NCBI RefSeq assembly: GCF_029868745.1
Contig: NZ_JARWOP010000108.1
Location: 1-45,831 of the forward strand
Length of the DNA: 45,831 nucleotides
Reading direction: 5' to 3'
From: Nocardia wallacei
GTDB lineage: Bacteria > Actinomycetota > Actinomycetes > Mycobacteriales > Mycobacteriaceae
Part shown: piece after piece, positions 1-45,831 of the stretch
Layout of the letters: each line of letters starts with the position of its first letter
Numbering within the stretch: position 1 is the first letter of the stretch
Translations under genes and position numbers: made by a program
The notes under the pieces: generated by a model
The model's database searches: none
Seen by the model: only the letters and a program-made list of their open reading frames with translations
Told to the model about the DNA's origin: nothing

Positions 1-89
1 CGACGAAGGAGCGAGCGGAGGCCGCCGAAAACCGAGCCACAGGGCGCCGCAAACCCCGCGACGCCGAAGGCGGCGCAATTAGACCCAGC

Positions 90-95
90 TAGACT
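90..95 (+). promoter_or_regulatory. -10 element for a probably leaderless mutT4 transcript
   Basis: The hexamer TAGACT fits the actinobacterial -10 pattern TAnnnT. It is followed by six bases (gacgca) and then the GTG at 102, which puts transcription start at or next to the start codon. No Shine-Dalgarno sequence is visible before this GTG. No good -35 element is seen. The remaining first 89 bases show nothing else I can support. Confidence 0.45.
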
Positions 96-101
96 GACGC
101 A

Positions 102-653
102 GTGTCTCCGGCCGATCGCGCGAACAGTCGACGTCGCCAGCCCCGGCGCCGCGGTTCGGCCGGCAATGCGGCGGACCCCCGCAGGGGCAAACCACGCATG
201 CGCACGGTCCGGGAAACCTCCGCGGGCGGCTTGGTCGTCGACGGTCTGGACGGCCCGGGTGACCAGCGCTGCGCGGCACTGATCGGGCGCACCGACCGGC
301 GGGGTCGGTTACTGTGGTCGCTGCCGAAAGGACATATCGAGGAGGGGGAGACCGCCGAGCAGACGGCCGTGCGCGAGGTCCAGGAGGAGACCGGCATCAA
401 CGGGGTGGTCGTCGCCGAGCTGGGCAGTATCGACTACTGGTTCGTCACCGACGGTCGCCGGGTACACAAGACCGTGCACCACTATCTGATGAGGTCGGTG
501 GGCGGTGAGCTGTCCGATGCCGACGTCGAGGTCACCAAGGTGGCGTGGGTGCCGCTGAGCGAACTCGACACCCGGCTCGCCTATGCCGACGAGCGCCGGC
601 TGGCGGAGGTCGCGAACCGCCTGATCGACCGGATGGAGAACGGCAGACAATGA
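102..653 (+). CDS. mutT4: NUDIX hydrolase, MutT4-like
   Basis: This 183-residue protein has a full NUDIX box ([22 protein letters not shown], about residues 77-98) with the expected Gly, REVQEE and Gly residues that bind Mg2+ for pyrophosphohydrolysis of a nucleoside diphosphate derivative. The arginine-rich N-terminus, the [16 protein letters not shown] segment and the [22 protein letters not shown] segment closely resemble M. tuberculosis MutT4 (Rv3908). The GTG at 102 is chosen because the homologue also has a basic N-terminal extension and because a -10 hexamer sits six bases upstream. An ATG at 198 is the alternative and keeps the whole domain. The stop overlaps the next start (ATGA), so it is translationally coupled to the DUF6049 gene. 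The exact substrate cannot be read from the sequence. Confidence 0.9.
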
Positions 654-3214
654 CGCGTGCGGGCAACAATCGACGCCGTTGGGTGCCGATGCTCATCGCG
701 CTGGCGCTGGGGGTGCTCGCCGCACCGTCGACCGGGCCGGCGGGGGCGCAGCCGTCGGACAGCGGCGGCTCGGCGACCGCGGCGCCGAAGTTCGTCAAGT
801 TGACTCTCGATTCGGTGGCGCCGAATACCGTGACCACGAGCAGTGATTCGGTATTGACGGTGACCGGTACGGTCACCAATATCGGCGACCGCGCCGTCGA
901 CGACGTGAGTGTGCGCATCCAGCGCGCGGGCGCCATCACCGCGCCCAGCGGGCTGCGTTCGACGTTGCGGCTGGATCAGATCAACTACGACCTCGTCGGC
1001 CCGTTCCAGGATGTCACCGAGCGGCTGAGTCCGGGTCAGCGCAAGCAGTTCACGCTGCGAGTCGGGGTGCGGGAGGGCACCGGCGGCAGTAGCGCCGCAC
1101 CGATCACGTCCTCGCTGGATATCACCGACCCCGGGGTGTATCCGCTGTTGTTGAACGTCAACGGCGAACCGGCGTACGGCAATCAGGCCCGGCTCGACGA
1201 CGCCCGTTTCCTGCTGCCCGTGGTGGGGTTGCCGCCGACCTCGACCGATACGAAAGACGGCGGGGCACAGGCGGTTCCGCCGACGACCGACGCGCCGGTG
1301 GCGACCACCATGGTGTGGCCGCTGGCCGATCGGCCGCGGCGGGTCGGCGGCATTCCCGGCTCGGTCGACGGCGAGGATCTGCTGACCGACGACGAATTGG
1401 CCGGCGAGCTGGCGCCGGGCGGGCGGCTGGATCAGCTGCTGTCCGCGCTGGAGTCGACGCTGCGCCCGGATTCGGCGCGCGATCCGGCGCGGTCGGGGCC
1501 GGGCCTCACGGGCGCGATCTGCCTGGCCGTCGATCCCGATCTGCTGCTGACGGTGTCCGACATGATCGATGGCTACCGGGTGCTGGCGAGCCCGTCGGAT
1601 CCGGACGGTCCGACGCGCGACGGCGCCGGTTCCGGCGCCGCCCAGTCCTGGCTGGACCGGCTGCGCACGCTGGCGCCGTCGATGTGCACGGTCGCGCTGC
1701 CGTTCGCGCAGGTCGATATCGGCGCGCTGGCCGCGGTGCACGATCCCGAACTGACCACCCGCGCGATCGATGCGCCGGCCGACATCGTGGATTCGCTGCT
1801 GTCGGTGAAATCGGTGCGCGGAGTGAGCCTGCCGGCGTCGGGCAGCCTCGACGGCGACGGCGCGACCCTGCTCGCCGGGCATGGCTACAACACCGCGGTG
1901 CTCGCCGACAACGCCGTGGCGCCGGCCGGTTCGCTCGACACCGCAACGGGTTCGGAGCTGTCGCGCTCCGAGAGCGCGCGGGTCCGCAGCACCGCGTCGG
2001 TGACCGCGGAGACCGACGTGCCGAGCCCGGAACTCGTTCGCCTGCCGGGCATTACGGCACCGGCGAGCGGCCCGGCCGCGACGCAGGCCGAAGGCGGCTT
2101 GCGGGCAGTCACATTCGATACCTGGTCGGCCACTGCGCTCGCCGCGGTCGGCTCCAATCCGCCGACGCCGCCGTTCACTCCCGACGGCGTGCGCTACGAG
2201 GTGACCAACGACTCCCGGGCGGCCCGTTTGCAGGACGCGCTCGGCGCGGTGTCGTGGTCGGCCCTGAACCCGCAGGCCGAGCGGCCACGGTCGGTGCTGT
2301 TCATGCCGCCGCAGCAGTGGGGCGCCGGTCGCGACGAGGCGACCGCCCTGCTCGGCCAGCTGGATCTGCTGTTCCGCGGCGGGCTCGCGACGCCGCGCTC
2401 GTTCCAGGACGTGCTGGCGCTGCCGCCGGATCCGCAGCCGTTCGAGGTGCACTACCGTGCCGGGGCCGCCGCGGCCGCGGTGCCCGACCAGTTCATCGCG
2501 CCGATTCAGGAGCAGGCGCGGCGCATCACCGATCTGATGGGCGCGCTGGTCGAGGTGCCGCAGCAGGAGCCGACGCCGCGCACCTTCGTCACGCCGCTGC
2601 GCAACGATCTGGTGCGGGCGCTGACCATGTCGGACCGGACCGCGACCGGCACCCAGGCCGATACCGCCGCGCAGCGCCGCGTCGACCAGGTCACCCGCAC
2701 GATGGACAATCTCTATCGTTCGGTCACCGTGCTGCCGCCGGGCGGCGTGTACACGCTCGCCTCCGAGCAGAGTCCGCTGTTGCTGGTGGCGCGCAACGAA
2801 CTTCCGGTCGCGATCCGGATCCGGTTCCGGATCGGCGCGCCCGCCGAGACGAACATCACCGACATCGGCGAGCAGCAATTGCCGGCGGAGGGGACTCGGT
2901 CGTTCCAGATCCCCACGCAGGTGAGCGACAGCCGTAATCTGGTGATCCCGATCTCCATTACCACACCGGACGGTATCCCGCTCGGCAACGCCACGTCGGT
3001 CTCGGTGCGGTCCAACGCATACGGTCAAGCGTTGGCGATAATTACCGCATGTGCCGGTGCACTGCTGTTCCTGTTGGCCGGTCGCCGTCTGTGGCGCCGG
3101 TTCCGGGGAAAGCCCGATCCGGCCGACGAGGGGTTGGACCCGGGGAAGCGGCGCAGGCTGAACCGATACCTGCGCGCGCGGAAGCGGGTGCTGCAGCGAC
3201 AGGAGGGACCATGA
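650..3214 (+). CDS. DUF6049 family secreted/membrane protein (Rv3909-like)
   Basis: This 854-residue protein begins with a basic stretch and a hydrophobic signal segment ([20 protein letters not shown], cleavage near AGAQ). A long extracytoplasmic region follows, with an N-terminal beta domain (about residues 40-200). The C-terminus has one membrane helix ([18 protein letters not shown]) followed by a basic cytoplasmic tail. That is the layout of the conserved DUF6049 proteins that precede murJ in mycobacteria and relatives. The ATG at 650 overlaps the mutT4 stop by four bases and removes 35 upstream codons that would run inside mutT4. The molecular function is unknown. Position next to murJ and cwlM suggests a cell-envelope role, which is inference. 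Confidence 0.85.
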
Positions 3215-3330
3215 GCGACGCCGGCTCGGACTACCCGAGCACCGCCGCACGGGGCATTCCGTCGCACCTTCGGCCGGGTGCCGTTCGCCGGCTACCCGCG
3301 CGGGTCCCGTCGACCCTGGGGGCGCGGTGA
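3211..3330 (+). CDS. small 39-residue ORF linking DUF6049 and murJ
   Basis: An ATG at 3211 overlaps the DUF6049 stop (ATGA) and is preceded by a strong Shine-Dalgarno sequence (aggaggg, 3201-3207). The frame runs 39 codons to a TGA at 3328-3330, which itself overlaps the GTG used for murJ (GTGA). The peptide has no recognisable domain. The arrangement suggests a translated coupling ORF that delivers ribosomes to a murJ start with a poor ribosome site of its own. Alternatively it is the true start of murJ with a programmed or erroneous frameshift. Both are inference. Confidence 0.4.
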   Translation: MSDAGSDYPSTAARGIPSHLRPGAVRRLPARVPSTLGAR

Positions 3331-6300
3331 GTGAATACGACAACCGCCCTCGCGCAACAGGTCCCGCCGACGACGACCCGCCGCCCCGGCGCGCTCCCGC
3401 GGCGCCGTGGGAGCGCAACCGGCCGCACCCGGCCCCGCCGGCCGACGGCCCACCGGCCGATCCGCGACATCCCGGTCGGCCGGCTCCGCGCCGTCCGGTG
3501 CCGCTGAGCGGTCCGATCCCGCCGGTACCCCCGGGCCAGAACCCGCAGCTGCCGCCCAGCGGTCCGATGCGGCGAGTCCCGCCGAACGACCAGGCGCGCC
3601 GCGTGCCCCCGGGCAACCCCGCACGCCCGGCGCCGCCACCCAACGGACCCAACGGCCGGATCCCCCCGAACGGCCCGTCGCGCCGAATGCCACCCCCCGA
3701 CGGCCGCCCAGCCGCACAACAACCGCCGCACGACGGCCGACCCGTCCCACAGCAGCCGCCTCACGAGGGCCGCCCAGCCACGCAACAACCGCCGCACGAC
3801 GGACGACCCGCCACGCAACAACCGCCTGTCGACGGACGACGCCCCGCCGCGCATCAGCCGACGCCCGACGGCCGTCCTGTCGCACCGCAATCGGGGCAGC
3901 CGCCGCGCCGGAACATGCCGCCGGGCTCGGGACGTCCTGTGCCGCCGCCCGGTCGGCGGCCGCAACCCGTCGACCCGATCGACGGACCCACCCACAAGAT
4001 CCCGCGACGCGACCTACCGGCCGACGCCCGGCACGCGGACGCCCGGCACCTCGAATCCGGACACGCCGATCCGCGACACCCCGACTCCGGGTACGCCGAT
4101 CCACGGCATCCCGGCTCCGGGCGCCCCGACACCCGGCACCCGGCCGCCCGGCATCCCGACGCGCGTCCGCCGGTCCGGCGCTCGTCCGCGCCGCCGGGTC
4201 GCGAATCCCGGCCCGCCCGCTCGGCTCCGCCGCGCACCGCGCCGCAGCCGGTCGCGCGGCGGGAGAGTTCCAACAGCCGTCTGGTCCGCGATTCCGGCTC
4301 CATCGCGATCGCCACGTTGATCAGCCGGATCACCGGTTTCGGCAAGCAGTTGCTGCTGGTGACCGTGCTCGGTCCGGCGATCGCCAGCGCCTTCGCGTCG
4401 GCGAGCCTGATGCCGAACATGATCGCCGAGCTGGTGCTCGGCGCGGTGCTGACGGCGATCGTGGTGCCGACCCTGGTCCGCGCGGAACAGGAGGACGCCG
4501 ACGGGGGCGCGGCCTTCGTCCGCCGCCTGGTCACCGCGGCGGCCACCATCCTGCTGTTCGCGACGGTGCTCGCCGTGGCGGCCGCGCCGATTCTGGCGAC
4601 GCACGTATTCGTCTCGTCGGACGGCAAGGTGAATACCACGCTCACCACGGCGCTGACATATCTGCTGTTGCCCGCAATCCTGTTCTACGGTCTGTCGGCC
4701 CTGCTGACGGCCGTGCTCAACACCCGAGGCGCGTTCAAGCCGGGCGCCTGGGCGCCGGTCATGAACAACATCGTCGTGCTGGTGGTGCTGGCGCTCTACG
4801 CCCTCTCACCGGGCGAAATCACCCTCGACCCGGTGCGGATGAGCGATCCGAAGCTGCTGCTGCTGGGCGTCGGCGTGACGCTCGGCGTCATCACACAGGC
4901 CGTGAGCCTGCTACCCGCCATCCGCCGAAACAATATCGACCTGCGCCCGCTGTGGGGACTCGACGCCCGGCTCAAGCAGTTCGGCGCGATGGCCGCCGCG
5001 ATCATCATCTACGTGCTGATCAGCCAGGTCGGCATGATCATCGCCAACAACATCTCCTCGCACGCCGACGCCGCCGGTCCGACCATCTACCAGAACGCCT
5101 GGCTGCTACTGCAATTGCCATACGGCGTTCTCGGCGTCACCCTGCTCACCGCGATCATGCCGCGGCTGAGCCGCAATGCCGCCGCCGACGACACGCCGGC
5201 CGTGGTGGACGACCTGTCCGTGGCGACCCGCCTGACCATGATCGCCCTGATCCCGGTCGTCACCTTCCTGACGATGGCCGGTCCGCAGGTCGGCGAGGCG
5301 CTGTTCGGCTACGCGCGTTTCGCCGAGGATGCCGAGCGGCTCGGACAGGCGGTCAGCTGGTCGGCGTTCACGCTCATCCCGTACGCGCTGGTGCTGATCC
5401 ATCTGCGGGTGTTCTACGCCCGCGAGCAGGTGTGGACGCCGACCTGGATCGTCCTCGGCATCACCACGGTCAAGGTGCTGTTCTCGGCGCTGGCGCCGAT
5501 GATCGCGAGTTCGGCCGAGCAGGTCGTGATCGTGCTGGGCGTCGCCACCGGTCTCGGATACGCCGTCGGGGCCGTGATCGGCGGTTACCTGCTGCACCAG
5601 AGCCTGGGCGATCTGCGGATGGCCAATGTCGGCCGCACCGTGACCCGCGTGGTGCTGGCCTCGGTGGCCGGCGCCGCGGTGGCGCTGATCATCGATCAGG
5701 TGATCGGCTTGTCGAACCTGCATCACGGCATCGGCGCGCTGTTCCGCGTGGCCGTGGACGCCATCGTCATGTTCGGCATCGCCTTCGGGCTGATGCGCCT
5801 GGCGGGCATCCCGGAGATCGTGGCCATCACCGTCGCGATCTCGCGGCGACTCGGCCTCACGCCGCCCGCCCCGGACCTCGGTTTGGAAGACGGCGACGCG
5901 GATATGCACGACACCACGGTGCTGCCGCGGCCCGATTTCGACGCGCACTACTACTACCGGTACGACCCATATCTGGACAGCCAGCAGACCATGGTCCTAC
6001 CTGTTATCCGGCCAGGGGCCGTTGACCGCACCGGCGGGAGTGAGTTCCCGTACCCTGTTCCGCAGAGAAACGCAAACGCCGGTACCGGCACCCGCGGGGC
6101 CGGCGAGGCCGGTACCCGTGCGGAGTCGGAGGCCGGTCGAGTCGGCGACGTCCCCGGTGCGACGCCGACTTATCGAACTTCGACACACCAGGGCGAAGGA
6201 GGCACGAGGGTGAGCGACGACGCGGCGGGCGGCGTCCCGGCCGCCGACCCTGCCGATCCGGCAGGCGCAGTGCGCACCGACGATGTCCCGCCCGGGCAGG

Positions 6301-8039
6301 CCCCGGCCGGTCGCGCTGCGGACCCCGGCGACGCCGAGCGAGCCGCGGCCCAGCCGCCCGATGCGGAGTCGGAGGTATCGGAGGTAGGCGGCGAGCAGTC
6401 GCTGCCGCCGCGCGATCCCGCCTACGACACCGGCATGATGGCCCCGGTCGGCTCTCCCGAGATGCCGCCGATGCGGGTCGAGCCGCCGTCGCGGCGCGCT
6501 CAGCGCGGTCCGAAGCTGATGCCGGGCGCCTCGGTGGCCGGTGGCCGCTACCGCCTGCTCGCCGACCACGGCGGGGCCCGCGGCCTGCGGTTCTGGCAGG
6601 CGCTGGATGTGAAGCTGGACCGCGAGGTCGCGCTGACCTTCGTCGACGCCGATCAGACGGCGTCCGACAACTCCGGTCACGACGGACCGCAGGCCATCCT
6701 GTCCCGCACGCTGCGTCTGGGGCGGATCAATTCGCCCGGTCTGGCGCGCGTGCTCGACGTGGTCCGCGGCAGTTCCGGCGGCATCGTGGTGGCCGAGTGG
6801 ACACCCGGCCGGTCGCTGCGCGAGATGGCCGAAACGCGGCCGTCGCCGATCGGCGCCGCGCGCTCGATCCGCGCCCTGGCCGCCGCGGCAGAACTCGCCC
6901 ACCGCGGCGGTGGCTCGCTATCCATCGACCATCCCGACCGGGTCCGGATCAGCGCCTCCGGCGACGCCGTACTGGCCTTCCCGGGCACGCTGTCCGATGC
7001 CGACGCCCAGTCCGACGTGCGCGGTCTCGGCGCGATGCTGTACGCCCTGATCACCGCTCGCTGGCCGATCCGCTCCGGCGGTGTCAGCGGCGCGGCGGCC
7101 ACGGTCGGCGGACTGCGGCTCGCCGATTTCGGGGCCGACGGCACCCCGGTGGAGCCGCGCCAGATCCGCCCCGAGACCCCGTTCGAGATCTCCGCGGTCG
7201 CGGTGCGCTCGCTGGAGTCGAACAAGGGCGTGCGCACGGCGGCCACCGTCCAGCACGTGCTGGAGCAGGCCTCGGTGGTGGATCAGAAGACCGATTTCAT
7301 CCCGGTGCTGCGGCTGGGCCAGCGGGCGACGAGCGCGCCGGACGAGTCGCTGGCCGATCCGGAACTGCTCGCCGCGGAGAAGGAGCGGTCGCAGCGGATG
7401 ATGTGGATTCTCGTCGGGCTCGGCGTCCTCGCGGCGCTCGTGGTCGGCGTCATCATCTGGTGGCTGCTGAGCATCTTCGCGCCCGGCGACGCCGAGGCGC
7501 CACTCAACGAGCAGCGCAAACTCGGGCTCACCACCGCCAGTGTGGCGCCGGTGAATCCGAGTGCGGGCGCGCCGGAGGCACCGGCGGCGCCGGGTGGCAC
7601 CGTCCCGGTGCGGCCCACCGCGGCGACGGTGTTCTCACCCGAGGGCACGCCGGACAGTCCGGCGGCCGTCAACTCGGTGCTGGACGGTAACCCGACCAGC
7701 GTCTGGCACACCGACCAGTACTTCCAGCAGTTCCCCGCGCTGAAGAAGGGCATCGGGGTCATGACCACCCTCGGCAGCCCCAGCAAGCTGAACCAGGTGG
7801 TCATCGATTCGCCCAGCCCCGGCACGGTGGTGGAGGTCCGCACCTCGCCGACCGCCACGCCCACGCTGGACCAGACGCAGCTGATCGGCCAGGCCACCCT
7901 GGCCGACGGCGCCACCGAGATCCCGCTGCGCGACGGCCAGCCGGCCCGCTACGTGTTGATCTGGATCACCAGCCTGGCCAACTCCGGCGGCCAGTTCCAG
8001 ACGTCGATCGCCGATATCCGCTACGAGGCGACTCCCTGA
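3327..8039 (+). CDS. murJ: MurJ-type lipid II flippase with pseudokinase and discoidin-like domains
   Basis: This 1570-residue protein has four parts. Residues 1-310 are a low-complexity Pro/Arg/His tail. Residues about 315-850 form a MurJ/MviN polytopic domain (starting RDSGSIAIATLISRITGFGK) that should flip lipid II across the membrane. About 1065-1290 is a kinase-fold domain (VAGGRYRLLADHGG) lacking the VAIK lysine, HRD and DFG motifs, so a pseudokinase. A helix near 1358 (MMWILVGLGVLAALVVGVII) leads to an extracellular discoidin-like beta domain ending at 1570. The same order is known for M. tuberculosis MviN (Rv3910), whose pseudokinase, once phosphorylated, recruits FhaA. This copy is several hundred residues longer, mainly in the N-terminal tail and the linker. 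GTG 3327 is in frame; its exact start is uncertain because of the ORF at 3211. Confidence 0.92.
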   Translation: MSEYDNRPRATGPADDDPPPRRAPAAPWERNRPHPAPPADGPPADPRHPGRPAPRRPVPLSGPIPPVPPGQNPQLPPSGPMRRVPPNDQARRVPPGNPARPAPPPNGPNGRIPPNGPSRRMPPPDGRPAAQQPPHDGRPVPQQPPHEGRPATQQPPHDGRPATQQPPVDGRRPAAHQPTPDGRPVAPQSGQPPRRNMPPGSGRPVPPPGRRPQPVDPIDGPTHKIPRRDLPADARHADARHLESGHADPRHPDSGYADPRHPGSGRPDTRHPAARHPDARPPVRRSSAPPGRESRPARSAPPRTAPQPVARRESSNSRLVRDSGSIAIATLISRITGFGKQLLLVTVLGPAIASAFASASLMPNMIAELVLGAVLTAIVVPTLVRAEQEDADGGAAFVRRLVTAAATILLFATVLAVAAAPILATHVFVSSDGKVNTTLTTALTYLLLPAILFYGLSALLTAVLNTRGAFKPGAWAPVMNNIVVLVVLALYALSPGEITLDPVRMSDPKLLLLGVGVTLGVITQAVSLLPAIRRNNIDLRPLWGLDARLKQFGAMAAAIIIYVLISQVGMIIANNISSHADAAGPTIYQNAWLLLQLPYGVLGVTLLTAIMPRLSRNAAADDTPAVVDDLSVATRLTMIALIPVVTFLTMAGPQVGEALFGYARFAEDAERLGQAVSWSAFTLIPYALVLIHLRVFYAREQVWTPTWIVLGITTVKVLFSALAPMIASSAEQVVIVLGVATGLGYAVGAVIGGYLLHQSLGDLRMANVGRTVTRVVLASVAGAAVALIIDQVIGLSNLHHGIGALFRVAVDAIVMFGIAFGLMRLAGIPEIVAITVAISRRLGLTPPAPDLGLEDGDADMHDTTVLPRPDFDAHYYYRYDPYLDSQQTMVLPVIRPGAVDRTGGSEFPYPVPQRNANAGTGTRGAGEAGTRAESEAGRVGDVPGATPTYRTSTHQGEGGTRVSDDAAGGVPAADPADPAGAVRTDDVPPGQAPAGRAADPGDAERAAAQPPDAESEVSEVGGEQSLPPRDPAYDTGMMAPVGSPEMPPMRVEPPSRRAQRGPKLMPGASVAGGRYRLLADHGGARGLRFWQALDVKLDREVALTFVDADQTASDNSGHDGPQAILSRTLRLGRINSPGLARVLDVVRGSSGGIVVAEWTPGRSLREMAETRPSPIGAARSIRALAAAAELAHRGGGSLSIDHPDRVRISASGDAVLAFPGTLSDADAQSDVRGLGAMLYALITARWPIRSGGVSGAAATVGGLRLADFGADGTPVEPRQIRPETPFEISAVAVRSLESNKGVRTAATVQHVLEQASVVDQKTDFIPVLRLGQRATSAPDESLADPELLAAEKERSQRMMWILVGLGVLAALVVGVIIWWLLSIFAPGDAEAPLNEQRKLGLTTASVAPVNPSAGAPEAPAAPGGTVPVRPTAATVFSPEGTPDSPAAVNSVLDGNPTSVWHTDQYFQQFPALKKGIGVMTTLGSPSKLNQVVIDSPSPGTVVEVRTSPTATPTLDQTQLIGQATLADGATEIPLRDGQPARYVLIWITSLANSGGQFQTSIADIRYEATP
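3698..3895 (+). repeat. in-frame repeats in MurJ tail (DGRPxxQQPP units)
   Basis: Within the murJ tail the coding sequence repeats a unit that reads roughly DGRPA-TQQPPH, about five to six degenerate copies of 30-42 bases. Boundaries are approximate. The units are proline- and glutamine-rich and should be disordered and cytoplasmic. Confidence 0.6.
4018..4170 (+). repeat. in-frame repeats in MurJ tail (HPDSGYADPR units)
   Basis: A second repeat block in the same tail encodes variations of ADARHLESGHADPRHPDSG, with 'gacacccc/ggcacccc' and 'tccgg' recurring every 15-30 bases. It is rich in His, Asp and Arg. The arms are similar enough to allow slippage. Confidence 0.55.
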
Positions 8040-8244
8040 CGGCCGCCGCCGTCGCATTTCCCGCTCTGCTTGCTGCTCATCTCAGACAGCCGATATGATT
8101 CACACCGCGCTCTCAGCAGGGGAGCTTCCCGGGATCTGGTTTCCTCGGTCCTGGACGACGCGGAATTTGTGGTGATGCCTCGCCCGTGGGCGCGGTGCCG
8201 CAGTGAGCCGGCATGGGCATCGTGAGCGCTGATCCGAGGGGTTT

Positions 8245-8880
8245 GTGTTGTCGTTTGATGCGGTCGAGCGCTCCAACGGGGGGATGTCCGAGTCATCTGC
8301 CGTCCGGCGCCGGCCGCTCGATCTCGACGAGGCCACCGACCGCGAGTTGCTCGGCGCACACGTGGACGGCGACCGCGACGCCTTCCGGGTGCTGTTCCGC
8401 CGCCACTACAACCATCTCTGGCAGCTCGCGCTGCGCACCTGCCGCACGCCCGAGGACGCCGCCGACTGCCTCCAGGACGCCCTGCTGTCGGCCCACCGCA
8501 ACGCCGCCCGCTTCCGCGGTGACGCGGAGGTCCGCAGCTGGCTGCACCGCATCGTGGTCAACGCCTGCCTGGACCGGATGCGCCGCAACAAGGCTCGCTA
8601 CAGCGTCTCGCTGTCGGAGGAGGGGATGCCCGAGCCCGCGGTCGAGCGCGACGACATGGCGCACCGCGAGATCTCCATGGTGGTCGACGCCGCGCTGTTC
8701 CGACTGCCCGACGACCAGCGCGCCGCACTTGTCGCGATAGACATGGAAGGGTATACCGTGGCGGAAGCCGCGCAGTTGCTGGGCGTCGCCGAGGGCACCA
8801 TCAAGAGCCGGTGCTCCCGCGGGCGCAAGCGGCTGCAGCAAGAGTTGGAATTCCTGCATGATCCGGGGAACCGGACGTAG
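8245..8880 (+). CDS. sigM: ECF RNA polymerase sigma factor SigM
   Basis: The 211-residue protein has a sigma2 region (AFRVLFRRHYNHLWQLALRT, then EDAADCLQDALLSAHR and SWLHRIVVNACLDRMRR) and a sigma4 helix-turn-helix (YTVAEAAQLLGVAEGTIKSR). It matches M. tuberculosis SigM in sequence and position, between murJ and a membrane anti-sigma gene, followed by trxB-trxA. The GTG at 8245 follows gaggg. An ATG at 8284 after a G-run is an equally reasonable start and removes only 13 residues. About 205 bases separate it from murJ, so it has room for its own promoter, but I could not pick out a convincing ECF -35/-10 pair. Confidence 0.9.
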   Translation: MLSFDAVERSNGGMSESSAVRRRPLDLDEATDRELLGAHVDGDRDAFRVLFRRHYNHLWQLALRTCRTPEDAADCLQDALLSAHRNAARFRGDAEVRSWLHRIVVNACLDRMRRNKARYSVSLSEEGMPEPAVERDDMAHREISMVVDAALFRLPDDQRAALVAIDMEGYTVAEAAQLLGVAEGTIKSRCSRGRKRLQQELEFLHDPGNRT

Positions 8881-8952
8881 TCGAGATGCGTCATTACTAG
8901 AGACGAACGAAAACCCTTTACCCGGCCGCAGCAGGCCCGACCCGGAGAGGCG

Positions 8953-9888
8953 ATGGACGACAAGGGCGAAGCCGACCGGCGACGCCGGCCCGGGTCGCGA
9001 GTCGGTGAGGAAGAGACAGGAGGCGCGATGGCAGCCCGCCCGGTGCCGCAGCCGCCTTTCTCGACCGACCTGCTGGCCGACCTCCATGCCGACAATGTCT
9101 CCCCGGAGCTGTCCGAGCAGCTGTGGCCCCAGGTTCGCGAGGATCCCGAGTCACTGCGCTTCCTGCGCTCGCTCGACGATGTCACCGCGGAACTGCAAGC
9201 GCTGGGCCAGGATTCGCGCATCCTGCACGAGATGCCGCCCGATGTCACCGCCCGCCTGGACAGCCTGCTCGACGATCTCTCCCGCGGCGAGCAACCCGGC
9301 GAGCCCGCCTCCGCCGAGCAATTGGCCACCGTGCACCCGCTGCCCCCGCGCCGAGTATCGGCCGATCCCGCGGACACGCCGTCGACGCGCCCCATGCCCG
9401 CGCTGTCCGACGAGCACGCGCCCGAGTCGCCCGAGTTGTCCGAGCCGCTCGAGCCGATCCGACTCGACGCCCGGCGATCGCGGCGCTGGCAATGGCTCAC
9501 CGCGGCGGCCGCGGCCGTGGCGGTCCTGGCGGGCACCCTGATCGCGATCGATGCGGTCCGCGGCCCCGACGAGGCCCCGAAAGCGTTGCCCACCAACGAA
9601 ACACCGCCCCCGCTCGACGAGGACCTCCCCACCGCGACACTGCTGAGCGCCATCGGCCGCAACGATGTGACGGGCCCGCTGGCCGTCCCGGGCGCCATGA
9701 CGGGCTGCATCGCCGCGGCCGGATACGAACGGCCCGTGCTGGGCTCGATGAACGTCACCTTCCGCGGCGCTCCGGCGGTAGTGATCATCCTCACCGGCCC
9801 GCAGCCGCCCAAGATCACCGCCCTGGTCGTCGGAACGGGTTGCGGCCCTGGAGATGCGCAGCTGCTCGATCAGCGCGACATCGGCTGA
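8953..9888 (+). CDS. SigM-associated membrane anti-sigma factor (Rv3912-like)
   Basis: This 311-residue protein has a soluble N-terminal part with the pattern FSTDLLADLHADNVSPELSEQL, a single membrane helix (WLTAAAAAVAVLAGTLIAID, about residues 180-200) and an exterior domain ending in CGPGDAQLLDQRDIG. The gene directly downstream of sigM in M. tuberculosis (Rv3912) has the same layout. It is expected to hold SigM at the membrane. The ATG at 8953 follows ggagagg closely. The ATG at 9028 has a better-spaced AGGAGG (9018-9023) and gives MAARPVPQ, so the start could be there. Two cysteines in the exterior domain (in MTGCIAAAGYE and GTGCGPG) could form a disulfide. Confidence 0.82.
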   Translation: MDDKGEADRRRRPGSRVGEEETGGAMAARPVPQPPFSTDLLADLHADNVSPELSEQLWPQVREDPESLRFLRSLDDVTAELQALGQDSRILHEMPPDVTARLDSLLDDLSRGEQPGEPASAEQLATVHPLPPRRVSADPADTPSTRPMPALSDEHAPESPELSEPLEPIRLDARRSRRWQWLTAAAAAVAVLAGTLIAIDAVRGPDEAPKALPTNETPPPLDEDLPTATLLSAIGRNDVTGPLAVPGAMTGCIAAAGYERPVLGSMNVTFRGAPAVVIILTGPQPPKITALVVGTGCGPGDAQLLDQRDIG

Positions 9889-9900
9889 GGCGGGGCAGGG

Positions 9901-9924
9901 AACAACAGCGTTTAGGCTGTTGTT
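9901..9924 (+). promoter_or_regulatory. perfect inverted repeat before trxB
   Basis: AACAACAGC (9901-9909) and GCTGTTGTT (9916-9924) are perfect 9-base arms around a GTTTAG loop. It lies just after the anti-sigma stop and 40 bases before the trxB start. There is no T-run after it. It could be an operator for trxB or a weak transcript-end hairpin. Confidence 0.5.
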
Positions 9925-9963
9925 GATCCACAAGCCTGCTGACACACTCCTCGGAAGGGCCCC

Positions 9964-10950
9964 ATGAACACCCCTGTTCGCGATCTGATCATCGTCGGCT
10001 CCGGCCCCGCCGGCTACACCGCCGCGGTCTACGCGGCCCGGGCCGAACTCGAACCGTTGCTGTTCGAAGGCACCCAGTTCGGCGGCGCCCTGATGACGAC
10101 CACCGAGGTGGAGAACTTCCCCGGCTTCCGCGACGGCATCATGGGCCCCGACCTGATGGAGGAGATGCGCGAGCAGGCCAAACGCTTCGGCGCCGATATC
10201 CGCACCGAGGACGTCGACGCGATCGACCTGTCCGGTCCGATCAAGTCCGTCACCGTCGGCGGCGAGACCTACCAGGCCTACGCGATCATCCTGGCCATGG
10301 GTTCGGCGGCCCGCTACCTGAATGTGCCGGGGGAGCAGGAGCTGCTCGGCCGCGGCGTGAGCGCCTGCGCCACCTGCGACGGCTTCTTCTTCAAGGGCCA
10401 GGACATCGTGGTCGTCGGTGGCGGCGATTCGGCCATGGAGGAGGCGACGTTCCTCACCAAGTTCGCCGCCAGCGTCACCATCGTGCACCGCCGCGAGGAG
10501 TTCCGCGCCTCGCGCATCATGCTGGACCGCGCCAAGACGAACGAGAAGATCCGCTTCGTCACCAATGCCGAAGTCACCCGGGTGCACGGCGATACCAGCG
10601 TGACCAGCCTCACCCTGCGCGACACCAAGACCGGCGAGACCTCCGAGCTGGCCGCGACCGGCCTGTTCGTCGCCATCGGCCACGATCCGCGCAGCGAACT
10701 GGTGCGCGGCCAGGTCGACCTGGACGGCGAGGGCTACGTGCTGGTGCGGGAGCCCACGACGGCCACCTCGGTCGAGGGCGTATTCGCCGTCGGCGACCTG
10801 GTCGACCACACCTACCGCCAGGCCATCACCGCCGCCGGCACCGGCTGCCGCGCGGCCATCGATGCCGAGCGCTGGCTCGCCGACAAGGGCGACATCACCT
10901 CCAACACCCTGGATCACGCCGGTCAGCCGGTCGAAGTCTCCGCCAACTGA
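9964..10950 (+). CDS. trxB: thioredoxin-disulfide reductase
   Basis: This 328-residue FAD enzyme reduces thioredoxin with NADPH in the cytoplasm. It shows the N-terminal FAD-binding [16 protein letters not shown], the redox CxxC (Cys135/Cys138 in [11 protein letters not shown]), the NADPH-binding [13 protein letters not shown] and the C-terminal FAD motif [23 protein letters not shown]. Length and motifs are those of low-molecular-weight bacterial TrxB. The ATG follows ggaaggg. trxA starts 35 bases downstream, so the pair is probably cotranscribed, as in mycobacteria where SigM-region genes precede trxB2-trxC. Confidence 0.97.
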
Positions 10951-10985
10951 TCACTCTCGTCATAGCAAGCCCGAGGAGTACCACC

Positions 10986-11315
10986 ATGTCCGACACCGCC
11001 ACCAAGACCGTCACCGACGCCACGTTCCAGCAGGACGTGCTGGGCAGCGACAAGCCGGTCCTCGTCGATTTCTGGGCGTCCTGGTGCGGTCCGTGCAAGA
11101 TGGTCGCCCCCGTGCTGGAGGAGATCGCCGCCTCTCACGGCGACAAGCTCACCATCGCCAAGGTGGACGCCGACGCCAACCCGACCACCGCGAAGGACTA
11201 CAACATCCTGTCGCTGCCCACGCTGATCCTGTTCTCCGGCGGACAGGAGACCAAGCGCATCGTCGGCGCCAAGGGCAAGGCCGCGCTGCTGCGCGAACTC
11301 GAGGGCGTCATCTGA
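10986..11315 (+). CDS. trxA: thioredoxin
   Basis: The 109-residue protein is a single thioredoxin fold with the canonical active site WCGPCK (Cys34/Cys37) and the cis-proline loop SLPTLILF. It passes electrons from TrxB to ribonucleotide reductase, peroxiredoxins and other targets. It has no signal peptide, so it is cytoplasmic. ATG 10986 follows gaggag at good spacing. It is the usual partner of the upstream trxB. Confidence 0.97.
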   Translation: MSDTATKTVTDATFQQDVLGSDKPVLVDFWASWCGPCKMVAPVLEEIAASHGDKLTIAKVDADANPTTAKDYNILSLPTLILFSGGQETKRIVGAKGKAALLRELEGVI

Positions 11316-11603
11316 CGACGTAGGCCGGTTTCGGAGGCGGTATTCACCCGCGGTGCGGGCGTCCGCCTTCGAGTCCCGGCATCGGCGCTGTAGTATTTCG
11401 GCGCTGACAACAGCTTTCGGTAGTTGCACAGGGCTACCGTCTCCGGGCCCGGACGCACTGTCGGGGGTTAGGATCTCTGCACTCGGAGGATTGCTGAAAT
11501 TCGGTCCGGGTCTGAGACAATCGAGCGACGCTCCGGTCGTGCGAGGGTGTGAGCCGTCGTATGAGTGGGTACCCGGATTGGCGGAAGGAAAGGGCTCTCA
11601 CGC

Positions 11604-12803
11604 ATGCACCGACTTCGTCACGGCGATAGTGGACCAGCCGTCGCTGAGGTTCGGAGCACTCTGGCAAGTCTCGGGTTTCTACACCTTCGTCCCCACGGGA
11701 CCGACCGGTCCGACGGAAACGGCGAGTACTGGAAGGATTCCGACGCCGCCTTCGATCACGATCTCGATTCCGCGGTTCGCGCCTTCCAGCAACATCGCGG
11801 GCTGCTCGTGGACGGCGTCGTCGGCCCGGCCACGTACCGGGCGCTGAAGGAAGCCTCCTACCGCCTCGGCGCGCGCACGCTGATCTATCAGTTGTCGGCG
11901 CCGCTGTACGGCGACGACGTGGCCACGCTGCAGCGCCGCCTGCAGGATCTCGGTTTCTATGTGCACCGGGTAGACGGCTATTTCGGCCCGCACACCCACG
12001 ACGGCCTCACCGCGTTCCAGCGCGAGATCGGCCTGTCCGCCGACGGCATCTGCGGTCCGGACACGCTACGCTCGCTGGATCTGCTGGGCGCCCGCGTCAC
12101 CGGCGGCAACCCGCACCGCATCGCGGAGGAGGAGGTCGTGCACCGGGCGGGCCCGCAGCTGACCGGCAAGCGGATCGTCATCGATCCCGGAATGGGCGGG
12201 CCCGACAAGGGTTTCGCGGTTCCCACGGAGTTCGGCGATGTCTACGAGTCGGAGATCCTGTGGGATCTGGCCAGTCGCCTGGAAGGCCGGATGGCGGCCA
12301 CCGGCATGGAGACCTTCCTGTCCCGGCCGTGGGGCGCCAACCCCTCCGATGCCGAACGTGCCGAAACCTCCAACACTTTCGACGCCGACCTGATGATCTC
12401 GCTGCGTTGCGCGAACAATCCCAGCCCGCTCGCCAACGGCATCGCCAGCTTCCACTTCGGCAATTCGCACGGCTCGGTGTCGATGATCGGGCAGGTGCTG
12501 GCCGGCTTCATCCAGCGCGAGATCGTGGCCCGCACCTCGCTGCAGGACTGCCGGACGCATCCGCGCACCTGGGATCTGCTGCGGCTGACCAAGATGCCGA
12601 CGGTCCAGGTCGACATCGGTTACCTCACCAACGAATACGACGCGGCGGTGCTGGCCAATCCGCGCATGCGCGACGTGATCGCCGAGGCGATCCTGATCTC
12701 GGTCAAGCGGCTGTACCTGCTGGGCCAGGACGATCAGCCCACGGGCACATACACTTTCGCCGAACTGCTGGCCGAGGAGCTGGCCGCGGCCGACCGGATG
12801 TAG
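11604..12803 (+). CDS. cwlM: CwlM-like peptidoglycan synthesis regulator (amidase fold)
   Basis: The 399-residue protein has two peptidoglycan-binding repeats (AVRAFQQHRGLLVDGVVGPATY and GLTAFQREIGLSADGICGPDTL) and an N-acetylmuramoyl-L-alanine amidase_3 domain (GKRIVIDPG to the C-terminus). It aligns along its length with mycobacterial CwlM, which lacks a signal peptide and, when phosphorylated by PknB, activates MurA and contacts the MurJ-FhaA complex. No signal peptide is seen here either, which favours the regulatory role over wall hydrolysis. I chose the ATG at 11604, preceded by ggaaggaaagg. A GTG at 11565 would add 13 residues. The 288 bases after trxA contain no gene I can support. 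Confidence 0.88.
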   Translation: MHRLRHGDSGPAVAEVRSTLASLGFLHLRPHGTDRSDGNGEYWKDSDAAFDHDLDSAVRAFQQHRGLLVDGVVGPATYRALKEASYRLGARTLIYQLSAPLYGDDVATLQRRLQDLGFYVHRVDGYFGPHTHDGLTAFQREIGLSADGICGPDTLRSLDLLGARVTGGNPHRIAEEEVVHRAGPQLTGKRIVIDPGMGGPDKGFAVPTEFGDVYESEILWDLASRLEGRMAATGMETFLSRPWGANPSDAERAETSNTFDADLMISLRCANNPSPLANGIASFHFGNSHGSVSMIGQVLAGFIQREIVARTSLQDCRTHPRTWDLLRLTKMPTVQVDIGYLTNEYDAAVLANPRMRDVIAEAILISVKRLYLLGQDDQPTGTYTFAELLAEELAAADRM

Positions 12804-12819
12804 CCGGCCGCGGCTCGTC

Positions 12820-13602
12820 TCAGGGGCAGCCCACCCTCGACTTCGACTCCACCGACGCGGCCGCCAGCAGCTGATCCAGCGCCCGCTCCACGTCTTCCTT
12901 CCAGAAGTGATCGCTGTCGAGCTCCAGGCGCAGCCGCGGGAAGCGGTGATGCTGTGCCACCACGGTGAATCCGACGTCCTCCAGGAAGTCGGCGTCGATC
13001 ATGCAGCTCTCGGGGGAGCACCCGGAATCGGATCGCCGCCGCGGCGACGACGGCACGCCCTGCGCCGGAGAGTCGATCCGCTCCAGCAGGAACATGGACG
13101 TGACCGATCGCGTGGACATCGCGGTCGCGGACGGGTCCTGGCGAATACCGAATGCCTCGATGGCCCGCACGCCGCGCCGCACCAGATCGTCGACCACCGC
13201 CTTGATCAACCTGGTCGCGATGTCGTTGTGCTGATAGGGCGGTTCGGACCGCAGCGTGGTCAGCAGCACGGCGTCCGGGCTGACCGGTGACGTCGGGAAC
13301 AACGTCGCCCGCGGCACCGCGCTCGGCGGCGAGTACAGCGCGCAACCGGCGGGCCGGTCGTCTACCAATGCGATCTGACCGCACGAGCCCCAATCGAGCA
13401 GCACGGTGGACAACCAGGCCTCCTTCTCGAAGACCGGGTCGCTGAATTCACGAGAGTCCGCCGCCACGGCGGGATCGAGCTCCCAGAACACGCACCGCCG
13501 GGCGTGTGCGGGCAGCTTGTCGAGTCCGCCGAGGGTAAGTGCGGTAACGCTGGTCGACACCGCTCTACTCAGCCTCCAGCTTTCCGATTCATCCACACTC
13601 AC
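12820..13602 (-). CDS. GNAT-like conserved protein (Rv3916c-like)
   Basis: This 260-residue protein resembles the conserved protein found between cwlM and parB in M. tuberculosis (Rv3916c). A GNAT-type core is suggested by GQIALVDDRPAGCALYSPP, followed by PPYQHNDIATRLIKAVVDDLVRRGVRAIEAFG, where the RxxGxG/A loop of classical acetyltransferases is poorly kept. It also has a terminal cysteine (SRVGCP) and a CSPESC pair. It is transcribed away from cwlM in the same direction as parB, 186 bases downstream of it. The start is a GTG. The substrate is unknown. Confidence 0.75.
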   Translation of the reverse strand: MSVDESESWRLSRAVSTSVTALTLGGLDKLPAHARRCVFWELDPAVAADSREFSDPVFEKEAWLSTVLLDWGSCGQIALVDDRPAGCALYSPPSAVPRATLFPTSPVSPDAVLLTTLRSEPPYQHNDIATRLIKAVVDDLVRRGVRAIEAFGIRQDPSATAMSTRSVTSMFLLERIDSPAQGVPSSPRRRSDSGCSPESCMIDADFLEDVGFTVVAQHHRFPRLRLELDSDHFWKEDVERALDQLLAAASVESKSRVGCP

Positions 13603-13692
13603 GCCGCATCAATATCTTCTCGCCAGCAAGAATAAGCGATCAAAGCGAACCGCCTCATTTCCGATAGCTGTGCTGTCATCAGGATTGCAGCG

Positions 13693-13713
13693 CGGCGCCC
13701 GCGAAGGGCGCCG
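13693..13713 (-). terminator. hairpin downstream of parB
   Basis: CGGCGCCC and GGGCGCCG form an 8-base stem around GCGAA in the 186-base gap after parB. A short palindrome GTCACAGTGAC adjoins it (13713-13723). There is no U-tract on the minus transcript, so this is only a possible terminator or operator. Confidence 0.35.
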
Positions 13714-13788
13714 TCACAGTGACGTTTCGCTGCCAGGGTCCGGTATCTCCGCTGATCGCGCGGTTTTCGGCCGTGACACCCCGTCGTC

Positions 13789-14790
13789 CTAGCTCTGCTG
13801 CTCCATCATTTTCACGATGCGTTCCAGATCGGCGAGATCGCCGAACTCGACGACGATCTTGCCCTTCTTCTTGCCCATGCTCACCGTGACGCGGGTGTCG
13901 AAGGAGTCGGCGAGCCGCTCGGCCAACCGCTCCAGACCGGGCATCTGCACGGGCTTGCGGTCGGCGGGGCGCCGCTCCTTCTCCTCATCGGGGTACCGGT
14001 TGGCGAGGGTGACCGCCTCCTCGGTGGCCCGGACCGAGAGTCCTTCGGCGACAATCCGTTCCGCCAGCTTCTCCTGCGCCTCCGCGCCGGACTCCAGCCC
14101 GAGGAGGGCACGGGCGTGCCCGGCGGACAGCACGCCCGCCGCGACCCGCCGCTGCACCGGGATCGGCAACTTCAGCAGGCGGATCATATTCGTGACGACC
14201 GGCCGGGATCGGCCGATCCGGTTCGCCAGTTCCTCGTGGGTGACGCCGAACTCTTCCAGCAGCTGCTGATACGCGGCCGCCTCTTCGAGCGGATTCAGTT
14301 GCACCCGATGGATGTTCTCCAGCAGGGCGTCGCGCAGCATCGCGTCGTCGGTGGTCTCGCGGACGATGGCCGGAATGGTCTCCAGCTTCGCGTCCTGGCA
14401 GGCGCGCCAGCGGCGCTCGCCCATGACGATCTGGTAGCGCGGGGTAGGGGAGGACTCCAACTGGCGCACCACGATCGGCTGCATGAGGCCGAATTCGCGC
14501 ACCGAATGGATCAGTTCCTCGAGCGCGTCTTCCTCGAAGACCTGGCGCGGCTGCTTGGGATTGGGCTCGATCTGGTCCGGCGGAATCTCCCGATAGACGG
14601 CTCCGGCGTCGGATCCGCCGGCCGGGTCGGGAACCCGGTGCAGATACGCCGAGGCCGGATGCGGACCGATCGGGTCCAAGCCGATGACGGCATTCGCGGC
14701 GGCGCTGCCGAGCCCCTGGACGTCGGTCGGCCCGGTCGGGATGAGCGCGGCCAGCCCGCGCCCCAGTCCACCCTTCTTCGCCTGACTCAT
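13789..14790 (-). CDS. parB: chromosome-partitioning protein ParB
   Basis: The 333-residue protein has the N-terminal CTPase/ParB domain ([25 protein letters not shown], then [16 protein letters not shown] containing the GERR motif), the helix-turn-helix that reads parS ([28 protein letters not shown]) and a C-terminal dimerisation segment ([19 protein letters not shown]). It loads on parS and spreads as a CTP-dependent clamp to organise the origin. Its gene starts 4 bases after parA ends, so the two form an operon. Several parS-like sites lie just upstream of parA in this window. Confidence 0.96.
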
Positions 14791-14794
14791 CGGC

Positions 14795-15802
14795 TTACCG
14801 ACCCCTTTCCTCGTTCACTCCACCAGCCGTGCCCACCACAGCGCTCCGGGCGGCCATCTCCCGCCCGGCATCCAGATAGCTCATCGCACCACGGGAACCC
14901 GGATCGTAATCCAGCACCGTCATGCCGTAGCCGGGCGCCTCGGAAACCTTCACGCTCCGGGGAATCACCGACCGCAGCACCACGTCGCCGAAGTGCCCGC
15001 GCACCTCCTCGGCGACCTGATCGGCGAGCTTGGTGCGGCCGTCGTACATCGTGAGGACGACGGTCGACACATGCAGTTCCGGATTCAGATGCGCCTGCAC
15101 CAGACTGATATTGCGGATCAGCTGACCCACGCCCTCCAGCGCGTAGTACTCGCACTGGATCGGGATCAGCACCTCCTTGGCGGCCACGAGCGCGTTCACG
15201 GTGAGCAAGCCCAGCGACGGCGGGCAGTCGATCATCACGTAATCGATGTCGTAGCCCGCCAGGTTCGCCTCCTGGATCGCGGCCTTCAGCCGGCCCTCGC
15301 GGGCCACCATGGACACGAGTTCGATCTCGGCGCCGGCCAGGTCGATGGTCGCCGGAATGCACAGCAGCCGTTCGTTGTGCGGGCTGCGCTGGATCGCCTG
15401 GTGCACGGTCGCCTCGCCGATGAGCAGCTCATAGCTGGAGGGCACACCGGAGTGGTGTTCGACGCCCATCGCCGTGCTGGCATTGCCCTGCGGGTCGAGA
15501 TCGATGACCAGCACGGTCATCCCCTGTAGCGCCAGCGCCGCGGCGAGATTCACGGCGGTCGTGGTCTTGCCGACACCACCCTTCTGGTTCGCGATGGTGA
15601 TGATGCGTTGTTCGCGCGGCTTGGGGATGGTCATCGAACCAGGATGCAGTACTTGACTGGCGCGCTGCGCCTCAGCGGCTATGGGCGTGTCGGCGGAGAT
15701 GCTTCCGAACGGGGCCTGATCCAGATCGAAGCCACTTCCGTCCAGCATTCCGGGCACCCGCGACGTTGTTTCCCGTGAAACATTCGCTGGACCGTTCGAC
15801 AT
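14795..15802 (-). CDS. parA: chromosome-partitioning ATPase ParA
   Basis: The 335-residue protein carries the deviant Walker A motif ([20 protein letters not shown]), Walker A' ([12 protein letters not shown]) and Walker B ([18 protein letters not shown]) of ParA/Soj ATPases. The C-terminal [17 protein letters not shown] matches mycobacterial ParA. Start ATG at 15802 gives [14 protein letters not shown]. The VSRET segment also occurs in the M. tuberculosis protein and is encoded by a parS-like site here. An upstream in-frame start at 15871 is possible but encodes an unconserved Cys-rich stretch. ParA uses ATP-dependent DNA binding to move ParB-parS complexes. Confidence 0.95.
15767..15782. 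promoter_or_regulatory. parS-like ParB site inside parA
   Basis: TGTTTCCCGTGAAACA differs from the canonical parS (TGTTTCACGTGAAACA) at one position. It lies within the first codons of parA, encoding VSRET on the minus strand. Confidence 0.75.
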
Positions 15803-16174
15803 ACAGGCTCCTAACCCCGAGAACTTCAGACACGTGCCCAAGCAGCATCGATGCCGCGTCGGCTCGAGCAAACGAAGCGCGGCACAGCGGAATCGAGACC
15901 GATGCCCATCCTGGCGAGCCTGTCGGGCACCGCAAATCTGTGCTCACGCTCGATGACACCTAGCTTGCCAGCACCGGACCCAATACGGAAGTTGAACCGC
16001 TGCGATCACACCGCGACACGCAAAGTTTCTTACTCGGAAGACGTTTCACATCCCATCGCGCGGCCCGAACGCGCCCGAGACGACCGAAAGGCTTGCTCCC
16101 CAAGTCCGTACACACCTGAGGATGGCGCGGCGCTCAGGGAGGCGTGGCGGATTGCAGCGGGGGAGTCGACGTCA

Positions 16175-16190
16175 TGTTTCACATGAAACA
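16175..16190. promoter_or_regulatory. parS-like ParB site
   Basis: TGTTTCACATGAAACA has one difference from canonical parS. It is identical to the site at 16221-16236, 46 bases away start to start. Confidence 0.8.
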
Positions 16191-16220
16191 CGAACCCAGC
16201 GCAGAGGCCGGCGCGGCCCA

Positions 16221-16236
16221 TGTTTCACATGAAACA
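16221..16236. promoter_or_regulatory. parS-like ParB site
   Basis: TGTTTCACATGAAACA has one difference from canonical parS and is the second copy of the identical pair. Confidence 0.8.
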
Positions 16237-16421
16237 AGGAGTGCGAGCGAAACGGTGTGTGCCGAGCCGTCTTCCGGCTGACAGGCGATGAAGCGCTCGC
16301 CGACGACCCGCGCGCACCGAATCCGCACCGGGCCAGTCTCTCGCGCACAGCATCCGCACCACCGGTCCGTCCTTGACGAGGGAACGAACATCGCTCGCGA
16401 TTCTGTCAATGAGGCCAGCCA

Positions 16422-16437
16422 TGTTTCATGTGAAACC
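16422..16437. promoter_or_regulatory. degenerate parS-like site
   Basis: TGTTTCATGTGAAACC has two differences from canonical parS. Confidence 0.65.
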
Positions 16438-16484
16438 AAGGTCGGCGGCGAGCCCACGGATGCCAACTGCCGAGCAGGCGTACC

Positions 16485-16606
16485 GCAGGGCGACTCGACG
16501 CAGGGCGACTCGACGCAGAGCAACCGCCGCAGAGCGACTCGACGCAGAACGACCGCCGTAGAGCGACTCATCACAGAACGACCGCCGCAGAACGACTCAT
16601 CGCCGA
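16485..16606. repeat. degenerate 15-base tandem repeat
   Basis: About eight imperfect copies of a 15-base unit (GCGACTCGACGCAGA and variants such as GACCGCCGCAGAAC) run between two parS-like sites. Because the unit is a multiple of three, it keeps reading frames open on both strands, which explains spurious long frames here. Confidence 0.65.
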
Positions 16607-16640
16607 GTGGCCCTACCCGACGAACCCGACAACCGCACAA

Positions 16641-16656
16641 TGATTCACGTGAAACA
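16641..16656. promoter_or_regulatory. parS-like ParB site
   Basis: TGATTCACGTGAAACA has one difference from canonical parS. It lies 55 bases beyond the rsmG stop. Confidence 0.75.
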
Positions 16657-16710
16657 ACGCCCATGCGCCAGCGCGCCGACAGCCCGATCGTCAGGCACTG
16701 AGTGTGGGGT

Positions 16711-17448
16711 TCACCGTCGGCGCTTGGCCTGATTCCGTTCAGCCCTGCGCTCGGCACGGGGGAGACGCTCGACGCTCAGCACGACCGTCGGCGGATCGAC
16801 GATCCCCGCGCCGCACTCGAGCACCTGCGCGTTGCCGCCGCCCGCACGAGCCAGATCATCGCGATCGCGTTCGAGTTCCTCCGCCGCGCTCGATCCCTTG
16901 AGCGCGAGCATGCGGCCACGGTCGTGCACCAACGGCAGCGACCACTTGGCGAGCTTGGCGAGCGGAGCGACCGCGCGCGAGGTGACGACGTCCGCCCCGC
17001 CGGCCACCTTCCGCACATCGGGTTGTTCGGCCCGGCCGCGCACGACCGTCACGTTCAGTCCCGCCGACTCGATGAATTCGGCGAGGAAAATGGTCCGGCG
17101 CAGCAGCGGCTCGACCAAGGTGATTCGCAGATCGGGCCGCGCGATCGCGAGCGGAATTCCGGGCAGGCCCGCGCCGCTGCCGATATCGACGACCGTCGCG
17201 GACGCGGGGATCAGTTCGCCCAGCACGGCACAGTTGAGTATGTGCCGATCCCACAGCCGCGGCACCTCGCGCGGGCCGATCAGGCCGCGCTCCACACCGG
17301 CGGTCGCCAGCGCCGCGCAGTAGCGCCGAGCCAGCGGCAGTCGATCCCCGAAGACCCGCTCCGCCGCGACGGGCGGTTCCGGCTCCGCGCCCGGGGGAGG
17401 GGAGTACTCCGGGTCGGTCACACCGTTTCCTCGTTCCACGTGAAACAT
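16711..17448 (-). CDS. rsmG: 16S rRNA (guanine-N7) methyltransferase RsmG
   Basis: This 245-residue SAM-dependent enzyme methylates G527 (E. coli numbering) of 16S rRNA. It shows [18 protein letters not shown], the SAM-binding motif [22 protein letters not shown] and [18 protein letters not shown], all typical of RsmG/GidB. ATG 17448 gives MFHVERGNG, whose codons coincide with a parS-like sequence. This start type is common in actinobacterial RsmG annotations but may reflect the parS site rather than real protein conservation. An internal GTG (VTDPEYS) is the alternative. Loss-of-function mutations in this family give low-level streptomycin resistance. Confidence 0.93.
17432..17447. promoter_or_regulatory. 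parS-like site overlapping the rsmG start
   Basis: CGTTCCACGTGAAACA has two differences from canonical parS and encodes FHVER at the N-terminus of RsmG on the minus strand. Confidence 0.6.
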
Positions 17449-17493
17449 CCTTCCGGATTCGGCGTCGGATCGAGAACCCGACCCCGCACAAGG

Positions 17494-17528
17494 GTAGGGC
17501 CCCCGGTTCCGCGAACCGGGGGCCCTAC
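17494..17528 (-). terminator. strong hairpin between jag and rsmG
   Basis: A perfect 16-base stem (GTAGGGCCCCCGGTTC paired with GAACCGGGGGCCCTAC) has a 3-base loop CGC. It sits just after the jag stop on the minus strand. It lacks a U-tract, like many actinobacterial terminators. It would separate rnpA-yidD-yidC-jag from rsmG. Confidence 0.65.
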
Positions 17529-17542
17529 ACATTCCATTGCCA

Positions 17543-18136
17543 CTAGGACGGCAGCACGACCACGTGCCGGTTCGGCTCGACACCCTCGCTCTCGCTGGCG
17601 ACGCCGTCGATCTCCGCCACCGCGTCGTGCACGATCTTGCGCTCGAACGGCGTCATGGCGGGGAGCGACTCCGGCTCACCCGAATCCAGCACACGCTGCG
17701 CCGCATCGGTGCCGAGCGAACTCAACTCCTCCCGGCGCTGCGCCCGCCAGCCGGCGACGTCCAGCATCAGCCGACTGCGCACACCGGTCGCCTGCTGCAC
17801 CGCCAGGCGGGTCAGCTCCTGCAGCGCGTCCAGCACCTCGCCGCGGCGGCCCACCAACTTGGACAGATCCCGGCCGCCGTCGATGCTCACCACCGCGCGG
17901 TCGCCCTCGACGTCCAGATCGATATCGCCGTCGAAGTCGAGGACGTCCAGCAGTTGCTCGAGGTAGTCACCGGCGATCTCGCCTTCCTCGATGAGCGCTT
18001 CCTCGGCGTCGGTCGCACCCTCCGCCGCGTCGTCCGCGACGGGATCCGACTCGTCGGTCGTGGGCTCGTCCGCGATCGTTGTGCTGTTTGCGCTGAGGGC
18101 CACGGTGGCGTCCCCTCCGTCGGTTTCAACAGTCAT
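17543..18136 (-). CDS. jag: Jag/KhpB-like RNA-binding protein (KH and R3H domains)
   Basis: The 197-residue protein has an acidic N-terminus, then a Jag-type KH domain ([26 protein letters not shown]) and a C-terminal R3H domain ([25 protein letters not shown]). These are single-strand RNA-binding modules, and the family is linked to elongation and cell-shape control in firmicutes. Gene position directly after yidC is widely conserved. ATG 18136 is chosen because aaggaa precedes it. A TTG at 18154 is also in frame. The stem-loop at 17494-17528 follows its stop. Confidence 0.92.
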
Positions 18137-18246
18137 GTGTGTCGTTTCCTTCAATCTGCGTCATCCGTCGTGTCCGGCGGTCACCCGCCGGGAAGCTGTG
18201 TCCGGCGACGCCGTCTGCATCCGTCACTCCCGTCCGACGGGGTGCG

Positions 18247-19362
18247 CTAACGACGTCGCTTCTGATTCGGGCGGCCGCGGTTTCCGGATCGCTTCCGATT
18301 GCCTTGTCCGCCTTGCTTGGACGAAGCTGTCGCCTTTCCCGGCTTGGTCGCGCCCGAACCGTTGCGCGTCGCGGGCGGCGTTTCGGTCTCGCCCTCGACC
18401 ACGGGCGCGTCGGCGGCCGCGTCCGCCGGAGCGGTCGGCTGCTTCTTCTTCGGCTTGGCGCCCGGCTTCGGAGCATTGGCGGTCTGGCGCTCCTTGGCCT
18501 CCAGCTTCTTCTGCTCCTCTTCCTTCTCCATCCGGCCGAAGACAAGGTGCTGCTGCCCGTAGGTCCAGATGTTGTTGGCGACCCAGTAGAGCAGGATGGC
18601 GATGGGCAGGAACGGACCACCGACGATCACGCCGAGCGGAAACACCCACAGCGCCAGTTTGTTCATGATCGCGGCCTGCGGGTTGGCCGCGGCCTCCGCG
18701 CTCTGCCGCGCGACGGACGCCCGCGCGTTGAAGTGGGTCGCCAGGCCCGCGATGATCATCAGTGGCACCGCGACGTACACCAGGTTCGCCAGGTGCGGGA
18801 TGCCGCCGTAGTCGGCGAACGCCTCCAACTGCGCCTTGGGCGAGGTGATCGCCGCGGAGATGGGCGCCCCGAAAATGCGGGCCCGCAGGAACGACTGCAC
18901 ATCGTCGGCGTTGAAGACGTAGTTCGCCGTGTGCGCGTTGTCGTAGGCGGACATGTTCCCGCCGCCGCCAAAGCCACCGATACTGCCGCCGGTCCGGTTG
19001 AACGATCGCAATACGTGGTACAGACCGATGAAGACCGGTACCTGCGCCAGCACCGGCAGACAGCCCATCAGGGGGTTGAAGCCGTGGTCCTTCTGGAGCT
19101 TCTGCATCTCGAGCGCCATCTTCTGGCGGTCGTTCTTGTACTTCTTCTGCAGCTCCTTGATCTGGGGCTGCAACTCCTGCATCTGCTTGGTCGTGCGGAC
19201 CTGCTTGACGAACGGCTTGTAGAGCACCAGCCGCAGGGTGAACACCAGGAACACCACCGCCAGCGCCCAGGCGAGGCCATTGTCCTTGCCCAGGGCGAAC
19301 CCGAAGACTCGGTGCCAGAACCACAAGATCCAGGACACCGGATAGTAGATGAAATCGAGCAC
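18247..19362 (-). CDS. yidC: membrane protein insertase YidC
   Basis: The protein of about 371 residues inserts membrane proteins with or without Sec. It has the first helix [20 protein letters not shown], the cytoplasmic coiled helical hairpin ([35 protein letters not shown]), the [22 protein letters not shown] segment and three further helices. The basic, low-complexity tail ends [12 protein letters not shown], which could contact the ribosome. It matches the mycobacterial protein closely. The GTG at 19362 sits about 11 bases after ggggag. A GTG at 19374, overlapping yidD, would add four residues. Confidence 0.95.
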
Positions 19363-19366
19363 GGCT

Positions 19367-19699
19367 CTATGCACTCCCGTCGGTCGTGTCGCCGGTCACC
19401 GAGGGCGGCGACCCCTTACAAGTCTGCTGCGCGGCCGGCTGATCGGCGGCTGCCCCTTTCCGTTTCGGCTCCGGAACGGGGTCCCACCCACCAGGGTGCC
19501 AGGGCGCACATTTGACCAATCGCACGGCCGTCAATCCGAGGCCGACGAACAGGCCCCGGGTGCGCAACGCCGTCACCGCGTACTCGCTACAGGTGGGAGT
19601 GAATCGACACACCGGCATACGGGTGGGGGAGACGTAGGTCCGGTACAGCTCGATGACGAAGATCAGCACATCGGACGGCAGCCGGGCGACCCGCCTCAT
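19367..19699 (-). CDS. yidD: YidD membrane insertion efficiency factor
   Basis: This 110-residue protein has the YidD signature [20 protein letters not shown] and [14 protein letters not shown], preceded by an amphipathic first helix ([15 protein letters not shown]). YidD acts at the inner face of the membrane with YidC. Its ATG overlaps the rnpA stop (ATGA) and its stop lies within the yidC start region, so rnpA-yidD-yidC are translationally linked. The C-terminal tail of about 30 residues is poorly conserved. Confidence 0.95.
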
Positions 19700-20112
19700 G
19701 ACGACCTGCCCGAGTCGTCCGGGTCCGCGCCGTCCGGAAGGAACTTGCGCAGCGCCGCGCGCAACTGCCGGTCGAGTTCGGCCGAGGAGGCGGCCGCGGC
19801 GCCGGGCAGCGCCCGGATCACGATGTCCGCCTCCGCCGGTAGCTCGGCGGCCAGCGGGGCGCAGATATGACGCAGGCGGCGGGCCACGCGGTGACGTACC
19901 ACCGCGGCGCCCACCGCCTTGCTGACGATCAATCCGAAGCGCGGACCACCACGGCGGATCGCCGGGCCGGGCAGATCACCCTCCGCAGCAGTCCACTCCG
20001 GGGTCGGCAGTAATGCGTGCACGACCAGGTCGCGTCTCCCGATTCGTCGGCCACGCCGCACCGTCCGGGAGAAATCGGCACGATGATGCAGCCGATACGG
20101 CTCAGGCAACAC
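19696..20112 (-). CDS. rnpA: ribonuclease P protein component
   Basis: The 138-residue protein has the RnpA start LPEPYRLHHRADFSRTVRRGRR and the RNR-type motif (RFGLIVSKAVGAAVVRHRVARRLRH) that contacts the RNase P RNA. It is the protein subunit for tRNA 5' end maturation. The GTG at 20112 begins MLPEPYRL as in relatives. It lies 85 bases after rpmH and is followed without gap by yidD. The rpmH-rnpA order is almost universal next to dnaA. Confidence 0.95.
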   Translation of the reverse strand: MLPEPYRLHHRADFSRTVRRGRRIGRRDLVVHALLPTPEWTAAEGDLPGPAIRRGGPRFGLIVSKAVGAAVVRHRVARRLRHICAPLAAELPAEADIVIRALPGAAAASSAELDRQLRAALRKFLPDGADPDDSGRSS

Positions 20113-20197
20113 CCGAGTGTCCGAGCGCGTATCGGATGACGTGGTACGGCGAACCGAACGGCGAACGGGACATGACGCCGATACCGGTGCCGATGAA

Positions 20198-20341
20198 TCA
20201 GGCCGTGAGCTGGGAGCGGCCCTTGCGACGGCGCGCCGTCACGATCGCGCGGCCCGCACGGGTCCGCATCCGGAGGCGGAAGCCGTGGACCCGCGCACGA
20301 CGACGGTTGTTCGGCTGGAACGTCCGCTTGCCCTTGGCCAC
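20198..20341 (-). CDS. rpmH: 50S ribosomal protein L34
   Basis: A 47-codon gene encodes [20 protein letters not shown] at its start and ends KGRSQLTA. This is the highly basic L34 sequence, with the invariant [16 protein letters not shown] core. The start is GTG at 20341. The neighbours are rnpA downstream and the divergent dnaA promoter region upstream. A well-formed promoter lies at 20495-20523. Confidence 0.97.
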
Positions 20342-20494
20342 GGTCAACACTCCTCGAGTTGGTGGGCGCCCCTCGGCGCCCGAAGCTTGTCGGTGAAACT
20401 CTTGTCGCGATGAGTGACCAGGTCCTCATCGGCGCAATACCCATCGCGGACCGGGCAGCACGCAGCCGCCACCGCGTCAATGGGTGACTGTACG

Positions 20495-20523
20495 AGAGTA
20501 CTTACCGGTTCGGGCCAGGTCAA
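20495..20523 (-). promoter_or_regulatory. rpmH promoter
   Basis: On the minus strand, TTGACC (20523-20518) and TACTCT (20500-20495) are separated by exactly 17 bases, close to the sigma-70-type consensus. It lies about 150 bases before the rpmH start. Confidence 0.6.
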
Positions 20524-20640
20524 ACCGGGGTCCGTGACCCCGGCCGGGCCACTGACCTCGGCCGATAGGTCGCCGTACCCGACCGCCGACCGACTCGGCA
20601 GCGGTACCGCGGTGACCAACGACACGGCCGTGAACGGGCC

Positions 20641-20670
20641 TTGCCGCCGTCTCGACACACCCACTAGGGT
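20641..20670 (+). promoter_or_regulatory. dnaA promoter candidate
   Basis: TTGCCG (20641-20646) and TAGGGT (20665-20670) are 18 bases apart, about 230 bases before the dnaA start. The DnaA box at 20763-20771 would lie in the transcribed leader. Confidence 0.5.
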
Positions 20671-20762
20671 ACTTAGCCAGAAGGTAGCTGTAGAAGTGCT
20701 GGTCGAGGCGCTGACCTGGGGGACACGGCAGCGCGACTCACATCCCTGCGGTTCTCCACATC

Positions 20763-20771
20763 TGTGGATAA
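20763..20771 (-). promoter_or_regulatory. consensus DnaA box in the dnaA leader
   Basis: TGTGGATAA is the exact reverse complement of TTATCCACA. A related TGTGTGGA follows at once. This suggests DnaA autoregulation of its own gene. Confidence 0.75.
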
Positions 20772-20902
20772 TTGTGTGGAAAGACCCCTGGAGTGGCATA
20801 TTCGTATGGCCGACGGCCACGCCGACACTCGCGCTGCGGGGGGATCCGCGGGTGGTGTCCGACCGTCTGCTCCTATCTACCTATTCCGGGGAGGAAACGT
20901 AC

Positions 20903-22699
20903 GTGGACGACGAGCAGAACGCGTTGACCGCCGTCTGGCCAGAGGTGGTCGCCGAGCTCACCACCGGTTCCGCAGACGGTGCCATCCCGCCGGTGACCAA
21001 CGCCCAGAAAGCATGGTTGGGCCTGGTCAAGCCGCTGACGGTGGCCCAGGGGTTCGCTCTGCTCTCGGTCCCGTCCTCGCTCGCCCAGGAGGCTATCGAA
21101 CGCGATCTGCGCGAACCGATCCTGCGCTCGCTGGCCCGTCGGCTGGGCCCGCAGGTGGAGGGACTCGGCGTCCGGATCGCCGCGCCGGCCAATCCGCCGG
21201 GTGATCGTCCCGCCGGTCCGCCCCGCCACGCCAGGCTCACCTCCCGGCCGGAGCGGGTCCGCGAGACGCCCCGGGAACCTGTGGGTTATCCACCGCAACC
21301 GGAGTATCCGGCGGCGTCCGAATACCCGACTCCGCGCTATCTCTCCCCAGGTGACTATCCCGCGCGGCCCGACTATCCCCAGCCCCAGTTCCCCGGTCGG
21401 CCGGTGGCCGGAGAATTGCCGGACGATCCCGCCCCGGAGCGTCACGCCCCGCCGCGGCGGGAGATGGACCTGCCGCCCACCCCCGTCGGCGGCCCCCGGT
21501 CCGCGGACCAGGACTCCCTTTTCGCCTCGGACCAGGACGACCCGCCGCCCCGCCGCCCCGTCCCCGCCGAGGAGCGGCCCGACGACGAACCGGTCGTCAA
21601 CGTGCGCAACTCGTGGCCCACCTACTTCAACAAGTCCCCCGAGCCGACCTCGACGGCACCGGCCAACTCGGCCGCGAGCCTGAACGCGAAGTACACCTTC
21701 GAGACGTTCGTCATCGGCGCCTCCAACCGCTTCGCGCACGCCGCCGCGGTCGCCATCGCCGAGGCGCCGGCCCGGGCGTACAACCCCCTGTTCGTCTGGG
21801 GCGCGTCCGGATTGGGGAAGACCCACCTCCTCCACGCCGCCGGGCACTACGCCCAGCGGCTGTTCCCTGGTATGCGGGTCAAATACGTCTCGACCGAGGA
21901 ATTCACCAACGACTTCATCAACAGCCTGCGCGACGACCGCAAGGTGGCATTCAAGCGCCGGTACCGCGAGACCGACATTCTGCTGGTCGACGACATCCAG
22001 TTCATCGAGGGCAAGGAAGGCATCCAGGAGGAGTTCTTCCACACCTTCAACACGCTGCACAACGCGAACAAGCAGATCGTGGTGTCCTCCGATCGCCCGC
22101 CCAAGCAGCTCGCCACGCTGGAGGAGCGGCTGCGCACCCGGTTCGAGTGGGGTCTGATCACCGACGTGCAGCCGCCCGAGCTGGAGACCCGCATCGCCAT
22201 CCTGCGCAAGAAGGCGCGGATGGATCGGCTGGACGTGCCGCACGACGTGCTGGAACTCATCGCCAGCCGGGTGGAGCGCAATATCCGCGAGCTGGAGGGC
22301 GCGCTGATCCGCGTGACGGCGTTCGCCTCGCTCAACGGGCAGCCGCTGGACCTGTCGCTGGCCGAGGTGGTGCTGCGGGATCTGATGCCCGACACCACCA
22401 CCATCGAGATCACCGCGTCCACGATCATGGCCGTGACCGCGGAGTACTTCAACACCACACTCGAAGAACTCACCGGTCCCGGCAAGGCGCGGCCGCTGGC
22501 GCAGGCCCGGCAGATCGCGATGTACCTGTGCCGCGAACTCACCGACCTGTCGCTGCCGAAGATCGGCCAGGCCTTCGGCCGCGACCACACCACGGTCATG
22601 TACGCGGAGAAAAAAGTCCGCAAGGAGATGACCGAGCGCCGTCGCGTGTACGACCAGGTTCAAGAACTAACAGCCCGGATCAAGCAGCGCTCCCGCTGA
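20903..22699 (+). CDS. dnaA: chromosomal replication initiator DnaA
   Basis: The 598-residue AAA+ initiator binds DnaA boxes and melts the origin. Domain I (about residues 1-90) is followed by a long Pro/Tyr-rich linker (about 95-255, with [16 protein letters not shown] repeats), then the AAA+ core with Walker [15 protein letters not shown] (about 300) and Walker [11 protein letters not shown] (about 360). The C-terminal domain IV carries the signature [15 protein letters not shown] (about 555-570). GTG 20903 follows ggggagg at a suitable distance. The linker makes it roughly 90 residues longer than the M. tuberculosis protein. A perfect terminator follows the stop. Confidence 0.97.
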
Positions 22700-22712
22700 T
22701 TTACTCCCCAAC

Positions 22713-22749
22713 GCCGATCCACCCGTTCACCTGGGTGGATCGGCTTTTT
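22713..22749 (+). terminator. intrinsic terminator of dnaA
   Basis: GCCGATCCACCC (22713-22724) and GGGTGGATCGGC (22733-22744) form a perfect 12-base stem with an 8-base loop, followed by TTTTT. It closes the dnaA transcript before the origin. Confidence 0.9.
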
Positions 22750-22757
22750 CGTGCTGT

Positions 22758-23103
22758 GGATTCCTCGAGGAATCCTTGGGGAGTCCTCGAGGAATCCCAT
22801 GGTTCTCCACCGGTTTACGCACAGTTCGGCGGCAGGGGTGTTGACAGAGCCGCTCACAGCCATCGGTGCACAGTTCACACAGGCGGATCCGTCCACCGGC
22901 ACGGACCTGCGTCGATGCCGAGTTGTCCTTGTGGATTCCTCGAGGAGTCCCTGTCAGCTCCTCGAGGAATCCTCGAGTTGTCCACTACTTTGCGCACATA
23001 TGTGCACAAACCCGGCATAGGCATGGAACAACTCGAGGACGACTCGAGGACGGGCGTGGGACAGATTCGTAACCTCCACAGCGCCTCCCCGTTCATCCTC
23101 GAG
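22758..23103. repeat. array of CTCGAG-centred palindromes in oriC
   Basis: CTCGAG occurs at 22764, 22786, 22939, 22961, 22972, 23032, 23043 and 23098. The first, third and fourth copies are flanked by GGATTC/GAATCC or close variants. Two composite copies begin with TGTGGATTCCTCGAGGA (22755 and 22930), joining a DnaA-like 9-mer to the palindrome. Confidence 0.85.
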
Positions 23104-23157
23104 TCACCCGCCGGACATCCCCATGGCGGCACGCGCTCCGAGCAGCGGATTCGCGGG

Positions 23158-23191
23158 GAGTCCACAGAATCCACAGCGCCTACTACTACTT
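23158..23191 (+). promoter_or_regulatory. candidate origin unwinding element (DnaA boxes plus DnaA-trios)
   Basis: Two back-to-back 9-mers GAGTCCACA and GAATCCACA are followed by GCGC and then CTA-CTA-CTA-CTT. The complementary strand reads GAT-GAT-GAT-GAA in the 3' to 5' direction, the form described for DnaA-trios. This is the box, GC spacer, trio order of the basal unwinding system. Confidence 0.6.
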
Positions 23192-23500
23192 CAGTTCTTC
23201 TCCTTCAATAACTTCTTTCAAAACAGGGTGTGTGGAAACTCGGTTCGGGACGCGACGGTGCGGCAGCGAGCTCGACAGCATTCGAACGAATGGCAGGGAG
23301 AAGATCGGCGCCCGGACACGAGGCGACGCACCGGGGGAGGGGTGCCGTAGTCAATCGCCGCGCTCGCGGGTACGGTTTGTTGTCGGTCGCCTGTGCCAGA
23401 CTTCGAAGTCGGGGTGACCGTTCCAGAACACCCCTGCATGAGCCGGCGCTGAGCCGAACGGATCACGACCGATCGAGACTGGGAGAGGACATACCGGGCG

Positions 23501-24670
23501 ATGGAGCTTGCAAGCATGAAGTTTCGGGTCGCTCGCGAGGATTTCGCGGAATCCGTCGCCTGGGTGGCCCGTAGTCTGCCGTCGCGCCCACCGGTTCCGG
23601 TGTTGGGCGGCGTCCTGCTCGTCGCGGGCGAGGACGGGCTGACGGTCTCGGGGTTCGACTACGAGGTCTCCGCGCAGATGCGAGTGGCCGCCGAGGTGGC
23701 GGGTCCCGGGCAGGTGCTGGTCTCCGGCCGCCTGCTGGCCGACATCACCAAGGCGCTGTCCAACAAGCCGGTGGACGTCTCGGTGGACGGCACCCGCGTG
23801 CTGATCGCCTGCGGCAGCGCCAAATTCTCGCTGCCGACCATGCCGGTCGAGGATTATCCACAGCTGCCCGAGCTGCCCCCGCAGACCGGCGAGCTGGGTG
23901 TCGATGTCTTCTCCGGGGCGGTCGGCCAGGTCGCCGTCGCCGCCGGCCGGGACGACACGCTGCCGATGCTCACCGGCATCCGGGTCGAGATCGACGGCTC
24001 GAAGGTCGTACTCGCGGCCACCGACCGCTTCCGCCTCGCGGTGCGGCACCTGGAATGGCAGCCGGGCCGCGACGACGTGGAGACGGCCGTCCTGGTGCCC
24101 GCACGCACGCTCTCGGAGTCCGCGAAGACGCTGGGCCCCTCCGACTCTCCGGTGCAGCTGGCCTTCGGCACGGGCACCGACGGACTGCTGGGCATCGTCA
24201 ACGGCGGCCGCCGCACCACCACCCGCCTGCTCGACGCGGAATTCCCCAAGTTCCGCCAGTTGCTCCCCAAGGAGCACACCTCGATCGCGACCCTGCAGGT
24301 GAGCGTGCTGATCGAGGCCATCAAGCGCGTCGCCCTGGTGGCCGAGCGCGGCGCCCAGGTCCGGCTGGAGTTCTCCGAGCAGGGACTGCTGCTCTCGGCC
24401 GGCGGCGACGACGCGGGCCGCGCCGAGGAGTGGCTCGAGGCCGAGTTCCGTGGCGAGCCGCTGACCATCGCGTTCAACCCCGGCTACCTCAACGACGGTC
24501 TGTCGGCGCTGCATTCGGACCGGGTGACCTTCGGGTTCACCACCCCCAGCCGTCCCGCGGTGCTGTGCCCGACCGGCGAGGAGGAGCCGGAGGTACTCGA
24601 CTCGGGCGCGTTCGCCGCACTCGCCGGCAACTACACCTACCTGCTGATGCCGGTTCGCCTGCCGGGCTGA
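23501..24670 (+). CDS. dnaN: DNA polymerase III sliding clamp, beta subunit
   Basis: The 389-residue protein has three repeated clamp domains, beginning [30 protein letters not shown] and ending with the conserved hydrophobic [12 protein letters not shown]. Motifs such as [16 protein letters not shown] and [16 protein letters not shown] match the mycobacterial clamp. ATG 23501 follows gggagagg. A second ATG at 23516 (MKFRVARE) is possible. A perfect DnaA box (TTATCCACA, 23854-23862) lies inside the coding sequence. recF follows after 137 bases with no gnd gene in between. Confidence 0.96.
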
Positions 24671-24807
24671 GTCCTGGCGGCCCGCGGTCGCGGCCGGGAC
24701 TTGTGAACAATGTTGATAACTCTGTGAAAAACTCTGGGCGCGATCACAACTCGGGCCCCGCGCCGGGTTCTCCACAGGGACTACCCGCGGGGACGGTGAA
24801 CTGAGCG

Positions 24808-25986
24808 ATGCACGTCCGGGCCTTGAGCCTGCGGGACTTTCGCTCCTGGGAGCAGGCCGAACTCGAACTGCCCGTCGGCCGAACGGTTTTCCTGGGCTCC
24901 AACGGCAACGGCAAGACGAACCTGGTCGAGGCGCTCGGCTACCTCGCGACCCTGGGTTCGCACCGGGTATCCACAGACGCGCCCCTGATCCGCCTGGGGG
25001 CGCAGCGCTCTCGGATCGGCGCGACCGTGGTGAACTCCGGGCGCGAGCTCCGTATCGATATCGAACTCAATCAGGGCTCGGCCAATCGCGCGCAGATCAA
25101 TCGCTCGCCGGTGCGGCGCACCCGGGAGATCCTGGGAATCCTCCAGACGGTGTTGTTCGCCCCGGAGGATCTGGCGCTGGTGCGCGGCGACCCGTCCGAG
25201 CGGCGGCGCTTCCTCGACGAGCTGTGCACCGCACAGCTGCCGCGCCTCGCGGGTGTGCGCTCGGACTACGACCGGGTGCTCCGGCAACGTTCGGCACTGT
25301 TGAAAACCGCGGGCCGCCAAGCCCGCTCGCGGTCGGGCACGCCCGCCGAGCTGAGCACGCTGGACGTCTGGGACGGCCATCTCGCCGCGCACGGCGCCGA
25401 ACTGCTGGCGCAGCGCCTGCGATTGGTGCACGAACTCCACCCCTACCTGGCGCGGGCGTACGGCTCGATCGCCCCGGAATCGCGTCCGGCCGCCATCCGC
25501 TACCGGAGTTCGCACCTGCCGCCGGAATTACTGGCGCCCGAGCGGATTCCGCAATCCGACGACGCCGCGGTGCTGGAGTCGGTCCTGCTGAGCGAGCTGG
25601 CGGCCGCGCGGGCCAAGGAACTCGAGCGCGGCGTCTGTCTCGTCGGCCCGCACCGCGACGACCTGGAACTGATGCTCGGCTCGGCGCCGGCCAAAGGCTT
25701 TGCCAGCCATGGGGAATCATGGTCCTTCGCCTTGGCGCTGCGATTGGCCGCCTTCGAGCTGCTGCGCAGCGTCGGCACCGACCCGGTCCTGCTCCTCGAC
25801 GACGTCTTCGCCGAACTGGATCGCCGCCGCCGCGCCGCCCTCGCCGCCGTCGCCACCACGGCCGAACAGGTACTCATCACCGCGGCCGTCCCCGAGGACG
25901 TTCCGCCCGAACTCGATGCCACCCCCGTGCGCATCGAAACCACCGGCGAGGCAGACCAGCGCACCTCCCAGCTCGGCCGTCCGTAA
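24808..25986 (+). CDS. recF: DNA replication and repair protein RecF
   Basis: This 392-residue SMC-like ATPase loads RecA at gaps with RecO and RecR. It shows Walker A ([26 protein letters not shown]), the ABC signature region ([22 protein letters not shown]) and Walker B with the D-loop ([20 protein letters not shown], about residue 328). ATG 24808 begins [21 protein letters not shown], the normal RecF start. In relatives the DUF721 gene follows at once. Here about 9.7 kb of other genes intervene. Confidence 0.96.
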
Positions 25987-26268
25987 CGACGAGATCCGGT
26001 GGATATCCTCCGCGCCCGGTAGCCATGGCGGACCAGCTGGGGAGGTTGCCACGCGGCTATCCGGTCCGGACAGACGGTTCTCCTTTGTGGCCTGCGGTGC
26101 ACGTCGGTGGGGCGGTCACGTTCGGCGTGGCGTAGTTCCAAGTCGATTAATCTGCGTAGCAGGAGTTCTGTTTCCTGGGGGTGATAATCGCCTGGCATTT
26201 ACGATCCGTAATGATGTCTGCCTTTTTGCGGACGCCGAGTAAATTCCTCAACATCCAGGAGAGTCGTC
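25987..26268 (+). promoter_or_regulatory. leader region of the inserted gene cluster
   Basis: These 282 bases precede the ten-gene cluster and turn visibly richer in A and T towards 26220. They contain an interrupted palindrome TTACG-ATC-CGTAA (26199-26211), an extended -10-like TGATAAT (26182-26188) with no matching -35, and a ribosome site aggaga (26257-26262). No cobalamin riboswitch or other structured leader was recognised. The palindrome may be an operator. Confidence 0.4.
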
Positions 26269-26607
26269 ATGACCGAAAACCTGTACTCATCGGAACAACT
26301 GGCCGAGGCCGCGAATGCGGCGAAAACTATGGAGGCGATGATCGGTCGTCTCACCTATGACAGCGCATTCGCCGCGGATCTCGCCAACAACCCGCTCCGG
26401 ACCATCGAGAAGGCGGGATTGGTGATGGACAAGGAGGGAGTGGAGATTCTGATGACCACCGAGCCCGAGCGGTTCGACAGGATCTGCGAGACACTGTTCG
26501 ATCTCGTCGATTCGGACTTCCTGCACAAGATCGTGTCGCCTTCGTGTGACCAGCCCGGACTCGAGCCGGCGTTCATGGAGCACCGCGGCGTCGCCGTCCA
26601 GGCGTAG
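26269..26607 (+). CDS. leader-like small protein, possible RiPP precursor
   Basis: This 112-residue acidic protein opens the cluster. Residues 29-61 (LTYDSAFAADLANNPL then RTIEKAGLVMDKEGVEIL) resemble the leader region of NHLP/Nif11-type precursors, in which a DPAFRxxLLADP-like helix is followed by a segment ending GVEV. Residues 62-112 hold two Cys (73 and 93), Asp, Pro and aromatic residues (SPSCDQPGLEPAFMEHRG) and have no GG cleavage site. The gene has a good ribosome site and lies 43 bases before a cobalamin-type radical SAM gene. A ribosomal peptide substrate is my preferred reading. It could instead be a small partner protein. No database search was possible. Confidence 0.55.
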   Translation: MTENLYSSEQLAEAANAAKTMEAMIGRLTYDSAFAADLANNPLRTIEKAGLVMDKEGVEILMTTEPERFDRICETLFDLVDSDFLHKIVSPSCDQPGLEPAFMEHRGVAVQA

Positions 26608-26650
26608 CCGGTAGATATTTACTGATCCGCCACTCACAACGGGGGTTGGA

Positions 26651-28045
26651 ATGGCTCGTGTTGCGCTTGTCAATCTTGCAAGTCTGCCGATGCCCGGGAA
26701 CGAACCGATATTTCCGATCGGCTTGCGATGTATCCAGAATGCATTGGACCGGGCCGGGCATACGACGCGTCTGATCGACTTCGTCGAGGATCCGGACGCC
26801 TCCGTGGACCTTTCCTGGGCGAGCGAGCCCTGGGATGTCGTCGGATTCACGATTCGCAACATCGATCCGATCGACCTCGCATGTGGCGGGCACGTCGAGC
26901 ACTACGCTCGGTTCGTTCATCGGGTATGCGATGCGACCGGGGACCGAACTCCACTACTGGTAGGCGGAGGCCCAGGGTATAGCCTGTTCGCGGACGAGCT
27001 GCTCCGGCGGCTGGGGTTCGATGCCGGAGTGGTCGGCCCCGGCGAACAGGTTATGCTCGACATCGTTGCCGACCCCGAGCGATACCGGGGAAAGCGCAAG
27101 AATATTCCGGGACGTCGTTACGACGGTTTCACCACAGAACTGCTCCGACATCCGGCCGCATTGATGGCCGCCTATGCCGCGACCGACGATCCGATGATCG
27201 GCGTCGAAACCCGCCGGAAGACCTGTTATCAAGGTTGTGTGTACTGCCCGTACGCCTACATCAGCGGCGATAATGCGGGCGATCTCAAGCCGGTGGACCT
27301 GATCGCTGCCGAGCTACAGGAAATCTACGACTCCGGAATCAGGCGGGTATTCTTCACGGATGGCATCTTCAATGCCGAGATCCGATATGCGAAGGAAGTC
27401 GCGCGCACGATCGCCGACCTGCGCCTTCCGGGCCTCCGGTGGTCGGCATATTTCACCCCGAAGCCGTTCGACGACGAATTCGCACAGATCCTCGCTTCGA
27501 GTGGGGTCGACTATATCGTCATATCTCCCGACAGCCTCGACGACCGAATGATGAAGACATTGGGGAAGAGTTTCGATATACGGCACGTGGACCGGTGTAT
27601 CGATCGGTGTCGGCGGCACGGCCTGGATCTGCGTGTCAATATCGTGTTCGGGGGCCCCGGAGAGAATGTGGACAGTGTTCGCGCCTCCGCGGAGTACGCG
27701 AATCGAAAGCTGCGCACCGGCGAATTGATCATGCACGTCGGATACCGGGTGCTGCCCGAGACCGCCCTCGCCAGACAGCTCGCGATGACCGAGGACGACC
27801 TGCTGGATCCCACCTTCTATCCCTTCGACGAAAACCTTTTCTCGTGGGTCGTCGAATTTCTCGACAAGCGTTTCATCCCGACCGGCGTCCTGTTGAATCT
27901 CATGGCGGGCAAGACCGCGAGCCGGCGGATGACGAAGGTTCCCGTCCCGGCCGGGCCGACCGACAGCAACGTGGTCGATCTGCCCTTCCTGGCGCTTCGC
28001 AACAGCCCGCGCGCGGCCTCGCAGGTAGGCGGTGAAACGGCTTGA
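26651..28045 (+). CDS. cobalamin-binding-type radical SAM enzyme
   Basis: The 464-residue protein has an N-terminal Rossmann-like cobalamin-binding region (about 1-140, with WDVVGFTIRNIDPIDL and LLVGGGPGYSL...DAGVVGPGEQV), then a radical SAM core with the cluster motif CYQGCVYC (Cys192, 196, 199). It lacks the DxHxxG of base-off B12 proteins, as do most B12 radical SAM enzymes. Such enzymes commonly methylate unactivated carbons of peptides or small molecules, but some do other chemistry. Several ATA codons (EPIFP, FDIRH, VIS) stand out from the neighbouring core genes. The next gene starts inside its stop (TTGA). Confidence 0.85.
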   Translation: MARVALVNLASLPMPGNEPIFPIGLRCIQNALDRAGHTTRLIDFVEDPDASVDLSWASEPWDVVGFTIRNIDPIDLACGGHVEHYARFVHRVCDATGDRTPLLVGGGPGYSLFADELLRRLGFDAGVVGPGEQVMLDIVADPERYRGKRKNIPGRRYDGFTTELLRHPAALMAAYAATDDPMIGVETRRKTCYQGCVYCPYAYISGDNAGDLKPVDLIAAELQEIYDSGIRRVFFTDGIFNAEIRYAKEVARTIADLRLPGLRWSAYFTPKPFDDEFAQILASSGVDYIVISPDSLDDRMMKTLGKSFDIRHVDRCIDRCRRHGLDLRVNIVFGGPGENVDSVRASAEYANRKLRTGELIMHVGYRVLPETALARQLAMTEDDLLDPTFYPFDENLFSWVVEFLDKRFIPTGVLLNLMAGKTASRRMTKVPVPAGPTDSNVVDLPFLALRNSPRAASQVGGETA

Positions 28046-28896
28046 GTACCGTCCTCGTGCGCCGGTTGCGGCCGTCCGACGCCCCGGCGATCACTCACCT
28101 CATCGGGGCGACTGCCTACAGCCCACGGACATTGGCCCGCGAGCTCGCGTCCGGCACCGACTATCTGTGGATGGGCACCGTCGATCAGGACGGCACGTTG
28201 TGCGCGGTGCACCGAGCCATGCGGTGGGGAAACCACCTGCTGCTCAAGGGCATCGTCGTACGCGAAGACCGGCGTGGCGGCGGGACGGCCCTGGAACTGG
28301 TCTTCGGCCTGCGCGAGGAGGCCCGCGTCGCGGGCTTCGCCGGCCTGGTCGCCTGGGCCGAGCCGCATCAGCCCGAGTCGGTCCTGGCGCGGCGATTGCG
28401 ATTGCGGATCGCCGGACCGCTTCTGCACAGGTTCGAGGTCCCGGCCGCGGCGGCGACGGAACCCGAGCCGGACGACGCGCCGCCGCCCCCGGACAGTGGC
28501 TCGATCGGATTCGAGAGCGCCTCACCCAGCACGGCACATCCGTTGCTGCCCTGCGTGCTCGACACCGACGTGCAGCCGCTCCGACAGCGGGACCAGAGCA
28601 TCCTGCACTGGGTCGCCGACCGGCACAGGCTCGTTGTCAGCGGCTATCCGTACGCCTCCGTCGCGGATCTCCCGGAGTTCGTCCGTGCCGTGGAGACGGT
28701 GACGCGAGCACGAAGACTGCGAAGTATCGAAATACCGCTGCCCGCCGCGGATTTGGCGACAGCGCTGGCGCTCACCCGCACCGGGGCGCGCCGGCTGAGT
28801 CGCACCCCGGTCCGGGTCGCCCGCCTCGACTTCGATGTCGCACGCGTACCCGAGCAGCCGCCCTACCATCTCAGCGGACGGGTGAGCCGGCGATGA
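28042..28896 (+). CDS. GNAT-family acyltransferase
   Basis: This 284-residue protein has an N-terminal GNAT domain with acyl-CoA loop LLKGIVVREDRRGGGTALELVFGLREEAR (RRGGGT corresponds to RxxGxG/A). A proline-rich linker (about 142-170) and a second domain of about 110 residues (HWVADRHRLVVSGYPYASVADLPEF) follow. The TTG start at 28042 overlaps the stop of the radical SAM gene and its own stop overlaps the next ATG. GNAT enzymes acetylate amines, and some in peptide pathways take long acyl groups from carrier proteins. The carrier protein and ligase in this cluster make that possible here. The actual acceptor is unknown. Confidence 0.75.
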   Translation: MSTVLVRRLRPSDAPAITHLIGATAYSPRTLARELASGTDYLWMGTVDQDGTLCAVHRAMRWGNHLLLKGIVVREDRRGGGTALELVFGLREEARVAGFAGLVAWAEPHQPESVLARRLRLRIAGPLLHRFEVPAAAATEPEPDDAPPPPDSGSIGFESASPSTAHPLLPCVLDTDVQPLRQRDQSILHWVADRHRLVVSGYPYASVADLPEFVRAVETVTRARRLRSIEIPLPAADLATALALTRTGARRLSRTPVRVARLDFDVARVPEQPPYHLSGRVSRR

Positions 28897-30143
28897 TGCC
28901 GCATGAAGCACGGTCGCTGTGCCTGTCGGCCGAAACGGACGCGGCGGTACGCCATTTCCGCCACCGCGGAATCGACGCGCACGACCTCGCCAGCCTGTTG
29001 CGCCGCCGCGAGCCGCTACCGCCACGGCTCGTCCCCACCGAGATCGAGGTGGAGGACGGCGCCGGCGGCACGGGAACGGTCGCGGTTCATGTGCCGTCGC
29101 GGACTACATCGCGCCGCGATCTCGGCGCCCTGATCGTCCTGCACGGCGCGGGCGGCAGCGGCGACCGGATCCTTCCCGCGTTCGCGGCGCTCGGCGAACG
29201 CCTGTCGATGGCCGTTCTGTGCCCGACGGCGACTTCGCTTCCGCCCGGCGCGGCGAATCTCGATCTGGCCGGGCTGTTCGGCAAACGATTCACCCTGCCT
29301 CGATGGGACCTCGCCGCGCCGGGGTTGCCGATGGCGGCATTGCGGTGGGCGCGCGCCGAACTCGACGTCGACCCCGACCGATGCGTGCTGGCCGGCGTGT
29401 CCATGGGGGGCTTGGCAGCATGGAATCTCGGCCTGCGCTACTGGGACCAGTTCGCGGCCGCCGTGCCGCTCAACGGCGCTCTCTCGGTGTGGGAATCATT
29501 CGGCACCGACCGCCGGACCAGGGCCTTGCTCGAGAACGCGCTGGCGCTCCCGCTGTTCGTCGTGCACGGCGGCCGAGACGAGCAGATCCCACCCCGATCC
29601 GACCGCGAATCCGTCGCGGAGCTGCGGCGCCTCGGCCACTCGTGCGTGGAGTACGCCGAGGTGCCCGACGGCGAGCATCAGCTCTCCACACTGGGCCTGG
29701 CGGCGTCCGAATCGCTGCACGAGCGACTGGCGGCCTGGTTGCGGATGCGGCGGCGCAGTCAACCCTCGGAGCTGTGGCATCGCGCCGACGCCGACCATCA
29801 CGGCCGTGCGCATTGGGTTCGGCTGCATGGCATCTCGGGCCGAGCGCAGGCCGAGGTGCGTGCGCGCCGGACGGCACACCACCGGCTCGACGTCGAGGTC
29901 CGCGGCGCGGATTACGTGACGGTCGACCTCACCGGTCGGTGGTTCGAGCCCGGTGCGGAGGTGACCGTCTCGGTGAACGGCACCGATACGGTGGTCCGCT
30001 TCGAACCCGACCTGGAAACGGTGATCGGCACCTACCGCGAATCGGCCGATTCGGGGATCTTCGCCGAGCAGTCGATCTCCCTTCCGGTCCGCCGATCCGA
30101 CGGCGCATACATCGCGAGCGAAATGGGGAGCCACCGATGCTGA
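28893..30143 (+). CDS. alpha/beta hydrolase (esterase/peptidase type) with C-terminal beta domain
   Basis: The 416-residue protein has an alpha/beta hydrolase fold (about 75-285) with oxyanion-hole segment ALIVLHGAGGSG, nucleophile elbow GVSMGGLAAW, an acid in VVHGGRDEQIPP and a histidine in PDGEHQLSTLG. The C-terminal 120 residues form a beta-rich domain (AHWVRLHGISGRAQAEVRAR...VTVSVNGTDTVVRFEPD) like that trailing some polyhydroxyalkanoate-depolymerase and prolyl-oligopeptidase-type enzymes. ATG 28893 overlaps the GNAT stop (ATGA). It has no signal peptide. It could act as a protease, an esterase or a thioesterase for the carrier protein. Confidence 0.8.
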   Translation: MMPHEARSLCLSAETDAAVRHFRHRGIDAHDLASLLRRREPLPPRLVPTEIEVEDGAGGTGTVAVHVPSRTTSRRDLGALIVLHGAGGSGDRILPAFAALGERLSMAVLCPTATSLPPGAANLDLAGLFGKRFTLPRWDLAAPGLPMAALRWARAELDVDPDRCVLAGVSMGGLAAWNLGLRYWDQFAAAVPLNGALSVWESFGTDRRTRALLENALALPLFVVHGGRDEQIPPRSDRESVAELRRLGHSCVEYAEVPDGEHQLSTLGLAASESLHERLAAWLRMRRRSQPSELWHRADADHHGRAHWVRLHGISGRAQAEVRARRTAHHRLDVEVRGADYVTVDLTGRWFEPGAEVTVSVNGTDTVVRFEPDLETVIGTYRESADSGIFAEQSISLPVRRSDGAYIASEMGSHRC

Positions 30144-31150
30144 CTCGATCCGAGATTCGTGCCGCGCTGCGGGCCACGGGCACCGCACAGCGGGAGTTGT
30201 TCGCCGAGGCTCGCCGGCTGCGCGCACTGCACTTCGGAGACACCGTAATCCTGCGCGGGGTTGTCGAAATTACCAATGTATGCAGGGTGAATTGCCGGTA
30301 TTGCCCCATGCGCCGGGAAAATACTCTGGACAACGACCGCTACTTCATGAGTTCCGACGAGATCGTCGAACGAGTCCGTGCGATCCACGCGGCAGGAATC
30401 GATATCGTCCTCCTCCAGGGCGGCGAGACAACGAAGAACATCTCCATTCTGGAGAAGGCGATACCGGCGATTCAAGAGATGTACTCGAACCGGGTCGAGG
30501 TACTTCTCAACCTCGGAAATATGCGCCGTGACCAGTACGAACGGCTCAGGCGGGCCGGTGCGACCAGCTACATCCTGAAGCATGAGACGAGTGACCCGGC
30601 GCTCCATCAATTGATGCGCGAGGATTCCCTGCAGCAACGGTTGCGCTGCTTCGACGATCTCCTCGATCTCGGCTACCGGGTCGGCACCGGAATCATCTCG
30701 GACCTACCGGGGCAGACGCTGGAAAGTATTGTCGACGACATCGAATTGGCGCACGCGATGGGCGCGCACATGTGCAGCGTGAGCCCGTTCGTGCCCGCGC
30801 CTCGCACGCCTCTGGAATCGGCGCCGAGCGGCTCGGTCGATCTGGCTTTGAATATATTGGCCTGCTTGCGGATCTGCTGCCCCGATATCCTGATCCCCTC
30901 GGTCAGCGCACTCGAGAAGAACAGCTCCGGCGGCCAGGCTCAGGGCCTGATGGCCGGTGCGAACGTCATGACGGTGAATTTCACCGGCGAGCTCAATCGC
31001 AACCGTTACCTGATCTACGGGCAGGACAGGTTCGTCGTCAAACTGCAGCACGTGCGCGACCTGGTTCGGTCCAGTGGCCTCGAGACTCGCGGATCGGTCT
31101 TCCTCGAACCGGTCGATTCCGTGCCGGGTCCGGGAAGCAACCGGCAATGA
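30137..31150 (+). CDS. HydE/BioB-like radical SAM enzyme
   Basis: The 337-residue protein has the radical SAM motif CRVNCRYC (Cys49, 53, 56) in the context VVEITNVCRVNCRYCPMRRENT and IDIVLLQGGE. This is closest in pattern to HydE, and to BioB and PylB in overall layout. Its full TIM-barrel and C-terminal half (ISDLPGQTLESIVDDIELAHAMGAHMCSVSPFVPAPRTPL...GANVMTVNFTGELNRNRYLIY) are intact. No hydrogenase genes are nearby, so an H-cluster role is very unlikely. The family also makes carbon-carbon and carbon-sulfur rearrangements, such as in methylornithine. ATG 30137 overlaps the hydrolase stop. The function here is unknown. Confidence 0.85.
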   Translation: MLTRSEIRAALRATGTAQRELFAEARRLRALHFGDTVILRGVVEITNVCRVNCRYCPMRRENTLDNDRYFMSSDEIVERVRAIHAAGIDIVLLQGGETTKNISILEKAIPAIQEMYSNRVEVLLNLGNMRRDQYERLRRAGATSYILKHETSDPALHQLMREDSLQQRLRCFDDLLDLGYRVGTGIISDLPGQTLESIVDDIELAHAMGAHMCSVSPFVPAPRTPLESAPSGSVDLALNILACLRICCPDILIPSVSALEKNSSGGQAQGLMAGANVMTVNFTGELNRNRYLIYGQDRFVVKLQHVRDLVRSSGLETRGSVFLEPVDSVPGPGSNRQ

Positions 31151-32421
31151 GCCCGATGCCGGGCGTATCCACGGACTTCGGCAGGTTCTGGCTCGGGCAG
31201 ACCCTGTCGGTTTTCGGTGCGCGGATCGGTGGCCTCGCGCTGTCGGTGACGGCGGTGGACGTTCTGGGCGCGAGCAGCGGCGAGGTCGGTATCCTGACCG
31301 CGGCATCGACCGCGGCCGCCCTGATCCTCGGTCTCCCCGCCGGGGCCTGGGTGGACCGAATGCGCAAACGCGGCCTCATGGTGCTGTGTTCGTCGGTCCG
31401 GACCGTGCTGATGCTGGTGATCCCGCTGCTGTGGTGGTCCGGGCACCTGACCATCGAGGTCATGTACGTCGTGGCGGTGACCGTCGGGATCGCGGCGCTG
31501 TTCTTCGATATCGCTTATCTGTCCTACATTCCGCTCCTGGTCCCGGCGGACCGGATCGCGACGGCCAACTCCCGGCTGGAAGCCTCCGCGCAGGTGTCCA
31601 TCCTCGGTGGGCCCGGACTCGCGGGGATGCTGATGCGGGTGCTGAGCGCGCCCGCCGTGCTGCTCGTGGATGCCGCCTCGTACCTCGTGAGCGTGTTCGC
31701 GCTGTTGACCATCGGGGACCGGGAGGTCCGTGCGCCGCGGCGAGATCGGGCAAGACCTCGCTTGGGAGCGGATATCGCGTCGGGTTTGCGATTCGTCCTG
31801 AAAGAGCCTGTGATGCAACGCCTCGCGGTGTCGGTCGGGGTCTCCAACTTCTTCGCGACCATCGTCACGACGCTGATACCCCTGCTCGTGCTGCGCGTGC
31901 TCGGCTTCGACGGCCTCATGCTGGGCGTCATCATGATGGCGGGCGCGGGCGGCGGTGTTCTCGGCGCGCTGCTCGTTCCCGCCCTACAGCGCCGGTTCCG
32001 CGACGGTCGGGTGATGGCGGGCGGATTGCTGGTCGCGGCGGGCTGTTCCGCGTTCGGCCCGCTCGCCGCGCTGAACGGTTCGCGCGGTTCGGCCGTGGCG
32101 GTCACCCTGCTGCTGGTCGGCGAATTCGGGACGGGATTGGGAGCGGTGTCGTTCCGCGTGCCGCAACTGTCGGTACGGCAGCAGCGCTGCCCGCAGGAGA
32201 TGCAGGGCCGGATGAATGCCACCCTGCGCTATGTCGTGCGTGCGTCTATGCCCTTCGCGGCGCTGACGGCGGGCTGGCTGGGCACCGCGGTGGGCATCGT
32301 CCCGGCGCTGTGGATCGGCGTGGTCGGTGCGGTCGTGACCGTTTTGCCGATCGTCGGCATCGACCGACTCCTCTCCGTGCCCGCAGACCATTTGATCGAG
32401 CCGGGAAAGGCACCCGTATGA
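31147..32421 (+). CDS. MFS transporter
   Basis: The 424-residue protein has about twelve membrane segments and the pattern of MFS drug or product exporters related to the MFS_3 (enterobactin exporter-like) family: FGRFWLGQTLSVFGARIGGLALSV at the start and GLPAGAWVDRMRKRGLMVLCS for motif A between helices 2 and 3. The region GRMNATLRYVVRASMPFAALTAGWLGTAVG is typical of the C-terminal half. The ATG overlaps the previous stop. It probably exports the product of this cluster. Confidence 0.9.
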   Translation: MSPMPGVSTDFGRFWLGQTLSVFGARIGGLALSVTAVDVLGASSGEVGILTAASTAAALILGLPAGAWVDRMRKRGLMVLCSSVRTVLMLVIPLLWWSGHLTIEVMYVVAVTVGIAALFFDIAYLSYIPLLVPADRIATANSRLEASAQVSILGGPGLAGMLMRVLSAPAVLLVDAASYLVSVFALLTIGDREVRAPRRDRARPRLGADIASGLRFVLKEPVMQRLAVSVGVSNFFATIVTTLIPLLVLRVLGFDGLMLGVIMMAGAGGGVLGALLVPALQRRFRDGRVMAGGLLVAAGCSAFGPLAALNGSRGSAVAVTLLLVGEFGTGLGAVSFRVPQLSVRQQRCPQEMQGRMNATLRYVVRASMPFAALTAGWLGTAVGIVPALWIGVVGAVVTVLPIVGIDRLLSVPADHLIEPGKAPV

Positions 32422-33740
32422 CCGCGCCACGCCGCCGCGACCTGGCCATGCGAATTCTGGGACAGCGGCTGTTCGTCAACGGCGCGCCGCTGGACGAGCG
32501 CAGTACCGACCTGCGGGACATGATGCGAACCGTCGGGGATGCCGGTGTGCGTCCCGATGACCTGGTCGCACTGAGCGGGCTCGAGGGCCGCGAGTTCGTG
32601 ATCGCGGTGCTGGCCCTCTGGTACTGCGAAGCGATACCGGTCCCCGACGCCGCACGCGACGCCGCGACGGCCGGAGCGCACAGCGCGTGGCTCGTCACCG
32701 GCGATCTGGCGATTCGCCGCGGGCGGGCGTCCCACCGCGAGCCGGGGCTGAGCTCGACCGCCGTGGTACACACCACCTCGGGGAGCACCGGACGGCCGAA
32801 ATTCGTTCGGCGTGGGATAGCCAGTGTTCTGCTCGAGGCGGCGGGTTATCGCGAAAGTCTGGGCCTCGGGCCGGAAGACCGTGTCGCCGTGCCGATCCCG
32901 CCGGCGCACTCCCTGGGATGGGGAACACTGACGAGTGCGTTGCTGAGCGGATCCGCTGTCGAGATCAGGCCGTTCGTCCGGCCGAGTACCCTCGCCGGCT
33001 CGATCGACGCCGGTTCGGTGTCGGTGGTCGTGATGACGCCGCCGATTGCCCGACTCCTGGTCGACACCCGCCGGACCGGAACAGCCACGCCGAGAACGGC
33101 GCTGGTGGGTGCGGGTCCGGTGAGCGACGCGCTCGACCGGTCCTTCCGCATGCGCTTCGGGCGAGAGTTGTTGCGCGGCTACGGGTCCACCGAAACCGGC
33201 GGCACGTTCGTCGGCACGACCGGTATCGGAGCGCCGCTGTCCGGGGTGCGGATCGCGGCGCCGCCACGCGGGTCGGAAGGCGAACTGCTGCTCGAAATCG
33301 CGGCCCCGGTCGAGGGATATCTCGATGAGCAGGCGCCGGCGAGCGTGTGGAACACGGGGGATGTGGTCCGGCACGAGGAGGACGGCACAGTGCGATTCGT
33401 GGAGCGTGCGGCGGGCGGTCTGCGGTTGAACGGCCGGTTTGTCGACGTCCGGGCGGTCCGGGAGGCGGTGACCGGCGTGCCCGGCGTGGCCGACCTGCAC
33501 CTGCTCGTGCTGGCACGCCCGGACGACCCGGATATCCAGGACTTCTACGCCTTCGTAGCCGGCGCTGCGAGCACCGACGAGGTGCTGGAGAGCCTGACCG
33601 AACGTGCACCCGGCGAGCCGATTCCGCGTGTCGTCCGATGCGACCGCATTCCTCGGACCGTTATCGGCAAGCCGGATCGCAGGGCGATGATCGAAATGAT
33701 CGGAGAGGGGGATGCGCATGACGGAGCAGGCATCCGATAG
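32418..33740 (+). CDS. AMP-forming acyl/aminoacyl ligase
   Basis: This 440-residue member of the ANL superfamily should activate a carboxylic or amino acid as the adenylate and load the adjacent carrier protein. Motifs seen are the A3 phosphate loop HTTSGSTGRPKFVRRG, A5 GYGSTETGG, A7 NTGDVV, A8 LRLNGRFVDVRAVREAV and A10 PRTVIGKPDRRAM with the catalytic lysine. It is shorter than a typical 500-residue ligase, mainly at the N-terminus, so the front half of the large domain is reduced. It overlaps the MFS gene and is overlapped by 29 bases by the carrier protein gene. The substrate cannot be predicted by eye. Confidence 0.88.
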   Translation: MTAPRRRDLAMRILGQRLFVNGAPLDERSTDLRDMMRTVGDAGVRPDDLVALSGLEGREFVIAVLALWYCEAIPVPDAARDAATAGAHSAWLVTGDLAIRRGRASHREPGLSSTAVVHTTSGSTGRPKFVRRGIASVLLEAAGYRESLGLGPEDRVAVPIPPAHSLGWGTLTSALLSGSAVEIRPFVRPSTLAGSIDAGSVSVVVMTPPIARLLVDTRRTGTATPRTALVGAGPVSDALDRSFRMRFGRELLRGYGSTETGGTFVGTTGIGAPLSGVRIAAPPRGSEGELLLEIAAPVEGYLDEQAPASVWNTGDVVRHEEDGTVRFVERAAGGLRLNGRFVDVRAVREAVTGVPGVADLHLLVLARPDDPDIQDFYAFVAGAASTDEVLESLTERAPGEPIPRVVRCDRIPRTVIGKPDRRAMIEMIGEGDAHDGAGIR

Positions 33741-34041
33741 CGCCCGGACCGGGGCATACGAATTGCTGGTGGCTACCCATGTGTTTCGAGTGATGTCGAA
33801 ATACGACACCCGGGTGGCGAGTGCCGCGGAATTGGTTTCCGATGCGGACCTGCGCACCCGGGACCTGGCCGTACTGGGGCTGGGATCGCTCGACTGGATG
33901 GCACTGGCGACCGCGCTGGAGCAGGCGACCGATCGAGAACTTCCGGATCGGGTGCTGGTCGATCCGCAACAACGGTGCATTGCCGGTTGGGCCGCCGCGC
34001 TCGCGACGGCCGAACGAATCGGAACGGGAGGGAATTCATGA
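33712..34041 (+). CDS. acyl/peptidyl carrier protein
   Basis: The 109-residue protein is a stand-alone carrier protein. The motif LAVLGLGSLDWMALATALEQ places the phosphopantetheine serine at residue 59, with Gly where most carriers have Asp (GLGS instead of GxDS). The gene begins inside the ligase gene, at ATG 33712 or ATG 33718, and ends within the next start. Tight coupling to the ligase makes loading by that enzyme likely. No matching PKS or NRPS module is in the window. A phosphopantetheinyl transferase is also not encoded here. Confidence 0.82.
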   Translation: MRMTEQASDSARTGAYELLVATHVFRVMSKYDTRVASAAELVSDADLRTRDLAVLGLGSLDWMALATALEQATDRELPDRVLVDPQQRCIAGWAAALATAERIGTGGNS

Positions 34042-34772
34042 GAGAGACTCAGCGTGGCGACAGATTCGTCGTCATCGATGATTTTCTGGATCCGGCGGAG
34101 CTGACGGCCGCCCGGCGGATGCTGCACCGGGCGTCCTTCGAGTCGATCGAGAGCGTGGTCTCCGCGGCCGACGATGGGCGGGCATTTCGTTCGAGAGGAA
34201 CGTATTTCGGTCCGGAACTGGGCCGCCCGGACGTACGTGGCGGCCGGCCCGCGGTATACGAAAAGCTGGGCGGGGTGGTGCATTCCGAGCCCGGCCTGTA
34301 CGGCCGCGCCGAGCGGGATTGGGACCGGGTGTCGTTCGCCTTCTGGAAATATCCGGCGGGCAGCCGACTCGGCTGGCACAACGATGCGGGCCAGGGGCGG
34401 TGGGGGGAATTCGTCCTGTTCCTGCACGAGCGCTGGCCGGCGTCCTGGGGCGGTGAGTTGTTGTTGCTGGACGTGGACGCCGAAAGCCTGGTCCGGCCGG
34501 ACGATGCCGCGCCCGACAACCTGTTGCGGCGGATGGAGGTGTTGGTCGAACGATGCCCCTCGAACCCCGTCGCCATCGTCCCGAAACCGAATCGGCTGGT
34601 GCTCGTGCGTACGGGGACGATTCACACGATCTCCCGGGTCGACCCGGTCGCCGGTGACAACCTGCGCTGCACGTTGACCGGATTCGTCTCCGCTCACGGC
34701 GAGCGCGAGACGAACCGGCACGGCGGCCGGCGCATGGTGACCGAGGTATTGGCAGGATCGGCGACCAGGTGA
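34038..34772 (+). CDS. 2-oxoglutarate/Fe(II) oxygenase, prolyl-4-hydroxylase type
   Basis: The 244-residue protein shows the P4H-like facial triad: His114 and Asp116 (GWHNDAG) and His196 (TIHTISRV), followed by an arginine region (NLRCTLTGF, Arg210) suited to 2-oxoglutarate. The start RFVVIDDFLDPAELTAARRML is typical of the family. It is expected to hydroxylate a carbon of a peptide or carrier-bound substrate. The ATG overlaps the carrier protein stop. It lies 7 bases before the second hydroxylase gene. Confidence 0.85.
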   Translation: MRETQRGDRFVVIDDFLDPAELTAARRMLHRASFESIESVVSAADDGRAFRSRGTYFGPELGRPDVRGGRPAVYEKLGGVVHSEPGLYGRAERDWDRVSFAFWKYPAGSRLGWHNDAGQGRWGEFVLFLHERWPASWGGELLLLDVDAESLVRPDDAAPDNLLRRMEVLVERCPSNPVAIVPKPNRLVLVRTGTIHTISRVDPVAGDNLRCTLTGFVSAHGERETNRHGGRRMVTEVLAGSATR

Positions 34773-34779
34773 GGTAGCG

Positions 34780-35652
34780 ATGCAACCGTGGGTTCTGAGT
34801 GGTCCGGAACAGTTGAAGAGCTGGTCCGACCGATACGACGTGGATCGAGCCGACCTCGCCCGGCTGTGGCAGGGGCTCGAGATAACAGCCTGCGGTGAGA
34901 TCCCGCGGCACGTGCCCGCCGGGCAACTTCCGACCATCTATGTTCCGGGACTGTCGGCTGTTCCCTGGTGGGAACGCGAGGCGTTTCCCTGGCTGTCCGG
35001 ACTGGAGAGCGCCGCGCCGGCGATTACCGCGGAGTTCGAGGCGCTGGGCGGTGTGGCGGGAGCCGGTACCGTGCGATCACCCTCGACGGGTTCGGTCGAC
35101 CGGGGCAGTTGGTCGGCCAGATATCTCTACAACGTCGGCCGTCCCCAGGCCCGGCACCTTCGTTCGTGTCCCCGGACCGTCGCGGCGCTCGGCCCGATCC
35201 CGGGCGCACTGGGCTGCGGCATGTGTTATTTCTCCATCGCTGGTCCGCAGACGCACATCACCGCGCACACCGGATATACGAACGCGCATCTCAGATGTCA
35301 TCTGAGTCTGGTCGTGCCGCCCGGCTGTGCGATCCGCGTCGGCCGGGAGGTGCGGGAGTGGGAAGAACGCACGGCATTCGTGTTCGACGATTCATTCGAG
35401 CACGAGGTCTGGAACAACAGTGACTCCGCGCGGGCCGTCCTGCTCTTCGATATCTGGCATCCGGACCTCACCGCGATCGAACGAGCCGCGCTCGGACACC
35501 TGATGGATGTCTGGCGACGCCAGATCTACCGGACCTACTGGGCCGGTGCGCTGGCCGGGTCGATGTCACGTGACACCAGCCGTGGACGCGCCCGCACTCT
35601 GTCCCGAACGGATAGCCTTTCCCGCGAAGGAAGTACCGAACAGGACGAGTGA
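34780..35652 (+). CDS. aspartyl/asparaginyl beta-hydroxylase family protein
   Basis: The 290-residue protein contains the Asp_Arg_Hydrox domain with THITAHTGYTNAHLRCHLSLVVP and REWEERTAFVFDDSFEHEVWN, then ARAVLLFDIWHP. His163, Arg172, His208 and Arg218 align with the metal and 2-oxoglutarate residues of AspH-type hydroxylases (two-His site, no carboxylate). Homologues hydroxylate Asp or Asn in proteins, peptides or lantibiotics. The last 30 residues are an Arg/Ser-rich tail (RDTSRGRARTLSRTDSLSRE). The stop is 12 bases from the DUF721 start, so the cluster reads directly into core genes. Confidence 0.88.
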   Translation: MQPWVLSGPEQLKSWSDRYDVDRADLARLWQGLEITACGEIPRHVPAGQLPTIYVPGLSAVPWWEREAFPWLSGLESAAPAITAEFEALGGVAGAGTVRSPSTGSVDRGSWSARYLYNVGRPQARHLRSCPRTVAALGPIPGALGCGMCYFSIAGPQTHITAHTGYTNAHLRCHLSLVVPPGCAIRVGREVREWEERTAFVFDDSFEHEVWNNSDSARAVLLFDIWHPDLTAIERAALGHLMDVWRRQIYRTYWAGALAGSMSRDTSRGRARTLSRTDSLSREGSTEQDE

Positions 35653-35664
35653 AGGGAGCCCCCG

Positions 35665-36231
35665 ATGGCGGATGGTGTCGACCGCGACGCCGCGCCCGCC
35701 GGTGAACCGGAGGGTGAGCTGCACGGAGTCGACCTGGCCCGCCGGGCGCTCGAGGAGGCGCGAGCCGCCGCGCGGGCGAGCGGCAAGGCGGTCGGTCAGG
35801 GGCGCGCGTCGCCGCGCAAGGGCGGTGTCCGGGCGCTGCGCCGCCGCTCGGGATGGTCGGGGGCCGGGCCCGATCAGCGCGATCCGCAGCCGCTGTCCGC
35901 GCTGGCGGGCGCGCTGGCCAAGAGCCGCGGCTGGTCCGCCAAGGTCGCCGAGGGCATGGTGTTCGGGCGCTGGGCGAGCGTGGTCGGCGAGGACGTGGCC
36001 GCGCACGCGAACCCGGTATCGCTCACCGACGGCGTCTTGAGCATCCAGGCGGAATCCACCGCCTGGGCGACTCAGCTACGCATGCTGCAGGCCCAGATCC
36101 TGGCGAAGATCTCCGCGGCTGTCGGGCCGGGTGCGGTCACGTCGCTGAAGATCAGCGGACCGGCGGCGCCGAGCTGGCGGAAGGGTGAACGGCACATCAA
36201 GGGTCGAGGCCCGCGCGACACCTACGGGTGA
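35665..36231 (+). CDS. DUF721 (DciA-like) family protein
   Basis: The 188-residue protein matches the Rv0004 position and sequence style: a basic, disordered N-terminus and a C-terminal DUF721 domain ([44 protein letters not shown]...[16 protein letters not shown]). DciA-type DUF721 proteins help load the replicative helicase in bacteria lacking DnaC. ATG 35665 follows agggag after the AspH-like gene. In relatives it directly follows recF. Here it has been separated by the inserted cluster and probably shares its transcript. Confidence 0.92.
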
Positions 36232-36247
36232 GGTTTCACGTGGAACC
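36232..36247. promoter_or_regulatory. degenerate parS-like site
   Basis: GGTTTCACGTGGAACC, right after the DUF721 stop, has three differences from canonical parS. It may be a weak ParB site or chance. Confidence 0.35.
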
Positions 36248-38678
<2,431 letters not shown>

Positions 38679-38685
38679 GCCCCGC

Positions 38686-38711
38686 CGCCGTCCCGGTCCG
38701 CCGGGACGGCG
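38686..38711 (+). terminator. gyrB-gyrA intergenic hairpin
   Basis: CGCCGTCCCGG and CCGGGACGGCG form an 11-base perfect stem with a TCCG loop. There is no T-run, so it may attenuate or process the transcript rather than end it. Confidence 0.45.
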
Positions 38712-38752
38712 AATGACGTGCGCCCGCAAAGACTTCCAACGGAGACGATTCC

Positions 38753-41263
<2,511 letters not shown>

Positions 41264-41320
41264 GTTCGGTTAGCAGTTAGTTTTTACAGGCAGCGGCACG
41301 AAGGATCTAAGGAATCCCAA

Positions 41321-42259
41321 TTGACCACTCCGAATCAGCCGAACGACGAGCGGCACCACGCCAACGGTGTGACCGAGCGAATCGCGCCGTCCCCGATTCC
41401 GCCGCGGCCGATTCCGCGGCCGGGGTCGACGGGAGACAACGGTTCGGGTGGCGCACCCGAACGGTCCGACCAGCAGGCCGAGGCGGGTAAGTCGCAGGCG
41501 TCCGCCGAGGGCGGTGATGCCTCGCGGTTCGAGGATGGCTGGTCGCAGCTGCCACAGCGGGAACCGCAGTCGAATCTGCACCGGCCGGGTCAGCCTCCGG
41601 TGGCGGGGCGGCCGCCGACGGCCCCGGTCGGGCTCGGCGGCGGTCTCACCAACGCCCGCACCACGGCCGACCTGGCGGCCAAGGCGGCCCGCAAGGAGGC
41701 CGCCATGGTGAAGTCGGTCGGCATCGACGGGCCGACGCGCAGCATCTCCCGACCGGAACTGGTCAAGGACATGCCGGACCTGTCGGAGCTGCGGCATCCG
41801 CTACCGCCGAACCAGGCCGCACCGGTCGGCGCGCATCCGCAGCCCGTCGCGGTGTCGCCCGCGGTGCCCGCCGCGGTGGCCGCGGCCGCGGGCGGTGATC
41901 CACTGCGCGCGACCGTGCAGATCCGCCACATCGACCCGTGGTCGACACTGAAGATCTCGTTGGTGATCAGCGTGTCGATGTTCTTCGTGTGGATGCTGGC
42001 GGTCGGCTTCCTGTACATCGTGCTGTCCGGCATGGGTGTGTGGGACCGCCTGAACAGCAGCTTCACCGACATCATGTCGAACGGCAGCTCGTCGTCCTCG
42101 GCTCTGATCGACGCCGGCACGGTGTTCGGCTACGCCGCGGTGATCGGCTTGATCAACGTGGTGCTGCTGACGGCCCTGTCCACGGTCGGGGTATTCATCT
42201 ACAACCAATGCACGGACCTGGTGGGCGGCGTTCAGGTCACCCTCGCCGACCCGGACTAG
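41321..42259 (+). CDS. DUF3566 membrane protein (Rv0007-like)
   Basis: The 312-residue protein has a long disordered Pro/Ala-rich N-terminal half, then the DUF3566 domain ([40 protein letters not shown] ... [31 protein letters not shown]) with two membrane helices. Its place after gyrA is conserved in mycobacteria (Rv0007), where it has been linked to the cell division apparatus. TTG 41321 follows aagga. The stem-loop at 42272-42303 ends the transcript. Confidence 0.88.
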
Positions 42260-42271
42260 ACCCGTCCCGCG

Positions 42272-42303
42272 AACGGCCGGTGCCCACTCGGGCGCCGGCC
42301 GTT
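42272..42303 (+). terminator. terminator after the DUF3566 gene
   Basis: AACGGCCGG (42272-42280) pairs with CCGGCCGTT (42295-42303), extended inwards by TGCCC/GGGCG with one T-G pair, around an ACTC loop, followed by TTCC. Confidence 0.65.
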
Positions 42304-42338
42304 TCCGTTCCCGGCCTCCAACCCTCCTACCAGCCGTT

Positions 42339-42368
42339 TTGGTTGTTGCAGGCCGATTCGGGTAGTCT
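42339..42368 (+). promoter_or_regulatory. candidate tRNA promoter
   Basis: TTGGTT (42339-42344) and TAGTCT (42363-42368) are 18 bases apart, and tRNA-Ile begins 39 bases later. Confidence 0.35.
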
Positions 42369-42406
42369 TTGCTCTCGGTTCGGAGACACGGTCCGAGAGC
42401 CGATAC

Positions 42407-42480
42407 GGGTCTATAGCTCAGGCGGTTAGAGCGCTTCGCTGATAACGAAGAGGTCGGAGGTTCAAGTCCTCCTAGACCCA
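42407..42480 (+). tRNA. tRNA-Ile (GAT anticodon)
   Basis: The 74-base sequence folds as a standard cloverleaf. GGGTCTA pairs with TAGACCC, the anticodon loop reads CTGATAA with anticodon GAT inside TTCGCTGATAACGAA, and the T arm is GGAGG-TTCAAGT-CCTCC. CCA is not encoded. The Ile-Ala pair after gyrA is normal for the order. Confidence 0.97.
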
Positions 42481-42519
42481 CTTCCCGGACATCGCGGTCG
42501 GGTGGAATTCGAGAACCCA

Positions 42520-42592
42520 GGGGCCATAGCTCAATTGGCAGAGCACTGCCTTTGCAAGGCAGGGGTTAGGGGTTCGATTCCCCTTGGCTCCA
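42520..42592 (+). tRNA. tRNA-Ala (TGC anticodon)
   Basis: The 73-base cloverleaf has GGGGCCA paired with TGGCTCC (one G-T), D arm GCTCAATTGGCAGAGC, anticodon TGC in CTGCCTTTGCAAGGCAG and T arm GGGG-TTCGATT-CCCC. CCA is not encoded. A strong terminator follows after 5 bases. Confidence 0.97.
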
Positions 42593-42597
42593 CCTTT

Positions 42598-42640
42598 CGA
42601 CTCCGCAAGTCCTCGACTTGCGGAGTCGTTGTTTTTCTCC
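42598..42640 (+). terminator. intrinsic terminator after the tRNA pair
   Basis: CGACTCCGCAAGTC and GACTTGCGGAGTCG form a perfect 14-base stem with a CTC loop, followed by TTGTTTTTCTCC. Confidence 0.9.
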
Positions 42641-42799
42641 TGCGCTAGGTGGTGACGGTGGCGAGGTGGAGGTGGGTTGGAGAGCAGCACCATGGGCCGT
42701 CCGGTGTCCTCCGCGCCGAGTTTGCCCGAATGTGTTGAGCCGCAGCATCGCTGACTCCGCGAGGGTGGCGATTCGACGGCTTCCAGTAGGCTGGGCGCC

Positions 42800-42907
42800 A
42801 TGAAACTTCTCCTCACATTCGGTGTCGTGATCGCGGTTGTCGTCGCTGTCAGCAAGTTCCGCCAGCGCAACGATTCGGATACGTGGCACGAGGTGACGAC
42901 CCGCTAG
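42800..42907 (+). CDS. DLW-39-like small membrane protein (35 residues)
   Basis: A 35-codon gene starts MKLLLTFGVVIAVVVAVSKF and ends SDTWHEVTTR. It consists of one hydrophobic helix, a basic turn and an acidic tail with a Trp. This resembles the DLW-39 family of short actinobacterial proteins, which sit close to gyrA and tRNA-Ala in relatives. It ends in TAG at 42905. The 207 bases before it hold the tRNA terminator and no other feature I can support. Confidence 0.7.
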   Translation: MKLLLTFGVVIAVVVAVSKFRQRNDSDTWHEVTTR

Positions 42908-42946
42908 GTTGTCCGGGGCGCTCAGGCTCCACTGCCGCCCGGCCGG

Positions 42947-43750
42947 TCAGGCGATCGCGACCGGCCGGGCGTGGTCGTCGAGGGGGAGTGGGCCGTCGAC
43001 GACGGCGTTCACCGACAGTTCGGTGACCGTGATCGCGCCGCCGTGGTTGTCCAGGAAGGCGACGTCGGAGGCATCACGGCCGGTGGCGATGCGGACCAGA
43101 CCGGCGCGCGGGGCGAGGTAGGACGGGTCGTGGGCCCACCAGGCGCCGTCCACGTAAGCCTCTGCGACGCAATGGAAGTCCATCGGGACGCAGCCCGGCG
43201 CGTAGACCGAGGCGACCCGGGCGGGCACGCCGATCGCCCGCAGTAGCGCGACGACCAGGTGGGCGTAGTCGCGGCAGACGCCCCGGCCGGACAGCAGGGT
43301 CTGCACCGCGCCGTCGCTGGGACTGCTGCTGCCCGCGACGTAGCGAACACGGCGGCCCACCCACTCGGCGACCCGGCGGGGGACATCCGGATCGCCTGCG
43401 CCGTAACCGAATTCGGTGGCCGCGTAGGCGAGCATCCGGTCGGACTCGGCGAATCGGCTCGGTCGCAGATATACCGCGCGGTCGTAGTCGGACACGGGTT
43501 CGGGGTGGGCGGACCCCCATACCGACGCGTGGTAGCGCGCCCGCAAAGTGCCTGTGGGCGAATCGAATACGTGGATGCGGGTGCCGTGCGGACCGTGCAC
43601 CTCGCGGGCGTCGATGTGCTCGCCGTCGAGCGTGAATTCGAGCGTCTCGCTCAGTTCGACACCGGGTTGCCGCGCGACCGCGATCTGGAATTCCACCGCG
43701 GTGGGCGCATGCACTTCGACGTCCAGGCGAGCGGAGACGTCGCGTTTCAT
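42947..43750 (-). CDS. transglutaminase-like domain protein
   Basis: The 267-residue protein has a transglutaminase core: catalytic Cys in LLSGRGVCRDYAHLVVALLRAIGVPAR, His in PMDFHCVAEAYVDGAWWAHDPSY, and Asp following it (AHDPSY). An N-terminal beta sandwich (about 1-100) precedes it. Such bacterial proteins are often cysteine proteases or amidases with unknown substrates. ATG 43750 is chosen; longer upstream frames run into the TetR gene. It lies 70 bases after TetR on the same strand. Confidence 0.85.
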   Translation of the reverse strand: MKRDVSARLDVEVHAPTAVEFQIAVARQPGVELSETLEFTLDGEHIDAREVHGPHGTRIHVFDSPTGTLRARYHASVWGSAHPEPVSDYDRAVYLRPSRFAESDRMLAYAATEFGYGAGDPDVPRRVAEWVGRRVRYVAGSSSPSDGAVQTLLSGRGVCRDYAHLVVALLRAIGVPARVASVYAPGCVPMDFHCVAEAYVDGAWWAHDPSYLAPRAGLVRIATGRDASDVAFLDNHGGAITVTELSVNAVVDGPLPLDDHARPVAIA

Positions 43751-43820
43751 CGCTCCATTGTGAGCCCGCTCGGTCCCCGGTGCGCGCGCCGACCGGCGGG
43801 CGTGTCCGTCTCCTCGGCGC

Positions 43821-44387
43821 TCACCTGCTGCGGAGTGCGGCAAGGACCGTGTCGACGCTCTGCTCGGCCAGGCGCTCGGTGAGCGGCAGGTGACCGAACA
43901 GGACGCGGTAGTACAGGGGAGCGGCCAGCGCGTCGAGGATGAAATCCAGATCCGTGTCCGGGTCGACCTCGCCCCGGGCGATCGCGGAACGCAGTGCGGC
44001 GGCGGTGGTTTCGCGGCGCGGATCGAAGACCCGCCGGCGGAACTCCGCCGCCAGCTCCGGGTCGGATGCCAGGTCGGCGACGAGGGCCGGAAGCGCGCGG
44101 CCCAGGGCGGTCCCGGCCAGCGCCCGGACCAGCGTCGACATTCCCGTGACGAGATCGCTTCGGAGATCGCCGGTGTCGGGTGTCGGCGTGACGCCGAGCT
44201 GTCGGGCCACGGCCTCGACCACGAGGTGACGCTTCGACGGCCAGCGCCGGTACACCGCCGGACGGTGCACCCCGGCCCGGGTCGCCACCGCGCCCATCGT
44301 GAATTCCCGGTACCCGACCGCACCGAGCAGATCGACCGTCGCGGTGAGGATCGCGTCGTCGATGCGGGTGTCTCGGGTCCGGACCAT
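43821..44387 (-). CDS. TetR-family transcriptional regulator
   Basis: The 188-residue protein has an N-terminal helix-turn-helix (VDLLGAVGYREFTMGAVATRAGVHRPAVYRRWPSKRHLVVEAV) and a C-terminal helical ligand/dimer domain of the TetR_C type (LDFILDALAAPLYYRVLFGHLPL). It probably regulates the divergent or adjacent VOC gene 10 bases upstream of it. The palindrome at 44825-44841 is its likely operator. The ligand is unknown. Confidence 0.9.
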   Translation of the reverse strand: MVRTRDTRIDDAILTATVDLLGAVGYREFTMGAVATRAGVHRPAVYRRWPSKRHLVVEAVARQLGVTPTPDTGDLRSDLVTGMSTLVRALAGTALGRALPALVADLASDPELAAEFRRRVFDPRRETTAAALRSAIARGEVDPDTDLDFILDALAAPLYYRVLFGHLPLTERLAEQSVDTVLAALRSR

Positions 44388-44397
44388 GCGCCGAACT

Positions 44398-44817
44398 CTA
44401 GAAGACCGGCCGCGGCACCAGGACGACCCGCCAGCCGTCGGGATCCTCGAAGGTCAGCGCGCCGACTCCGGCCCAGTACGGGTTCTCCGCCTCGACCGGC
44501 TCGTGCCCGGCCGCGGCGAGCCGCTCGACCACCTCGTACATCTTCGCGTCGCCGTGGAAGTAGAGGACGAGGAGATTGTCCGTGGTCGGCGCCGGCCCCG
44601 GGCTGCCGTCGATGTGCGTGGTGAATTCCAGGTGGTACGCCGTGCCGGGCAGTCCGAGCATCACGCCGTCGTATCCGGCGTGCCCCTCGAATCGGTAGAG
44701 CACCGGCAGCCCGATGACCTTCGTGTAGAACTCCTCGATCCGGTCGAGCTGGTCGGTGGGCCTGGCCACTCGCACCTGGGCCACCTCGAGACCGGTAGGC
44801 CATTCCGTCGTCGTCAT
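44398..44817 (-). CDS. VOC-fold (glyoxalase/bleomycin-resistance-like) protein
   Basis: The 139-residue protein has the paired beta-alpha-beta-beta-beta modules of the VOC superfamily: RPTDQLDRIEEFYTKVIGLPVLYRF ... YHLEFTT, then LLVLYFHGDAKMYEVVERLAAAGH ... GVGALTFEDPDGWRVVLVPRP. Members bind a metal or small molecule and include dioxygenases, isomerases and drug-binding proteins. ATG 44817 follows TACCGT and a six-base gap, so its mRNA may be leaderless. A GTG at 44832 would add five residues. TetR follows after 10 bases. Confidence 0.85.
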   Translation of the reverse strand: MTTTEWPTGLEVAQVRVARPTDQLDRIEEFYTKVIGLPVLYRFEGHAGYDGVMLGLPGTAYHLEFTTHIDGSPGPAPTTDNLLVLYFHGDAKMYEVVERLAAAGHEPVEAENPYWAGVGALTFEDPDGWRVVLVPRPVF

Positions 44818-44824
44818 GACTAAA

Positions 44825-44841
44825 CGGTACACAATGTACCG
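44825..44841. promoter_or_regulatory. operator-like palindrome over the VOC gene -10
   Basis: CGGTACA-CAA-TGTACCG is a perfect 7-base inverted repeat. Its left half overlaps ACGGTA, which is TACCGT (a TAnnnT -10) on the minus strand, six bases before the VOC ATG. A TetR dimer here would block transcription. Confidence 0.65.
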
Positions 44842-44856
44842 ATATGCGGCCAGGTG

Positions 44857-45702
44857 TCAGCGGACGGCGGTCAGCTTGTCGGGGTTGAGCACCAGCCGGA
44901 CCGTCCGGATCCGGTTGTCCGCATCGATGTCCAGGGACAGCACGGCATACGGCTCGGCGCCGGTCCGCAGCACCGCGCCGGGACCGCCGTTGATCTCGGT
45001 GAGGTGGCGGTCGAGCGGGTCGGGCCAGGCCCAGGTGACCGAGCACAGGTAACCGGCGACCGCGGTCAGGCCGTGCAGCGGCGTGCGCGGCGTCTCGGAC
45101 CGGCCGTCGGCGTCCGCGCAGAAGACGACGTCGGGTGCGAGCAGGCGGGTGAGTGCGGTGAGATCGCCGCCGGCTGCGGCGACGAGGAAGCGTTCGGTCA
45201 GTTCGCGGTGCGCGTGCGGGCTCGGCCGGTGCCGTGGCCGCCGGGCGTCGACGTGGCGGCGGGCCCGGTAGCCGAGCTGGCGGGTGGCGCGTTCGGTGCG
45301 CCCGAGCACCTCGGCGATCTCGGCGTGCTCGAAACCGAACACCTCGTGCAGCACGAAGACGACGCGTTCGGCGGGATCCAGTGCCTCCAGCACGACCAGC
45401 AGCGCCATCGAAACCGATTCGGCCCGTTCGGCATCCGCGTCGGGGCCGGTGAGCAGCGGCTCGGGCAGCCACGGACCGATGTAGGTCTCCCGCCGCGCCT
45501 TCGCCTTTCGCAGCTGGTCGATGGCCAACCGGGAGACCAGCCGGAACAGGTAGGCCCGCGGCTGTGTCACGGTGTCGTGGTCGACGCCGCGCCAGCGAAG
45601 CCACGCCTCCTGCACCACGTCCTCGGCCTCGGCGCGGCTGCCCAGCATGCGATAGGCCGCCGCGAACAGTTCCGGCCGGTGCTGTTCGAACTCCACGCTC
45701 AT
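44857..45702 (-). CDS. ECF41-type sigma factor with SnoaL-like C-terminal domain (SigJ-like)
   Basis: The 281-residue protein has sigma2 (FAAAYRMLGSRAEAEDVVQEAWLRWRG), sigma4 (ERVVFVLHEVFGFEHAEIAEVLGRTERATRQL) and a C-terminal SnoaL-like domain. The ECF41 hallmarks are both visible: WLPEP in the linker (IGPWLPEPLLT) and NPDKL near the end (VLNPDKLTAVR). In this class the C-terminal domain modulates the sigma activity without a separate anti-sigma factor. ATG 45702 follows gaggtat on the minus strand. The gene lies upstream of the VOC and TetR genes but is separated by 39 bases. Confidence 0.9.
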   Translation of the reverse strand: MSVEFEQHRPELFAAAYRMLGSRAEAEDVVQEAWLRWRGVDHDTVTQPRAYLFRLVSRLAIDQLRKAKARRETYIGPWLPEPLLTGPDADAERAESVSMALLVVLEALDPAERVVFVLHEVFGFEHAEIAEVLGRTERATRQLGYRARRHVDARRPRHRPSPHAHRELTERFLVAAAGGDLTALTRLLAPDVVFCADADGRSETPRTPLHGLTAVAGYLCSVTWAWPDPLDRHLTEINGGPGAVLRTGAEPYAVLSLDIDADNRIRTVRLVLNPDKLTAVR

Positions 45703-45831
45703 ACCTCTTCGACGTCGTGGGCCGGTCGTGCGGGAGCAGCGGGAGGCCTTCCCCGAAGTGGTGGCCGGATTAGACGAGGCGCCCCCCCCCCGCCGCGGCG
45801 GAAAGAACCCGAATCACACCGCAGAAGCAGC
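45703..45831. other. right edge, no gene
   Basis: The last 129 bases upstream of the ECF41 gene include a run of ten C (45782-45791). No gene is visible. Confidence 0.6.

What the first reader, a model, noticed from the sequence alone, without database searches (positions are those of the whole stretch)
26269..35652. Ten-gene specialised-metabolism operon inserted between recF and DUF721
recF and the DUF721 gene are normally adjacent in this order (M. tuberculosis Rv0003-Rv0004). Here a leader-like peptide, a B12 radical SAM enzyme, a GNAT, a hydrolase, a HydE-like radical SAM enzyme, an MFS exporter, an AMP ligase, a carrier protein, a 2OG oxygenase and an AspH-like protein all lie on one strand in the core replication locus. 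From the second gene to the ninth almost every stop overlaps the next start. I know of no described pathway with this combination.
Basis: partly seen in the sequence, partly recalled or inferred. Interest (0 to 1): 0.95.

Follow-up and report, generated by a model that had tools for sequence, protein, structure and literature searches.

The report
Ribosomal peptide pathway with Ser-Cys core
Between two of its chromosome-replication genes this bacterium carries a ten-gene cluster, found in related form in other bacteria, encoding a small peptide of a family whose 84 members found here all have a cysteine preceded by serine, threonine or cysteine near their end, plus enzymes predicted to turn that end piece into an exported compound of unknown structure, which would be a new family of ribosomal natural product.

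Summary
Ten intact same-strand genes (26269-35652) lie between recF and the DUF721 (DciA) gene. All seven junctions from gene 2 to gene 9 overlap. Of 29 other same-genus recF loci fetched, 27 show the two flanking genes 89-721 bases apart with no cluster gene; 2 run off the contig. The B12 radical SAM gene occurs in 1 of 150 same-genus genomes (this one). It is therefore an insertion, but not a unique combination: 15 orthologous loci in seven other genera carry most of the set. Gene 1 is a ribosomal-peptide precursor of the Os1348/NHLP clan. Across 84 family members its end keeps Pro-[Ser/Thr/Cys]-Cys-X: Cys in 84, Pro in 80, and 42 end exactly at X. My best reading is a RiPP pathway in which a helical leader presents this tiny core to a B12 radical SAM enzyme, a HydE/PylB-like radical SAM enzyme and two 2-oxoglutarate oxygenases. 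An acyl group activated by ligase and carrier protein would be attached by the GNAT, followed by release and MFS export. Only genes, residues and conservation are shown; every chemical step is inferred. The listings of ten literature searches showed no such pathway.

The parts
26269..26607 (+). Gene 1: RiPP precursor (112 aa), helical NHLP/Os1348-type leader with C-terminal core
   Evidence: Matches NF038399 (Os1348 family NHLP clan) E 1.9e-9, 37.4 bits, cut-off 40; 16 of 16 family members scanned match that model at E <= 0.001; AF2 model helical to residue 89, low-confidence coil after about residue 90
26539..26550 (+). Predicted core Pro-Ser-Cys-Asp (residues 91-94 of gene 1)
   Evidence: In 84 family members (the window's own included): Cys 84, preceding residue S/T/C 84 (70/11/3), Pro 80, next residue D/G/A/S/C/E/N 84; 42 end at that residue
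26651..28045 (+). Gene 2: B12-binding radical SAM enzyme, predicted C-methylase
   Evidence: PF02310 + PF04055; Cys192, Cys196 and Cys199 invariant in 18; family profile matches 6wte, a tryptophan C2-methyltransferase, 118 bits
28042..28896 (+). Gene 3: extended GNAT-fold protein, predicted acyltransferase (TTG start)
   Evidence: PF00583 E 0.076 only; AF2 model and fold matches
28893..30143 (+). Gene 4: alpha/beta hydrolase, best Pfam match prolyl oligopeptidase family, plus C-terminal domain; predicted release enzyme
   Evidence: PF00326 E 1.6e-8, other hydrolase families close behind; G-x-S-M-G, Asp and His conserved in the 14 rows aligned
30137..31150 (+). Gene 5: HydE/PylB-like radical SAM enzyme
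   Evidence: 190.6 bits to HydE 3ciw, 69.3 to PylB 3t7v; TIGR03956 219 bits, below cut-off 254.6; C49, C53 and C56 invariant in 14
31147..32421 (+). Gene 6: MFS exporter
   Evidence: PF07690 E 2.9e-33
32418..33740 (+). Gene 7: AMP-forming acyl ligase, predicted to load gene 8
   Evidence: PF00501 E 9.2e-29; SGS(T/A/S) loop and C-terminal GK conserved; fused to the carrier protein in L021
33712..34041 (+). Gene 8: phosphopantetheine carrier protein
   Evidence: PF00550 23.5 bits over cut-off 20.8; carrier Ser conserved
34038..34772 (+). Gene 9: 2OG-Fe(II) oxygenase
   Evidence: PF13661/PF13640; WHND, distal His and Arg conserved
34780..35652 (+). Gene 10: Asp/Asn-hydroxylase-like 2OG oxygenase
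   Evidence: PF05118 149.3 bits; 124 bits to AspH 5apa; HxG(Y/F)(T/S)NAHLR and FDD(S/T)xxHE conserved

Best explanation
This is a conserved ten-gene operon, inserted between recF and DUF721 and likely acquired horizontally, encoding a small precursor peptide with a C-terminal Pro-Ser-Cys-Asp (Pro-[Ser/Thr/Cys]-Cys-X in most of its family), and it likely makes a very small ribosomally derived, sulfur-containing natural product from that end piece. Proposed route, every step inferred: the folded helical leader of gene 1 presents the core just after its last helix; the B12 radical SAM enzyme (gene 2) C-methylates it; the HydE/PylB-like radical SAM enzyme (gene 5) carries out a radical cleavage or rearrangement at the Cys-bearing unit; the two 2OG oxygenases (genes 9, 10) hydroxylate it; the ligase and carrier protein (genes 7, 8) activate a carboxylic acid, which the GNAT (gene 3) transfers to an amine of the core; the Pro-flanked core is freed by the hydrolase (gene 4); and the MFS protein (gene 6) exports the product.
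For: Fifteen orthologous loci keep the set. Precursor, B12 enzyme, GNAT, hydrolase and HydE-like enzyme are in 15 of 15, GNAT and hydrolase being very divergent (26-30% identity) in the two Glycomyces loci. AMP ligase is in 14 of 15; the contig of L018 ends inside the HydE gene. Among the other 14, the carrier protein is in 14 (11 by BLAST; L028-L030 read from translations), the 2OG oxygenase in 13 and AspH in 11. In L021 ligase and carrier protein are one open frame, which fits the ligase loading the carrier. Protein distances of eight of the nine other genes correlate with those of gene 2 at r 0.71-0.96. The core conservation is (84 sequences; 44 groups at 70% identity, 9 at 50%). The leader clan is proven as RiPP precursors in the Pseudomonas pos/pfl clusters, modified at the C-terminus (PMC12636437, abstract and passages). 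Pearlins show that Cys at the end of a carrier peptide can be worked on by a B12 radical SAM enzyme and released (PMC9303977, abstract, opening text and passages). At least four of 15 loci (L025, L026, L029, L030) carry a nearby M24 protein with an aminopeptidase P N-terminal domain, which fits trimming up to the conserved Pro.
Against: No product, expression or activity data. The 84 precursors were found with a profile that includes the core columns, which could favour carriers of the motif. Half of them have a tail after X, 18 residues in the window, whose fate is unexplained. The order of steps and the acyl substrate are guesses. In the related pfl cluster, adding the GNAT (PflB) gave no mass change on the peptide (PMC12636437 passage), so a peptide-acylating GNAT is unproven even there. 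Gene 4 scores as well as or better than this as an esterase or depolymerase in other libraries. The GNAT's acyl-donor loop (motif recalled) is weak in the Glycomyces loci. AspH is missing in L024-L026, the 2OG oxygenase in L024 (whose contig is short), and the MFS gene is orthologous in only 5 of 14 loci. The carrier-protein distances follow those of gene 2 only at r 0.51.
Confidence: 0.6

Rival explanations
1. Carrier-peptide (pearlin-like) logic: only the Cys is built into a single-amino-acid product while Pro and Ser/Thr/Cys serve for recognition, and the remainder is recycled or degraded.
For: Cys is the one invariant core residue, 84 of 84; pearlins use a C-terminal Cys, and the tmo cluster also has a B12 radical SAM enzyme, a protease and a transporter (PMC9303977).
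Against: The Cys is genetically encoded and never last: at least one residue follows in 84 of 84. No PEARL-type (PF04738) or DUF692 (PF05114) match in this genome's assembly.
Confidence: 0.18
2. The whole modified roughly 100-residue protein is the active agent (bacteriocin-like), as was suggested for Os1348.
For: Loss of Os1348 lowered antibiotic activity (PMC7726476, abstract, section 15 and passages), and that work is cited for full-length precursor in cell lysates (PMC12636437 passage).
Against: Plasmid complementation did not restore the antibiotic activity of the Os1348 mutant (PMC7726476 passage). Here the transporter is an MFS protein, a hydrolase is in 15 of 15 loci, and aminopeptidase P-like genes lie near at least 4 of 15.
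Confidence: 0.1
3. The product is an intracellular redox cofactor or metal ligand made from a short peptide end, in the manner of PQQ or mycofactocin (recalled).
For: Tiny conserved core in a large leader and two radical SAM enzymes.
Against: Sporadic distribution: 1 of 150 same-genus and 1 of 396 phylum-sampled genomes, both times only this genome; an MFS gene in the operon; no dehydrogenase among the ten genes.
Confidence: 0.07

Closest known systems
pos/pfl RiPP clusters of Pseudomonas (Os1348/PosA, PflA)
   Same: Precursor of the same Os1348/NHLP clan, GNAT gene next to it, modifications at the C-terminus
   Different: They use an HEXXH 2OG enzyme and an MNIO-nitroreductase on a Gln run followed by ARMD; here B12 and HydE-like radical SAM enzymes, AMP ligase and carrier protein, and a Pro-[Ser/Thr/Cys]-Cys-X end
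Pearlins (tmo, 3-thiahomoleucine; tgl, 3-thiaglutamate)
   Same: Cys at the end of a carrier peptide; in tmo also a B12 radical SAM enzyme, a protease and a transporter
   Different: Their Cys is added by a PEARL and loses its beta-carbon; here Cys is encoded and this genome has no PF04738 or DUF692 match
Proteusins such as polytheonamide (recalled)
   Same: NHLP-type leader, B12 radical SAM methylases, 2OG oxygenase
   Different: Long cores; here the conserved core is four residues, with a HydE-like enzyme and a ligase-carrier pair
HydE and PylB (radical SAM enzymes of hydrogenase maturation and pyrrolysine synthesis)
   Same: Gene 5 matches both by sequence
   Different: Below the HydE and PylB equivalog cut-offs and set among peptide-modifying genes

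Membership tests
RiPP (general) | Genetically encoded precursor with leader and conserved C-terminal core | tested here: met
   helical leader and low-confidence tail
RiPP (general) | Modifying enzymes conserved beside the precursor | tested here: met
   15 of 15 orthologous loci have precursor, B12 and HydE-like enzymes
RiPP (general) | Modified peptide product observed | not testable with these tools
   No mass spectrometry available
Os1348 family NHLP clan | Match to NF038399 (NH_RiPP_Os17) | tested here: inconclusive
   Window E 1.9e-9, but 37.4 bits against cut-off 40; 16 of 16 family members match at E <= 0.001
pos/pfl RiPPs | HEXXH enzyme and MNIO-nitroreductase | tested here: not met
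   No such family among the matches of the ten genes; no PF05114 match in the genome
Pearlins | PEARL enzyme adding the C-terminal amino acid | tested here: not met
   No PF04738 match in this genome; at least one encoded residue follows Cys in 84 of 84
Proteusins | NHLP leader (TIGR03793) | tested here: inconclusive
   Window E 0.078, below cut-off; 5 of 16 members match at E <= 0.001
B12-dependent radical SAM (class B) enzymes | B12-binding domain plus radical SAM domain with three-Cys motif | tested here: met
B12-dependent radical SAM (class B) enzymes | Methyl transfer to the substrate | not testable with these tools
   Needs anaerobic assay
HydE hydrogenase maturase | Equivalog score TIGR03956 | tested here: not met
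   219 bits against cut-off 254.6

The most novel reading that the evidence does not exclude
A new RiPP family that joins ribosomal and carrier-protein logic: a four-residue Pro-[Ser/Thr/Cys]-Cys-X end, held on a folded NHLP leader, is rebuilt by a B12 radical SAM enzyme and a HydE-type radical SAM enzyme acting on a peptidyl cysteine unit, capped with an acyl group from a carrier protein, and released as a tiny exported thiol- or thioether-containing compound.
Probability: 0.4. Interest if true: 0.82.

Novelty: new variant of a known kind. Interest (0 to 1): 0.66.

Why it matters
If right, it defines an apparently undescribed RiPP family with a very small core, spread over several bacterial genera, gives HydE/PylB-type radical chemistry a peptide substrate, and links acyl-carrier activation to ribosomal peptides. 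The invariant core and ten-gene cassette make the steps testable by co-expression and mass spectrometry.

Tried and rejected
Considered and dropped: (a) unrelated core genes that happen to be adjacent. The B12 gene has no match at E <= 1e-30 in the other 149 same-genus genomes, and the cassette travels together. (b) AspH acting on the Asp after Cys. Loci with Gly, Ala or Asn there keep AspH, and L024-L026 with Asp lack it. (c) A PEARL or DUF692 pearlin: neither family matches in this genome; matches in the other genomes (6 of 15 and 11 of 15 genomes searched) were not placed relative to the clusters. (d) Plasmid-borne copies: no match in the plasmid collection at E <= 1e-40. (e) A hairpin between genes 1 and 2: z -1.04, not notable.

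Led nowhere: the first genome-contig scan, with gene 5, found no relative. Fold search of the precursor gave nothing significant: the rows with E 2.3 to 3.3 include the borosin precursor SonA and Os1348. Gene 9 had no PDB sequence match at E <= 0.1. Literature searches for the combination showed nothing like it in their listings (one search listed 20 of 146 papers, 15 of 32, 5 of 8). The Os1348 papers came through. PMC10635010 (a RiPP class with a B12 radical SAM enzyme) was seen in listings only.

Rows dropped: L018 (near-duplicate of L017, contig ends in gene 5) was left out of A2, A4 and all distance matrices. L023 was left out of A3 and A4, and of the gene 7 and gene 9 distance matrices, because some of its ORFs are split. 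L029 and L030 were left out of the hydrolase alignment. L032-L067 (23-29% identity) were not analysed as orthologues.
Full report
What is there. Ten intact ORFs on one strand fill 26269-35652, between recF (24808-25986) and the DUF721 gene (35665-36231; Pfam now calls it DciA), with dnaN before and gyrB and gyrA after. All seven junctions from gene 2 to gene 9 overlap by 4 to 29 bases; genes 9-10 are 7 bases apart and gene 10 ends 12 bases before DUF721. GC3 is 0.70-0.86 in the ten genes against 0.86-0.93 in dnaN, recF, DUF721, gyrB and gyrA, a mild sign of foreign origin.

It is an insertion. Of 58 other same-genus genomes searched with recF, loci were fetched for 29; 27 show recF and DUF721 89-721 bases apart, 2 run off the contig, and none of the 29 has a cluster gene. 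The B12 radical SAM gene occurs in 1 of 150 same-genus genomes at E <= 1e-30, this one, and in 1 of 396 genomes sampled from the phylum at E <= 1e-80, again this one. In the 35 other same-genus genomes the best match to gene 5 is E 3.5e-7 over a short stretch. The protein database lists clusters containing genes 1 and 2 with 4 and 5 member sequences (P0233, P0001), P0001 on a contig of 7.9 Mb, so another isolate probably carries the operon.

It is a conserved cassette. A search with gene 2 returned 98 proteins, of which 85 (its own entry included) are at least 49% identical over at least 90% of the query. A profile scan of species genomes gave 51 loci, 15 of them at 51% identity or more and taken as orthologues (L017-L031). 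Precursor, B12 enzyme, GNAT, hydrolase and HydE-like enzyme are in 15 of 15 (GNAT and hydrolase very divergent in L029 and L030), and AMP ligase in 14 of 15, L018 being cut off. Of the 14 loci other than L018, the carrier protein is in 14 (11 by BLAST, 3 read), the 2OG oxygenase in 13, AspH in 11 and an orthologous MFS gene in 5. In L021 ligase and carrier protein form one open frame; in L023 the ligase and oxygenase genes are each split between two frames. Pairwise distances of eight other genes correlate with those of gene 2 at r 0.71-0.96, the carrier protein at 0.51.

Gene 1 is the key. Sixteen of 16 family members scanned match the Os1348/NHLP-clan model NF038399; the window's own score, 37.4 bits, is just under the cut-off of 40. 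A profile search found 84 family members, the window's own included. In all 84 there is a Cys near the end, preceded by Ser (70), Thr (11) or Cys (3). Pro precedes that in 80. The following residue is Asp 31, Gly 30, Ala 17, Ser 2, Cys 2, Glu 1 or Asn 1, and 42 of 84 end right there. These sequences fall into 44 groups at 70% identity and 9 at 50%. Because the profile includes the core columns, some bias towards the motif is possible. A few leader positions are as conserved as the core Cys (an Asp and a Phe, both 84 of 84), but the Cys stands alone in an otherwise variable tail. The AlphaFold model (mean pLDDT 82.7) is helical to residue 89, with low confidence from about residue 90, so Pro91-Ser92-Cys93-Asp94 sits just after the last helix.

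The enzymes look functional. Conserved are the three Cys of both radical SAM enzymes; the ligase loop and C-terminal Lys and the hydrolase triad (Glycomyces loci left out of the hydrolase alignment); the carrier Ser; and the putative iron and 2OG ligands of both oxygenases (residue roles recalled). The ligase has His-Ser-x-Gly where NRPS enzymes have the amino-group Asp (motif recalled), so an acyl rather than amino acid substrate is likelier. Gene 5 scores 190.6 bits with HydE and 69.3 with PylB in the PDB. Gene 10 scores 124 bits with AspH. The gene 2 family profile scores 118 bits with 6wte, a tryptophan C2-methyltransferase (TsrM, name recalled).

Mechanism. I commit to a RiPP whose core is the four-residue end. 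Inferred steps: leader-guided C-methylation by gene 2, radical cleavage or rearrangement by gene 5, hydroxylation by genes 9 and 10, acylation by genes 7, 8 and 3, release by gene 4 and export by gene 6. Release next to Pro is suggested by gene 4's best Pfam match (prolyl oligopeptidase family), though esterase and depolymerase families match it as well or better in other libraries. It is also suggested by M24 proteins with an aminopeptidase P domain in at least 4 of 15 loci (just before the precursor in L026, 1.5 kb from it on the other strand in L025, after AspH in L029 and L030). Against the acylation step: in the related pfl cluster the GNAT gave no further mass change.

Comparison. PosA/Os1348 and PflA are proven NHLP-clan RiPP precursors modified at their C-terminus by an HEXXH enzyme and an MNIO-nitroreductase, with a GNAT gene beside them (PMC12636437, abstract and passages; PMC7726476, abstract, passages and section 15). 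Pearlins build 3-thia amino acids from a Cys at the end of a carrier peptide, one of them with a B12 radical SAM enzyme (PMC9303977, abstract, opening text and passages). The window differs from both in its enzymes, and it fails a defining test of each: no HEXXH or MNIO family among the matches of the ten genes, and no PEARL or DUF692 match in the genome. I therefore call it a new variant of a known kind, a RiPP pathway.

Limits. No product, transcript or activity was examined. The held paper library lacks most subscription journals, and MIBiG was not available.

Noticed in passing
window 22700-23200: Between dnaA and dnaN: six 19-nt copies (74-100%) of a CTCGAGGAATCC-type repeat and a 69-nt direct duplication (77%), probably part of the replication origin.
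   Followed up: partly
L021:14466-16019: In Actinomadura oligospora the AMP ligase and carrier protein are fused into one 517-residue open frame.
   Followed up: partly
L030:8941-9240 and 9578-9877: This Glycomyces locus has two precursor genes in a row, both ending in ...APSCD plus two residues.
   Followed up: no
L024:5818-7293: The Kitasatospora locus inserts a third radical SAM enzyme (PF04055) between GNAT and hydrolase, and its core is Asn-Ser-Cys-Asp instead of Pro-Ser-Cys-X.
   Followed up: partly
L025:15054-15836, L026:18062-18847, L027:19680-20534, L026:18834-19892: Three loci add a related methyltransferase (Pfam-scanned in L025 only); L026 also has a HAD-type protein next to it.
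   Followed up: partly
L017:6433-7818 and relatives in L018, L019, L022, L023, L025, L026: Seven loci share a putative DNA-binding regulator near the cluster (only weak HTH matches in the two scanned, L017 and L026); none was found among the window's ten genes.
   Followed up: partly
P0087, P0089: Two relatives of gene 2 are listed with PF01261 (xylose-isomerase-like TIM barrel) as well as the radical SAM domain and without the B12 domain.
   Followed up: no
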